Positions 1 through 56,185 are shown, counted from the first letter of the stretch. The stretch is 56,185 nucleotides of DNA from Deltaproteobacteria bacterium (GCA_021162935.1 JAGGXR010000133.1:1-56185), one strand, 5' to 3'. A program made the numbers and translations. Notes: generated by a model not told the origin, from the sequence alone.

Positions 1-1263
1 GCCCATCCGACCCAGGACCTGTTCGAAATCACCGTGGCTGCCACGGGCCGGGCGCCCTATCGGATCGCCGTCGCCGACCCATACGGAACCGATAAAGCCC
101 TGGGGGCATTCACCCGGCAGATCGTGGTGAACGACCTCAGGATCGCCACCGCCTTCAAGGTGCTCAAACGGCGCACCTATCCGGCCATTTGGCGCACCGA
201 AGGCATGGCCGTCCACCGAAGCGATTGGCGACGGATCGGGGCACAGGGCGTCATGAAGTTCGAGGTGAACAGCTCGGGCGGGACGGTCCAGGTCCACTTC
301 GCCCTATGGGAGCTATCGAAAGGCGAGCAGGCGGTTCTGGAAAAAACCTACCGCATCACCAGGCCACTGCTCCGAATCACCACCCACGTCTGGTGCAACG
401 CGGTCATGAAGTACTACACCGGCAGACCCGGTGCCTTCGGAACCAGGATCGCGTTCGTGGCCACACTGGGTCCCACCCGGAAGGACATCTTCGTCATGCA
501 GCACGATGGCTACGACCTGCACCGGATCAGCAAGCCGAAGTCCATAAACATCCTGCCGTCCTGGTCTCCGAATGGACGCAACATGGTGTTCACCTCGTAC
601 GTGCGCCGCAATCCAGACCTCTACATGGTGCCCGTGCTTGGAAGGCACCTGCCGCATCGCGTGTCGAAGCGCATCGGCCTCAATGCCGGAGCCGCCTTCT
701 CCCCGGACGGAAAAAAGGTGGCCATTACCATGACCAAGGACGGCAACCCGGAGATCTACGTCCTGAGCAGGAGGCGCAAGACGAGGCGGGGCTGGCGGAT
801 CATTCGGCGGCTGACGAGCCATCCGGGGATCGACACGTCGCCCACCTGGTCACCGGACGGCCGAAAAATCGTGTGGGTCTCGAATCGATACGGCAACCCA
901 CAACTGTGGATCATGAACGCCGACGGGTCCCACAAACGGCGGCTGACCAGACGTGGCTACTACAATCAGACCCCGGCCTGGTGCCCCAGAAAGGGCAGCC
1001 CCCTCATTGCGTTCACGAGCCGCAGAAACGGACATTTCAGCGTGTTCATCTATAACGTACGCACACACACGTATCGCCGCATCACGGGCAGACGCCACGG
1101 AGACAACGAAGAGCCCACCTGGGCCCCCAACTGCGAACTGCTCGCCTTCTCATCGACCAGAGGCGGCATCTGGGTTTCGAACCTGGACGGCACCGCCCAA
1201 ACGCAGATCTACAAGGGCAAGGCGCTCCAACCACGATGGGGCCCCTGGCCCACCTTGTACTGA
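1..1263 (+). CDS. TolB-like beta-propeller protein, 3' part (5' end outside window)
   Basis: The frame is open to base 1, and the residues before the first GTG (position 34) already read as TolB-like sequence (FEITVAATG), so the start lies upstream and the gene is partial. The N-terminal part resembles the TolB alpha/beta domain (DPYGTDKALGAFTRQIV). From about residue 150 there are repeated propeller blades with the PSWSPNGR / PTWSPDGRKI / TPAWCPRKG / PTWAPNCEL pattern and NPxLY/LWIM strands. TolB is the periplasmic propeller of the Tol-Pal envelope system. Paralogues with the same fold are common in deltaproteobacteria, and no tol or pal neighbour is visible here, so I assign the fold rather than the strict orthologue. 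The next gene follows after 156 bases. Confidence 0.8.
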   Translation, partial: AHPTQDLFEITVAATGRAPYRIAVADPYGTDKALGAFTRQIVVNDLRIATAFKVLKRRTYPAIWRTEGMAVHRSDWRRIGAQGVMKFEVNSSGGTVQVHFALWELSKGEQAVLEKTYRITRPLLRITTHVWCNAVMKYYTGRPGAFGTRIAFVATLGPTRKDIFVMQHDGYDLHRISKPKSINILPSWSPNGRNMVFTSYVRRNPDLYMVPVLGRHLPHRVSKRIGLNAGAAFSPDGKKVAITMTKDGNPEIYVLSRRRKTRRGWRIIRRLTSHPGIDTSPTWSPDGRKIVWVSNRYGNPQLWIMNADGSHKRRLTRRGYYNQTPAWCPRKGSPLIAFTSRRNGHFSVFIYNVRTHTYRRITGRRHGDNEEPTWAPNCELLAFSSTRGGIWVSNLDGTAQTQIYKGKALQPRWGPWPTLY

Positions 1264-1419
1264 TCGAATGACTCAAACAAGCAAAGCATCATGACCACCA
1301 GCACAGGTGCCAAAACGCTCGACAGAACCCTCGACACACAGAGTCAGACAAGCTGCTGGTTCTCCAGCGCTCTCTTTTGAATCGAATGAATTGAAGCCTC
1401 GCACACAACGGAGCCGACC

Positions 1420-2838
1420 ATGTTCAAAACGTTTGATGAAGCACAAACCTATATGGAACGACACTCGGTCTTTCAGGTGGACCTCAAATTCGTAGGGCCC
1501 CTGGGGCAATGGCACCACGTCTCGCTCCCCGTCGCACCCGGGCTCGGAGCCATTGCCAAACGAGGCGTCGGATTCGACGGGTCCTCGCTCGGATTCAAGG
1601 CAGTCGAATCAGGCGACATGGTCCTCGTGCCCGACCCGACCAGCGCCTGGATGGATCCTTTTTCGTCCTATCCGACCATGTCGTTCATCTGTGACGTCCG
1701 CGAGGCGGACACCCTTGCCGATTTTCCCAACGACCCGCGCAGCGTGGCGAAACGAGCGGAGCAGCACCTGCGCGACAGCAAAGTGGCAGACCTGGTCCGA
1801 TTCGGCCCTGAGTTCGAATTCTACGTATTCGACAAGGTCTTTTTCGAAAACAAGATGGGACGCTCGGGCTACAGCGTCGAATCGGCGGAAACAGACTGGA
1901 ACAGCCCAGACGGCGGCCACGGCCACTACATCAAACCCCTGCGCGGCTACCATGCCATCCCGCCCCAGGACTGCCAGTGGGACCTGCGCACGGAGATGGT
2001 CTCGCACCTGCAGAACGTGGGCATCCCGGTCTATTATCACCACCATGAAGTGGGCGGCCCCGGCCAGGTAGAGATCGAGATCTCCCTGGGCAGCCTCACC
2101 TGGGCGGCGGACGCCACCATGACCGTCAAGTACATTGCCAAACAGACGGCCAGGAGACACGGTCAGACCGCCACCTTCATGCCGAAGCCTCTCCACAGCG
2201 AGGCGGGGTCGGGCATGCACTGCCACCAAACCCTGTGGCAGGGCGACACGAACCTGTTCTTCGATCCCTCAGGATATGCTGGCTTGAGCACCCTGGCACG
2301 GCAATACATCGCCGGCCTACTCCACCATGGACGGGCGCTCCTCGCCCTGACCAACCCATCCACGAACAGCTACCGACGTCTAATTCCCGGCTTCGAGGCT
2401 CCCAGCAAGGCGTTCTTCAGTCAGGCGAACCGAAGCGCCGCCATCCGCGTGCCCAAGTACGCCACCACGAACGAAACCAAGCGGATCGAGTTTCGGCCAC
2501 CGGACGCCACGGGCAACATCTACCTCGTCCTTGCTGCCCAGCTCATGGCCGGCCTCGACGGCATCCTCCATCAGATGGACCCCTCGGACATGGGCTTCGG
2601 CCCAATCGACGAAAACGTGTTCCGATGGTCAAAGGAAAAGCAGGCCACAGTGCCATCGCTTCCCGAATCCCTCGAAGAAGCACTCGATGCCCTGGAACGT
2701 GACCACGACTTCCTACTCGCAGGAGGCGTGTTCACCGAAACGCTGCTGGACCAGTGGATTCGGTTCAAACGGAGCGAGGCCACAGACATCCTGGGGCGCC
2801 CCCACCCCTATGAGGTCGAAATCTACTTCGACGTGTAG
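1420..2838 (+). CDS. glnA: Type I glutamine synthetase, non-adenylylated-type variant
   Basis: 472 residues, the usual length for GSI. ATP-dependent glutamate-ammonia ligase, cytoplasmic, dodecameric in the family. Visible motifs: FDGSS (52-56), GPEFEFYVFD (129-138), HHHEV near 208, MPKPLHSEAGSGMHCH (254-269) and NPSTNSYRRLIPGFEAP (312-328). The metal and substrate ligands of the family are recognisable. Two things differ from the E. coli enzyme: the GDNGSG loop reads SEAGSG, and the adenylylated tyrosine of NLYDL is replaced by Phe401 (ENVFRW). Covalent adenylylation at that site is therefore impossible. Start ATG at 1420 has CGGAG six bases upstream. No glnB, glnD or glnE is nearby. Confidence 0.93.
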   Translation: MFKTFDEAQTYMERHSVFQVDLKFVGPLGQWHHVSLPVAPGLGAIAKRGVGFDGSSLGFKAVESGDMVLVPDPTSAWMDPFSSYPTMSFICDVREADTLADFPNDPRSVAKRAEQHLRDSKVADLVRFGPEFEFYVFDKVFFENKMGRSGYSVESAETDWNSPDGGHGHYIKPLRGYHAIPPQDCQWDLRTEMVSHLQNVGIPVYYHHHEVGGPGQVEIEISLGSLTWAADATMTVKYIAKQTARRHGQTATFMPKPLHSEAGSGMHCHQTLWQGDTNLFFDPSGYAGLSTLARQYIAGLLHHGRALLALTNPSTNSYRRLIPGFEAPSKAFFSQANRSAAIRVPKYATTNETKRIEFRPPDATGNIYLVLAAQLMAGLDGILHQMDPSDMGFGPIDENVFRWSKEKQATVPSLPESLEEALDALERDHDFLLAGGVFTETLLDQWIRFKRSEATDILGRPHPYEVEIYFDV

Positions 2839-3214
2839 GCCCTCCTTTTTTCGCTGATGCACCGCAAACCGCATGGGCAAAGCGGCACCGATTCCCTTTT
2901 TGTGTAAACATCTTCCGCCTTGCAAAAGGACACCCCGACTTCTTCACCTGGAGGGGCAAAGACGAATCCGAGTCGTAACCATTCAGGGGGGTGCTGACAC
3001 GCGCGGGGCAATGGGCACTGAGTTCGTCCAGTGCGTGACGGAGGGAGCGTAGGTTGACCTGTCTGCGGTCAGGCCTGCAAGGAACTGGACCATCACTCGA
3101 CGTACAATTCTTCTTCCACCAAAGCCCCTTTGTCGTGTAGGCTCCCCTTTCGTTGGGTAAAGATCAAAGGAGAAGAAAACCACAGAAACCAGTTTGACGA
3201 CACGGAGGTATCTC
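2839..3214. other. Noncoding gap with several hairpins upstream of the aldolase gene
   Basis: 376 bases without a convincing reading frame. Three short perfect stems can be read on the plus strand: 3015-3020 with 3029-3034 (GCACTG/CAGTGC, 8-base loop), 3055-3059 with 3067-3071 (TGACC/GGTCA, 7-base loop), and an imperfect CCTTT/AAAGG stem near 3146-3170 just before the ribosome binding site. Together they could form a structured leader for the aldolase mRNA or a small RNA. I do not recognise a known riboswitch, and the superficial likeness to SRP RNA fails at the conserved tetraloop. Confidence 0.3.
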
Positions 3215-4126
3215 ATGAGCAAAACAGGCATCATCGTACCGATGGACGTCCCCAAGGAAGCCAGGGAACTGTACCTGAAAAACTACCAAACCATTACGCA
3301 TGACAGTGGACGGCTCATGCTGTTCGCCGGGGACCAGAAGGTCGAGCATCTCAATAAAGACTTCTACGGTGAAGGCATCCACACGGATGACAACGATCCA
3401 GAGCATCTGTTTCGGATCGCAAACCAAGCCAACATCGGCGTGTTCGCCACCCAACTCGGTCTCATTGGCCGATATGGCATGGACTATGCCGAGGTGCCCT
3501 ACCTGGTGAAGCTGAACTCCAAAACGAATCTGGTCAAAACGGCCCAAGAGGATCCGTTCAGCAATCAATGGATCGATGTGGACCAGGTGGCCGAATTCCG
3601 CGACAACAGCGAGTTAAAGATCCTGGGCGTGGGATACACGGTGTATCTGGGCAGCAAGTACGAATCCGAAATGCTGCGGCAAGCCGCGCAGGTCGTCTAC
3701 GAGGCACACCAATATGGCCTCGTATCCGTTCTGTGGATTTACCCGCGAGGCCAGGCGGTCACCGCTGAAAAAGATCCCCACCTCATCGCCGGAGCCACTG
3801 GCACTGCTGCCTGCCTCGGCACTGATTTCGTGAAGGTGAACTATCCGGTGGCGGATGGACAGGAATCGAAAGAGATCTTCAAGGAGGCCATCCTGGCGGC
3901 CGGACGCACCAAGGTCGTCTGCGCCGGAGGCAGCAGCACGGATCCCAAGAGCTTCCTGCAAAGACTCCATGATCAGATCTTCGTCAGCGGCGCAGCCGGA
4001 AACGCCACGGGTCGCAACCTGCATCAAAAGTCCCTGGTTGAGGCCATCAAGATGTGCAACGCCATCTATGCCATCACCGTGGAAAACAAGACGGTCGACG
4101 AGGCCATGGCGATCTACGAGGGCTGA
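3215..4126 (+). CDS. DhnA/FbaB-type class I aldolase
   Basis: 303 residues. The start is ATG 3215, because GGAGG (3204-3208) lies six bases upstream; an upstream in-frame TTG (3194) has no such site. The protein has the (beta/alpha)8 pattern of Schiff-base aldolases of the DhnA/FbaB group: LMLFAGDQKVEHLN (34-47) near the N-terminus, LWIYPRG (173-179), the probable lysine nucleophile in DFVKVNYP (Lys207), and the phosphate-binding CAGGSSTDPKSF and SGAAGNATGRN segments. The likely reaction is reversible cleavage of fructose 1,6-bisphosphate or a related sugar phosphate; the substrate cannot be fixed by reading. A strong hairpin follows the stop codon. Confidence 0.8.
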   Translation: MSKTGIIVPMDVPKEARELYLKNYQTITHDSGRLMLFAGDQKVEHLNKDFYGEGIHTDDNDPEHLFRIANQANIGVFATQLGLIGRYGMDYAEVPYLVKLNSKTNLVKTAQEDPFSNQWIDVDQVAEFRDNSELKILGVGYTVYLGSKYESEMLRQAAQVVYEAHQYGLVSVLWIYPRGQAVTAEKDPHLIAGATGTAACLGTDFVKVNYPVADGQESKEIFKEAILAAGRTKVVCAGGSSTDPKSFLQRLHDQIFVSGAAGNATGRNLHQKSLVEAIKMCNAIYAITVENKTVDEAMAIYEG

Positions 4127-4134
4127 CCCCACAG

Positions 4135-4161
4135 GGGGCTTTGGCCCAGTACCAAAGCCCC
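4135..4161. terminator. Strong bidirectional hairpin between convergent genes
   Basis: Perfect 10-bp stem GGGGCTTTGG (4135-4144) and CCAAAGCCCC (4152-4161) with a 7-base loop, nine bases after the aldolase stop and facing the convergent MscS gene. There is no long T-tract on either side, so intrinsic termination is likely but not certain. Confidence 0.6.
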
Positions 4162-4229
4162 GTTGACACACCTCTTCAATCTGCCAGCCCTGTTGGACCT
4201 GGTTGACCCTCCCAAATCGTCCATTTAGG

Positions 4230-4257
4230 TTGATTGCGCATCCTTGATTGCGCATCC
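4230..4257. repeat. Perfect 14-bp tandem duplication
   Basis: TTGATTGCGCATCC occurs twice in direct succession (4230-4243 and 4244-4257) in the gap between the convergent aldolase and MscS genes. It probably arose by slippage. The embedded TGCGCA is palindromic. Confidence 0.8.
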
Positions 4258-4299
4258 GACGACCCTGGCTCCCAACGCTTCGCGCCAGCAATCAGGCCT

Positions 4300-5496
4300 C
4301 TACTCGACCGCAGCCTCGTTGCCCCGTCGGCCCGGCAAAGAAGGATGGCTTGGCTCCTGGCGGCTCTCGAGGGCCGCACCGGCCACGTCGTCCCACTTCT
4401 TTCGTTCATTGGGCTCGTCGTTCTCCATATAAATGCTCTGCGACGGAAAGGCGACCTGCACACCAATCTCTTCCAGAATCGCAAAGATCTTCAGATTCAG
4501 ATCCTGCCGCACCGCCAGGTACTCACCCCAGACCGTCGTCTCGGTGAAGCAGTAGATCATGATGTCGAGAGACGAATCATTGAAATCAGTAAAATACACG
4601 AGCCAAAAATCCTGCCGAATGCCGGGATGTTCACTGATCACATCCTTGATGCGTTCAACCGCCTCGCGCATCTGGGCCACCGTGGTGCCATACGTGACCC
4701 CAAGCTTGTACGAAATGCGTCGCTTGTGCATCCGTGACCAGTTTTCGACCGTATTGGATGCAATGATCGAATTCGGAACGGACACGAGCGAATTGGCAAA
4801 GGTTCGAACCTTGGTGGAACGAAAACCAATTTCTTCCACCGTGCCCTCCACCTGAGGCGTCTTGATCCAGTCTCCGATGGCAAAGGGACGATCGGTCAGG
4901 ATCATGACGCTCCCGAACACATTGGCCAACATGTCTTTGGCCGCCAAAGCGAAGGCCAGGCCGCCAAGGCCCAAACCAGCCAGCAGGCCGCTGATGTCAT
5001 AGCCCCACTCGCGGACGACCATGACCACGGCGAGCACGATCACCGTCGCCTTGAGAAACTTCTCGGCAAACGGCACGAGTTGGTCGTCCAGATTGGACTC
5101 CGTCTTCGCCGTGAGCCGTTCCAACATGACCGTCACCACCCGGACGGCCCGATAGAGCGCCCAGGCCACGATGATGATCATGATGGTGCGAAACAGACCC
5201 CGGACAAATCCCTGAACATCGACCGGATGATTCGGAAACTGGATCACCTCGGCGCCCAGATAGAAACCGGCCAGAATCACGGTGGAACCAAGCGGTGCCG
5301 TCACCGCCTGGACGAGCAAATCGTCCAGGTCTGTTTTAGTCTTGGACGCGACATGCAAAAGAACGCCGACCAACCGCTTGAGAGCCAGTTTCTTGACGGC
5401 CCATGCAACCACGATGAATCCAATCGCCGCCACGATGCGCCAAACGGGTACAGCGAGAAATTGAAACCGCAAAAATTCCTTGAACTGATCCCACAT
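4300..5496 (-). CDS. MscS-family mechanosensitive ion channel
   Basis: 398 residues from the ATG at 5496, which has GGAGG seven bases upstream; the frame extends further but without a ribosome binding site. Four hydrophobic segments occupy roughly residues 13-215. The last carries the MscS pore-lining signature, a Gly/Ala-rich helix (GLLAGLGLGGLAFALAAKD) running into GSVMILTDRPFAIGDWI, the start of the beta domain. The beta domain (GTVEEIGFRSTKVRTFANSL, VPNS) and a mixed C-terminal vestibule domain follow. Members sit in the inner membrane and open under tension to release solutes on hypo-osmotic shock. The last 40 residues are charged and low in complexity. Convergent with the aldolase gene. 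Confidence 0.9.
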   Translation of the reverse strand: MWDQFKEFLRFQFLAVPVWRIVAAIGFIVVAWAVKKLALKRLVGVLLHVASKTKTDLDDLLVQAVTAPLGSTVILAGFYLGAEVIQFPNHPVDVQGFVRGLFRTIMIIIVAWALYRAVRVVTVMLERLTAKTESNLDDQLVPFAEKFLKATVIVLAVVMVVREWGYDISGLLAGLGLGGLAFALAAKDMLANVFGSVMILTDRPFAIGDWIKTPQVEGTVEEIGFRSTKVRTFANSLVSVPNSIIASNTVENWSRMHKRRISYKLGVTYGTTVAQMREAVERIKDVISEHPGIRQDFWLVYFTDFNDSSLDIMIYCFTETTVWGEYLAVRQDLNLKIFAILEEIGVQVAFPSQSIYMENDEPNERKKWDDVAGAALESRQEPSHPSLPGRRGNEAAVE

Positions 5497-5821
5497 GGCT
5501 CGTCCTCCTGTCACAACCGACCGCGGACACCTGCCGCCCGCTCCATATCGCAATTTGAGCTACCATACTTGGGTTGCTGTGTGAAGGTCAACTGGTCCTG
5601 TGCAGCAACCAGGCCTAACAATCGAGTCGATTTCAACAGGAGGCCGATCCCGCCCGGCTCGCCTCTGCCACGCACACCGACTTAGGAAGTTGTTCAAACT
5701 GGTGGCCGCTGCCAGAATAGACTTCCTTATGGTACAATCGTGACTAAATATCGACCAGGAACAGGTTGGGCCGCTGACGATCAAAACTCCAGACTCGGTG
5801 GGCCCATGGAAAAATAGACGC
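5497..5821. other. Divergent promoter region with inverted repeat
   Basis: 325 bases between the divergent MscS and lipoprotein genes. It contains a 7-bp inverted repeat AGGAAGT/ACTTCCT (5684-5690 and 5721-5727) enclosing a smaller CTGG/CCAG pair, and a candidate extended -10 element just after it. No credible open reading frame was seen. Confidence 0.4.
5730..5738 (+). promoter_or_regulatory. Candidate extended -10 promoter element
   Basis: TGGTACAAT fits the TGn-TACAAT extended -10 form and lies 84 bases before the start of the lipoprotein gene at 5822. No good -35 box is seen at the right spacing, which is tolerated for extended -10 promoters. An alternative reading is TTGTTC (5690-5695), 17 bases, CAGAAT (5713-5718). 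It sits directly downstream of an inverted repeat that could be an operator. Confidence 0.35.
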
Positions 5822-8314
5822 ATGCAACCTCTTCTCTCTCGTTCGATCGTCTTTCCAACCGCGGCCTTGTGCCTCGTGGGCTGTCGGACTCGTTTCGAGA
5901 TCCATCCAAAAGCAGATTCTGGAACCGACGGCCAGAGCCAATGCGGAAACGGCACGGTGGACCCGGGCGAAGACTGCGATCCGCAATCTGGAATCAAGCC
6001 GAGTTGCACCGAAGTCGGCGCAGTGTCCGGCACCCTGTCCTGCCAGCAAGACTGCACATGGGACCAGTCGGACTGCAACTTCTGCGGCAACGGCACCGTC
6101 GAGCAAGACCAGGGCGAAGACTGCGACGATGGAAATCAGACTCCCGGAGACGGCTGCAGCGACGTCTGCCACACAGAAAACCTCTACCGCGGATTTGCGA
6201 CCGTCGAGCATGGTCGTATCAAAGTTCGCGGGCAAACGATCGTGCTCCTTGGGGCAGCAGGACTACCTCAAGACGTCAGCGACCCAGAAGCGATCCAGGC
6301 GGGATTCAACTTCCTGGATCGGCCGGGGCCAACCGGCCATCGAGGCATGTGGTTCCCCATGGGGCAACAGGACCCGAAGAGCATCGTGGAGCCGTATCTC
6401 GACGACATCAACCTCATCGCCTGGCTGGGACCGGACGAACCCCTCTGGAACGGCATCGAAGCGGACGAACTCAAGGCTCAATTTTCGTCTGTGCTGGACG
6501 ACATCGACCCATACGGCAGACTCCGATTCATCAATCATGCTCCAAGGGGCAGCCAGGACGAACCGTCCAACTTCGATCTCCTGCTCGACTATCTCCCCCT
6601 GTCCCAGGTGGTCAGCATGGACATGTATCCCATCCCGGCGGGCAACGGACACTCGATCCTGGCCGACCACCAGGATCTGGATGCGGTTGGGGCCCAAGCC
6701 GACCTGCTTGCGGGCCTCGTGTCGCAATCGGGACTCGACGAATCAGTGGTCATGATCCTCGAAGGTGCCGGGATGGGCAGAATTCCATCCGAACGCTGGG
6801 AAATGGCCGAGCATTGGCGTACCGAGCCGAGCCTGTCGCCGAACCTGGTCCGCTTTGCGGTCACCGGTGATTTCGACGGAGACGGCACCGCAGAACTGGC
6901 CCTTGGCTATGACGGCAGTGCCGACGGCGACCAGGACCGCATTCTGGTCTACGATTTCGCCCAGGCGCCCTTTGGCGGGCCTGTCCAGGAATTGGTCATC
7001 ACGGCCGACCTGTCCCTGGATGCCACCACGATCGCAGCGACTGCAGGCGACTGGGATGGAGACGGAGACGACGACCTGATGATCATCGCCGACCAAGGAC
7101 ACGACAAGCAGGACTTCTGGCTCGTACCATCCACCCAGACCGGCCTCGACCAGCCGCACCTGTCTTTTCGATCTCAGGTTCCCGATGTCGTTCTTTCCGT
7201 GATCCGGCACTTTCTGGCAGCCGACTTCGACGGAGACCAGTGCGACGACCTGATGGCTTCTTACGACTACCCAGACGGCACTCAAGCATGGATTCTGATA
7301 GGGTCACGGTGCAGTGGCTTCGACGATTTCAGCCAAGCAATCTCCTCGCAATGGTATCTTTCGACAACCAGTCAGTTGGACCTCGAAAGAGTCAAAGGCG
7401 CCACGGCTGCAGACACGAATGGCGACGGTCTGGCGGACCTGATCCTCGCGTATCACACCACGAACGAGCACATCTTGATCCTACAGGCCACATCTCAAGG
7501 CACGGGACAGCCCCCACGCGTGCTCCTCGATGTCCCGCAATCGAACCTCAACCTGAACAATCTGCGCGCATTTCAAGCCGGTGACGTGACCGCGAACGGC
7601 CATCCGGACCTTGTCATGGCCTTCAAGTCGCAATTGGACCTGGACGTTTTCGTCGCCGACCCCAGTCGGTCCAACCTAACCGTGGCGGACCTGGACCGAT
7701 GGCTCACCACCACAGCCGTCGACTCCAGCCATGTGATGGCCGACGGTCTGGGCGATCTGGACGGCGACGGAGCGGACGACCTGGTCCTCGCAAGCCGGGA
7801 CAGGACTGATGCCGGTGCCCTGTCTCTGGACGTTGCCTTCTCGACGCAACGGTTCTTCGGCGCCAGGGATCCGCTCCAACAAGAATTGTGGTTCATGGCG
7901 CTGGACGCCATGATCCGAGGCGCGCAGGGCGGTGTGGTGTTCTGGTGCCAGCAATTCGTTTCGAGCGATTCTGCAGCCTGGCAGCGACTCACCGCGGCCG
8001 TGTCCCACCTGTCGAAGCTCGAACCTGTCCTGGCGGCTGACAGCGTGAGCCACGAGGCAAGCGGCGACCTGGCCTGGTGGTGGCTGTCCGGTGCCGACAG
8101 CAGCTACCTCCTCGTGGCAAGAGAAACCAGACAGCCGGCAACGAATCAGGACATGGAGGTACCCGTCCCCCAAAGCACGACGGGCAATCAGGTCGAACAG
8201 TGGGACGTGGGCACCGATACCTTCAGCGCATCGTCCGCCCATCTTTCGGGGACCAAGCTTATAGACCCCTCCCCCATGAGACCGTTCGAGGTGCGGATCT
8301 ACCGAATTCGATAG
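5822..8314 (+). CDS. Lipoprotein: Cys-rich modules, glycosidase-like barrel split by FG-GAP propeller
   Basis: 830 residues from ATG 5822, which gives a clean lipoprotein signal peptide ending ALCLVGC (Cys21). An upstream GTG at 5798 is possible but would spoil the signal. Two Cys-rich modules of the myxobacterial disulfide type follow (CGNGTVDPGEDCD and CGNGTVEQDQGEDCDDGN). The next part reads like a TIM-barrel glycoside hydrolase (WLGPDEPLW, MDMYPI, VVMILEGAGMG). From about residue 343 to 675 there are FG-GAP/VCBS blades (GDFDGDGTAEL, GDWDGDGDDDL, ADFDGDQCDDL, GDLDGDGADDL) that probably bind Ca2+. The barrel then resumes (WFMALDAMIRGAQGGVVFW). It is likely exported and outer-membrane anchored. 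The substrate is unknown and glycosidase activity is inferred from fold hints only. Confidence 0.75.
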   Translation: MQPLLSRSIVFPTAALCLVGCRTRFEIHPKADSGTDGQSQCGNGTVDPGEDCDPQSGIKPSCTEVGAVSGTLSCQQDCTWDQSDCNFCGNGTVEQDQGEDCDDGNQTPGDGCSDVCHTENLYRGFATVEHGRIKVRGQTIVLLGAAGLPQDVSDPEAIQAGFNFLDRPGPTGHRGMWFPMGQQDPKSIVEPYLDDINLIAWLGPDEPLWNGIEADELKAQFSSVLDDIDPYGRLRFINHAPRGSQDEPSNFDLLLDYLPLSQVVSMDMYPIPAGNGHSILADHQDLDAVGAQADLLAGLVSQSGLDESVVMILEGAGMGRIPSERWEMAEHWRTEPSLSPNLVRFAVTGDFDGDGTAELALGYDGSADGDQDRILVYDFAQAPFGGPVQELVITADLSLDATTIAATAGDWDGDGDDDLMIIADQGHDKQDFWLVPSTQTGLDQPHLSFRSQVPDVVLSVIRHFLAADFDGDQCDDLMASYDYPDGTQAWILIGSRCSGFDDFSQAISSQWYLSTTSQLDLERVKGATAADTNGDGLADLILAYHTTNEHILILQATSQGTGQPPRVLLDVPQSNLNLNNLRAFQAGDVTANGHPDLVMAFKSQLDLDVFVADPSRSNLTVADLDRWLTTTAVDSSHVMADGLGDLDGDGADDLVLASRDRTDAGALSLDVAFSTQRFFGARDPLQQELWFMALDAMIRGAQGGVVFWCQQFVSSDSAAWQRLTAAVSHLSKLEPVLAADSVSHEASGDLAWWWLSGADSSYLLVARETRQPATNQDMEVPVPQSTTGNQVEQWDVGTDTFSASSAHLSGTKLIDPSPMRPFEVRIYRIR

Positions 8315-8342
8315 AACGAGAGCGCAACGGAACGAGGTGCCG

Positions 8343-9449
8343 CTACTTGGGGCACTTTCCCTTGCCCTTGCCCTTGAAATAGAAGCTCAATGAATAACTC
8401 TTCCACGAACGGCTCGAAATATTGTTCACGACAGAGCCAACGTACTTGGGACAACCAGGCGCCCCCACCACGGTAACCTTCGCCTTGCCCTTCTTGAGAA
8501 GACCGGCATGGAGCGCTGCCCGACAGATGGACGAATCAGCCGTGTAGGTCCCAGATCCGTACACGGTGCCGAACCGGGCTGCGGCGGCGTCGCAGGTGCA
8601 GGTCCATTTCGTCTTGGGGCCAGCCTTCGGCACGTCCTTGAAGCGCGCAGGACAGGCCTCTCCTTGCTTGAGCACCTTGCACTTGCCATCGCCCTTGCCC
8701 TTGATGAAAAAACTCGTGCGGAACTTACCCCACGGCATCGATCGGACACCGTTGCGCATCGCCCCTGGATAGTAGTCACATCCGGCAGCGGCCACCACAG
8801 TGACCTTGCCACCCGTCTTGGGGATGGCGCCGGCATGCACGGCAGCCTTGCAGATGGACGAATCCGTGGTGTAGAGGTCCACTCCCCACGAAAGGCCAAA
8901 CAAGGATCCTCGCAAGCACTGACAGGTCCACTCCGCCCCAGGCTTCTGGGCCGTGGCCGGAAGGTACGCATACTTCAACGGACAGGGTCCGTTGGGCTTC
9001 GCCTCGGCGCAGGTACCGTTGCCCTTACCATCAAAGAAGAAACTCGTTTTGAACGGCCCCCAGGCATGCGTCATGATCCCGTTCTTGCTGCTGCTCAAAT
9101 AGAACCGACAGCCCTTCGCCCTGCGAACCGTCACGATTCCACCCTTGGCCGTGATTGCGCCGGCATGGAGCGCGGCTCGACAGATCGAAGAATCTGCGGT
9201 GTAAATTCCGTCTCCCCAGACTGCCCCTTTCACTCCCGCCGGCTTGCACTCGCAACGAAACGCCGCTGCCTGCTTGTCGGCAGGCACTTTCCTGTAGGTC
9301 GCTGGACAAGGGAGGGCCGGTGGTTGGGCCACAGCTTCCTTGGTCTTTTTCTCGTCCGAGGCCGCCTTTTTCTTGTTGCAGGCCGTCACGGCCAGCAACA
9401 AACCAGCGGCAGCAACCAGCACAGAGGTCCATAGTCTCCGATTGCGCAT
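8343..9449 (-). CDS. Lipoprotein with three LCCL domains
   Basis: 368 residues from ATG 9449, six bases after AGGAGG. A lipoprotein signal ends AVTAC (Cys24), followed by a Lys/Glu-rich linker. Three repeats of about 105 residues follow, each with a Cys pair and the LCCL core: IYTADSSICRAALHAGA, LYTTDSSICKAAVHAGA and TYTADSSICRAALHAGL, then GGxVTV, a GCxxY segment, NGI or similar, and WGxFxxSFFxxGKG. LCCL domains are extracellular modules known mainly from eukaryotic secreted proteins (cochlin, Limulus factor C) and found in scattered bacteria. They are thought to bind ligands. Function here is unknown; the protein is probably displayed on the outer membrane. Convergent with the preceding lipoprotein gene, 28 bases apart. 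Confidence 0.85.
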   Translation of the reverse strand: MRNRRLWTSVLVAAAGLLLAVTACNKKKAASDEKKTKEAVAQPPALPCPATYRKVPADKQAAAFRCECKPAGVKGAVWGDGIYTADSSICRAALHAGAITAKGGIVTVRRAKGCRFYLSSSKNGIMTHAWGPFKTSFFFDGKGNGTCAEAKPNGPCPLKYAYLPATAQKPGAEWTCQCLRGSLFGLSWGVDLYTTDSSICKAAVHAGAIPKTGGKVTVVAAAGCDYYPGAMRNGVRSMPWGKFRTSFFIKGKGDGKCKVLKQGEACPARFKDVPKAGPKTKWTCTCDAAAARFGTVYGSGTYTADSSICRAALHAGLLKKGKAKVTVVGAPGCPKYVGSVVNNISSRSWKSYSLSFYFKGKGKGKCPK

Positions 9450-9936
9450 CTCCATCCTCCTTGTTTCGTGGTCCGTTGGACCCACCTACGTCGTCATCAC
9501 TCGCCAGGACGGCTGGTTGCTGGCCAACAACATCGAAAAGGCCACCTGAGCAACCAACCCTGCTGTGTGTATCATGGACGGAACTTTGACTCCAAGAACC
9601 TTTTCCATGCACAAACGGATGTTCTATGCCAAAAAATTGACTTCTCTCACCTATCGAACCAGGCAATCGGCTTGCGAACCAAACCGCGGCCCTCATCGAG
9701 ATTGAGCACGAAGGGACTGCAGCGCCCACACCTGACCAGGGCACTTTCGCACCCGCTGGCCGAACCCGGTACGGCGCAGGATGCTTGCTCAAAAAAACGT
9801 GGTATGGTTCGATGATTTTTTGTTCGGATGTGGTCTGCTGGAGGTGACGACAAATAATAGAACCATGGACGAACGGCTCGGACAGGCGAAACGAACGCCC
9901 CAGCGGACAGACGCTCATCGAACAGGGAGGCAAGAC
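9450..9936. other. Noncoding divergent gap
   Basis: 487 bases between the LCCL gene (minus) and the ankyrin gene (plus). Frames here are short and lack ribosome binding sites. It is relatively AT-rich around 9620-9640 and 9785-9865 and must hold both promoters; no element is convincing. Apart from this, I see nothing in it. Confidence 0.4.
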
Positions 9937-10818
9937 ATGACCACTGTACGCGAAGCGGTCAAGCAACGCTCTTCAACGGATATCCAAAAACAAATCAAAC
10001 AAGGTGCGGACGTGAACGAGGCCGATGCAAAGGGAGACACCGCTCTGCATGAGGCAATGAGAACCTGCGATGCAGAAGCAACGAAAATCCTGTTAGATGC
10101 AGGGGCCGACCCGAACCACCAAAATGACGTAGGGGTCGCGCCCCTCCACCTGGCAGCCCATAAGAACTGCGTCCCTCTCGTACGGCTCCTGCTGGATGCT
10201 GGAGCCCACGTGGACCTCACGGAACGCGACGACTGGACCCCGCTCCACCTTGCCGCCCAGGATGGATACGAGCAGGTCATCGAGCATCTGGTCGCACAGG
10301 GCGCCAACCTCGATGCACGGACCAACCGAGGCGCAACGCCCCTCCATCTCGCCGCTCAGGACGGCCACACAGCGGCGGCCAAAATGCTAATCGACCACGG
10401 GGCGCCCCTGGACGCCTACAACCAAAATCATTGGACCCCACTGCACGTTGCCGCCCAAAGAGGATATTCGGCCATCGTGACCGACCTGCTCGACGCCGGA
10501 GCAGCAGCCATCGAGACACCGGGCAAGGACGGATGGACCGCCCTGCACCTTGCCGCCGGTTCGGGCAACACGGACATGGTCGCATTGCTCCTCGACCGTG
10601 GCGCCGACGTGGAGGGGCGCACCACGAAGGACTGGACGCCCCTCCACGTGGCCGCTGAAAAGGGTCTGTGGGAAGTGGTCCAACTCCTCATCGACCATGG
10701 AGCCGATCCCCAAGCCCTGGTCCAGGACCAATGGACCGCCCTCGATCTCGCCCTTCGTGGCAAACACCGCACCACGGCTCGCCTGCTGAGCCGCTATGCG
10801 CCGAAGATCCAGACGTGA
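9937..10818 (+). CDS. Ankyrin-repeat protein
   Basis: 293 residues from ATG 9937, chosen because GGGAGG lies six bases upstream; the open frame extends to 9781 without a ribosome binding site. No signal peptide or membrane segment, so probably cytoplasmic. After an N-terminal cap (TTVREAVKQRSS) there are eight ankyrin repeats of about 33 residues, each with the (W/A)TPLHLAAQxG and LLxxGADxx consensus, ending in a capping repeat (WTALDLALRGKHRTTARLL). Ankyrin arrays mediate protein-protein binding and have no catalytic function of their own. Several repeats begin with Trp (DDWTPLH, NHWTPLH, KDWTPLH), which suggests recent internal duplication. The partner is unknown. Confidence 0.92.
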   Translation: MTTVREAVKQRSSTDIQKQIKQGADVNEADAKGDTALHEAMRTCDAEATKILLDAGADPNHQNDVGVAPLHLAAHKNCVPLVRLLLDAGAHVDLTERDDWTPLHLAAQDGYEQVIEHLVAQGANLDARTNRGATPLHLAAQDGHTAAAKMLIDHGAPLDAYNQNHWTPLHVAAQRGYSAIVTDLLDAGAAAIETPGKDGWTALHLAAGSGNTDMVALLLDRGADVEGRTTKDWTPLHVAAEKGLWEVVQLLIDHGADPQALVQDQWTALDLALRGKHRTTARLLSRYAPKIQT

Positions 10819-10863
10819 GGAAGGTCCCACGAGCATCCAGGAAAACGCCCTGGGACGGCCCGG

Positions 10864-10891
10864 TTGTTTCGAAGCTCCGATGCGCTATATT
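10864..10891 (+). promoter_or_regulatory. Candidate sigma-70 promoter for the acyl-CoA cluster
   Basis: TTGTTT (10864-10869), a 16-base spacer and TATATT (10886-10891) lie about 60 bases before the start of the acyl-CoA-synthetase-like gene at 10951. The position argues against the upstream TTG at 10864 as a translation start. Confidence 0.4.
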
Positions 10892-10950
10892 TCTGGCCGG
10901 CCCAACGAACGGACGAGTCGTTTCACTCTGGGTCGGCGACGAGGTGTTCC

Positions 10951-13002
10951 ATGTCCGAACAAAAGACTTCTCGTGACAACCAACGAGACATCCTATTTCC
11001 CCGTCATCCACCAACGACCCTGGACGACTACCTCCACCTCCAGCAGGACAGCATCTTGCACCGAGAGGCCTATTGGAAACAACAAGCCGAGCGAATGGTC
11101 TGGGCGACCCCTCCCACTGTCATCGTCGAAGAAGACTGGGCGAACGCCACCTGTCGTTGGTTTGCGGATGGACGACTGAACGCCTGCGTCAACGCAATCG
11201 ATCGATGGATCGACGAGGACAAGGGCGATCAAGTCGCCTTGGTTGTGCTCGGACGCGGCTCCATCGAAAAACGATGGACCTTCGCCAAGCTCCGGACAGA
11301 AGTGGACCGGGTTGCTGCGGCCATGGTCCACGATGGCCTGACTGCAGGAGATCGCGTGGTCATCTGGGCGGAAATGCGGTGGCAGGCCATCGTCACCATC
11401 CTCGCATGTGCCAGGGCCGGCTTGACCTACGTTCTTCTGCCGACCGCGATCCCCCTGCATTACGTGTCCGTCTTGGTGCACGACTGCGATGCCTCCATGG
11501 TGATCACCGACCAACCGTCGGCCCAGACGCCCACCGAGCCGGAACGCGACGGGAAAACCGACGAGACCCAAAATCTGAAAACCCTCATCGAGCGACAGGG
11601 GAAACGGATTCCGGTCATCGAGATCAATGATGGAACCGAGCCAAATCCATTCACCCAATGGGTCGAACGGACCGCAAAGGAACAGGGCCGCATCGAGCCG
11701 GTCATCGTGCCGTCCGAGCATCCACTCATGCTGCTCTACCCGCGAGTGACCGCCGGTCTACCCAGGGCCAACGTCTTTGCCACCGGTGGCTTCATCACCC
11801 AGACGGCGACGAGCTACGATCACCTCTTCGGCCAAGTGCTGGCCTCCGTGGCGGAACCAGGAGTCGTGAGCACCATCGAACGCACGAGCATGGCGGAACA
11901 GAGCTATGGTATTTGGGGCCCCCTGCTCAACGGCCACCACATCGTCCTGCTCGCGCAGCGCGCAAACATCACCTTGGGCGACCTGTTGGCGGACACCGAA
12001 GGGCAACGATCCAACCATGTCCTGATCACCACGCCCGACCACCTGCTCAGGTGGCGCAACGAACAACGGCAAATCAATGCCGTGCACGACAGAGCATCGA
12101 GCGAGCCATCCCGACAACAGCCGGCTGCGAACCCTCCATCAAACGGAGCATCCGGTCAGGGATCGGAGACGAATCCTCGTGAGGACTTTGCCGTGGTGGC
12201 GGCGACGAGCAAACCGCTGACCCCTCGAACGGCAGCCTTTACGGAACAGTCGCTCGTGGATGCACCTCATCGGCTCGTAAACCTCTGGACCCAAAGCGAA
12301 AGCGCCTGCGCCCTCATTACAGCCTACCCGACCGCCGATCTGAACCGTCCCGGCCTGCTCGGTCTGCCCGCCCTGGGGGTGGACATGGCCGTAGTCGATG
12401 ACTTCGGCCAGTTGTCCAAAACGAACGAAGGCGGCCACCTCATGCTGCGCCGATCCTGGCCCGGTATGGTCCGAGGCATCTGGAACCAACCGGGCCGCCT
12501 CTTCGACCTGTATTTCCGACGCAATCCGGGCTTCTTTGCCACCAATGACGGCGTCCGTGTCGACAAAGACGGCTTCGTGTGGTTCATGAGACGCTTGGAC
12601 GACGTGGTCAAAATCAATGGACAATCCCTGTCCACGTCCGAAGTGGAGGGTGCGCTATTGAGCCATCCTTTCGTCGACGAGGCCGCCGTCGTTGGCAGCC
12701 ACGAAGAAGGGCAGGACACGATCATTGCGTTCATCGTGCCATCCGACGAATCGACGGAGGATGCGAAGAGTCGAAAGGAAGCCATCAAAGACCTCAAAGC
12801 GTGGCTGGCCGAAACCATGGGAGACTGTTTCGTCCCGAGCCGCATCGTCCCAATGACGGCCCTGCCCCGAACCAGGACGGGTAAGGTGATCCGTCGGCTC
12901 TTGAAACGAATCGCCGTGGGCGACGCGAGTCCGAGCGAGGATCTGAGCCACGTAGCAAACCCCGAAGCCATCACGAGTTTGTTCAACGATGACACCCATT
13001 GA
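10951..13002 (+). CDS. Acetyl-CoA-synthetase-like AMP-forming ligase with degenerate ATP loop
   Basis: 683 residues from ATG 10951. The protein aligns with acetyl-CoA synthetases: LNACVNAIDRWID (76-88, compare the N..DR block of Acs), NLWTQSES (444-451, compare WWQTE), GLPALGVDMAVVDDFG, FFATNDGVRVDKDGFVWFMRRLDD (A7/A8 region) and a C-terminal LPRTRTGKVIRR carrying the lysine (Lys644) that is acetylated in Acs. The glycine-rich TSGTTGKPKG loop (A3) is replaced by YPRVTAGLPRA (263-273), which lacks the Ser/Thr/Gly run and the lysine. A low-complexity stretch (380-412) is inserted before the A5 region. Adenylation activity is therefore doubtful; a regulatory or altered role is possible. It overlaps the next gene by 14 bases. 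Confidence 0.75.
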   Translation: MSEQKTSRDNQRDILFPRHPPTTLDDYLHLQQDSILHREAYWKQQAERMVWATPPTVIVEEDWANATCRWFADGRLNACVNAIDRWIDEDKGDQVALVVLGRGSIEKRWTFAKLRTEVDRVAAAMVHDGLTAGDRVVIWAEMRWQAIVTILACARAGLTYVLLPTAIPLHYVSVLVHDCDASMVITDQPSAQTPTEPERDGKTDETQNLKTLIERQGKRIPVIEINDGTEPNPFTQWVERTAKEQGRIEPVIVPSEHPLMLLYPRVTAGLPRANVFATGGFITQTATSYDHLFGQVLASVAEPGVVSTIERTSMAEQSYGIWGPLLNGHHIVLLAQRANITLGDLLADTEGQRSNHVLITTPDHLLRWRNEQRQINAVHDRASSEPSRQQPAANPPSNGASGQGSETNPREDFAVVAATSKPLTPRTAAFTEQSLVDAPHRLVNLWTQSESACALITAYPTADLNRPGLLGLPALGVDMAVVDDFGQLSKTNEGGHLMLRRSWPGMVRGIWNQPGRLFDLYFRRNPGFFATNDGVRVDKDGFVWFMRRLDDVVKINGQSLSTSEVEGALLSHPFVDEAAVVGSHEEGQDTIIAFIVPSDESTEDAKSRKEAIKDLKAWLAETMGDCFVPSRIVPMTALPRTRTGKVIRRLLKRIAVGDASPSEDLSHVANPEAITSLFNDDTH

Positions 13003-15427
13003 CGAACAGATCGCCCGGATACAGGGCGCCATCGAAACGAATGCACAGCAGCGACGTTCCCTGGAACGATCCGAGGCGGCCCTCCTTGCCTCGGTGGAGT
13101 CGTTGCTCGACCGAGTCGACGATGCGCGGTCGGACAAGGACCTGGCCAAAGCCCTACCCAAAATGGCAGCCAGGCTCTACGAGCACCGCGGCTCTGTGGC
13201 GATCAACGCTTCGATCCAGCGAATCGTCGACCGACTCGTCGGTGAAGCCAGGGTCGAGCCACATCGTTTCGTTCTCGAAGCTCTCATCGGCCCATCCGTG
13301 GCGCGTCTGGCCCAGGAATCGTCTAAACGGTTTCTGGTCATCGACCCCCATCTGAACTTCACCTGGCTGGCCTGTTACAAAGGCCTGGAACGCTGCTGGG
13401 AAAACATGTGCCACATTGAGCCCGACGAGGAGGACGGCGCCGATGCGAGGACGAAGGCCGTTCTTTGTTGCCTGGCCGAACACGATCTGGGTATCGATGA
13501 CCTCGCCGGCATCGCCACTCGCGGCGGGTTCGTGGCGCCGATCCCGTCCGGCACGTATCGGATCGTCCCGGCCATGCTCTCCGATCTAGCCAAACCCAGA
13601 CTCCCCCATCACAGCAACATGGGGCCCGTGATCGGCCAAGAGCTGGCCCAATCGTCTGCAGATCCTTCAGGCCTCCTTCTGACCACCACGGACCCCGTGG
13701 CCGTGGATGAAATCGACCCAGCGGAGCGCATGACCGGATTCGCTCGGCTCACGCGCGATGGAACCGGCGCCCATTATTTGAACCACCGAGCGGTTGCACA
13801 CCTCGTGGCCGCCATGCTCCGCGTTCCCATGGCAAAATTCGAAGTCGTCACCGCTCACCTGGGAGCGGGCATCTCGGTGGCGGCCCACCGGGATGGCCAG
13901 GTGGTTTCCATCGTGGACGCCTACTCGGGCGTGCCCTCCACCAATCGCTGTGGCTCCCTCGATCTCGCCCGCGTGATCGAGGCACTCGAAAACAGACGCT
14001 GCACCCTTCAGGATATCGAGGAAGCGGTCATGTCCAGGGGCGGGCTCCTGTCCCTGGTAGGCACGGACGATTTCCAGATGCTCCTCGCCTTCCGTGACCA
14101 TGGTGCGTCGCAGTCCCAGATCGAAAAAATCGACATGGTCCTCGACTTCATGTCCAGACGAGTGGCGGCGGCCGTGCTGGGACGCACGTCGGTCCTCGAC
14201 AACCCAACGATCGTGCTGACCGGCAGCTTGATACGCTCGTCGGAATTCACCGGGCTCGTCGAAACACGACTCGGACATCGGTTCCCCATCCTGCACGTTC
14301 CCGGGTCCATCGAGCTGGATGCCCTCGCTGCAGGAGTCATCGCCGGATTCCACGACGAATCGACGCTGTCAGACTATGAACGGACCAAGAACCGTCACGC
14401 ACAGCAGATCCAATCCTACAGCGACCTGGCTTCGATCCCGGTGTTTAGCAGAAAGACCTTCTTCAAGAAGCCCGGCACCCCCATCCTGTCGCTGGACGAC
14501 CTGGTGGACACCACGTATGCAGCCGTCAAAAAACACAGGGTCCCGACCATCGCCATCGTGGCGGCAGACAACGAAGAGGCGCTCCTTGCCGCCAAGATGG
14601 CGAACGAGGAGGGACGATACCAGATCGCAAAGTTCGTCCTGATCGGAGACTACGAGGCCATCAACCGCATGGCGTACGACTTCGATATCGTGCTGGACGG
14701 CGACAACTACCGAATCGTAGACGCCGAGGACCCGGTGGCAGCGGCCACCGAACTACTCGCCTCGGGCCAAGTCGATCTCCTCATGAAGGGCAGTCTCCAC
14801 ACCGACGCCTTGCTCCGAGGCGTGTTTCGGTATCTGAAGCGATCGAACCGACTCCAAAAAGGACAGCTCATCTCGCACGTGGTGGTGCTCGACATCCCGC
14901 TGCGCCACAAGCTCCTGCTCGTGACCGATGCAGCCGTGAACCCATACCCAGACGAGGACAAAAAAATCATCATCGTGGAAAACGCCCTCGTCGTGGCGAA
15001 GTCGCTCAACATCCGCCACCCGAAGGTGGCGGTCATCTCGGCGATCGAGTCCATCAATCCCAGTGTGGAAAGCTCGTTGGAGGCGTCGCGGATCGCCGAA
15101 CGACTCTCGCACCGAACCGATTGCCTCGTCGAGGGGCCCCTGTCCTTCGACGTGGCCATGGATGCGAACATCGCGGCGGAAAAAAAGTACAAAGGACAAA
15201 TTCGCGGCACGGCGGACATCATGCTCATGCCGGACATCGATGCAGGAAACGTGTTGTACAAGACTCTGACGACCCAGTCGGGCGCCACCTGCGCTGGTGT
15301 GATCATCGCAGGATCCCTGCCCATGGTGCTTGCGTCGCGGGGAGATTCGGCCAAGTCCAAGCTTGCGTCTATCTGCCTATCCGTCAAGATGCTGTTCGAT
15401 CTCAACCATGAGGAGCAGGCACCGTAG
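12989..15427 (+). CDS. Butyrate kinase-like / phosphate butyryltransferase fusion
   Basis: 812 residues, overlapping the upstream gene by 14 bases (translational coupling). Residues 1-110 are a helical extension absent from butyrate kinases. Residues about 112-460 follow the Buk/AckA fold: GIDDLAGIATRGGF, LPHHSNMGPVIGQELA, DPVAVDEIDPAERMTGFA, HLGAGISVAAHRDG (290-303), PSTNRCGSLDL. But the phosphate loop NPGSTSTK of Buk reads DPHLNFTW (119-126). Residues about 495-812 are a well-conserved phosphotransbutyrylase: LMKGSLHTDALLRGV, LLLVTDAAVNPYPD, MPDIDAGNVLYK, SRGDSAKSKLAS. Ptb interconverts acyl-CoA and acyl-phosphate; Buk makes ATP from acyl-phosphate. The transferase half looks active, the kinase half may not be. 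Confidence 0.85.
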   Translation: MTPIDEQIARIQGAIETNAQQRRSLERSEAALLASVESLLDRVDDARSDKDLAKALPKMAARLYEHRGSVAINASIQRIVDRLVGEARVEPHRFVLEALIGPSVARLAQESSKRFLVIDPHLNFTWLACYKGLERCWENMCHIEPDEEDGADARTKAVLCCLAEHDLGIDDLAGIATRGGFVAPIPSGTYRIVPAMLSDLAKPRLPHHSNMGPVIGQELAQSSADPSGLLLTTTDPVAVDEIDPAERMTGFARLTRDGTGAHYLNHRAVAHLVAAMLRVPMAKFEVVTAHLGAGISVAAHRDGQVVSIVDAYSGVPSTNRCGSLDLARVIEALENRRCTLQDIEEAVMSRGGLLSLVGTDDFQMLLAFRDHGASQSQIEKIDMVLDFMSRRVAAAVLGRTSVLDNPTIVLTGSLIRSSEFTGLVETRLGHRFPILHVPGSIELDALAAGVIAGFHDESTLSDYERTKNRHAQQIQSYSDLASIPVFSRKTFFKKPGTPILSLDDLVDTTYAAVKKHRVPTIAIVAADNEEALLAAKMANEEGRYQIAKFVLIGDYEAINRMAYDFDIVLDGDNYRIVDAEDPVAAATELLASGQVDLLMKGSLHTDALLRGVFRYLKRSNRLQKGQLISHVVVLDIPLRHKLLLVTDAAVNPYPDEDKKIIIVENALVVAKSLNIRHPKVAVISAIESINPSVESSLEASRIAERLSHRTDCLVEGPLSFDVAMDANIAAEKKYKGQIRGTADIMLMPDIDAGNVLYKTLTTQSGATCAGVIIAGSLPMVLASRGDSAKSKLASICLSVKMLFDLNHEEQAP

Positions 15428-15512
15428 CCGATCGACGGCCGAGACGCCCTGTTGAAACACAGCGTATCGCCTTCGCCAGGCGATCGAACCACGTGGACAG
15501 GAGGTCCTTACC

Positions 15513-17384
15513 ATGAAGTGGCGCATCAAACGGATGCAAGAACATTACCAGCAGCATCTGTCCACGGTCGACCATGTGTTCAGAAAGCTGAAGCCTGGAC
15601 GCCGAATCTTCATCGGAACCGGCTGTGCCGAGCCTCAGTTTCTGGTCAAGAACCTGGCGAATCATCGCAGCAACTTGGCGGACGCGGAGTTTCTCCACCT
15701 CATCAGCCTCAATATATCACCACTGACCGACAGCCGATTTCGCGAGATGTTTCGGCTCAACACCTTTTTCATCGGTCGGGCAGCCCGCGATGCGGTAGGA
15801 CGCGGCGATGCGGACTACACGCCGATCTTCCTGTCGGAAATCCCAAAGATCATCAAGACGGGCCGGCTGCACATCGATGTAGCCATGGTGCAGGTCAGCC
15901 CGCCGGACCCCTTCGGCAACTGTTCTTTGGGCGTCTCGGTCGAATGCGTCAAGGCGGCAGTGGAACACGCCGATCACGTCATCGCTCAAATCAATCCACG
16001 CATGCCCAAAACCCACGGAGACAGTATCGTCTCCGTAGACCAATTCGACGCCATCATCGAACACGAAGAACAGATCCTCGAATACACAGACAAGGTCCCC
16101 GACGACGTGGCCAATAAGATAGGATTTTACGTATCCCGACTCGTTCCGAACGGTGCCACGATCCAAGCGGGCATCGGCTCCATTCCGAACGCCGTACTCA
16201 ACCACCTCATGGACAAACGAGACCTGGGTATCCACACGGAAATGTTTTCGGACGGCATTTTGGACCTGTACGAGGCCGGCGTCATCACGAACCGAAGAAA
16301 GACGTTCCACCCGGGAAAAATCGTTGCCGCCTTCTGCCTCGGCTCCCAGCGCCTGTACGACATGATCGACGACAATCCGGTGTTCGAGTTCTATCCCACC
16401 GACTACGTGTCCGATCCAAGAAACATCGCCAAGAACGACAACATGGTGGCCATCAACTCGGCCCTGGAGATCGACCTGACCGGGCAGGTCTGCGCAGACT
16501 CCCTCGGCCACCAGTTCTATTCGGGCATCGGCGGCCAGGCGGATTTCATTCGGGGCGCCGCCCTAGCCCGCAACGGGCGACCCATCATCGCCATACCGTC
16601 CACGGCGCGAAATGGCGAGATTTCACGCATCGTCCCTGTATTGGCGCCTGGAGCTGGCGTGGTCACGACCAGGGGCGATGTCCATTACGTGGTCACCGAA
16701 CACGGCATCGCCTACCTGCATGGCAAAAACATCCGGGAGCGCGCCATGGCCCTCATCAAGGTGGCCCATCCAAAGTTTCGCCCTTGGCTCCTCGAAGAAG
16801 CCAAAAAGCTCACGTATGTCTACCACGACCAGCAGTTGCCGAAACTCGGATCAGAGGAACCCGAACGCTACCGCTGGACGTATCAACTTCCAGACGAAAC
16901 GACCGTCAGCCTTCGACCGATCAACTACACGGACGAGGACCGCCTCAGGCACTTTTTTTACAACCTGGGCGAGCAGGACGTCTACTACCGATTCATGGGC
17001 ACAGTGCGTACCATGGAACACAAAAAGGCCCAGCCACTCGTGGTCCTCGACTACGACGAACGCTTCGCCATCGCCGGCTACGTCGGGCACGAGGGGGATG
17101 AGGACTTCGTCTGCGTGGGCAGGTGGTTTTTGGACCGAGCCACCAACATGGCCGAAGTCGCTTTTACCGTGCTGCCGCAATGGCAGACCAAGGGCATCGG
17201 CACCTTCCTACTCAAGACCCTCATCGACGTGGCCAAAGAAAAGGGCATCTTGGGTTTTACCGCCGACGTGCTCAAGGAAAACAGCAAGATGCTCCGCGTC
17301 TTTTTCAAGAGCGGATACAACGTGACAAGCCAACTCGAAGACGGAGTCTACTCGATTTCGTTCCTGTTCTCCGACCAGGAATAG
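15513..17384 (+). CDS. Acetyl-CoA hydrolase/CoA-transferase fused to GNAT acetyltransferase
   Basis: 623 residues; ATG 15513 has AGGAGGT eight bases upstream. Residues about 15-445 are a class I CoA-transferase of the acetyl-CoA hydrolase / 4-hydroxybutyrate CoA-transferase group, with the catalytic glutamate probably Glu243 in GIHTEMFSDG, preceded by GATIQAGIGSIPNAV, and with the FYSGIGGQADFIRGA and TEHGIAYLHGKNIRERA blocks. Residues about 455-623 are a GNAT domain (VSLRPINYTDED, AEVAFTVLPQWQTKGIGTFLL with the acetyl-CoA pyrophosphate loop QTKGIG). This fusion is known elsewhere. The neighbours suggest acyl-CoA exchange in fermentation, and the GNAT domain could acetylate the Acs-like protein upstream; that last step is inference. 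Confidence 0.88.
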   Translation: MKWRIKRMQEHYQQHLSTVDHVFRKLKPGRRIFIGTGCAEPQFLVKNLANHRSNLADAEFLHLISLNISPLTDSRFREMFRLNTFFIGRAARDAVGRGDADYTPIFLSEIPKIIKTGRLHIDVAMVQVSPPDPFGNCSLGVSVECVKAAVEHADHVIAQINPRMPKTHGDSIVSVDQFDAIIEHEEQILEYTDKVPDDVANKIGFYVSRLVPNGATIQAGIGSIPNAVLNHLMDKRDLGIHTEMFSDGILDLYEAGVITNRRKTFHPGKIVAAFCLGSQRLYDMIDDNPVFEFYPTDYVSDPRNIAKNDNMVAINSALEIDLTGQVCADSLGHQFYSGIGGQADFIRGAALARNGRPIIAIPSTARNGEISRIVPVLAPGAGVVTTRGDVHYVVTEHGIAYLHGKNIRERAMALIKVAHPKFRPWLLEEAKKLTYVYHDQQLPKLGSEEPERYRWTYQLPDETTVSLRPINYTDEDRLRHFFYNLGEQDVYYRFMGTVRTMEHKKAQPLVVLDYDERFAIAGYVGHEGDEDFVCVGRWFLDRATNMAEVAFTVLPQWQTKGIGTFLLKTLIDVAKEKGILGFTADVLKENSKMLRVFFKSGYNVTSQLEDGVYSISFLFSDQE

Positions 17385-17508
17385 CCACCGGTCCCGAAAC
17401 GATGGGGGCGAACGAATCGCCGTGACCTGGACATCGCGGAATCGCGGAGTCAACACTTGACATCGAGCCCACAACGGAAAACAAATAGCCCCGGCCGGAG
17501 GTAGACGT

Positions 17509-19959
17509 GTGGCTCTTTCCGATAAATTGAAATTGCAGATTCCGACGCGCGTGGCGACCCTCGAACAGGCTCTGTTTCCCAACGGCGTGCCGACTCGTTC
17601 CGAGTCGCCTGCCGAGCCACGGTCCCATGTCCGACCCGAAACGGACGATCCGACACCGGGCATCTATCAACTGGGCGACCCGCCCTGTAGTAGGGCCTGC
17701 CCCGTAGGTATAGACGTGAAGGGGTACGTCACCCACATCGCAGACGGTGATTTCGAGGGGGCCGAGGCCCTGATCCGCCGTGAAAACCCCATGGCATCGG
17801 TCTGCGGCCAGATCTGCAGCAGACCCTGCGAGCGGGAATGCAGCCGCAACGAACAGGAGGGGGCGCCGGTGCCCATCCGCGCCCTCAAAGCCTTCGTTTG
17901 TCGCTTCGTGTCGGATCAGGGCATCGTGCCCGAATCCGCTCGTGCGCCGTTCAACGGAAAGACTGTGGCCATCGTGGGCGCAGGCCCAGCCGGCCTGACC
18001 GCCGCCCGGGACCTTGCCAGAGCCGGATTCCATGTCCAGGTGTTCGACCGCCGCAAAGAGGCCGGTGGACTGCTGGCCAAAGAGGTCCCAGATTTTCGAC
18101 TGCCCAGGCGGGATCTCCGTCAGGACATCGAAGCCATCGAGGCCATCGGCGTCACGTTCCATTATGGCCAAGCCATCGAGGACCGGGCCTCCCTGCAATA
18201 CCTGACGGACACGTTCGACGCGGTCTGCCTCGCCACCGGGGCGCATCGAGTCCTCCCCACCGGGCTCGATTTCGACGAGGAATCGCCCCGACGATCCGAC
18301 CGCGAACAAGAGGCCAAGGCGAACCATCGGAAGCATCATGAATCCGTGATCCATGCGCTGGACCTGCTGGGAGCCGAGCGTCTCGAAACCGTGCTGGGAT
18401 CGGCGCGTCGCGTCGCCGTGGTGGGTTCGACGCCGTCGGCATTGGCTGCGGCCAGGTCTGTGGCCAGATACGGTCGCTCCTGTACCCTCCTGTTCGCCGA
18501 GTCCATGAATCAGGTGGCTGCCGACCCCGACGACCTGCTGGCCGCCATGGCGGAAGGAGTCGATGTACGGCCTCAGACGCTGGCCGAAGGGCTTAAGCAA
18601 TCTTTTGTCGGATTGACCGGCCTCGTCATCCGACCCACGTCACCCAAACAACAGGGCACGGCGCCGGCATGGAAGGCGGAGTCTCCCACATCCGTGATGG
18701 AGGCTGACCTCGTGGTGACGGCAGGCGCACGGACCGGCACGTGGCAGTCAGGACAACTCCTGGACCAGATGGACATCACACCCATGGGGACCCTAGCCGC
18801 CAACCCAGATACGGGAGCCACGGCGCATCCCAAGGTGTTCGCCGCCGGCGAGGCCGCCACGGGGCCAAGAGGCGTTGTCGCCGCCGTGGCCTCGGGCCGA
18901 CGCGTCGCCGTTGGCATCGCTGCCGCGTTGCTGGACGGGAAAAATGAGACGTCTGGGACAAAGACCGCCCCCTTGTCGAGGCCGTCTTGGACCCGGACCG
19001 GATACGCCGGATTCCGATTCCTGGCGCCCCAGGACAGCCCAGGCAGAACCTCGCTGCGAGTCGGCCCGGTGACGACCGGGGCCGATCCAGCGTTGGACCA
19101 TGCGGTCGTGGAGTTGGAACACCTGGCCGTGGCCGCCGCCCGAACCTGTCTGCGCTGCGGCCGCTGCGAAGACTGTTCGTCATGTTCGCTCCATTGCCCG
19201 GACGGTTTCGTGCTGGACGAACAAAAGACGCTCGTGCGTATGAACAAACAGGAGCGGGACCACAGCGAGGCCACGAAACTCCTGGCCTGGGTGGACCCCA
19301 TGGTCTGCCGAGGCTGTGGCGCCTGTGAAGCGGTCTGCCCGTATCATGCGGCCCGTCTCTCCTTCGGTCTGCAGGCAAGCATCAGCCGCATCGACGCCAC
19401 CTACTGTCGAGGCTGCGGCCAATGCTCGGCGGTCTGCCCCACGGGCGCCATCCAGTATCCACTCACCATGCGACCCAACCTGACCTGGGCAGCAGACGCA
19501 GCACCCGAACAGGATGGTGCCTCCAGCCGACCCACCGAAGACAGGCCTGATCGATCCAAGGCCGACCTGCTCGTGATTCATTGCAACGGCGGTGTCCTGG
19601 TCCGTCCGGACCTCGAACTGGCCGATGGAGTCATCGAACGCTTCGTGCCCTGTACAGCGTCTGTGAACATGGCGACCGTGCTCGATGCGGTCCGCACCAA
19701 GGTAGATCGCGTTGCTCTCATCGGCTGCCGCTCCTGCCGCTTCCCATCGGACCGCGAGGACCATCCAGGCTGCCCGGCCCAGGATCTGGCCGACCGCGCG
19801 AGCAACCTGACGCAACGATTCGGCATGGGGCGCCGCGTCCTGTACCGGGAGTCCGGGCCTGGACGTGACCTGGCAGCCGTGGTGGCGGACCTCCTGACCG
19901 AATCGAGCGACCGGCCGGAACCAGATGGGACCACGACCCGCATCAGGGAGGTGTCATGA
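17509..19959 (+). CDS. GltD-like flavoprotein fused to two ferredoxin modules and an MvhD-like domain
   Basis: 816 residues; GTG 17509 has GGAGG seven bases upstream and a TTGACA hexamer lies at 17457-17462. Order of domains: N-terminal Fe-S domain of glutamate synthase small-subunit type (CSRACPVGID, CGQICSRPCERECSR); FAD/NAD(P) domain (VAIVGAGPAGLTAARDL near 147, VAVVGSTPSALAAARS); a Cys-rich CLRCGRCEDCSSC segment; two [4Fe-4S] motifs (CRGCGACEAVCP and CRGCGQCSAVCP); and a C-terminal domain resembling MvhD/FlpD (LLVIHCNGG, FVPCTASVNMATVLDAV, VALIGCRSCRF). MvhD passes electrons between hydrogenase or formate dehydrogenase and HdrA-type flavoproteins. Predicted electron hub of the operon. It overlaps the next gene by four bases (ATGA). 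Confidence 0.85.
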   Translation: MALSDKLKLQIPTRVATLEQALFPNGVPTRSESPAEPRSHVRPETDDPTPGIYQLGDPPCSRACPVGIDVKGYVTHIADGDFEGAEALIRRENPMASVCGQICSRPCERECSRNEQEGAPVPIRALKAFVCRFVSDQGIVPESARAPFNGKTVAIVGAGPAGLTAARDLARAGFHVQVFDRRKEAGGLLAKEVPDFRLPRRDLRQDIEAIEAIGVTFHYGQAIEDRASLQYLTDTFDAVCLATGAHRVLPTGLDFDEESPRRSDREQEAKANHRKHHESVIHALDLLGAERLETVLGSARRVAVVGSTPSALAAARSVARYGRSCTLLFAESMNQVAADPDDLLAAMAEGVDVRPQTLAEGLKQSFVGLTGLVIRPTSPKQQGTAPAWKAESPTSVMEADLVVTAGARTGTWQSGQLLDQMDITPMGTLAANPDTGATAHPKVFAAGEAATGPRGVVAAVASGRRVAVGIAAALLDGKNETSGTKTAPLSRPSWTRTGYAGFRFLAPQDSPGRTSLRVGPVTTGADPALDHAVVELEHLAVAAARTCLRCGRCEDCSSCSLHCPDGFVLDEQKTLVRMNKQERDHSEATKLLAWVDPMVCRGCGACEAVCPYHAARLSFGLQASISRIDATYCRGCGQCSAVCPTGAIQYPLTMRPNLTWAADAAPEQDGASSRPTEDRPDRSKADLLVIHCNGGVLVRPDLELADGVIERFVPCTASVNMATVLDAVRTKVDRVALIGCRSCRFPSDREDHPGCPAQDLADRASNLTQRFGMGRRVLYRESGPGRDLAAVVADLLTESSDRPEPDGTTTRIREVS

Positions 19960-21164
19960 CCTACGAAGAACTGGCCCGCAGCACGGGCATGGAGCAATGT
20001 GTGGACTGCGCCCGCTGTACCAACCGTTGCCCGGTGGCCACAGTGGATCGCCGGTTCGACCTGTCCAAGCTTGCCAGCGCCGCGCTCGCCGGAAGCCTGG
20101 ATGGTCCCGCCGCCACCTACACGTTGTGGAGATGCCTCGCCTGTGGGGCCTGCCTGGACGCCTGTCCCGGCCCGGCACCACGACTCGGAGTCTTCATGCT
20201 GGCCTGTAGGACCCTTGCCCGCCAGGATGGGTATGACCCGCCCCTGCCCTACTGGGGAGCCATGGCAGAAGCCCAGGAACTGTCCGTTCAACCAGCAGCC
20301 GAAGAACCAAGCGACGCAAACGAACCCTGCGAGGCGGTCCTCGTCACCGGTGGAGCCGTCTGGTGGGACGACATCGTGGACCGCCACCTCGGCGTTGCCG
20401 CCAAACAGGACATCGACGCCGCAACGGCCCTGCTTCGGGCTGCCGGAATCGATGCGCATGTCCTGGACCATGAACCGGACAGTGGCGCGGACCTGGCCTG
20501 GATAGGAGACGCCCAAGGATTTGTCCGCCACGTCTCGGCCTTGACCGACGCCCTGCTGCAGTCCGGCGCCAAATCCGTCATCACGTTGGACAGGGAAACC
20601 CATCGGGCCCTGACCGAGGGCATCTCGGCCCGGGGCATCGACTTCGACCTTCCGGTGCATCACATCGCGGACGTGCTGGCACAGGCGATCACCGAAGGCC
20701 GAATCGCCCTGCTCGAAACCGACCGGACCATCGCGGTCTACGAGGAGCCCGCCCCGACTCACACGAACTTCGGATCGGATCCCGCAGAAGCCAGTGCGAA
20801 GCCGACCTGGTCCTTGGCCGCCTTGATGGAGCTGGTGCCAGGACTCAAGACCGTTGATCTGTCGGGACCGGACCGGCCGGACCCGAATGCAGACGGACCA
20901 ATGCCAAAACAGAAACGGGGAGCGCCGCCCACCTGCGGCATCCGCGGGTTTTCGGTTTGCGCCCCCTTTGCCGCCAGGCTCCAGGAACGCCTGCTCCAGG
21001 CTGTGACCCAAGTCGACGCCACGGTCCTCGTCGCGCCCGACCCCACGAGCGCCGCCCACCTACGATGCGCAGCCAAGGAAGGTGCATGGGCCAGATCGCG
21101 CATCTCGGTGTTCACTCCGGCGCAGTTCCTCCTCGACCACATCGCACCGCAGGTTCAGGAGTGA
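19956..21164 (+). CDS. HdrC-like iron-sulfur protein
   Basis: 402 residues, starting within the ATGA overlap with the preceding gene. The N-terminal third carries two [4Fe-4S] motifs of the HdrC/GlpC kind: CVDCARCTNRCP (about 15-26) and CLACGACLDACP (about 60-71). The remaining 330 residues look like a worn HdrB/GlpC C-terminal region: there are two loosely repeated halves (VLVTGGAVWWDD and later CGIRGFSVCAPF) but no CCG motif (Cx31-38CCx33-34CxxC), so the special HdrB-type cluster is not predicted. Probably a soluble electron-transfer subunit connecting the MvhD-like subunit to the flavoprotein encoded two bases downstream. Confidence 0.75.
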   Translation: MTYEELARSTGMEQCVDCARCTNRCPVATVDRRFDLSKLASAALAGSLDGPAATYTLWRCLACGACLDACPGPAPRLGVFMLACRTLARQDGYDPPLPYWGAMAEAQELSVQPAAEEPSDANEPCEAVLVTGGAVWWDDIVDRHLGVAAKQDIDAATALLRAAGIDAHVLDHEPDSGADLAWIGDAQGFVRHVSALTDALLQSGAKSVITLDRETHRALTEGISARGIDFDLPVHHIADVLAQAITEGRIALLETDRTIAVYEEPAPTHTNFGSDPAEASAKPTWSLAALMELVPGLKTVDLSGPDRPDPNADGPMPKQKRGAPPTCGIRGFSVCAPFAARLQERLLQAVTQVDATVLVAPDPTSAAHLRCAAKEGAWARSRISVFTPAQFLLDHIAPQVQE

Positions 21165-21166
21165 TC

Positions 21167-23248
21167 ATGTCCGGACGCATCACGCACCACCCGATCCTGC
21201 CCCCGACCGAACCGGCGACCGTTTCCTTCACCTTCGACGGCAAAACGCTTCAGGCTCGACCCGGTGAAGTGATCTCTTCGGCCCTCTATGCGGCCGGTAT
21301 CAGGACCTTCGGCCGCCACCCCAAGGACGGCGGACCGCAGGGCATCTTCTGCGCAAACGGACAATGCTCCCAATGTCTCGTCATTGCAGACGGCCGACCG
21401 GTCAAGGGATGCATGACCGAAGTGATCGAAGGCATGCAGGTGGAACCCTGCCTGGGTCTGCCCGTCCTGCCATCTGAAGACGATCCGCCCGGTGCCACCA
21501 TCGACCACGAAGTCGAAGAGGTGGACGTACTCATCATCGGCGCGGGCCCGGCAGGCATCAGCGCCTCGGTGGAACTCGCACGGGCCGGCTTGTCCGTCCT
21601 CCTCGTGGACGACAAGGCTGAACTGGGCGGCAAGCTGAGCCTCCAGACCCATGCCTTCTTCGGCTCGATCCGAGCCTGCCATGCAGGCACGCGTGGCATC
21701 AATCTTACTGGCAAATTGGCCGCGGACCTGCCGTCCCTGCCCAACGTGCGGACCTGGCTCAAAACCACGGCCATCGGCGCGTTCGTAGACGGCACGGTGG
21801 GCCTGGTCCGAGACAAAACCTATGTCTTGGTGCGCCCCAGAGCACTCCTGGTGGCGGCCGGCGCCAGAGAGAAGAGTCTGAGCTTTCCAGGTGCCGACCT
21901 TCCCGGCATCTACGGTGCCGGTGCGTTTCAGACTTTGGTCAATCGCGACCAGGTGCGAGCCGCCGACCGTCTCTTCATCGTGGGCGGCGGCAACGTAGGC
22001 CTCATCGCCGGGTACCACGCCCTCCAGGCAGGAATCGATGTGGTGGGTCTCGTCGAGGCCCTGCCCAAGATTGGTGGATACAAGGTCCACCTGGATAAGC
22101 TCCGGCGCCTGGGCGTACCCATCTGGACTTCGCACACGATCCTAAGGGCCGAAGGAAACGAAGAACTGGAACGCGTGGTGGTTGCCGAATGCGATAACCG
22201 ATTCCAACCCGTGCCGGGCACCGAACGGATCTTCGAGGTGGACACCCTGCTCATTGCCGTAGGGTTGTCGCCGGTCAACGAACTGTCCGCCATGGCGCGC
22301 GAGGCCGGCATCACGCTCTACGAAGCCGGAGACTCCGCTCAAATCGCCGAAGCCAGTGCCGCCATTTTCTCGGGTCGAATCGCCGGGCGCACCATTGCCA
22401 CGGACCTGGGCAACCCGATGCCCGTGCCCCAACAGTGGGAACGCACAGGCGCCGTCCTGCGGAGCCGGCCGGGCAAGCAATTTCCCTTGGACCTGACCGA
22501 GCCGGACCAGCCCATTTTCCCGGTCCTGTCCTGCGTGGAAGAAATCCCGTGCAATCCCTGCACCCAGGTCTGTCCGTTGGGCTCTATCTCCATTCCAGAC
22601 GGAAGCATCACCTCCCGCCCGGTCTTTTCTGGCTCCTGTCTCGCCTGCGGCCGATGCGTGAGTATCTGCCCTGGGTTGGCCATCCGGATCGTCATGCCCG
22701 GCACGAGCCCTGATCGAGCCCTCGTGATGCTCCCCTGGGAATTCGACGAAGTGGCACCTGGCGACGAAGTGACCACCGTGGACATGGAGGGTAACGAGGT
22801 GGGAATCGGACGCGTCCAGGCCATGCGCCGCAGGGACGACCAAAACGGACGCGCCATGCTCCTACTCGATGTCCCGAAATCCGAACGCATGGTCGTGGCT
22901 GGATTCCGACTCCAGGCCCCTGAAGAAGGCAGACCCCTCGACGAAGCAGACGAGTCGTCCGAAACGGACGACGACCCCATCGTGTGCCGCTGCGAACGGG
23001 TCCGAAAATCGGAGATTGTGGCCGCGATCCGTTCGGGAATCACTGATTATAACGTGCTCAAGGCGGTCACCAGGGCTTCGATGGGCGGCTGTGGTGGCAA
23101 GACCTGTCGCGAGTTGGTCATGCGCATCTTTCGAGAAGAAGGGGTCGAACCCCGGGACGTGGTGCCTGCGACGATCCGCCCCTTGACCACGGAAATCCGG
23201 TTGGACCTCCTGGCAGGCTTGGCCGACGATGAGGAACCGAAATCGTAG
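21167..23248 (+). CDS. HcnA/HcnB-like flavin/Fe-S subunit of an amine dehydrogenase
   Basis: 693 residues; ATG 21167 has AGGAG six bases upstream. Domains in order: [2Fe-2S] domain of the sarcosine oxidase alpha/HcnA type (Cys62, Cys67, Cys70, Cys82); pyridine-nucleotide disulfide oxidoreductase fold with FAD site VDVLIIGAGPAGISAS (about 119-134) and a second dinucleotide site LFIVGGGNVGLIAG; two [4Fe-4S] motifs (CNPCTQVCP, CLACGRCVSICP); and a C-terminal BFD-like [2Fe-2S] domain (CRCERVRKSEI ... GGCGGKTC). Related subunits form hydrogen cyanide synthase, opine/octopine oxidase and archaeal four-subunit proline dehydrogenases. The substrate here is unknown, but the neighbouring gene supplies the matching dehydrogenase. 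Confidence 0.88.
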   Translation: MSGRITHHPILPPTEPATVSFTFDGKTLQARPGEVISSALYAAGIRTFGRHPKDGGPQGIFCANGQCSQCLVIADGRPVKGCMTEVIEGMQVEPCLGLPVLPSEDDPPGATIDHEVEEVDVLIIGAGPAGISASVELARAGLSVLLVDDKAELGGKLSLQTHAFFGSIRACHAGTRGINLTGKLAADLPSLPNVRTWLKTTAIGAFVDGTVGLVRDKTYVLVRPRALLVAAGAREKSLSFPGADLPGIYGAGAFQTLVNRDQVRAADRLFIVGGGNVGLIAGYHALQAGIDVVGLVEALPKIGGYKVHLDKLRRLGVPIWTSHTILRAEGNEELERVVVAECDNRFQPVPGTERIFEVDTLLIAVGLSPVNELSAMAREAGITLYEAGDSAQIAEASAAIFSGRIAGRTIATDLGNPMPVPQQWERTGAVLRSRPGKQFPLDLTEPDQPIFPVLSCVEEIPCNPCTQVCPLGSISIPDGSITSRPVFSGSCLACGRCVSICPGLAIRIVMPGTSPDRALVMLPWEFDEVAPGDEVTTVDMEGNEVGIGRVQAMRRRDDQNGRAMLLLDVPKSERMVVAGFRLQAPEEGRPLDEADESSETDDDPIVCRCERVRKSEIVAAIRSGITDYNVLKAVTRASMGGCGGKTCRELVMRIFREEGVEPRDVVPATIRPLTTEIRLDLLAGLADDEEPKS

Positions 23249-23256
23249 GGAGGGTT

Positions 23257-23279
23257 CCTCCGGGCCTCGCGGCCGGAGG
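23257..23279 (+). other. Intercistronic GC-rich hairpin
   Basis: CCTCCGGGCC (23257-23266) pairs with GGCCGGAGG (23271-23279) with one bulged base and a 4-base loop, nine bases after the stop of the flavoprotein gene. No T-tract follows. It may adjust mRNA stability or expression of the downstream dehydrogenase gene. Confidence 0.5.
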
Positions 23280-23311
23280 AGCAAAAGACGCGACGAACGA
23301 CGGAGGAAGCG

Positions 23312-24472
23312 GTGCCGAGTTACGACGTAGTGGTCATCGGGGCAGGAAGTGTCGGCTGTCCATCAGCCTATTTTCTGGCCCGGCGGGGCCTCAAGGTCCT
23401 GATGGTCGAATCTCGACCCGCCTGCGGCCAGGGCCAGAACAAGGCGGCCATCGGTGGGGTGCGAGCCACCCACTCGGATCCTGCCAAAATCCAGATCTGT
23501 CGTCAAAGTCTGGATGTGTTCTCCTCGTGGAAAGAAGAACATGGCTTCGACCTGGGTTGGAAGAAGGGAGGCTACTGCTTCCCGGTCTACGACGAACGGC
23601 TGGAGCAAACCCTCAAGAATCTCGTCGAGGCCCAACAACGCTACGGACTCAACATCGACTGGGTGGACGCCGATCGGGTCAAGGATATGGTGCCCGGCAT
23701 CGAGCCACGAGGTCTCAGGGGCGGAACCTTTTCTCCTGATGACGGACAGGTCAGCCCCCTGCTCGCATCCGAGGGATTCCGTCGCGCCGGCGTGGCGCTG
23801 GGCGTGGAGTATCGGTTCAACGAGCCTGTCACCGACCTCGTCGTGGAGTCGTCACGCATCTGCGCCGTCGTGACCACCAAGGCACGCTACCCCGCAAAGA
23901 TGGTCCTCGTGGCCGCCGGCGCCAAGGCCAAGGCCATCGGCGCCATGGCAGGCATCAACCTTCCGGTCACGCCGGACAGTCACGAGGCCGGGATCACGGC
24001 CCCGGTGGCCCAGTTCATCGGCCCACTCGTGGTGGACCTCCGACCGGGCCCGGAGGGCCGCACCGCGAACTTCTACTTCGGACAGAACAACGAGGGGCAG
24101 ATCATTTTCTGCTACACGCCCAAAAAGCCGCTGGTGGGCGAAGACCGACGGCCCACATCCGAATTTCTTCCCATCGTGACAAGACGATTGCTCACCTTGT
24201 TGCCGCGTCTGCGCAACATGGTGGTCCGACGCACCTGGCGAGGCCTCTATCCCATGACCCCAGACGGCGTGCCCATCTGCGATCGCATCGAGGGCATCGA
24301 CGGCCTGTTCGTGGCGGTGGGTATGTGCGGCCAGGGCTTCATGCTCGGGCCGGGGATTGGAATGAACATGACGTCGGTCATGCTGGACGGCCATCCGGAG
24401 ATCGACCCGGACGTGTTCGCCAGTCTGCGATACGATCGAAGCTACGAAGCGGGACACGAAGCCCTCAAATAG
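23312..24472 (+). CDS. HcnC/SoxB-like FAD-dependent amine dehydrogenase (DAO family)
   Basis: 386 residues starting at GTG 23312, with GGAGG just upstream. The N-terminal dinucleotide fold YDVVVIGAGSVGCPSAYFLA (4-23) is followed by ESRPACGQGQNKAAIGGVRATHS, the DAO-family segment where the FAD-binding Gly and basic residues lie. The C-terminus has the family signature RRTWRGLYPMTPDGVP and the flavin-contacting GLFVAVGMCGQGFMLGPGIG. Homologues oxidise glycine, sarcosine, proline or opines. Together with the preceding three genes it completes a putative four-subunit amino-acid dehydrogenase whose electrons would leave by Fe-S clusters rather than by O2. The exact substrate cannot be told. Confidence 0.88.
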   Translation: MPSYDVVVIGAGSVGCPSAYFLARRGLKVLMVESRPACGQGQNKAAIGGVRATHSDPAKIQICRQSLDVFSSWKEEHGFDLGWKKGGYCFPVYDERLEQTLKNLVEAQQRYGLNIDWVDADRVKDMVPGIEPRGLRGGTFSPDDGQVSPLLASEGFRRAGVALGVEYRFNEPVTDLVVESSRICAVVTTKARYPAKMVLVAAGAKAKAIGAMAGINLPVTPDSHEAGITAPVAQFIGPLVVDLRPGPEGRTANFYFGQNNEGQIIFCYTPKKPLVGEDRRPTSEFLPIVTRRLLTLLPRLRNMVVRRTWRGLYPMTPDGVPICDRIEGIDGLFVAVGMCGQGFMLGPGIGMNMTSVMLDGHPEIDPDVFASLRYDRSYEAGHEALK

Positions 24473-24562
24473 AACAGGGTGTGCGGCCACAGGCGGGACA
24501 CGACCCACAAAACATACGTGTCAGGTCCGAGACGAGACACGAGCATCAATGGAGACGAACCC

Positions 24563-27190
24563 ATGAGCGACAGGGACCACGACGAGCCCAACAACGAGCG
24601 AAAAGATGGCGACGCATCCACCGACCAGGCAATATCGCCCTCCGTCGATCAGGGCGAATCCAATGCCACCGCTTCGTCCGAGGCATCATCCGAAAAGGAG
24701 GCCGGCACCGCCAAGACGGAGTCTGAAGCCCTCGGTTTCGGAGCCGCCATCACAAAGGGTATCAAGGAAGCCGTGGACCCATTCAAGAGCTTGGTGCACA
24801 CACCGCGGGCCATGTGGGGCATCTACGTCTCATACACTCTCGAAGGCCTCGTCTACTTTGGCATCCTGACCATTCTGGGCAAGTACCTGTCGGAATCCGT
24901 GGGTATGTCGGATCTGCACGCCGGCTGGGTCTATAGCCTGTTCACCGGTGGGATCACCCTGGCCATGCTCTTCATGGGCGGCGTGGCGGACCGCATCGGC
25001 ATTCGTCGCGCCTTGCTCTTATCCGTTGCCATGATGGTAGCAGGCCGGGTGTTTTTGGGTGCCTCCGGGTCCTTCTTCGAATACGGCCAAGGGGCCACGT
25101 CGGGCATGTTCGGCATGGTCGTGTTGGGGCTGTTCATGGTGGTGCTGGGCTATGGGATGTACCAACCAGCCGCCTACGCCGGGGTCAAACAGTTCACGGA
25201 CAAGAAGACCGCCACCATCGGCTTCGCCATGATTTATGGGCTGATGAACCTGGGCGCCTTCTTTTCCGGGGTTCTATCACCTCCGGTCCGCCACCACTAC
25301 GGCATGGCGGGCGTCTATTGGGTCTATGCCGGCTTGACCCTCCTCGGTCTGATCTCCATCATGGTGCTCCTCACCAAGAAAGTTGTCCAGCGGGACACCC
25401 TGACCGACATCTCCGCGGACAAAAACGACAAGAAACAAGACGGCAACGATGGTGACGGTGGCGAGGGAGATGCAACCAACGAGAAGGCACAGCAAACAGA
25501 AAAAGGGAAATTGTGGACGGCGCCGTTCCTGGTCCTGGTGACCGTTGCCACGACCGCGCTCATACTCCTCGTGGCCCTGGCAATGACGAGCCCGAGGAGT
25601 CCGGCCCAGCATGCCATGGACCGCGTCTCTTCTGCCTTCAAACAAACTGCCAGAACGCTGGGTTCTGCGAAGACCAAAGAACCGGCAGCCAAGAAACGCT
25701 GCTTCGAGGCCGCTGACGTGCTCCGCAAGGCCGCCCTCGGATTCAATCCCCCAAAGACGGTCCCACAGGGAACCAGCACCAATGCGGCCGTCTTCGGCCT
25801 GGGTCGCCAATGGATCAAACACCAGGCCGATCTGTTGAGCAGGACTGTCAGCATGATGGAGCTGACCGCAAAGATCACAATTCCATCCAAACAGGCATCG
25901 GCGATTCAAAGGCGAATCAGAGCCCTGGGCATCTGGCATATGGCCGCGGCCTACGCCCTGACGCACAAGGTGGACCGCGCCGTGGTGGATCGCCTGCGGC
26001 GCCGCATGAAGGAAAAATCCGAACACAGCATCACAATGCCGAAAGACATGGAAGATGCCTTGCTCGCCGCCACCAGGCTGAGCCCGGACAAGTTACTCAA
26101 GGTAACGGCGAAAGAGACCATGGCTGTCTCCTTCCTTGCAGGCCCCCGGACCATCACCTTTGCCACGGGCAAAATCCATTCGGTTCGCCCCGGCTCCGAG
26201 GCGGCTGCCGCCATCCTACGCGCAGATGCTGCTTTCTTGCAGGACGTGGTCCGGGCCATGGTCGCCCACAACGATCCCAGCCTCAAGGCTCTGGCCAAGA
26301 CAGCGCTCCTGGCAAGTTCGGTCGTCTACATCAAGGCTCTGGGCCCAACCTTTTCGACGCATGAAAACAAGTCGATCACGGTACGCAACGGAGCCGTCCT
26401 CGCCTCGCACCTGGAAACCTATCGAAAACTCGCTGACAGTCTCGCCGCAGGCGCAGAAGGTGCCGTGCACAGACCCTTGAAGGCAAAACTCGCCGCGTTC
26501 GGCGTCCGCTACGGCATCCTGTCAATCGTGGCCCTGCTGGCTATCATTTTCGCCCTGATCCTCGTGCTCAAAAAGCGACCGGATCATCCCTTCCACAACA
26601 GCAGATTCGTGTACTTCATCTTCATCCTGATCCCAGTTCAGACCCTGTTCGCACACAACTGGCTTACCCTCCCCTACTACATCAACCGAGCCTTCGGGGG
26701 CACCTGGGTGGGAGACAACTTCGAGTTCTTCGCCAACATCAACCCGATCCTCATCTTCTTCCTCACCCCGACGGTCGCCGCCCTGACCGCCCGCATCCGG
26801 GTCTACTCCATGATGGTGGCCGGCACCTTCGTCATGGCGCTGCCCACCTTCCTGCTCGCTCTGGCGCCCAGCCCGGCCCTGTTGCTCATCTACATCCTCT
26901 TCGTGTCCATTGGCGAAGCCATGTGGCAACCCAGGTTCCTGCAGTGGGTCGCCGAGATCGCGCCCAAGGGCAAAGAAGGTGCCTACATGGGCATCGCCCA
27001 ATTCCCATGGTTCCTCACCAAAGTCATCACCGGCCTCTACTCGGGCTACTTCCTCTCGCAGTACTGCCCCATGGTGGGCCCACAAAAAACGCAGTTCATG
27101 TGGTTCATCTACGGCATCATTGCTCTGGTGAGCCCAATTTCACTGTACCTGGCCAAAAAATGGATGATGAAGGGAGAGCGGCTGGGCTGA
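24563..27190 (+). CDS. POT-like MFS transporter with large soluble insertion
   Basis: 875 residues from ATG 24563 (GGAG about nine bases upstream). A charged, Ser/Glu-rich N-terminal tail of about 65 residues precedes six membrane segments; LEGLVYFGILTILGKYL and GGVADRIGIRRALLLS are like motif A and the first helix of POT/PTR2 peptide transporters. After an acidic linker (DKNDKKQDGNDGDGGEGD) and a further helix (near 314-340), about 300 mainly helical, soluble residues (340-645) interrupt the protein before the remaining membrane helices (FALILVL ... YCPMVGP). Such an insertion is far larger than the usual central loop. As the next gene after the amine dehydrogenase it may import the substrate; this is inference. 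Confidence 0.78.
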   Translation: MSDRDHDEPNNERKDGDASTDQAISPSVDQGESNATASSEASSEKEAGTAKTESEALGFGAAITKGIKEAVDPFKSLVHTPRAMWGIYVSYTLEGLVYFGILTILGKYLSESVGMSDLHAGWVYSLFTGGITLAMLFMGGVADRIGIRRALLLSVAMMVAGRVFLGASGSFFEYGQGATSGMFGMVVLGLFMVVLGYGMYQPAAYAGVKQFTDKKTATIGFAMIYGLMNLGAFFSGVLSPPVRHHYGMAGVYWVYAGLTLLGLISIMVLLTKKVVQRDTLTDISADKNDKKQDGNDGDGGEGDATNEKAQQTEKGKLWTAPFLVLVTVATTALILLVALAMTSPRSPAQHAMDRVSSAFKQTARTLGSAKTKEPAAKKRCFEAADVLRKAALGFNPPKTVPQGTSTNAAVFGLGRQWIKHQADLLSRTVSMMELTAKITIPSKQASAIQRRIRALGIWHMAAAYALTHKVDRAVVDRLRRRMKEKSEHSITMPKDMEDALLAATRLSPDKLLKVTAKETMAVSFLAGPRTITFATGKIHSVRPGSEAAAAILRADAAFLQDVVRAMVAHNDPSLKALAKTALLASSVVYIKALGPTFSTHENKSITVRNGAVLASHLETYRKLADSLAAGAEGAVHRPLKAKLAAFGVRYGILSIVALLAIIFALILVLKKRPDHPFHNSRFVYFIFILIPVQTLFAHNWLTLPYYINRAFGGTWVGDNFEFFANINPILIFFLTPTVAALTARIRVYSMMVAGTFVMALPTFLLALAPSPALLLIYILFVSIGEAMWQPRFLQWVAEIAPKGKEGAYMGIAQFPWFLTKVITGLYSGYFLSQYCPMVGPQKTQFMWFIYGIIALVSPISLYLAKKWMMKGERLG

Positions 27191-27199
27191 CCGCACAAC

Positions 27200-27233
27200 G
27201 TCCGCCGATTCGCGGACAGCGGCCGGAACCGGC
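27200..27233 (+). other. Two adjacent hairpins between transporter and porin genes
   Basis: GTCCGC (27200-27205) pairs with GCGGAC (27212-27217), and GCCGG/CCGGC form a tight palindrome at 27222-27233. They lie in the 76-base gap and are not followed by a T-tract, so processing or partial attenuation is more likely than full termination. Confidence 0.45.
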
Positions 27234-27266
27234 AGGCCACGAGACCTTGATCGAATGGAGGACAGT

Positions 27267-28931
27267 ATGAATCGAAGCCCTAAAAACGCCATGATCGGCC
27301 GGCTCGGCGGCTCCATCATCTGCGCATCGTTCATCCTGACGATGAACACCCCATCCTCGGCGCAGCCCGCCGCACCAACAGCGGCTCGGGCCGCCGGACA
27401 TCCGGCTGCCGGCGCCACGCCACCCAAGGGCAACAGAAACACGGTGACCTCGGAGTCGGCCCACCAGACGCGCCCCCAAGACAACTCGTCCAACGGAACG
27501 CTCCGCCTTCAGGTGCAAACCCTCACCGATCGATTGGAGCGACTGACCGCCGAAATGGCGACCCTGCGTCGATCCATCGACAGCCGACCAGAGGTCCAAC
27601 GGCACATCGACCAGTTGGAGGCGACCATGAGACAGCTCCGTGAAGACCTGGCCGGTCTGCGCACGCGTCAGGCCGACATGGAACGCCGCCCCAGGTTGCT
27701 GCAACCCAATCCAACGAGCACCACAGGCTGGCGTTTCGGCTACCACAACGGGCCCTGGTTCCAGGCCCAGCACAACAGGTTCCGCCTGCACTTCAAGGGC
27801 TTTTCCGTGATGGGCTATCGAATGGACGCTGTGGCCGCGAACAGCTCATCATCCGAGGATGTGGTTGCTTCGGGACGGTTGACGAACAAGTTTCAAGTCA
27901 AAAATGCCCGTCTCGGGGCCGATGGATTCATCCTGTCTCGCAGATTTCGCTACGACGTGACCTTGGAAACTGCTTCTTCGGCCTGGATCAACAAAGTGCA
28001 TCTCAAAAAGGCGACGATCTCCTTCTTGGTCCCAGGTGACTGGCTCACCATCACCTTGGGCCAACAAAAAACACCCGACTCGTTCCAGGAACTGCGCTCC
28101 TCGGCCCACCTCCAGCTCCTGGACCGCTCCCCCGCCACGGAGAGCTTCGCCCAAGGCTACGACGTGGGTCTGACCATGAACTTTTCCGAATGGCGGCACC
28201 GGCTCGTGCAGCAAATCGGCCTGTTCAACGGCGAGGGCGCAAATCCCGACAGCGTGGACACAAACTTCATCTACGTCCTACGCCTCGGCATCCAGCCCAT
28301 GGGCCCCCTGCCCCACAGCGAGGACGACCTCACCCGCAGTTCCCACCCAAAGCTGTGGATCGGAACCTCCTTCGTGTTGACCCCACACCCATCGATGACC
28401 GACAACTCCACCCACGCAAGGGTGTATCGGCCTAGTGCTGAGCTGGCGTTCCTGTGGAAAGGCTTCAACCTCCAGTCCGAATTCTTCTACCGGATCGTGC
28501 AACACGCAAAAGACTCCAGCACGGGCAAGGACTCCGCCACGAAGAAATATGCGGGCGTCTATGCACAAACAGGATACATCTTCAATCACGACATCCAAAT
28601 CGCCGCCCGCTACACGGCCATGCAGATCTTTCCCACTCCCAACATGAACTGGTCGAATCCTGGCGCATCGGGTTGGAGCTGGACCCCGACAGCCCTTCAT
28701 TTCACCGACGACATTGTGGATACGGCCAGCTACCAACCTCCGACGTGGATCCACAAAGTCACCGCCGCCGTGATGGTGGACTTCTGGGAGCACCACCTGC
28801 GCCTGGCCCTGATCTACTCTTGGGAAAAAGACGACGACCTGACGATCGTCGAAAACACCGCTCCCTACGGGGATGCCCACGTTTCATACCAGGTCCACAC
28901 GGTCCGACTCCTGGCCCGACTGGCCCTGTAG
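27267..28931 (+). CDS. Phosphate-selective porin O/P-like outer-membrane channel
   Basis: 554 residues from ATG 27267 (GGAGG upstream, spacing five to six). Signal peptide about 1-32 (FILTMNTPSSAQPA), then an Ala/Thr/Pro-rich linker, a coiled coil (about 78-140, LQVQTLTDRLERLTAEM...) and a beta-barrel of about 370 residues with alternating amphipathic strands. Recognisable porin O/P features are FRLHFKGFSVMG, RRARLG-like KNARLGADGFILSRRFRYDVTLE, LGQQKTPDS and a hydrophobic C-terminal strand (VRLLARLAL). It would let small anions or nutrients cross the outer membrane. Coiled-coil-anchored porins are typical of deltaproteobacteria and relatives. A second member of the family lies at 42570-44075. 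Confidence 0.8.
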   Translation: MNRSPKNAMIGRLGGSIICASFILTMNTPSSAQPAAPTAARAAGHPAAGATPPKGNRNTVTSESAHQTRPQDNSSNGTLRLQVQTLTDRLERLTAEMATLRRSIDSRPEVQRHIDQLEATMRQLREDLAGLRTRQADMERRPRLLQPNPTSTTGWRFGYHNGPWFQAQHNRFRLHFKGFSVMGYRMDAVAANSSSSEDVVASGRLTNKFQVKNARLGADGFILSRRFRYDVTLETASSAWINKVHLKKATISFLVPGDWLTITLGQQKTPDSFQELRSSAHLQLLDRSPATESFAQGYDVGLTMNFSEWRHRLVQQIGLFNGEGANPDSVDTNFIYVLRLGIQPMGPLPHSEDDLTRSSHPKLWIGTSFVLTPHPSMTDNSTHARVYRPSAELAFLWKGFNLQSEFFYRIVQHAKDSSTGKDSATKKYAGVYAQTGYIFNHDIQIAARYTAMQIFPTPNMNWSNPGASGWSWTPTALHFTDDIVDTASYQPPTWIHKVTAAVMVDFWEHHLRLALIYSWEKDDDLTIVENTAPYGDAHVSYQVHTVRLLARLAL

Positions 28932-29006
28932 AAGCCTCTTTGGCGAACCATCCCCCGTGCCAAGCTGCCCTCGCAAGGCGATACCCAAGCATCGATGGCA
29001 AGGGGA

Positions 29007-30725
29007 TCAGTCGGCCATGCCGGGCCGGCCCACAAGCACCCGCCCAGCCCCCTTCGACGTGATACGGGTCGTCTTGCTTGCTGCGGGCACGAGGCAGCAT
29101 TGACCAGGACCGAGACGCTCGGTGACGCCACCTGCCTCCACGTCCATCTCGCCCTCAAGACAGAGCAACACGACCGGCACGAGATGCTCGATGCTGCGCG
29201 CTCGTTTCATGTCGTCGTCTCGATCGTCCTGCTCCTTGCCGGTCCAAGAAAGCAGGTCCAATCGAAAGGCAGCGTCGTCCACCACGATTCCAGGGCCCTT
29301 CTGCGGCATCCAGGGCGGATCGTCGCCCTGGTCGAAATGGATGCTTTCGAGCGCTTGGGCCACGTGGAGCTGCCGCGGCTTTCCATCCAGCCCGACCCGC
29401 CCCCAATCGTGGAGCCGGTAGGTCGTATCCGAGGCCTGCTGCAGCTCGGCGAGTACGAGTCCACCGCCAATGGCATGCACCGTGCCGGCAGGAATGAACA
29501 CCACGTCGAAGGGCTGCACAGACACCTTGTTCAGCAGGGGCTCCAAGGAAGGTCCCGCACAGGCGTCTTCGAGCTGCGCTGGCGTCACACCAGGCTTGAG
29601 CCCGAGGTAAAGACACCCTTGTGGCGCCACGTCAAGCACCACCCAACATTCGGTTTTAGGCCTGCCCGACAGCCGAGCCGCGACCTCACGATCCGGGTGC
29701 ACCTGCACCGACAGGGTCGTGGCTGCATCGATGAGCTTGAGCAGGAGCGGAAACCGTCCTTCGAGCAGGTCGGCCCGCCCCATGAGCCAGTCGCGGTGCT
29801 CGTCCACGAGTTCGTGGAGCGCCACGCCAGCCAATGGCCCGGACGCCACCTTGCTCTGATCGTCGGGCAGGTCCACGAGCTCCCAGGTCTCACCGCAGGG
29901 CTGGTCGCCCGCAGGGGGCTTGCCGTACTGCCGGGCAAGCTTGTGCCCACCCCACACCCGAACCTTGGACAACACTTCGAACCTGAGGGGCAACCCTCTT
30001 GCGGGAACATCGATCATCTTCTTCGCCTCCTTCGCATAGCGCCTGGCCCTGGAAAACTTCCCGCGCCCAGGGCCCGCTATGGACACGGACCACCGAGACA
30101 GCAGGTCGACCAGTTCGTGTTCGACCAACGACGCCTGACGACGCCCCAGATCCTGCGGCAACTCCAACTCCACCTCGTACTCCGTACGACCGCAGGCAAA
30201 CCTCGTCGCATCCACTTCCAGAATAAAGTCCCGACCGTCGAGCCGAATCCGTCTCGACACGCGCAGATTGGAAAACCAACCAATCTGCCTCAAATCCGTC
30301 AGGTATCGCTCCATCACCGGCGGCGGCACCACTTCGGGCGCCACATCGCCCAGGCGCACCCGCCCCTCCATGAGGGCCCACCACTCGCCGCGTTCCAGGA
30401 CTCGCTCCTTCTCCGGCCGAACCGTGGCCCAGCCTTCGCGATGAGACGCCCCCTTAGCCGTCACGATGAAACGCCGTGCCGGCCCATCGGCCGTGGTCCC
30501 GGTCCACTCACGTCGAAGACGCAAATTCCAACCCACCACTCGCAGCGCATGGTCCGGTCGATCGTAGAATCGGTTGTCCTGGCAGACGATCCCGCCTGGC
30601 TCACCAACCCGAAGGGCCACCTCGTAGGCGGCCCGATCCGCCAAGGCCAGCTTGATCTCCCGCTCCACGTTCTTGCGTTCGTCACCCGCCACCGCCCCCA
30701 CCTCCCTCACACGAACGTCCGCCAT
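29007..30725 (-). CDS. CYTH domain fused to class I mannose-6-phosphate isomerase
   Basis: 572 residues, ATG at 30725 with only a weak ribosome binding site. Residues about 18-235 are a CYTH (triphosphate tunnel) domain: the ExExK signature is EREIK (21-25), followed by NRFYDRPDHALRVVGWNLRLR and alternating acidic/basic strands ending TEYEVELELP. Residues about 243-572 are a type I phosphomannose isomerase: metal ligands Gln341 and His343 in QVHPD, Glu359 in TECWVVLD and His417 in PAGTVHAIGGG, plus the catalytic Arg437 in YRLHDWGR. PMI interconverts mannose 6-phosphate and fructose 6-phosphate for cell-surface sugars; CYTH enzymes hydrolyse triphosphates or thiamine triphosphate. Both halves keep their key residues. 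Convergent with the porin gene. Confidence 0.88.
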   Translation of the reverse strand: MADVRVREVGAVAGDERKNVEREIKLALADRAAYEVALRVGEPGGIVCQDNRFYDRPDHALRVVGWNLRLRREWTGTTADGPARRFIVTAKGASHREGWATVRPEKERVLERGEWWALMEGRVRLGDVAPEVVPPPVMERYLTDLRQIGWFSNLRVSRRIRLDGRDFILEVDATRFACGRTEYEVELELPQDLGRRQASLVEHELVDLLSRWSVSIAGPGRGKFSRARRYAKEAKKMIDVPARGLPLRFEVLSKVRVWGGHKLARQYGKPPAGDQPCGETWELVDLPDDQSKVASGPLAGVALHELVDEHRDWLMGRADLLEGRFPLLLKLIDAATTLSVQVHPDREVAARLSGRPKTECWVVLDVAPQGCLYLGLKPGVTPAQLEDACAGPSLEPLLNKVSVQPFDVVFIPAGTVHAIGGGLVLAELQQASDTTYRLHDWGRVGLDGKPRQLHVAQALESIHFDQGDDPPWMPQKGPGIVVDDAAFRLDLLSWTGKEQDDRDDDMKRARSIEHLVPVVLLCLEGEMDVEAGGVTERLGPGQCCLVPAASKTTRITSKGAGRVLVGRPGMAD

Positions 30726-30889
30726 ATGCCGTCGACTTCCATGCTTGGGTCCATACCAAAATCAATCAGGTGGAGCAAACAGAATGCTGCCTCGGCACGG
30801 AACGAATCCCTGTCATTGCACGGTCCATATCATCGTCATCTTCGGCCTCCGTACGGGCCATCTTAGCAGCCTCGGCGCGTCGGGCTCCC

Positions 30890-30918
30890 TTGCCTTTTTC
30901 CGTCGAAGGCATCATAAA
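30890..30918 (+). promoter_or_regulatory. Candidate sigma-70 promoter for the HEAT-repeat gene
   Basis: TTGCCT (30890-30895), 17-base spacer, CATAAA (30913-30918), about 40 bases upstream of ATG 30959. Both hexamers match four of six consensus bases. Confidence 0.35.
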
Positions 30919-30958
30919 GGATACGTCTCGTACCGCAATGAGTCACGACAGAGGTATC

Positions 30959-32683
30959 ATGGGTATTTTCGACGTATTCAGCAAGGAAGGCAGAAAGACC
31001 CGCAGCCTAGACCGCAAGTTGCGGATCATCGCCAACAAACGCGCGGCGGACGAGGACCGATACGCGGCCTACGAAGCGCTGGCCGAGGACGGAAGCCCGG
31101 AAGCAATCTACGGGCTGCTCATCCGGTTCACGTATGTCAAGGACATCGGCCAACGATCCCGATCCACGGATGAAGAGGACAAGCGTTACGTCCACGACAT
31201 CATGGTCGGTTTCGGCGACAAGGCGCTCGACGAGGTCGCCCGATTCCTCACCGCCCGCGAAGGGCCTGTTGGCAACACAAAGCACAGCATCTCCTGGGCC
31301 CTGCGCATCATGGACGAGATCGTGCCCACCCGCGACCAGGAATGGGAGATCATCCTCAAGGTGTTCGAGGACAACGAACCCGGCTACGAACGGGATCCAT
31401 CGCGCAAGCTCGAACTTCTCACCTTCATCACGAGCGCGCAGCATCTCGACAGCAAGAAGGTGACCGAGACCGTACTCCCCTACCTCGCAGACGCGGATGA
31501 GACCGTCCGGTTCACGGCTTCGGAGGCCCTGCTCAAACATGGCCATCCGAGCTGCATCGAAGGCCTGTCCAAGCTGCTGGCCGACCGGGATGAGTCTCTA
31601 CAGCAACGCAGCCTCATCGTGACGGGCTTCATTGCAAACGCATGGTTCGAAGAAGCAGCCAAATATCTGAATGAAATGCCAACACCGGCGTTGAAAGCGG
31701 CCGTCCACGCCCTCGAAAACAGCCAATCGGAGCAGGCGCCAAGCCAGGAACATGACAATGACCTGGACGACGTGGCAGACATGGTGCCCACATCGCCCGA
31801 ACCCAAAGGGCAGAAAAGCACGGGGGCCGACAGCCAGGCAGAAAGTGAATCCGTATCCGAAACGGCCGCTGCGAAAGACGGCCTGGACGCAGCCGACGAA
31901 TCGCAAGAGGCCGCGGCCGATGCGGTGCTGCTGGAGCATGTTCGTGACATGCTCCTTGCCGCCGCCGAGAGCACCTATGCCGACGATGAGATCAGATCGT
32001 TGGTGGCAGAATTCCTGGTCCGCAGTGGGGTCACCACGGCTGGTATCCGCAACCGCGTGGAACGTTTCTTACCCAAGGGGTACAAGATCCGAAAGCACCA
32101 AGTCACCAGACAGCCGGACAGCATGCGTGAACCATATCTGAGTCTGTGCGCCCAGGCCCTCATGGAGCGGCCCCTGGACCAGGAGGCCACCGAGTCACTG
32201 GTGAAGATCTTTCGATCGAACCACACCGACGATGCGACCAAAGGCAAACTCGTCGACTTCTGGGCCATTCGAAACATTCCTCTCAAAGGATATGAAAAGA
32301 TGCTCACACGCCACCTTCCTCCCGGCTACGGGCTCGACGGAAGGAGCGTCATCAAGACCGACTACGGCAAAATGGCGGAGCCCTATCTGACCAGGGCTGC
32401 CGACCGCCTCGTGGACCCGTATCTGAGTGAGCCGCCCGATGATCCAGAAGAGGCCAGAACCTGTATTCCCGAAGAGATTCGGACCGCTCTGCTGGAGATC
32501 GCCTCGAATCCCAAGACGGATGCACGAACCGTAGACCGAGTTCTGGATCGGTTCGCCACCTATGGCTGGTCCATTCTTGGATTCGAGCGGACACTGCTGC
32601 GAACCCTGCCCAAAGATTTCAAGCTCCATGCTCCGAAGGGGGGAACGGAGCCCCACTTGAGCAAGGTAAGTGTCAGAATTTGA
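30959..32683 (+). CDS. HEAT-repeat protein
   Basis: 574 residues from ATG 30959, which follows AGAGG and opens with MGIFDVFSKEGRKTR, a typical beginning for this family; ATG 30938 is an alternative. The protein is all helical: HEAT-like units such as AAYEALAEDGSPEAIYGLL, LLTFITSAQHLDSKKVTETVLPYL and VRFTASEALLKHGHPSCIEGLSKLL in the first half, then an acidic low-complexity linker (about 325-385), then helical repeats that differ from the first. Two copies of an RxFLPKGYKI / RHLPPGYGL / RTLPKDFKL motif appear in the C-terminal half. No signal peptide. HEAT arrays are protein-binding scaffolds; no enzyme signature is seen. The stop lies 44 bases before greA. Confidence 0.8.
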   Translation: MGIFDVFSKEGRKTRSLDRKLRIIANKRAADEDRYAAYEALAEDGSPEAIYGLLIRFTYVKDIGQRSRSTDEEDKRYVHDIMVGFGDKALDEVARFLTAREGPVGNTKHSISWALRIMDEIVPTRDQEWEIILKVFEDNEPGYERDPSRKLELLTFITSAQHLDSKKVTETVLPYLADADETVRFTASEALLKHGHPSCIEGLSKLLADRDESLQQRSLIVTGFIANAWFEEAAKYLNEMPTPALKAAVHALENSQSEQAPSQEHDNDLDDVADMVPTSPEPKGQKSTGADSQAESESVSETAAAKDGLDAADESQEAAADAVLLEHVRDMLLAAAESTYADDEIRSLVAEFLVRSGVTTAGIRNRVERFLPKGYKIRKHQVTRQPDSMREPYLSLCAQALMERPLDQEATESLVKIFRSNHTDDATKGKLVDFWAIRNIPLKGYEKMLTRHLPPGYGLDGRSVIKTDYGKMAEPYLTRAADRLVDPYLSEPPDDPEEARTCIPEEIRTALLEIASNPKTDARTVDRVLDRFATYGWSILGFERTLLRTLPKDFKLHAPKGGTEPHLSKVSVRI

Positions 32684-32709
32684 GTCAGGCCTGAAACACT
32701 CGACATAAT
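32680..32709 (+). promoter_or_regulatory. Candidate sigma-70 promoter for greA
   Basis: TTGAGT (32680-32685), 18-base spacer, CATAAT (32704-32709). The -35 element overlaps the HEAT gene stop codon. The leader would be about 12 bases, enough for the GGAG site before ATG 32728 only if initiation occurs at the first suitable base. Confidence 0.35.
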
Positions 32710-32727
32710 CTGTGACGGAGACGAGCG

Positions 32728-33216
32728 ATGAGTGATCGATATCCTATGACACCGACGGGCTACCAGAGACTGCGCGATGAATTGAAGCACATCCGAGAGG
32801 TGGATCGCCCCGAGAACATCCAAGACATCGAGGTGGCGCGTGGCCACGGCGACCTGAGCGAAAATGCCGAGTTCGACGCAGCCAAGGAGCGACAGTCTTT
32901 TCTGGACCAACGCATGCGGGAGTTGGAGACGAAACTCGCCCTCGCAGAGATCATCGAACCCACGAAACTCAACGGTGACCGCGTCAAGTTCGGGGCGACC
33001 GTGACCCTGCTCGAATTGGACACGGAAGCGGAAAAAACCTACACGATCGTCGGGGAGGACGAATCAGACGTCAAGCAGGGTCGGATCTCCTACACGTCCC
33101 CCATGGCCCGGGCCATCATGGCGAAAGAGGAGGGCGACGAGGTCGTGGTCCGCACACCGAACGGCAACAAGCGATATGAAATCGCAGAGGTGACCTTCCT
33201 GCCCATCAATTATTGA
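32728..33216 (+). CDS. greA: Transcript cleavage factor GreA
   Basis: 162 residues, standard length. The N-terminal coiled coil contains the family signature ARGHGDLSENAEFDAAKERQ with the acidic tip (Asp and Glu of GDLSENAE) that enters the RNA polymerase secondary channel and stimulates cleavage of backtracked RNA. The C-terminal FKBP-like domain is complete (VTLLELDTEAEKTYTIVG, ISYTSPMARAIMAKEEGDEVVV). ATG 32728 has GGAG about seven bases upstream. A terminator-like hairpin follows at 33325. Confidence 0.96.
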   Translation: MSDRYPMTPTGYQRLRDELKHIREVDRPENIQDIEVARGHGDLSENAEFDAAKERQSFLDQRMRELETKLALAEIIEPTKLNGDRVKFGATVTLLELDTEAEKTYTIVGEDESDVKQGRISYTSPMARAIMAKEEGDEVVVRTPNGNKRYEIAEVTFLPINY

Positions 33217-33324
33217 TGTCACTGTGTTGACTGCATCGTCCGCCAGTCCGACGTCGCCCCTGTAATCGAGCCTTCCGACATCTCTTGGATCCGGCGCAGA
33301 ACCCTGCATCGGACCTGCCGCAGA

Positions 33325-33347
33325 GTTTTCCTCCAGGAAAACTTTTC
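33325..33347 (+). terminator. Rho-independent terminator candidate after greA
   Basis: GTTTTCCT pairs with AGGAAAAC (33325-33342), followed directly by TTTTC. It separates greA from the hydrogenase operon, whose first gene begins at 33446. Confidence 0.6.
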
Positions 33348-33445
33348 TCTTCCAACGACAATTTTTCTCGATCACAGGCTTGTCCACAGGCCTGGTGGTT
33401 CCATGAATACCATTAGGATACGCTTTCACCAGGAGGTCAAACTCG

Positions 33446-34453
33446 ATGAAGCGACGTGGACTTCTTTCGCAAAAGGCCCCCCTGTTCATCAGGCATCTCA
33501 TGAACAAGGGGCAGGTCTATGGCCCGGTCAAAAACAAAACTCAGATGCCCGAATTCGCGCAGGTGGATGAGCCCAGCCGCGTGGTCCTCGACTACACCAC
33601 GACCGTCCTGCCACCCAAGCGACTCTTCCAGCCACCCGAAGAAACGATCTACCACTTCTCACGGAAGGACTTTACCGTCGAACCGGCCAAGGTGTCAGGT
33701 GATGGGCTGAAGATCCTGGTGGGATTGCACAACTACGACGCCGAAGGGATCGCCTGCCTCGACTATCAAATGGCTCGCGGCCCTGCCGACGAAGGTTGGG
33801 CTGCCAGGCGACGCAACTGGGTGTTCGTCGGGGTTTCCTACGAACCCGACCAGCACCACTTCTCGCCATCGGTGGGCATCGGCCCGGATCATCGCAACGG
33901 GCTGGATCTCTTCATGGACAAGGCGGATGGCGGGTACAACGTCGAACTCCTGACGGAACGAGGAGCGAGTCTCCTCGACGGCTTCGGCGGGTGGTCCGCC
34001 CCCCTGCCCGAAACGCCAGCGCCCAAGTTTCACAACAGGCTCCTGCCCATGCCGTCCGACCTTCCGCATATCCTGGCCCGCAGCTACGAGCATCCGATCT
34101 GGCAGCAGGAGGCAAAACGCTGTTTCTCCTGTGGGTCCTGCACCATGGTGTGCCCCACATGCTACTGCTTCGACGTGTTCGATGAACTCCAACTCGACAT
34201 GGAATCCGGAGAAAAGAAGCGGCATTGGGATTCGTGCCAGGTGGCTCCATTCACCGAGGTGGCAGGCGGAGAAATTTTCCGCAAGGAAACCTCCAGCCGC
34301 GTCCGCCACCGAATCTATCGGAAGTTCAAGTACATCACCGACCACTACGGCCGACCCTTCTGCATCGGATGCGGCCGTTGCATCCGGGCCTGCCCGGCCA
34401 AAATCTCCATTTCCGAAGTCATGAATAATCTGGCGCGCAAAGCAGCCGGTTGA
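33446..34453 (+). CDS. hydB: Group 3b-type NiFe hydrogenase, beta subunit (4Fe-4S)
   Basis: 335 residues; AGGAGGT lies eight bases before ATG 33446. The protein matches the sulfhydrogenase beta subunit (HydB/ShyB) family: an N-terminal region of about 220 residues that handles electron transfer without clusters (VGLHNYDAEGIACLDYQM is typical), then two [4Fe-4S] motifs, CFSCGSCTMVCPTCYCFD (about 230) and CIGCGRCIRACPAKI (about 312). It passes electrons between the gamma flavoprotein and the small subunit in the soluble cytoplasmic alpha-beta-gamma-delta complex. First gene of a tightly packed operon of six. Confidence 0.93.
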   Translation: MKRRGLLSQKAPLFIRHLMNKGQVYGPVKNKTQMPEFAQVDEPSRVVLDYTTTVLPPKRLFQPPEETIYHFSRKDFTVEPAKVSGDGLKILVGLHNYDAEGIACLDYQMARGPADEGWAARRRNWVFVGVSYEPDQHHFSPSVGIGPDHRNGLDLFMDKADGGYNVELLTERGASLLDGFGGWSAPLPETPAPKFHNRLLPMPSDLPHILARSYEHPIWQQEAKRCFSCGSCTMVCPTCYCFDVFDELQLDMESGEKKRHWDSCQVAPFTEVAGGEIFRKETSSRVRHRIYRKFKYITDHYGRPFCIGCGRCIRACPAKISISEVMNNLARKAAG

Positions 34454-34470
34454 ACCAAGAGGAGAAGACC

Positions 34471-35298
34471 ATGGTGGTATCGATTCACAGCGGCTACGTC
34501 CCACAACAGGCCAAAATCGTGCGGACCGAGCAGATGACCGCTGCGGAAAAACTGTTTGAGCTGCAGATTCCGGACGGGCCCCTCGGTCACGAACCGGGTC
34601 AATTCGTCGAGGTCTCCATTCTGGGCGTTGGTGAGGCTCCTATCTCCGTGTCCTCCGGACCGAACCGGGGCCCCAACTTCGAGCTGATCGTCAGAAAGGC
34701 TGGATCTGTGACCGAAGCCATGCACCAGCTTGGAGCCGGAGCAGTCATGGGCATCCGCGGCCCATACGGTCATGGCTTCCCCATGGAGCGGCTCAAGGGA
34801 TCCGACCTCCTGTTCATCGGCGGAGGCATCGGACTCGTCCCGCTCCGGTCCGCGATCCACTACGCCCTGGACCACCGAAGCGATTACGGACGCGTGGTCA
34901 TCCTCTACGGAACGAAGAACCCCAACGAAATCCTGTTCCGACGTGAAATCGAAGAATGGAAGCAACGCGACGACGTGGAGTTCTTCATGACGGTGGACCG
35001 GGGCAGCCCGGACTGGAAAGGAAACGTCGGAGTGATCACGACGCTGATTCCTCCCCTCGATCTCAACATCACGAACACCACCGCCATCGTCTGCGGCCCG
35101 CCCATCATGTACAAGTTCGTGATCATGGCCTTGCGCAGCAAGCGCCTCGAACACGACCAGATCTACGTCTCCCTCGAGCGACACATGAAATGCGGCCTAG
35201 GCAAGTGCGGCCACTGCCAGATCAACCACCTGTACGTCTGCCAGGACGGACCGGTGTTTTTGTACTCGGACATCCAGGACGTCAAGGAGGCCCTCTGA
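34471..35298 (+). CDS. hydG: Group 3b-type NiFe hydrogenase, gamma subunit (FAD/NAD(P)H)
   Basis: 275 residues. GAGGAG is six bases before ATG 34471, which I prefer to the upstream TTG at 34450. Ferredoxin-NADP reductase fold: FAD-binding GQFVEVSILGVGEAPISVSS, nucleotide-binding LLFIGGGIGLVPLRSAI and CGPPIMYKF. The C-terminal [2Fe-2S] motif CGLGKCGHCQI ... YVC completes the HydG type. The subunit lets the enzyme use NAD(P)H. Its stop codon overlaps the next start by one base (TGATG). Confidence 0.94.
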   Translation: MVVSIHSGYVPQQAKIVRTEQMTAAEKLFELQIPDGPLGHEPGQFVEVSILGVGEAPISVSSGPNRGPNFELIVRKAGSVTEAMHQLGAGAVMGIRGPYGHGFPMERLKGSDLLFIGGGIGLVPLRSAIHYALDHRSDYGRVVILYGTKNPNEILFRREIEEWKQRDDVEFFMTVDRGSPDWKGNVGVITTLIPPLDLNITNTTAIVCGPPIMYKFVIMALRSKRLEHDQIYVSLERHMKCGLGKCGHCQINHLYVCQDGPVFLYSDIQDVKEAL

Positions 35299-36047
35299 TG
35301 ACAGCCAAGAAAGTTCGAGTGGGATTCTTCGACTTCACCGGATGCGAAGGATGCCAGCTCGCCAAGGTGAGCATGGAAAATGAGCTCCCCCAGATCCTCG
35401 AACACATCGAAATCGTCAACTTCCGAGAAGCCATGTCTGAAAAGAGCTGGGACATGGACGTGGCCTTCATCGAAGGCTCCATCACGACCCCGGCCTGTGT
35501 GGAACGGATCAACCGCATCCGCCAAGCAGCCCCCATCCTCGTAACCCTTGGCGCCTGCTCCACCATTGGAGGGATCAATGCGATCCGTGTGGGCCGAGAC
35601 CTGGACGAGATTCGGCAGGAAGTCTACGGCGACAAACGGTACCTATTTCCGTCCCTGCCCGTCATGCCCGTATCCGCCGTGGTCAAGGTGGACGCCAGCA
35701 TCTACGGCTGCCCGCCCAACCCGAAGGATGTGGCCCGATTTCTGACCCAATTCCTCGCCGGCAAGATCCCACAGGCCCCTAAGTATCCGGTCTGTATCGA
35801 GTGCAAACTCCAGGGCAACGCCTGTCTGCTCGTCCAGGGCATCCCCTGCATGGGCGTGGTCACGAGAGCCGGCTGCGGCGCCTGGTGTCCCTCCAAAGGT
35901 CAGTTCTGCTACGGATGCCGCGGGCTCATCCCTGACGCAAATCTAGACGCCCTGAGGATCTCGTTCGAGGAATGCGGGCTGTCCCAGCAGGAAATCGACA
36001 ACAAGCTCCACCTGTTTTCTGGTCGCGAACTGGAGAAGCTATCATGA
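35298..36047 (+). CDS. hydD: Group 3b-type NiFe hydrogenase, delta (small) subunit
   Basis: 249 residues, start overlapping the hydG stop. The proximal-cluster cysteines begin with FTGCEGCQ (about 14-21) and continue with LGACSTIGG; YGCPPNP and the C-terminal set (CIECKLQGNAC, GIPCMG, GCGAWCPSKGQFCYGCRG) would hold the proximal and further [4Fe-4S] clusters. No twin-arginine signal, which fits a cytoplasmic group 3 enzyme. It overlaps the large-subunit gene by four bases (ATGA). Confidence 0.94.
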   Translation: MTAKKVRVGFFDFTGCEGCQLAKVSMENELPQILEHIEIVNFREAMSEKSWDMDVAFIEGSITTPACVERINRIRQAAPILVTLGACSTIGGINAIRVGRDLDEIRQEVYGDKRYLFPSLPVMPVSAVVKVDASIYGCPPNPKDVARFLTQFLAGKIPQAPKYPVCIECKLQGNACLLVQGIPCMGVVTRAGCGAWCPSKGQFCYGCRGLIPDANLDALRISFEECGLSQQEIDNKLHLFSGRELEKLS

Positions 36048-37348
36048 GCAAAACGGTCAGTATCAACGTCGAGCACATCACACGCGTCGAAGGCCACGGC
36101 AACATCGTGGTTCGAGTTCGAGACGACAAGCTCGAAACCTGTCACTTCGAGGTGGTCGAGGCCCCACGCTTCTTCGAAGCCATGCTCAAGGGTCGGTCCT
36201 GGTATGAGGCCGCCATCATCACATCCCGCATCTGCGGGATCTGCTCCATCGGTCACCAGATGACGTCGCTCAAGGCGACTGAAACCGCCTTGAAGATCCC
36301 GGTCAGCGAACAGACGGTCCTGTTTCGCAAGCTGCTCGTGGATGGCTCCATTCTTTCGAGCCACCTGCTGCACGTGCTGTTCCTGGCCGCGCCGGACGTT
36401 CTAGGCGTGCCGAGCGCCTTCGCCCTGATGGATTCCAATCCCCACGCCGTGGAACTTGCTCTCAAGACGAAGCGATTGGCCAACGACCTGTGCGACGCCG
36501 TGGGCGGCCGGATGATCCACCCGATCACGTGCGTGCCAGGCGGCTTCACGGATCTGCCGACTCCCGAGGTGCTCAGGGACCTGAAGACCCGTTACGAAAA
36601 GGAGATGCTCCCCATGCTGTTCGAGGTGGCTGACATCCTCGAATCGGTTGCGGAAAACTTCCCAGACTTCACGCGGGAAACCGAGTTCATTTCCCTGGGA
36701 GACGCCTCCGAGTATCCATTCTATGATGGCAGGATTGCCTCGACGGATGGGGAGACCTATCCGGTCGACGAGTACCTGTCCGTGACGAACGAAACCATCG
36801 TGGACCATTCCACGGCCAAACACACGCACAACAAGCGAGCCTCCTACATGGTGGGAGCCCTCGCTCGTCTGAACAACAACTTCGACAAGCTGACCGACAC
36901 AGCCAAGCAGGTCGCTGCTCGATTCGGACTGGCTGCGGTGAACCACAACCCCTTCATGAACAACGTGGCCCAACTCGTCGAGTGCGTCCACTGCGCCCAG
37001 ACGGTGATCGGCCGCATCGACGACCTGCTTCAGCGGGGTATCGAGCCGGAGAAGCCGCCGCGCGAATGGAAAGGAAAACCAGGTCGCGGCGTGGGGTCCA
37101 CCGAGGTCCCACGAGGCATCCTGTTCCACGACTACACGTACGACGCCACCGGCCGCATCGTGAAAGCAAATTGCGTCATCCCGACGAACCAGAACTTCGC
37201 GAACGTGGACCTGGACATGCAGGCCTTCGTGCCGGAGATGCTCCAACGAGGCATGGACGACAATGCCATGCAATTCAACCTGGAGATGCTCGTGCGGGCC
37301 TACGACCCATGCATCTCCTGTTCCGTACACATGGTCAAAGTGGATTGA
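36044..37348 (+). CDS. hydA: Group 3b-type NiFe hydrogenase, alpha (catalytic) subunit
   Basis: 434 residues. The four nickel-binding cysteines are in place: SRICGICSIGH (Cys64, Cys67) and DPCISCSVH (Cys423, Cys426). The conserved N-terminal ITRVEGHGN is present. The enzyme catalyses reversible H2 oxidation with NAD(P)(H) in this group, and some members also reduce sulfur. After His429, where maturation proteases cut, only five residues (MVKVD) remain as the cleavable tail, although a protease gene follows 48 bases downstream. The sequence features support a functional enzyme. Confidence 0.95.
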   Translation: MSKTVSINVEHITRVEGHGNIVVRVRDDKLETCHFEVVEAPRFFEAMLKGRSWYEAAIITSRICGICSIGHQMTSLKATETALKIPVSEQTVLFRKLLVDGSILSSHLLHVLFLAAPDVLGVPSAFALMDSNPHAVELALKTKRLANDLCDAVGGRMIHPITCVPGGFTDLPTPEVLRDLKTRYEKEMLPMLFEVADILESVAENFPDFTRETEFISLGDASEYPFYDGRIASTDGETYPVDEYLSVTNETIVDHSTAKHTHNKRASYMVGALARLNNNFDKLTDTAKQVAARFGLAAVNHNPFMNNVAQLVECVHCAQTVIGRIDDLLQRGIEPEKPPREWKGKPGRGVGSTEVPRGILFHDYTYDATGRIVKANCVIPTNQNFANVDLDMQAFVPEMLQRGMDDNAMQFNLEMLVRAYDPCISCSVHMVKVD

Positions 37349-37396
37349 ACCCATATTTCGGGACGGAACCGAACAGAAGACGAAAGCAACACGATC

Positions 37397-37852
37397 ATGG
37401 TCCAAACGCGCATCATCGCCCTTGGTAATCGGCTCCGCGGAGACGATGCCGCCGGCCTGCTCGCAGCGGACCGACTCGCAAACACACCGATTCCGGCCGG
37501 AGCCGAGGTGATCGAGGGTCCCGAAGATCCTGTGCGCTTGCTGGATCTCCTGGACGGCGTGGACCGCATCGTGATCTTGGATGCCGCAGACATGGGACTC
37601 GAACCGGGCTCCATTCGTGTGCTCCGCGACGAGGCCGACTGGGCCAACGTTCGACGACACCAGTCCGTCCATGCCGTCGGCATTCAGGATCTCGTGGCCA
37701 TGGCCCGCAAATTCGGGATCACGTCCCAGGTAACTCTGGTGGCGATTCAAGCAGCATCCTGGAAGATGGGCGAGGGACTGAGCCCTGCCGTCATGGATGC
37801 TTTGGACCGATTCAAGGAAATCGCGCTCAAGGAGGCGTCGAATGAAGTCTAA
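37397..37852 (+). CDS. Hydrogenase maturation protease
   Basis: 151 residues of the HyaD/HybD/HycI family. The start has IIALGNRLRGDDAAGLLAA (the GNxLxxDDGxG nickel-sensing motif, first Asp at about 16), followed by IVILDAADMGLEPGSI (second acidic ligand) and a conserved histidine in HQSVHAVG. It removes the C-terminal tail of the large subunit after nickel insertion. The ribosome binding site is weak, and the gene overlaps the following receiver gene by 11 bases. Confidence 0.92.
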   Translation: MVQTRIIALGNRLRGDDAAGLLAADRLANTPIPAGAEVIEGPEDPVRLLDLLDGVDRIVILDAADMGLEPGSIRVLRDEADWANVRRHQSVHAVGIQDLVAMARKFGITSQVTLVAIQAASWKMGEGLSPAVMDALDRFKEIALKEASNEV

Positions 37853-38228
37853 AGTGCTCATCATTGATGACGACCAGGACATCCAAGAAGTCATGTCCGC
37901 CATCCTGGAACAAGAGGGGCTCGAGGTGCACCACGCAGAAGACGGCAAGGAGGGCGTCGCCAAGGCGCGCGAAACCCATCCCGACGTCATCCTGCTGGAC
38001 GTCATGATGAACTACCAGGACGAGGGATTCCAAACCGCCTACGAGTTGCGATCCGACCCCGAACTCGCCCATACGCCCATCATCATGATAACGTCGGTTT
38101 CCAAGGTCACGGGCTTCCAATTCGACAAAAGCAAGGATCAAGACTTCCTGCCTGTGTCCGACTTCATCGAAAAGCCGGTCACGAGGCAACGCCTCCTCGA
38201 CGCCGTGCGCAAGCAACTCGGCAAGTAG
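37842..38228 (+). CDS. Stand-alone receiver (CheY-like) response regulator in the hydrogenase operon
   Basis: 128 residues from ATG 37842, six bases after AAGGAGG and inside the end of the protease gene, so translation is coupled. Single REC domain without output domain: acidic pocket IIDDDQD (Asp9-Asp11), phospho-acceptor Asp53 in LLDVMM, Thr84 in IMITSV, Lys111 in IEKPV. No histidine kinase is adjacent; a hybrid kinase is 9.5 kb away. It could control hydrogenase activity or assembly, or bind a partner complex. The target is unknown. Confidence 0.9.
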   Translation: MKSKVLIIDDDQDIQEVMSAILEQEGLEVHHAEDGKEGVAKARETHPDVILLDVMMNYQDEGFQTAYELRSDPELAHTPIIMITSVSKVTGFQFDKSKDQDFLPVSDFIEKPVTRQRLLDAVRKQLGK

Positions 38229-38367
38229 CCGAGAGCCCGACGGGCCGCGACGGACTGGGTGGCCACGCAGCATGAGGCGTTTTCTCAGCCATTAGATACG
38301 ATGATCGACAGGGAGTCCGTCGACGCCCATCTTGCGACGACGACGGGAAAAACTCCGCAGGACCGAT

Positions 38368-41300
38368 CTAGCGACGGCGACGGCTCTTCATTTTTTGGGC
38401 TCGCTGCAGACTCCGCAAGAAAAAAGCGCGCACCTTGTTCATGTTCAAAGACATGACGTGACTCTGGGAGAGCCGGGAAACCGTTCGGAACTTGGCACTC
38501 GTATCCGAGAATGGGAACGGCTCGGACCTCGTGGCCGCAGCATTCATCAACCAGACCGGGGGGCCGCCAGGAGGTTGGAAGGAGAACCGTCCGCCCGCAG
38601 GCGTATCCCGATCCACCCAGATGGGATTCGTGATGGCATAGGGCACAATGGGGCTCACCTGTGGCATCGAGGGAATCGGCTTCACGTATTCGGACAGGTC
38701 GATCCCGATATCGAAGTTGGCGAACGCCGCGTTCACGATGAGACCGAACGTCATCTCCGGATAATAAACCGGCGTGTAGATGGGGCTCTCCATACGGGCC
38801 TTTGGTCCCACGGCCATGGCGATGGCCGCATACCAAGAATCATGCTCGGGCGCATCGCTGAAGGTGATGTCCATGTTCTTCACCTCCACGTTGTGGCCGT
38901 CCGTCGTGGGGATACAGTCACACACCTTCGTCACGAGCCCAGGACGGCCATCCACGTCGCGGCAGGGCCATCCGGACTCTGGCCCCGTGCATCCATTCGA
39001 GCTATCCGAGCCTTGGAACACCCATCGCAGCCCACCGTTTCGATACACCTCCACGCGATCGACATCGAACCAGTCGGGGGACTGGATGCGAATCCGAATA
39101 GAGACTGGATCCGGAGCGGGCACCACGAGTTGGGACCCAATCTCTTCACCGTTGATCCACATCTCGATAAAGGGGCCATAGGTCAAAAACGAGTGGTGCT
39201 TCTTGATGTTCTCGGCAATCTCGAGGGAGTCGATCTGGGATGGGTCATCGGTGGAACTCCGCACAAAGTTGTGCGGCATCCCACCCTCGATTCTCGTCAG
39301 GGTATGGGTGTCGCTGTTGCCCATGGCCGTAAAGACGACGCCGTGATTCAGAAACCGGAACCAATCTTCGACCACGCCCTGCCACGCCACACAGGGCCTG
39401 GCCGTGCCCGAACCCGCTGTTTCCCAATCAGCGTCCGGCTCACAACCAGCCTCCACGCATACTCCGGCGCCGTCCTGACGTCCTGTTCCCGGGTCACAGC
39501 CCCCGTAGATGCAGCCGCAATCAGCCTGCATGCAACAGGATGCGTCGGGGTGGCAGTCCCAGTTATCCCGACAGGGTTCGACACAATGGAGGCCGTGTGG
39601 ATCACAGACCAGACCAGCGCCGCATTCGTCCGCATGGTTGGGGTCGCAGACCGAATCGAGCCAGCACAGCCCAGTAGCCGTGTTGCAGGTGCCCATGGAA
39701 CAGTCCGGGTCACCGCTGCAGGACTCCGCCTTCCTGCAGGTTCCCGTATTTCGATCGCAGTAGTGATCGGCCAAACCAGCGGCAGCGCAATCCGGGTCCG
39801 AGATACATTGCCTCGTAGCGTCTTTTTCGTATCGGAAACCAGCAGACTCCTCAGGACTGCGAGTCAGGACCCGTCTCACCCAATACTCGGAAGCCTGATC
39901 CTCGGTCCAATCCGCGTGGCAATCGTCACTCGTCATATCCGACGGCAACCCGGCGATCTCTCCGCGTAAAAACTCGATGCACTTGTTGAACTTGCGCACC
40001 TCCCCGTTGGAGGGCGTACGGATCATATCGTAGCGTTTCGAGTTGATCAGCTCAATGGCATCCGCCGTGGGATCGAAGTTGTTCGTGTTGCTCAGGATCG
40101 TGTTTGCCTGCTGAAGAAAGCCTGGCTTCAACGTCAGGTCGAAGGGGTCCAAGCCGAACTGATCGAAGTATCCAAAGAACGAGTCCCTGGGATGAGGCAC
40201 CAAAACGACCGTTTTCGAGGGACCGTACTTCCCCAGATTCCTCAGGGCGGTAAAGATCTGCTTGGGAACCAGCCCCCGCCAATCCACGGCTCCATTTTCC
40301 GGGGCATTTTCGTCGAACTTGAGAGGAAAGGCGATGAAGTGCCCGATCTCCACGGTGGTCAATTCCAATCCAATTTGGGTCTTGAGCCAATGCTGGACCC
40401 CCATGCGCCGGGCAATGGGACCATAATCCGTGATCCAGTCGTGATCCGATGAAGAAAGGATCTCGAGCCCCTCGACCAGGAATGACGTGATCCGATCCGC
40501 AAACTTGACCACGGCATCGAAACTGTTCTGGCCATGGACGTGGAAGTCGCCGCTCACCCACCCCGTAGTGTCCACGACGTGCTGCACATGGGCCACGATG
40601 TGCACCGCGCGGCCGTCGTCGGGCACGGTCAGGACCTGCTCGTCCATGGAATATTCGACCCCATGGGTCACCATGAATCGGTACCGTCCCGGCGCCAAAA
40701 CGAAGCTGCCCAGCCCGGTGGCGGAATTGATCTTCTTGACGATCCCACCTTTGAATCGCGTGTCTCCCAGTTCGAGATACCGGTGTCCACTGTCCGGAAC
40801 TCCGTCGCCCTGGCAGGTTGGATCGGTCCCAGGGAAACAGTTGCACACGTCGTTTCCCTGGGCGTCCTTGCAGTCCCCCACCACCGTGATCTTGGCAGCG
40901 ACCCTGTGGCCCGTTTCGTCACGGATATCGTACTGCACCTGACCTTCGGACGGCATGGGGACACCCAATCCGACGCTTTTTTCAGCCGTGATTTCGATAC
41001 GCTGCGCATCCGACGGATTTCTCCCGTCCTTGTATCCGACGACGTAGTAGTGACCCGGCGGCAACTTCAGGGAGAACTTTCCATCGAGCACTGGGTCGTC
41101 ACCCCGGTCCGCAAGCACTTCGTTGGCCAGCCCGAACTGGCCCGTGGTCAGGTCTGCGGTCACCGAGGCAGCCCTGGCGCAATATTGGAGATCCTGATAG
41201 GACACCACCTTGCCATTGCTGCGCAGCGGGTCGCAGGCATGGCTATCCGCCTTGGGATACTTCGCCGCCCATTCGGGCGCCGTCGGGTCCCACAATACGA

Positions 41301-42534
41301 AGACACGCGCATGGGTGACAGGCTTACTAGTCAGCCGGTCGTAGGCGACCCCATGGAGGGTGCCGGTGGGCTGGTTCCAAATACCGTATGCCACATCCAG
41401 AATCGAAGCGGGATCTCCTGAGCCGATGATGAAGTATCGCTTGTAGTAAAGTTTTCCCCCGTCCTGACACCCATGGACGCTCACGGGACAACGCCACCAA
41501 CCGCTGAAGGTAAACGTGAAGGATCCTGTCTCGATGGGCACCAGCAGCTCCCCTGGTCGTTCATCCTGGGATCCACAGACCCCCCAGGCATCGTTGGTGG
41601 GTTTGCGGTCCGTCACCAGCCCATAAGAAACCTTGTCTCCGATACCGGTCATGAACTCGTACCCGCTAGGATGATTGAGGGTATCGGCGCCATGCATGAA
41701 CTTGTCCATGACATAGGAGCGCTCGTCGTATCCCAATCCAGGGACAAACAGATGGAGCCGTTTGCCGAACAGCAAAAAATCGCCGCCCAACAGACCCTGG
41801 TGGTAATCGTCGTCGCCCACGATAGCGCCGAGCACCCCTTCTGGTTCGTCTGGATTGTCTCCCGTCCTGCGGAAGGGACACATGGGGCGAGCCGAGCTCA
41901 CGTCCCCGTTCCCAGCCACCACCACAGTGGTCACCTCAATGTAACGGACACCCTTACGCAGGACATAATCCGTCTGAAACTGGGCCTTGCCGATGATGAT
42001 CCCGAGCACGCTCATCGCCTGTAGGTAGTTGTCACCTGGCCCTTTGGCGCAGACCACAGAAAAATCATGCGGCGAAAGGGGCTGTCCGTCCTTGTCGGTG
42101 GGCCAGACGGTGGGGCAGGCCTTGGTGGGTTGATCCGTGGGGGGACCGTCCCAATCGGGTCCGGTCCACACGCCTCCGGGTGGTGGATTCGGCACCAGCA
42201 AATTCAAAGAGGGGAAAAACTCGGAAAACTGGTCCATCCCATGGCCACCCTGGTACTTTGCCTGCGGCCGCTTGAGGTCTGCATCGATGAGGCTGCCCCC
42301 GAAAATACCTGGGCCCACCGAGTTTCCCGGTTGAAGAATCGCCACCCGGATCTCATCGTTTTCAAGGATGAAGTCGCCCACCTCGGCCAGGGCCGCCAGC
42401 CCACCAATGAGCTGACTGCGATGACTCGCACGGAACGCCTTCGTCGACCCGGTGGCATCTTTTTTTCCGCCACATCCCCACAAAAGGGACGCCGCCATCA
42501 AAACAATCGCACCAAGAACACCTTTGCGTCGCAT
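38368..42534 (-). CDS. Giant PHP-domain lipoprotein with Cys-rich insertion
   Basis: About 1,388 residues. I use ATG 42534, giving a lipoprotein signal ending LLWGC; ATG 42570 overlaps the upstream porin stop (TGATG) and would add 12 residues, so coupling favours the longer form and the signal favours the shorter. Residues to about 650 are beta-rich, with carboxypeptidase-like modules. A metal-dependent PHP hydrolase follows: GDFHVHG (about 662), SSDHDW, LVPHPRDS and GNSDTH (about 1071). Between these, around 910-1020, sits a Cys-rich EGF-like insertion (CISDPDCAAAG, CSGDPDCSMGTC, CDPNHADECGAGLVC). Resembles CehA/McbA-type hydrolases. The end is a basic tail. Substrate unknown; probably surface-exposed. 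Confidence 0.75.
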   Translation of the reverse strand: MRRKGVLGAIVLMAASLLWGCGGKKDATGSTKAFRASHRSQLIGGLAALAEVGDFILENDEIRVAILQPGNSVGPGIFGGSLIDADLKRPQAKYQGGHGMDQFSEFFPSLNLLVPNPPPGGVWTGPDWDGPPTDQPTKACPTVWPTDKDGQPLSPHDFSVVCAKGPGDNYLQAMSVLGIIIGKAQFQTDYVLRKGVRYIEVTTVVVAGNGDVSSARPMCPFRRTGDNPDEPEGVLGAIVGDDDYHQGLLGGDFLLFGKRLHLFVPGLGYDERSYVMDKFMHGADTLNHPSGYEFMTGIGDKVSYGLVTDRKPTNDAWGVCGSQDERPGELLVPIETGSFTFTFSGWWRCPVSVHGCQDGGKLYYKRYFIIGSGDPASILDVAYGIWNQPTGTLHGVAYDRLTSKPVTHARVFVLWDPTAPEWAAKYPKADSHACDPLRSNGKVVSYQDLQYCARAASVTADLTTGQFGLANEVLADRGDDPVLDGKFSLKLPPGHYYVVGYKDGRNPSDAQRIEITAEKSVGLGVPMPSEGQVQYDIRDETGHRVAAKITVVGDCKDAQGNDVCNCFPGTDPTCQGDGVPDSGHRYLELGDTRFKGGIVKKINSATGLGSFVLAPGRYRFMVTHGVEYSMDEQVLTVPDDGRAVHIVAHVQHVVDTTGWVSGDFHVHGQNSFDAVVKFADRITSFLVEGLEILSSSDHDWITDYGPIARRMGVQHWLKTQIGLELTTVEIGHFIAFPLKFDENAPENGAVDWRGLVPKQIFTALRNLGKYGPSKTVVLVPHPRDSFFGYFDQFGLDPFDLTLKPGFLQQANTILSNTNNFDPTADAIELINSKRYDMIRTPSNGEVRKFNKCIEFLRGEIAGLPSDMTSDDCHADWTEDQASEYWVRRVLTRSPEESAGFRYEKDATRQCISDPDCAAAGLADHYCDRNTGTCRKAESCSGDPDCSMGTCNTATGLCWLDSVCDPNHADECGAGLVCDPHGLHCVEPCRDNWDCHPDASCCMQADCGCIYGGCDPGTGRQDGAGVCVEAGCEPDADWETAGSGTARPCVAWQGVVEDWFRFLNHGVVFTAMGNSDTHTLTRIEGGMPHNFVRSSTDDPSQIDSLEIAENIKKHHSFLTYGPFIEMWINGEEIGSQLVVPAPDPVSIRIRIQSPDWFDVDRVEVYRNGGLRWVFQGSDSSNGCTGPESGWPCRDVDGRPGLVTKVCDCIPTTDGHNVEVKNMDITFSDAPEHDSWYAAIAMAVGPKARMESPIYTPVYYPEMTFGLIVNAAFANFDIGIDLSEYVKPIPSMPQVSPIVPYAITNPIWVDRDTPAGGRFSFQPPGGPPVWLMNAAATRSEPFPFSDTSAKFRTVSRLSQSHVMSLNMNKVRAFFLRSLQRAQKMKSRRRR

Positions 42535-42569
42535 TGCGTACCGTCTCTCCTCACTGCGGAAAACGTTCA

Positions 42570-44075
42570 TCAGAAGGCCGCCTGCAACTGAAGGAGCAGG
42601 GCATCGTTGTCCACCTGAGCGTTATGGACTTCCTGTTTGTGGATATAGGCAAGCTGGGCCAAAATGTGCCGCGTCCAATGGAAATTGATGGCGCCAGTCA
42701 ACGCCCAGACATCCCACGCGCTGTCAATCTGCAGGTCCGGGTCCATGTACTCGAATCGCACTGCAGCCTCCAGACGGCCGGGCAGAATGAAATACCCAGC
42801 CTGTCCATAGACCCCCAGGCCCTTGGTCGTCTCGGGCAGGGGCGACGGCGTCGTGGGCTGTTCGCGCGGCCGCTCCCAGTTGTAGATCACCTCCCCCATG
42901 ACCGACAGGCCGTGCCACTTGAGACCCACATCTCCTGAAACCGTCATGCGGTCCGTGGTCGGGCCGTGGGCATACTGAAAGCTGGTGCCCACGCCGATGC
43001 GCACCTTCCGATAGAGATGCCGATAGGCCCTCAGGTCGTCGGGATTGGCGTTCCCCATAGGCCCAAGCGGTGTCATCTCCAGACGCACGGCCGACATGTA
43101 GCCGCCTCCTTCGTTGCCAAAGTTCAACCCCTTGTCCGCGTTGTAAAACCCGAGCAGGTACGAGAACCAGCGCAGATCACCTTCGATCCACAAACCAGGA
43201 CGACGGTCCACGATCATCTGTTCCACCGAAAGAGGACGCTCCATGAGCTGCAGATTACGAGCCGTGACCATCCGTCCCTTGGGACCTGGAACCTTGGTAG
43301 CACCCGCCCCGATCCGCAGCATGCGCCACCTCGCCCACATCAAATAAGCATCGAGGAGTTCCGCGCCCAAAAACTGACCCGCCAGGCCCTGTCCATCGCT
43401 GCCTCGCTGCAGATCGCTATCCGCCTCGATAGTCAGGTCGTATCGAAAATCATAGGGCAAACGCCCCTCGACGCCAATCCGAGCCCGCCGAATGAGGACG
43501 CCCTCGTTGCTGGCGGGATCACCGTTTTCATACAGGGCGTCCTTGCCCACGTACAGCACACCCTGAACCTGGAGCTGGCCCCGAAACGTCAAACTATAGG
43601 GCCCCCGCCGCAAGGTAAACGGTGACCGAAAACGCCGCCTCCGCAACAGACGCCTCGGATGCCGCGGCATCCGCAGCACGGGGGGATGACGCTGCTCCTG
43701 CGGCTCGCGCACCTCCCGCGGCTGCCTCACAGGAACATGGGCCCGACTGGTCGGATGGGAGGCCGCGCTCAACGCAGGAGCTGACGCCCCGCTCGTGCCT
43801 GCTGCAGCGGCTCCCTGAGTGGTTCCGCCGGTCTGACCGGCTCCGGTCGTCCCTTGAGTCGACCCAGTGGTCCCCGCCTTCGTCTTGTCGTTGGCTTGCT
43901 TGCCGGCTTTGCGAGCCGCAGGCTTGGTCACCGGAGAGGCTCCGGGCTGGGTCGGCTGAGTCTGTTGGCCCGCAGCACCGGACAGAGGCGCGCCGGTCGT
44001 ACTATTGGACCCAGGACTCTGTGCCAGGACGATGGCAGGCCAGACCAACACGAGCAATGCAAGCGACTGTCTCAT
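42570..44075 (-). CDS. Porin O/P-like outer-membrane channel with low-complexity linker
   Basis: 501 residues; AGGAGG is six bases before ATG 44075. Signal peptide 1-18 (VWPAIVLAQS), then about 130 residues rich in Gly, Thr, Ala, Pro and Arg (GTTGSTQGTTGAGQTGGTTQ), then a beta-barrel: YSLTFRGQLQVQGVLYVG, IRRARIGVEGRLPYDFRYDLTIE, RIGAGATKVPGPKGRM, ending in aromatic-ended strand LLLQLQAAF. IRRARIGVEG and the following strands are typical of phosphate-selective porins. It is followed without gap by the PHP lipoprotein, so channel and surface hydrolase are probably made together. Confidence 0.82.
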   Translation of the reverse strand: MRQSLALLVLVWPAIVLAQSPGSNSTTGAPLSGAAGQQTQPTQPGASPVTKPAARKAGKQANDKTKAGTTGSTQGTTGAGQTGGTTQGAAAAGTSGASAPALSAASHPTSRAHVPVRQPREVREPQEQRHPPVLRMPRHPRRLLRRRRFRSPFTLRRGPYSLTFRGQLQVQGVLYVGKDALYENGDPASNEGVLIRRARIGVEGRLPYDFRYDLTIEADSDLQRGSDGQGLAGQFLGAELLDAYLMWARWRMLRIGAGATKVPGPKGRMVTARNLQLMERPLSVEQMIVDRRPGLWIEGDLRWFSYLLGFYNADKGLNFGNEGGGYMSAVRLEMTPLGPMGNANPDDLRAYRHLYRKVRIGVGTSFQYAHGPTTDRMTVSGDVGLKWHGLSVMGEVIYNWERPREQPTTPSPLPETTKGLGVYGQAGYFILPGRLEAAVRFEYMDPDLQIDSAWDVWALTGAINFHWTRHILAQLAYIHKQEVHNAQVDNDALLLQLQAAF

Positions 44076-44339
44076 AAACTCCTCCTGTATCGAATTTGAC
44101 CACCTTCTGGCTGCGCGCTGCGCGGTCGAAAATGGATCTACGAATTATCCTGGAACCTACCGAATTTCGGGAGCTGTGAAAAGGACTTTTAGTCTCATCG
44201 AAAACGGCCCGAAAAAGATACCCATAAAAAACCAAGAGGCTGCATGGATCTCCGTTCGTAGAAGCGAACGCACCCAAGCTCCCCTGAGACGAACACAGAT
44301 GAATGGATCTGGCCCGGTGGGCCATGGATGGCCGGCCGG

Positions 44340-44780
44340 CTACTTGTCTTCTTCGATGCCGCAGAGGGGATCGTTGATGTCACAGACCACCTGCGGCCGT
44401 TTCGGCGACTTGGAGTGGTGCCTGACACGAGACGCAGAGCGCCCATGGTTCCTGTGGCCGGAAGGTCGTTGCGCTGTCACGTCCTGGGTGGGTTGCTCGA
44501 CTCTCTTGGTGACTGGCCTTTGCATGAGCTGGACGATCTGCCTATCCCGTCGGCGCGTCTCGCTCCGCAATCGGTTGAACCCTCCGCGAACCAGTTCGAG
44601 TTCCTGCCGACGCACTCTGGCGGCCTGCTCATCAGCCCGCCGCCGCTGCGCGTCGGCTCGGCCTTGGGCCTGAACCACCAGTCCCAACAGCGCCACGAGC
44701 GCGACCACCACCACGGCCACTGCCGCCAGGAGCCACTTCCCAATTCGATTCCGGCTTTTTCCGAACCCTGTCCCAGACAT
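44340..44780 (-). CDS. Small membrane-anchored coiled-coil protein
   Basis: 146 residues from ATG 44780; GGGAGG is six bases upstream. A short positive N-terminus (SGTGFGKSRNRIGKW) precedes one membrane helix (LLAAVAVVVVALVALLGLVV), then an Arg/Glu-rich coiled coil (about 40-85, RRRADEQAARVRRQELELV) and a basic tail ending in CDINDPLCGIEEDK with two cysteines. I do not recognise a family. It is the last gene of the sigma/anti-sigma operon and may be part of the same envelope-sensing unit; this is inference from order alone. Confidence 0.7.
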   Translation of the reverse strand: MSGTGFGKSRNRIGKWLLAAVAVVVVALVALLGLVVQAQGRADAQRRRADEQAARVRRQELELVRGGFNRLRSETRRRDRQIVQLMQRPVTKRVEQPTQDVTAQRPSGHRNHGRSASRVRHHSKSPKRPQVVCDINDPLCGIEEDK

Positions 44781-44964
44781 CATCCACCTCCCGGATCCAC
44801 CATGCCTCCAGTGGGACAGGCTCCCACTGAAAACGACCACCTTCACTCCAAGGTGTCTCTGAAACGAGAAAAGGTGTCGCGACCAGCACGCGTCCCCTTC
44901 TGTGGCATGTCACCGAAATTCGGCAGATATTCGAGCAAACCTATTCGTCCGAGAACGAAGCAGC

Positions 44965-45690
44965 CTACAAACCGTCGAGCGCGTTGACCGCCGCGTTTTC
45001 TGGTGGGGTCGTCTTGCGAGGAATCTGACCATGGCCCCTCATCCGGCGTTTGGCCACCGACTCACGGACACGATCCACCTTGGACAGAACCGCGATGAAC
45101 AGCCGCATGGCCCGTTCCGCCCGTTCCACCAAACCCCGCATAACGCCTCTCGTCCACATACCAATCCAGGAAACGACCGGCGCAACCCCGCCTGGGCCCG
45201 TTCCATCGGTTGGCGCCAGCATGGCCTGGGACCGTCTGGCCGCCGTCTTGCGACCAACTGGCCCGTCCAATGACGCGACGGGCGTCCGACCCCGCGCCCC
45301 GTTGGTGGGAGCAGACACGGACCGACGGCTCCTCATCCACAGCAAACCACCCCCCATCACCAGCAGGAGGGAAGCGGCCAAGCCAAGGAGCCACCATCGT
45401 GCCATCCCAGCGCCCGCTGCGGGTTGTGCGACAGCACGTGCCCCATCGTCGCGGACCGGTTCTGCGACAGCACGGACCCTGCCGTCGACAAACTGCCGGG
45501 CCTCCATGAGCCCGGCCCTGAGGCGCGTCCTGGTCGCCTCGTCGACAGCAGACATGCGTTCGGCCTGCGCAAGCAAGAGGCCCACGTTGTGTTCCAGCAC
45601 GTGGTCCGCCGGACCTTGCCCCCTGTCCGCCCCCGCCGAGTCGTCTGCCCCAACAGGACGCTCCCGGTCATCGTTCCCGTTCGATGTCAT
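44965..45690 (-). CDS. Probable membrane anti-sigma factor
   Basis: 241 residues from ATG 45690, overlapping the sigma gene by four bases (ATGA). The AAGGAG ribosome binding site is inside the sigma gene. About 100 cytoplasmic residues precede one membrane helix (WWLLGLAASLLLVMGGGLLWM), then a basic periplasmic part. The usual zinc-binding anti-sigma motif (HxxxCxxC) is absent. The role as anti-sigma factor is inferred from overlap with an ECF sigma gene and the single-span topology. Confidence 0.6.
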   Translation of the reverse strand: MTSNGNDDRERPVGADDSAGADRGQGPADHVLEHNVGLLLAQAERMSAVDEATRTRLRAGLMEARQFVDGRVRAVAEPVRDDGARAVAQPAAGAGMARWWLLGLAASLLLVMGGGLLWMRSRRSVSAPTNGARGRTPVASLDGPVGRKTAARRSQAMLAPTDGTGPGGVAPVVSWIGMWTRGVMRGLVERAERAMRLFIAVLSKVDRVRESVAKRRMRGHGQIPRKTTPPENAAVNALDGL

Positions 45691-46280
45691 GGTTCTTGCT
45701 CCTTTTGTGCCATATCCGCAAACTCCGTACGGAAGGCACGTCTGGCCCGGGCCAGCAAGGACTTGGCCGCCTCCGTCGACAATCCGAGGCCCGCTGCCAG
45801 CTCTTCGATGCTCCGGCCTTCGGCGTACTTGCCCCACAGCACATGCTGATATCGGTCGGGAAGGTTCGCCATCACCACCCCGACGAACCGACGCAACTCG
45901 GCCGCCAGGACAACGTCATCGGGCAATCGCTCTCTGTCCAGGGCTCCGGCCACCTGGGCCAGCATCTCGTTCGAGGCCTCGGCCCAAGGCCTGATGCGAC
46001 CACGCTGACGCAGCACCCCCCGGATCACATTCCGAGCCAACCCCCGCAGCCAGGATCGAATGGGCCCTCGATTGGGATCGTACCGTTCCGCCTGCTCAAG
46101 CGCCTGGAGCAACGTCTGCTGGACTACGTCCTCGGCCAGGCTCCTGTCCCCGCTGACCCGATACAACGCCCAGACGTACAGGCCATCGAGATGCTCGGCG
46201 AGGAAACAATCCAAATCCCGTTCGTCGCCACGGGCGGCCCCCACCAACCGTTCCCGGTCATTGTGCTGGTGACGTCCCAC
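45687..46280 (-). CDS. ECF-type RNA polymerase sigma factor
   Basis: 197 residues; GTG 46280 lies four bases after the stop of the upstream radical SAM gene, with GGAG overlapping that stop. Region 2: FLAEHLDGLYVWALYRVSGDRSLAEDVVQQTLLQAL, RYDPNRGPIRSWLRGLARNVIRGVLRQ. Region 4: LPDRYQHVLWGKYAEGRSIEELAAGLGLSTEAAKSLLARARRAFR, a complete helix-turn-helix. No region 1.1 or 3. It would redirect RNA polymerase to envelope or stress promoters under control of the membrane protein encoded next. Confidence 0.92.
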   Translation of the reverse strand: MGRHQHNDRERLVGAARGDERDLDCFLAEHLDGLYVWALYRVSGDRSLAEDVVQQTLLQALEQAERYDPNRGPIRSWLRGLARNVIRGVLRQRGRIRPWAEASNEMLAQVAGALDRERLPDDVVLAAELRRFVGVVMANLPDRYQHVLWGKYAEGRSIEELAAGLGLSTEAAKSLLARARRAFRTEFADMAQKEQEP

Positions 46281-46283
46281 GAA

Positions 46284-47345
46284 CTACTCCGATTCCGCCG
46301 CTGCCTGCGGCCCCGCCGTCTCACCCAACGCCTGGTCACCAAAAGGAACCGATCGATCGAAGTCAGGCACCAACTCGTCCCTGGAATCCAGCGATTGAAA
46401 ATAGCCCTGTCGCAAGGGGATCGCCTGGGCCTGCCACAGCGCCTCACGATACTCGGCGGAATCCAGAACCCGATCCATGGGCGCAGACAGGCCAGGACGC
46501 GGCGGACGGTACTGGGCCATCAAACTCAAAGAAAGGTCTTCGCCCATCGCTGCCCGGACGGACCTGAGCACCCCTGGCGTGTCTGCCAAATCCCCGGGCA
46601 GGACGAGGTGCCGAACGAGCACCCCCGTCACCGCGACCCCGTCTGCGTCCATCTGCAGTGGCCCCACCTGACGCGCCATCTCAGCAAGAGCAGCGCTGGC
46701 CCGTTCCCAGTAGTCGGCAGGAGCCCGGAGACGCTGCACCTGGGCCGCCGGGCCGTACTTGAAGTCGGGCAGGTACAGATCCACGATGCCATCGAGTTGT
46801 TCGAGCGCCTCCACGGAATCGTACCCACCGCTGTTGTAGACCACGGGGAGGACCAACCCCTGCTCGTCGGCCAAAATGAGCGCCTCGACCGCTGCGGGCA
46901 GCACGTGGGTCGGGGTGACCCACTCGATGTTGTGGCAGCCCATTTCCTGAAGACGCAGATACTCGCTGGCCAGCTCCTCGACGGATCGGTACCACTGTGG
47001 ACGGATCCGCGCCGGACGACTGATCTGGATGTTCTGGCAAAAGGGACAACGCAGGTTGCAGCCGGCAAAGAACACGGTACCAGCGCCCCGACGACCGGTG
47101 ATGGGAGGTTCCTCGCCGAAATGCGGCCCGATCCAGGCGACCGCACAACGATCGTCGAGGCCGCAGATACCGCGCTGCCCATCCATCCTGTCCACGGCAC
47201 AATCATGAGGACAGAGGCGACAGGGGCTCATCATGGCCCACAGCGCATCGCAACGTCGTCGCAGCACAGCCTTCGAAAGCCCACGCCGCAGAGGCGTTTG
47301 CCGCAGAGCCTTCTGTCCAGGATTCGTATCAATCACGTTCTGCAT
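46284..47345 (-). CDS. Radical SAM protein of the PflX / PflA-like (COG1313) type
   Basis: 353 residues. The radical SAM cluster motif is CNLRCPFCQ (about 96-104) after GTVFFAG; an N-terminal CRLCPHDCAVDR ... GICG set (about 42-62) provides additional cysteines typical of the PflX branch. SAM-binding and core segments follow: GCHNIEWVTPTH, LPVVYNSGGYDSVE, DLYLPDFKYG. Such proteins cleave SAM to start radical chemistry; the substrate of this branch is not established. Transcribed together with the sigma and anti-sigma genes. The start is uncertain because no strong ribosome binding site is seen. Confidence 0.85.
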   Translation of the reverse strand: MQNVIDTNPGQKALRQTPLRRGLSKAVLRRRCDALWAMMSPCRLCPHDCAVDRMDGQRGICGLDDRCAVAWIGPHFGEEPPITGRRGAGTVFFAGCNLRCPFCQNIQISRPARIRPQWYRSVEELASEYLRLQEMGCHNIEWVTPTHVLPAAVEALILADEQGLVLPVVYNSGGYDSVEALEQLDGIVDLYLPDFKYGPAAQVQRLRAPADYWERASAALAEMARQVGPLQMDADGVAVTGVLVRHLVLPGDLADTPGVLRSVRAAMGEDLSLSLMAQYRPPRPGLSAPMDRVLDSAEYREALWQAQAIPLRQGYFQSLDSRDELVPDFDRSVPFGDQALGETAGPQAAAESE

Positions 47346-47669
47346 GCCAATCCATAGGTGCGCGGTTCGATCTCAGGGCCGAACACCGAGTCACCACAAC
47401 CACTGCTTTCCATACGATGCACCGATCGCCGACCTGGCGCAACGACGAAACGCAATGACGAGACGGGCCGACCACATGAATGAACCCTTCGGGCCGAACC
47501 GATCCATCGGATCGAAATGTCGATACAGCCGAATCGCCCCTCGACATGGATTCAAAAGTGGACACAACAAGAATCCTGGAGCTTGTCAGGCGAACAATCA
47601 ATTCGTATACTTTCCGCCATGGCCACGATGCATCCAGGCGATGCATGGCTCGGGCCCAGGAGAACGACC
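47346..47669. other. Divergent regulatory gap
   Basis: 324 bases between the radical SAM gene (minus) and the hybrid kinase gene (plus). Frames in it are short, except an in-frame extension of the kinase gene to 47517 that would put a good promoter inside the coding region and is therefore rejected. No other feature is seen. Confidence 0.45.
47583..47611 (+). promoter_or_regulatory. Good sigma-70 promoter for the hybrid kinase gene
   Basis: TTGTCA (47583-47588), 17-base spacer, TATACT (47606-47611). Both elements match five of six consensus bases. The predicted transcript would start near 47618 and carry a leader of about 50 bases before ATG 47670. Confidence 0.65.
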
Positions 47670-48788
47670 ATGACAACCCCATCCACACCTTCCCCTCGGA
47701 GGCACCAACAGGGCCGGATCCTGGTGGTCGATGATTCCAAGTCCCAGCGAGCGGTGGAAACCGAACTCCTCGAACGAAACGGCTATGAAGTCGAAGAGGC
47801 TGAAACGGGCAGCCAATGTCTGGCCAAAGTCGCATCGTTCCGTCCGGACCTGATCCTCGAGGACGTGATGCTGCCCGACGTGGACGGATTCCGACTCTGC
47901 CGAATCATCAAGTCGAACCCGAAGTTCTCCGAGATTCCCGTCATCTTCATCACCTCCTTGGACAAGCCGGACGACGTATTGAAAGGTTTTCAGGCCGGCG
48001 GGGCCGACTACGTGGCCAAACCATTCCACAACGAGGAATTCCTGGCACGCGTCCAGGCCCATCTCGACCTGGCCGTGCTGACGCGGGAGCGCATCGAACA
48101 GGCCGAACTCATGACCCAGACCCAGTCACGAATCCAGCGCACGGTCCTGGCCGAAGGCCTGGCCCACAACTTGAACAACCTCCTCGCCCCTTTGGTTGGA
48201 AATCTGAGCTGGCTCAGAAACGAAATCTCCGAAGCGAAGCATCGCGAAGCCATCGATGACATGCTCCAGATCGTGGAACGACTCAAACGCGTCGCCCAAG
48301 CCCTCACAGGAAACATGGAACGGACCATGCGACCCGATGCAACCCTGGGGTCTCTGATGGCCGCGGTCTGCAACGACATCGAACTCACCTTGAAGCCCGA
48401 CGTGCGGATCGAACAGCGCTTCGACGAAGAGGACCGGACCAACGTACCCAGCCCCCTTGGACCCACCCTGACAGCCATCCTGGTCAACGCGGTCGAAGCC
48501 GTGGAAACCAAGGGACGCATCACCGTCGAGGCAGCTCACGACGAAACGGGCCCAACCGGCGAAACAGTCGTGATCACGGTCACGGACACAGGACATGGCC
48601 TGGACGAAGAAACCGCCCAAAAAGCCTTCTTGCCCTTTTTCAGCACCAAAGACACGGTGGGGGCCGGCCTGGGTCTCCACCAGGCTCAGGTCGCCTTGGA
48701 GCGAGTCGGCGGTACCGTTCGTCTGGAGGGGAGTCCCGGCCAGGGAGCCGTCTGCACCATCGAACTGCCGATAAAACGAAACACGTGA
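47670..48788 (+). CDS. Receiver-histidine kinase hybrid (REC before kinase)
   Basis: 372 residues from ATG 47670 (AGGAG, spacing seven). The receiver comes first: VVDDS (Asp21, Asp22), phospho-acceptor Asp65 in LILEDVMLPD, Lys117 in VAKPF. The kinase core has a dimerisation helix with His166 in EGLAHNLNNLLAPLVG, an H-box close to that of NtrB/HEINN kinases, and an ATPase domain with TAILVNAVEAVE (N-box), DTGHGL and GAGLGLHQA. No sensor or membrane segment: soluble, controlled by phosphorylation of its own receiver. No partner regulator is adjacent. The next gene overlaps or follows within nine bases. Confidence 0.9.
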   Translation: MTTPSTPSPRRHQQGRILVVDDSKSQRAVETELLERNGYEVEEAETGSQCLAKVASFRPDLILEDVMLPDVDGFRLCRIIKSNPKFSEIPVIFITSLDKPDDVLKGFQAGGADYVAKPFHNEEFLARVQAHLDLAVLTRERIEQAELMTQTQSRIQRTVLAEGLAHNLNNLLAPLVGNLSWLRNEISEAKHREAIDDMLQIVERLKRVAQALTGNMERTMRPDATLGSLMAAVCNDIELTLKPDVRIEQRFDEEDRTNVPSPLGPTLTAILVNAVEAVETKGRITVEAAHDETGPTGETVVITVTDTGHGLDEETAQKAFLPFFSTKDTVGAGLGLHQAQVALERVGGTVRLEGSPGQGAVCTIELPIKRNT

Positions 48789-48796
48789 ACGGAGAA

Positions 48797-49375
48797 ATGA
48801 AGACCATGAAACTCCATAATGGATTTGTTGGACTGATGGTGGCGGCCGGCTTGGTATGGGGCGGCCAGGCCTTGGCAGGAGGCGTGCGCTTCGGCGTAAG
48901 CCTGTCTTACCTGACGAACGCACGACGCGCCCAGTATCGCATGCCCTATCGATACGGAGGGGTCCTCGTCTGGTCCGTGTCCCCAAGGGGCGCCGCGGCT
49001 CGCGCCGGAATCAAACCTGGCGATGTCCTGCTCCGACTGGACCGCATGTACGTCTACAAGCCGGCCGACGTCATCCGGATCGTGCAGGGCCATCGGCCAG
49101 GGGACCGCATGTTGGTCGACCTCTTCCGCATGGGCAAGTACCACTCCATCACGGTCGCCTTTGCAGGAAGGATCGCGGCGCCGCCGGCCCGCCAGGCGCC
49201 CGCGTACGCCACAGACCGTATCGGCGCGCTCCAACGTGTCATCGCCGAGCTGGCTCGTCAGGTCATGGAACTGCGCAAGGAGGTCGCCAGACTCCGTAAA
49301 CGCGTCAGACAACTCGAAGGTCAATCCTCGGCCCAGCCCGGCACAAACACCCCACCTCCCGTCCTGTCTCGATAG
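48797..49375 (+). CDS. Periplasmic PDZ-domain protein
   Basis: 192 residues from ATG 48797; GGAG is only two to three bases upstream, so ATG 48806 or GTG 48785 (which overlaps the kinase stop as GTGA) are alternatives. Signal peptide to about residue 28 (LVWGGQALAGG). PDZ domain: YGGVLVWSVSPRGAAARAGIKPGDVLLRLD, VYKPADVIRIVQGHRPGDRMLVDLFRMGK. Then a C-terminal coiled coil (ALQRVIAELARQVMELRKEVARLRKRVRQLEG), likely for oligomerisation. No protease domain, so probably a binding or scaffold protein. Its link with the kinase is by position only. Confidence 0.8.
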   Translation: MKTMKLHNGFVGLMVAAGLVWGGQALAGGVRFGVSLSYLTNARRAQYRMPYRYGGVLVWSVSPRGAAARAGIKPGDVLLRLDRMYVYKPADVIRIVQGHRPGDRMLVDLFRMGKYHSITVAFAGRIAAPPARQAPAYATDRIGALQRVIAELARQVMELRKEVARLRKRVRQLEGQSSAQPGTNTPPPVLSR

Positions 49376-49419
49376 GCGTCCGCCTCTTCGTCCCGAATCG
49401 TTCGACCGACCAGCCGCGA

Positions 49420-51528
49420 CTAATCGATGGTGATGGCCAGACTGTAGGTCCCCGTGGCTCCGCTGTATCCGTAGATACGCAGGGTGTAGGTTCCCTCTTC
49501 GTCTGCGTGGACTGTTTCCACGTCGTTCGTGCCCTGGCTGATATCCACCTGATCGCCGCCGCGGAACAGAGCCATATCTAGGTCTCCCACGCTGTGATCG
49601 AACGTGATGGTGACCGTCATGCTCTGGCCCGTGGCCAACTGGACCTGATAGTAATCGTCGTTGTCCTTGCAGATCTGCAGGTCTGGATAGGTGCCTTCGG
49701 AAAGCGCCGTGGCCTGGTTGGGGTTGTCGTTGCTTTCATAGCCGTCGTCGGTGCAGGTGTCGCCATGACCGCCGCCCTGACTCGCCTCGCACCAGGGAAT
49801 CCATTCGTGCTCGACTTCGGAGTCGTCGGACACGTCCCTCGCCTGGCAGGGCTCGTCCTCGGACCAATCCTTCCACAAATGCCCCCGACCCGTCTGCTCG
49901 GCGAATTGCTTGAACAGGTCGTAGCCACCACCCACCGCCTTGAACACCGTGGCCTCGACGCACTGATCCTCTGCCTGCTGACGGTTGTAGTCCATGATGA
50001 CCTGGTACATGGCGGACGTGCTCGAATCCCAACAACAGGTCTTGGATGTCTCGTACTGGAGCTCTGCGAACACGTAGTCGTCCAGGATTCGATAGGTCCG
50101 ATCCGTCTGCGCCTTCGACATGCCGAACTTGTCCGCGTCCAAGTCGTACAGATCGGCAAACGCTTTCTCCCTCCTCGTTCTGGCGGCGCAGGAAGCCGGG
50201 TACTCGCGCAGATGGTTCCGAGCGTCTTCGATCCGCTGCAGCAAGGAGGCCCGCAGGTCTTCTGGGGACACTTCGCCAAGAAGCGTCCGAAATTCGGTGG
50301 GCCGCGTCTTGAGCCGTTCGTAGTCCGTATCGCAGATCCATGAAGCCTCGTCGCCGGCCATCCAGGTATTGGTCCACTTGCCCCCAATCTTTTTGGCCAC
50401 CCGCCAACGCTTCAGACCGCCACCAAGACGCACGTAGGCATCACCATCATAATTGGTGCCCTCGCCGCCCATTTCCTCAGTGGTGAAGTAGCTCTTCGAA
50501 GAAGCGCCATCTTCCCACTTTGGCTGCCGCCTGGGCATGGACCCGGACACGAGTTGGGCCTCGAGTCGCCCCTCGGAAAGGGGCGTCACTTGCTTGACCA
50601 CGAGGGTGTGACCGATACCGATCTTCTGCCACCGCTCCAGAAGGAGATCGCCTGCACGGATGGCTTCGGGCTTGAGATTGTACGTGTTGCGCGAACTCAC
50701 GAGATTGACGGACCCGAAATACGAAAGCAGGAGCCGCACGAAATGGCCCACCCGCTTGTTCAGATAAATCTCGTCGAAGTACGCTCCAGCCTTGGCCCCT
50801 TCGAAGATGAAGTCCATATCGTCACCGCCCCCGTATAGGCCGCGCTCCCGCAGTCTCGCATCCTGGGGCCAACCGTCACGCTGGATGTCGGCGGCGGTCA
50901 TATATGAATAGTCCTTGTACCAAAGCTTATACTTGGGCATGTCTTGGTACCGACCATTGCGCGTCCTACCACCAAAATGGCCGAAATAGACCCGGGTGCC
51001 GTGTCCATCGACCGAGGTGAGATAGAACGGGAGATGGTACCAAGCGGCAAAGGTCACGCGCAGAAACATGGCCAACTCGGCACATTCCAGCTTGGGCGCA
51101 GGCAGGGTCTTACCCCAGGGAGTCGTCAGGGTGAACGTGTCATACGTGTAGTAACCGCCCACCGAATCAATCTTCTCCATGGATTGGATCCACTTCGCGT
51201 ACTTCTCGTCCCAGTTCAACCCACTGTTGGCTGGCCAACCAATCCCAGCCTTCTTCGCCTCGGCGCTGTTGCGGTCCTCCCACTGGTTGCGGACCTCCCA
51301 GACCTGGGTGTCCGAGTCGTCCACGGACGTGGGCAAGGCACCAACCCCCGCGTTGTCCGCCTTACCCAGCGGCGCCGTGTCTTCGAGGGGTTCGACGATG
51401 CCATAATCGTCATCCTGGAGCGACGATTGATCGGAGCCGCAGGCGCCCAACAGCAGCGCACCTCCGACCGCCGCGACCATCCAGGGCCACCTTCTGCGCG
51501 AAACCGTCTCCATCAAAAACGTCTTCAT
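49420..51528 (-). CDS. Lipoprotein with papain-like fold hints and C-terminal PPC domain
   Basis: 702 residues. I use ATG 51528, ten bases after AGGAG; ATG 51537 is nearly on top of that site. Lipoprotein signal ends LLLGAC. Residues about 70-330 carry LECAELAMFLRV and AGDLLLERWQKIGIGHTLVV, which resemble the Cys and His motifs of NlpC/P60- or transglutaminase-like cysteine hydrolases; this is a hint, not proof. A charged, Cys-containing middle region follows. The last 100 residues are a PPC (bacterial pre-peptidase C-terminal) domain: DGYESNDNPNQATAL, DNDDYYQVQL, GDLDMALFRGG, TYTLRIYGYSGATGTYSLAI. It is convergent with the PDZ gene and probably surface-exposed. Confidence 0.7.
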   Translation of the reverse strand: MKTFLMETVSRRRWPWMVAAVGGALLLGACGSDQSSLQDDDYGIVEPLEDTAPLGKADNAGVGALPTSVDDSDTQVWEVRNQWEDRNSAEAKKAGIGWPANSGLNWDEKYAKWIQSMEKIDSVGGYYTYDTFTLTTPWGKTLPAPKLECAELAMFLRVTFAAWYHLPFYLTSVDGHGTRVYFGHFGGRTRNGRYQDMPKYKLWYKDYSYMTAADIQRDGWPQDARLRERGLYGGGDDMDFIFEGAKAGAYFDEIYLNKRVGHFVRLLLSYFGSVNLVSSRNTYNLKPEAIRAGDLLLERWQKIGIGHTLVVKQVTPLSEGRLEAQLVSGSMPRRQPKWEDGASSKSYFTTEEMGGEGTNYDGDAYVRLGGGLKRWRVAKKIGGKWTNTWMAGDEASWICDTDYERLKTRPTEFRTLLGEVSPEDLRASLLQRIEDARNHLREYPASCAARTRREKAFADLYDLDADKFGMSKAQTDRTYRILDDYVFAELQYETSKTCCWDSSTSAMYQVIMDYNRQQAEDQCVEATVFKAVGGGYDLFKQFAEQTGRGHLWKDWSEDEPCQARDVSDDSEVEHEWIPWCEASQGGGHGDTCTDDGYESNDNPNQATALSEGTYPDLQICKDNDDYYQVQLATGQSMTVTITFDHSVGDLDMALFRGGDQVDISQGTNDVETVHADEEGTYTLRIYGYSGATGTYSLAITID

Positions 51529-51656
51529 CTCTTCCATGCTCCTTGCCGGGGTACCGCCATCTGCTGACCAAACCATCGACCCCATCCAACCAGGACATCC
51601 AGGCAGCAAAACCCCACAGAACGAATCACACCCTGCAGGTCTGTGCACACCTCAAA

Positions 51657-51675
51657 CAACAATAATGAATTGTTG
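51657..51675. promoter_or_regulatory. AT-rich 7-bp inverted repeat, possible operator
   Basis: CAACAAT (51657-51663) and ATTGTTG (51669-51675) form a perfect inverted repeat around AATGA in the divergent gap, upstream of both flanking genes. It is operator-like in size and symmetry. No T-tract. Confidence 0.4.
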
Positions 51676-51861
51676 GTCACTTTTGGCTCAATCGTCAAGC
51701 AAAAAACAAAGTTGCAGGATGCGGAGCGGCTGCAAAAACATCATCGGGTATCACCAATGGCCCTGCGGGCCCCAGAAACCACGACCGGCCCTTGATCATC
51801 GCCGGTGACCGCCAATCGACAGTAATTTTTGTTCTTGTATGGTCCCAGACTGTTTTTTTGT

Positions 51862-51892
51862 TTGGACCCGATCGACGACCTTTTGTTACAAT
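51862..51892 (+). promoter_or_regulatory. Candidate promoter for the two-in-one surface protein
   Basis: TACAAT (51887-51892) preceded by TGT gives an extended -10 (TGnTACAAT) like the one at 5730. TTGGAC at 51862-51867 is a possible -35 with a long 19-base spacer. The start codon is at 51970. Confidence 0.4.
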
Positions 51893-51969
51893 GCATGTGC
51901 TGACATCATCGCAGGTTGCCTGGTCGACTGGGGGTCGACCACGACCCAACACGAAAAAGGGCGTATTTT

Positions 51970-54900
51970 ATGGCCGAATACAAAAAGATCCGACTCATTT
52001 CTTTGGCTCGTTGGACCAGCGTCGCGCTGCTCACGTGGCTGGCGGCAAATTGCAGCGGTTCAGGCTGTTCGAGTTGCTCATCGATGCACCCGATTCCGGG
52101 AGGCTTCCCGCTGAGCAAACGCATGGAAAATGGCATCCAGGTCCGAGTCACGAAAACCGGCGTCGCGTTCGTGGAGCAGCACGCCGACGACATCCTATCT
52201 GGACTCATGCCCAACGGGCTGGAATTCAACATCACGCCGACCTGTGACCAGGACGTGTCCGGCTTCGGCTCGTTCGATCTCTGCGGCCAGGGAGATGCCA
52301 CCCACTGCACCGCAGACGACCCACCCTGCAAGACGCACGTGGAACTCGAAGAACTCCACCTGGTCCCCACGGCCCCTGCGTCAGTGAACATCGACACAAG
52401 GGTCAACATCTGGACCTTGAGCAGTATGCAGCTCCATGGGGATAACTGGTACACGCCCGACTGCACCATCGACCTGGACACGAGGAACGGAAGCCACACC
52501 GACCTGCAGGTCGTGGCCACGTTGACGTTCAACCAGGATTCCCAGTCCAACAGGACCCACATGGACATCGCGTCGGTGACCATTCCCGACGGAGAACTCG
52601 ATGACGAGGATGTCTCGATTGGCGGCGGCCTGGCCTGTGACACGGTGGAGCTGTTCTTCAAGAGCTTCATCGTGGACGAGGTGCGCCAGAAAATCGCCGA
52701 CCAAATCGCTCCCATGCTCAACAGCACCTGCATCACCTGCGACGCCACCGACCCACAATGTCCCCAACTGTCGTCCTGCAAAGAGGTCTTCGTGGACGAC
52801 ACGCCGGACGCCACGCCATACCACTGGTGCATGGAAAAAAGCGAAAACGGCTGCGTCCAGGGGCTCGGCATGGAAGGGCGCATGGACGTCGGATCCCTTC
52901 TGTCGTCCCTGTCACCGCCCTCCGAAGCGGATCTGGACATCGAGGCCTGGGCGGGCGGCTACACCGAGGCCATCGCAGAAGGCCTGTCCCAGGGCCTGTT
53001 CGCCGGCGGTCTGCCCTACCCGGAACACGCGAGCTGCGTGCCGCCCCGCGATCCACCACCCTATGCCCAGGTGCCACGCTCCCAAGTCTTCGACACGAAC
53101 CTGCGCCCCACGGACAACCAGCCATATCAGGTCGGAGTCGGCATCCACCAATCCTTCCTGGACGCCGTCGGGTACGCCCTCTACGACTCGGGCGGGCTCT
53201 GTCTGGAAATGGGCCCACGACAAAGTACCTTCTTGACCATGGGCGCCATCGGGGTGCTCATCGACTCACTCAACGATCTCGTCCACGACGGCGACCCAGG
53301 TCTCGTACTCGCCATCAGGCCGCAGTATGCGCCCACGTTCGAACTGGGTGCCGGAACCAGCGACGGTCAAGGCAACATCGACGACCCCCTCATCACGGTC
53401 CACGCCAAAGATTTTGCCTTCGACTTCTACGGATTCGTGGACTACCGATTCGTCCGACTGTTCCGGGTGCTCACGGACATGGCGCTGCCCATCAACCTCG
53501 ACGTGGACGACCAAAATCGTCTCATCATGGTCCTCGGCTCCCTCAAGGACGCGTTCGAGAACATCCGCGTGGAGCACAGCGAGTTGCTTGCCGAGAGCCA
53601 CGATGAAATCGCGGCCGTATTTCCGGTCCTGGTGGACAGCGCAGGTGGATTCCTGGGCAACCTGGCGCCCATCGCCCTGCCCGACATGTTCGGATTCAAG
53701 CTCCTGTTGGACCAGGGATCCATCACCTCGGTGGACGGACAGACCTTCCTGGCGATCTTCGCCAACCTCGCGTACGTGGGCACCGCGCCTTCGCCACAAC
53801 GGGCCCAGACCCGCATCCTGACCACCAAACTGGAGCTCCCGGACAGGATGCGCCCGGTCAGTCTCCAAGACGCGATCTCCAACGGACCGGTGGTCCGGAT
53901 CGACCTGGATCCCACGTCTTCGGGCGGGGACGCTCGCCTGGAATGGTCCTATCGACTCGACGACGGGCCCTGGTCGCCCTACCAACGTTCTGCGCACCTC
54001 GTGGTGCGTCGTCCTGCCCTGTGGGTCCAGGGCCACCACCGCATCCAGGTCCGTGCCAGGATGCAGGGCCGTCCGGCGACCACCGACGACAGCCCAACCA
54101 CGACCGACGTGGTCGTGGATATGGTGCCTCCTTCTTTGAGCTGGCACCAGGACGGCCACCGCGTGATCCTCCAGGGCGAAGACGCCATATCCCCACCGCA
54201 GACCCTGCGCTACAGCCACATCCTTCCGGACGGAACCTGGTCTGCCTGGACCAAGGACCCGACCCTGCCCGAAACCGATCGCACCAAGCCCTGGCGGGTC
54301 CGCGTCCGGGACGAGGCGGGAAACGTGACCGAATCATCCATCGCAGGCCTGTACGGTCGCGTCCAGCCCAGAACTTCGGGAACGGGTGCCTGCGGCTGCC
54401 ACAGCCTGTCGGGCAATCGCCAAATCCCAGGCCCCCTGGCCCTCGTGCTGCTCCTGTTGGCCGCCCTGATCTCAGCCCGCCGCCGTGCCAAGAACAAACG
54501 CCGCCCTTTTTCATCGGGTGGTCCTGCCGGCCGAGCCCTGTCGGTCCTGCTCCTCGGCCTCGCCCTGGCTGGAACGAATCAGGGCTGCGGCGGCCACTCG
54601 TCCGGAGGCAACAACTGCAACGTCACAGACATCCCGCTCGTCTGTAAGGATCCAGTGCCCCAATGCGGCCCGGGCATGGAACCTGCCGCCTCCGAACCGT
54701 TGCGCCTGGATCCGAAGACCTGCGAGCCCATCCCGGTGGACTGTCATTGTGCGGTGCAGGTGGGCGACCACGGCCGCTTCCTGAGCACCGCAGCACAAGA
54801 GGGCACCCTCATGGTGGCCTGCTACAGCGACCGATGGGGCGACCTAAACGTGGTGACCGTAGACAAGCAGGGCCAAAGCACCACCGAGGCCGTCGACGGC

Positions 54901-56058
54901 GTCCCGTGGGACGATCCCTCGGCGGACGACCAGGCGGGATTCCGAAAGGGCATCATGCAAAAAGGACCCAACGTCGGCCAGTTCACCGACATCGCCATCG
55001 GCTCCGACCATCTGGCCCGCATCAGTTACGTGGACATGGACAGCGGGGGCCTCAAGTATGCCGAAGGCAACAAAGGATCCTGGACGTCACACGAAGTCGT
55101 GACGCCCGCCACGGACCAGGAACGGATCTGGTACACGACCATCGCACTCGATCACGACGACACCCCGGCCATCCTGTTCATGGAAAACGGCATCGTGGAC
55201 CCAACCGATCCAAACGCCTTCATCTCGCAACTCAAAATGGCCCAGGCCGCCTCTTCCCACCCCTCGTCGCCCACCGACTGGACCATTACGGTGGTCGATC
55301 AGACTCCCATTCCCTGCACGAACCTGTGTGCCTCCGACAGGGTCTGTGACGCCACTGAATGGCACTGCGTCGCCACGGACGACACCTGTGACGCCACCTG
55401 TCTACCGACCCAAGCCTGCGTGGCAGGAACCTGCACCGACGTCTTGGCCGACCAGGAATGGCTCGACCATCCAGAAGGCATCGGCCTGTATGTCTCCACC
55501 GGTCGCCTGAGCGACGGCCGACTCGTGGCCGCCTACCACGATCGGACCGCGGGCACCGCCAACGTGGCCCTCTACGACACGGGCACCTGGACCACCCAAG
55601 TCGTAGACGGCGACGCCTTCACCGACCGAGGGCTCTTCATCTCCATGGCCATCGGCAGCGACGACCACATCCACCTCGCCTATCACGACGCCGTGGCCGA
55701 CTCGCTCCTGTACCAGGTCCTCGACCCTGGTCTGAACCAACTCACCGCAGAAACGGTCGACGACGGCCTCCGCGAAGACGGCCAGCACGTCGTGGGCCTG
55801 GATACCAAAATCGTGCTCGACGACTCGGGCGCGGTCCATATCTTTTACCAGGACGGCACCACCGCCGACCTCATCGAGGCCTCCAGGCAGACAGACGGCC
55901 AATGGACCCTGCCGCCCGTCCAACAAGGCGACCCCGGGTTCGGATTTTTCACGGACCTGACTCGGGACAGCGATGGAATCTGGTGGGGCGCCCAATACGT
56001 GTACGACCGCACGAGCACGCCGGTCGGTTCCCTGCACATCTGGAAACCCACCTTGTAG
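51970..56058 (+). CDS. Two-in-one surface protein with internal MYXO-CTERM-like segment
   Basis: 1,362 residues from ATG 51970. The N-terminal signal (SLARWTSVALLTWLAAN) runs into a Cys-rich start (CSGSGCSSCSS); the lipobox is imperfect. Residues about 45-790 form a beta-rich ectodomain with few known motifs. At 806-845 there is a MYXO-CTERM-like tail: ACGCHS (Cys808, Cys810), a hydrophobic run (LALVLLLLAALI) and SARRRAKNKRR. Normally such a tail ends the protein. Here the frame continues through a second export-like segment (RALSVLLLGLALAGTNQGCGG, Cys873) into about 490 residues of propeller-like repeats (VVDGDAFTDRG, LVAAYHDRTAGTANVALYD, IHLAYHDAVADSLLYQ) interrupted by a Cys-rich module (CASDRVCDATEWHC). 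No internal Met start is visible at the junction. The stop is followed at once by a tandem array. Confidence 0.8.
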   Translation: MAEYKKIRLISLARWTSVALLTWLAANCSGSGCSSCSSMHPIPGGFPLSKRMENGIQVRVTKTGVAFVEQHADDILSGLMPNGLEFNITPTCDQDVSGFGSFDLCGQGDATHCTADDPPCKTHVELEELHLVPTAPASVNIDTRVNIWTLSSMQLHGDNWYTPDCTIDLDTRNGSHTDLQVVATLTFNQDSQSNRTHMDIASVTIPDGELDDEDVSIGGGLACDTVELFFKSFIVDEVRQKIADQIAPMLNSTCITCDATDPQCPQLSSCKEVFVDDTPDATPYHWCMEKSENGCVQGLGMEGRMDVGSLLSSLSPPSEADLDIEAWAGGYTEAIAEGLSQGLFAGGLPYPEHASCVPPRDPPPYAQVPRSQVFDTNLRPTDNQPYQVGVGIHQSFLDAVGYALYDSGGLCLEMGPRQSTFLTMGAIGVLIDSLNDLVHDGDPGLVLAIRPQYAPTFELGAGTSDGQGNIDDPLITVHAKDFAFDFYGFVDYRFVRLFRVLTDMALPINLDVDDQNRLIMVLGSLKDAFENIRVEHSELLAESHDEIAAVFPVLVDSAGGFLGNLAPIALPDMFGFKLLLDQGSITSVDGQTFLAIFANLAYVGTAPSPQRAQTRILTTKLELPDRMRPVSLQDAISNGPVVRIDLDPTSSGGDARLEWSYRLDDGPWSPYQRSAHLVVRRPALWVQGHHRIQVRARMQGRPATTDDSPTTTDVVVDMVPPSLSWHQDGHRVILQGEDAISPPQTLRYSHILPDGTWSAWTKDPTLPETDRTKPWRVRVRDEAGNVTESSIAGLYGRVQPRTSGTGACGCHSLSGNRQIPGPLALVLLLLAALISARRRAKNKRRPFSSGGPAGRALSVLLLGLALAGTNQGCGGHSSGGNNCNVTDIPLVCKDPVPQCGPGMEPAASEPLRLDPKTCEPIPVDCHCAVQVGDHGRFLSTAAQEGTLMVACYSDRWGDLNVVTVDKQGQSTTEAVDGVPWDDPSADDQAGFRKGIMQKGPNVGQFTDIAIGSDHLARISYVDMDSGGLKYAEGNKGSWTSHEVVTPATDQERIWYTTIALDHDDTPAILFMENGIVDPTDPNAFISQLKMAQAASSHPSSPTDWTITVVDQTPIPCTNLCASDRVCDATEWHCVATDDTCDATCLPTQACVAGTCTDVLADQEWLDHPEGIGLYVSTGRLSDGRLVAAYHDRTAGTANVALYDTGTWTTQVVDGDAFTDRGLFISMAIGSDDHIHLAYHDAVADSLLYQVLDPGLNQLTAETVDDGLREDGQHVVGLDTKIVLDDSGAVHIFYQDGTTADLIEASRQTDGQWTLPPVQQGDPGFGFFTDLTRDSDGIWWGAQYVYDRTSTPVGSLHIWKPTL

Positions 56059-56060
56059 CC

Positions 56061-56185
56061 CCAGCGACACATCCAACTTCTAGACCCGCCGACACATCCA
56101 ACTTCTAGACCCAGCGACACATCCAACTTCTAGACCCAGCGACACATCCAACTTCTAGACCCAGCGACACATCCAACTTCTAGAC
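56061..56185. repeat. 25-bp tandem repeat array, five copies, running off the window
   Basis: Exact 25-base period; the core GACACATCCAACTTC begins at 56066, 56091, 56116, 56141 and 56166. Copies 1, 3, 4 and 5 are identical; copy 2 differs at two bases (CCGCC for CCAGC). The array begins two bases after the stop codon of the last gene, and the window ends exactly at a unit boundary, so the real length is unknown. There are no spacers, so this is not a CRISPR. Each unit contains the palindrome TCTAGA. Confidence 0.97.

Follow-up and report, generated by a model that had tools for sequence, protein, structure and literature searches.

An internal MYXO-CTERM tail running into a lipoprotein signal suggests a polyprotein of two surface lipoproteins in a deltaproteobacterium

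Why would a protein carry a C-terminal sorting tail in its middle? The question is raised by a gene of a Deltaproteobacteria bacterium (GCA_021162935.1) that lies in a window of 56,185 nucleotides, by which we mean the whole stretch of DNA analysed (JAGGXR010000133.1). A first-pass annotation of the window had described a complete sorting tail at residues 806-845 of the predicted product, beyond which the same frame continues with another export signal and another ectodomain, and had offered two readings: a polyprotein that is cut into two surface proteins, or a pair of genes joined when a stop codon was lost. Bacterial cellular polyproteins are rare. Judged from sequence comparison, the gene quite probably encodes a polyprotein of two surface lipoproteins linked by a membrane hairpin.

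Reading frame and internal sorting tail

The gene and the features of its export and sorting signals are as follows.

51970-56058, plus strand: whole gene, ATG to stop, single frame of 1362 residues
51970-52053, plus strand: N-terminal export signal, residues 1-28, ending at Cys28 (LAANC at the lipobox position, Asn at -1)
54385-54486, plus strand: internal MYXO-CTERM tail with Cys808-Gly-Cys810, TM1 (about residues 822-836) and the start of the Arg cluster (TIGR03901)
54478-54534, plus strand: Arg/Lys loop, residues 837-855, predicted to be cytoplasmic (codon reading, family scan)
54535-54588, plus strand: TM2 (residues 856-868) and Cys873 at the lipobox position, together a predicted internal type II signal peptide

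The frame runs without a stop across residues 806-873, which hold Cys-Gly-Cys, TM1, the Arg/Lys loop, TM2 and Cys873, and the middle of the protein reads ...GTGACGCHSLSGNRQIPGPLALVLLLLAALISARRRAKNKRRPFSSGGPAGRALSVLLLGLALAGTNQGCGG.... Residues 806-845 are GACGCHSLSGNRQIPGPLALVLLLLAALISARRRAKNKRR, and beyond residue 845 the frame runs on via PFSSGGPAGRALSVLLLGLALAGTNQGCGG. Both the sorting-tail layout and the continuation past it into a second hydrophobic segment and ectodomain, as first described, were thereby confirmed. The signature motif C808-G-C810 is present, with Cys kept in all aligned junctions, and the Arg cluster RRRAKNKRR (837-845) follows directly on TM1. The tail scores 20.0 bits with TIGR03901, the NCBI MYXO-CTERM model, just equal to its curated cut-off of 20 bits; we counted this against the polyprotein reading, as we did the score of the tail in a paralog from the same genome (18.1 bits, under the cut-off). 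The tail is not C-terminal, 523 residues following residue 839, and of the 49 further tails that pass the cut-off in this genome, 48 end no more than 18 residues before the stop.

At the N-terminus, the lipobox A-A-N-C is atypical and was likewise counted against the polyprotein reading; most relatives have a standard lipobox at this position, for example LLWSAC, FIVAC or GLAAC. The residue before the lipobox Cys, usually G, A or S, is often N or H in the order to which the window belongs (LAANC, LSHC, LAHC, ATNC, GTNC; the window at 51970-52053 and the loci L007 and L089), perhaps reflecting a relaxed LspA. Upstream of the gene, 48785-49375 encodes a small exported protein that combines a PDZ domain with a SlyX-like coiled coil, and 49420-51648 (minus strand) a divergent neighbour of 742 residues with a lipoprotein-like start and a C-terminal PPC domain match under its cut-off.

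Predicted folds of the two halves

Scans of the window protein against Pfam and NCBIfam gave nothing above cut-off, and the two halves were characterized by structure prediction.

52114-53787, plus strand: predicted double-barrel TULIP (BPI/CETP/LBP-like) lipid-binding fold, residues about 49-606 (AlphaFold2, Foldseek, VIA-align)
53797-54360, plus strand: two predicted FN3-like domains, residues about 610-797 (AlphaFold2; Z about 8.4-9.7 to FN3 domains)
54736-56055, plus strand: predicted beta-propeller ectodomain, residues 923-1362 (AlphaFold2, pLDDT 85.8)

The AlphaFold2 model of the first half is of medium confidence (pLDDT 69). It matched BPI (1ewf) in Foldseek with an E value of 7.4e-19 and CETP (2obd_A) in VIA-align with Z 15.7, 430 aligned residues and an rmsd of 4.2; in the comparison with BPI, CETP and LBP, Z values of 15.7 and 15.6 over about 430 residues covered the whole double barrel. 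The model places the first half in the BPI-type double-barrel TULIP fold, with putative lipid binding or transfer. This bacterial TULIP family without a Pfam match is apparently widespread in the class. DUF4403 is a bacterial TULIP family with a full-length BPI-like double barrel (PMC6791001) and in this respect resembles the first half; the window protein differs in adding FN3-like domains and a sorting tail, and neither it nor any scanned relative matched DUF4403 in Pfam. The second-half model, which holds an inserted Cys-rich loop at about residues 1116-1155, is closest to the propeller of CylK (Z 33.7) and to PLL-type fucose-binding lectins (Z about 30), a predicted likeness that shows kinship of fold and is not evidence of sugar binding.

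The hairpin and the second export signal

Cysteines lie at both ends of the hairpin, C808/C810 and C873, and Cys873 is invariant in an alignment of 15 members (A1). The order Cys motif, TM1, Arg cluster, TM2, lipobox Cys is found in 46 family members from both deep clades, sequence identity among them being low and the junction letters between the conserved elements diverging freely. The two hydrophobic cores are separated by as few as 3 residues (RRR) and by a median near 12. The second half of the protein has a positive n-region, a hydrophobic stretch and a Cys, as in a type II signal peptide, and this signal is internal; it is N-terminal only in natural splits and in a copy of the second half alone.

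The end of the second signal had been described as AxA or lipobox-like. G, A or S precedes the first Cys after TM2 in 44 of the 46 members, compared with 356 of 1029 other cysteines of the same proteins, an enrichment whose P value is inflated and only indicative because the members are related. The signal is therefore better read as a lipobox, with a type II peptidase as its predicted partner, and the relatives speak against the AxA type. The window's own second lipobox, N-Q-G-C, is weak with an atypical -3 residue, which was counted against the polyprotein reading.

These features bear on whether the hairpin is cut at all. Two hydrophobic segments and a positive loop suffice for a good hairpin, and the chain might stay uncut, the hairpin being a simple two-pass anchor with both ectodomains attached to the same molecule. 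Such an anchor could do without cysteines at its ends, yet Cys motifs flank the hairpin throughout; the preference for G, A or S before the second Cys and the complete, separate signals borne by naturally split genes and single halves also speak against it. We consider an uncut chain quite unlikely.

The second half might instead be made, additionally or solely, from an internal start codon, and ATG or GTG does occur near TM2 in some relatives. Codon reading found no ATG, GTG or TTG in the Arg/Lys loop and TM2 of the window, and none occurs from the end of TM1 to the start of TM2 in the window and 12 other members, so the loop offers no usual start for the second half in these genes. A scan of the junctions gave no Shine-Dalgarno match above 4/6. 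Internal initiation is thus very improbable.

Relatives, natural splits and age of the fusion

Whether relatives carry one gene or two was the comparison proposed in the first-pass annotation, and most were found to carry one continuous gene. Homologues are present in 42 of the 59 related genomes (31 of 44 genera), mostly as one frame of 1200-1460 residues through the junction; the named matches are assemblies of uncultured Myxococcota, Myxococcales and Kofleriaceae. The same genome encodes a paralog (C76) with an unbroken frame of 1376 residues and the same hairpin, the matched stretches being about 33% identical. Of the 62 N-half sequences placed in a tree, 54 continue into the second half (most of them traced through the junction, and the paralog included), 2 are split, 3 are N-only and 3 are cut by a contig end. 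One relative counted among the 54 (L054, G057:C50) is fused through the junction and shifts frame some tens of residues after it, by sequencing error or decay.

The fused state is found in both deepest clades, and the split sequences adjoin fused sisters; the fusion is therefore most simply ancestral, on a tree whose root is a midpoint only. Nothing within the window favours an error of assembly or sequencing, or a fusion that arose locally and recently through a lost stop, and among relatives only the shifted frame of L054 points that way. The continuous frames of the paralog and of most relatives across the class rule such explanations out, further internal tails occur in single-contig genomes, and we take their probability to be negligible. 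The earlier suggestion that a lost stop codon had joined two genes, understood as a local accident, was accordingly dropped, as relatives and paralog show the fusion to be old.

Two relatives depart from this layout: their halves are encoded by separate, overlapping genes, and the break falls precisely at the junction. The first gene of one (L061, genome G049) ends soon past the tail and shares an ATGA overlap with the second, which has a strong Shine-Dalgarno sequence and the lipoprotein signal MIARAVLAGAPLVLVALLATGC. The overlap in the other (L058, G024) is TGATG, and its second gene begins MNARTCLVGALALTLAGVANPGC, so that both second genes open with a lipoprotein signal peptide. A C-only copy (L057, G037) encodes just the second half, which starts with a lipoprotein signal, MRSPRRLLSSSLVGLFVGLIAAC, and the three N-only copies terminate at the Arg cluster. 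Either half can thus be a separate exported protein, and these splits and single halves break at the hairpin site.

Recurrence in unrelated genes

Tails ranked by TIGR03901 were read to the stop codon in five genomes, taking all 50 over the cut-off from this genome and the best 30 each from G138, G128, G104 and G118. Internal tails made up 11 of these 170 top-scoring tails, and 10 of the 11 lead straight into a hydrophobic stretch (TM2) and a lipobox; the eleventh (L241) resembles read-through of non-coding sequence. The other internal tail among the 50 of this genome, in a third gene with this layout, at C44:35320-35418 (L142 3284-9241, reverse complement coordinates), reads KRRKRLVAAVATVFILGGC with the lipobox ILGGC and belongs to a 1986-residue MopE-repeat/DUF4114 protein unrelated to that of the window.

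A junction profile run over 144 genomes of the class found many further in-frame hairpins. The profile is biased toward lipobox endings by construction; its scan therefore gives breadth and not a rate, and we based the lipoprotein rule on the TIGR03901-ranked sets instead. Forty hairpin proteins were fetched and fell into 19 similarity clusters, the window's family being one, which leaves the hairpin in about 18 others. First halves of the other hairpin proteins include amidases, trypsins, subtilisin, SpoIID and DUF2330, and their second halves GDSL lipase, PQQ, lamin-tail, FGE-sulfatase and Amidase_2 domains. In one unrelated class member (L198) the MYXO-CTERM tail is followed by an apparent type I signal (ATASA); a lipobox is thus not the only kind of second signal.

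Recurrence of the layout across unrelated genes points to routine synthesis of such pairs as a single chain that is later cut. We lean toward a class-wide polyprotein device in which a MYXO-CTERM tail runs into a lipoprotein signal, with a shared Arg cluster, two lipid-anchoring cysteines on either side of the hairpin and two distinct membrane proteases that separate the halves.

How the chain is processed and why the genes are fused are separate matters. On the latter, fusion may bring no benefit: stop loss would be neutral because both halves are processed anyway, and its reversal would take a new stop codon together with a start codon and a ribosome site. Recurrence in many unrelated gene pairs agrees with this, as do the two splits and one N-only clade nested within fused clades; against it, the fused state has been kept across two deep clades though single-base changes could give a stop in the loop. 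Neutral fixation, the halves being separated by processing, is a fair account of why the fusions exist, and we give the absence of any benefit somewhat less than an even chance.

Proposed processing

The genome encodes a MrtX homologue with the motifs EEIFFR, GH and HASSN (EExxxR, GH, HxxxN), two LspA genes and the type II secretion (T2SS) protein GspD. The MrtX homologue scores 126 bits, where the NCBIfam cut-off is 180 (NF040593), and we counted this against the polyprotein reading; we also know of no case in which MrtX cuts a substrate with about 500 residues past the tail, which was counted in the same way. MrtX cleaves MYXO-CTERM tails in Myxococcus xanthus and E. coli, the tail cysteines being required, and Lgt has been proposed to lipidate the MYXO-CTERM cysteine (PMC11980579). 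Internal MYXO-CTERM tags have been proposed to be functional in the case of MXAN_5598 (PMC11980579).

Taking the gene as a polyprotein, we infer its topology, lipidation, both cleavages and the surface display of both halves as follows. The N-terminal signal would send the BPI-like first half into the Sec export route, TM1 in the sorting tail would act as a stop-transfer segment, and the Arg/Lys loop would remain cytoplasmic. TM2 would then resume export, placing both halves outside the inner membrane, a hairpin arrangement already put forward in the first-pass annotation and supported here by inference. The Arg cluster would have a double role, closing the sorting tail and serving the second signal peptide as its positive n-region. 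A MrtX-type myxosortase would cut at the Cys motif to free the first half. Lgt and LspA would lipidate and cleave at Cys873, so that the second half becomes an ordinary lipoprotein and the hairpin stays behind. The tail is probably cut by the myxosortase and the lipoprotein signal by LspA. In the original proposal of cutting by a rhombosortase or myxosortase and by signal peptidase, the myxosortase and signal peptidase are favoured by the MrtX homologue, LspA, GspD, the splits and the recurrence. Rhombosortase (GlyGly-CTERM) was rejected, the best match reaching 39.9 bits against a cut-off of 84 and such matches occurring in 14 of 14 control genomes.

Only one site might be used, either LspA at Cys873 with the MYXO-CTERM tail anchoring the first half, or MrtX alone. 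In M. xanthus, a MYXO-CTERM protein that has not been cleaved is still found in part at the surface (PMC11980579), and the long C-terminal extension might block MrtX before LspA acts. Both signals are conserved together, which argues against use of a single site, and we think it unlikely.

Comparison with known systems

FbcH of Bradyrhizobium is a cytochrome b/c1 polyprotein whose internal signal peptide is cut by signal peptidase; unlike the window gene, it lacks a sorting tail, depends on a type I peptidase and yields respiratory proteins. A literature search on FbcH and bacterial polyproteins with internal signal peptides returned nothing pertinent.

If the polyprotein reading holds, the internal MYXO-CTERM tail would be a recurrent means of pairing surface proteins. 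In the hairpins a single substrate carries a MYXO-CTERM Cys next to a lipobox Cys, which bears on the question of the lipidating enzyme, and gene callers and topology predictors will mistake such genes for two-pass membrane proteins.

The closest known system is MYXO-CTERM/myxosortase (TIGR03901, MrtX NF040593; PMC11980579), which is alike in Cys motif, TM helix and Arg cluster and of which this genome also has the MrtX homologue and GspD. The window's tail differs from the standard one in being internal, with a lipoprotein signal and second ectodomain directly after it. TraA-TraB of M. xanthus, where the MYXO-CTERM gene overlaps the next gene (PMC11980579), resembles the splits L058 and L061 and differs from the window gene in being two overlapping genes and not one frame. 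MXAN_5598 of M. xanthus, a suspected gene fusion, likewise has an internal MYXO-CTERM tail and was proposed to be processed; its second part is an outer-membrane beta-barrel/OmpA protein, and it was reported as an atypical single case, without a lipoprotein rule or conservation (PMC11980579). One internal MYXO-CTERM tail, thought rare, is thus already known; what appears new is the rule that a lipoprotein signal follows the tail, together with the age of this arrangement in one family, the unrelated genes in which it recurs and the relatives with separate halves.
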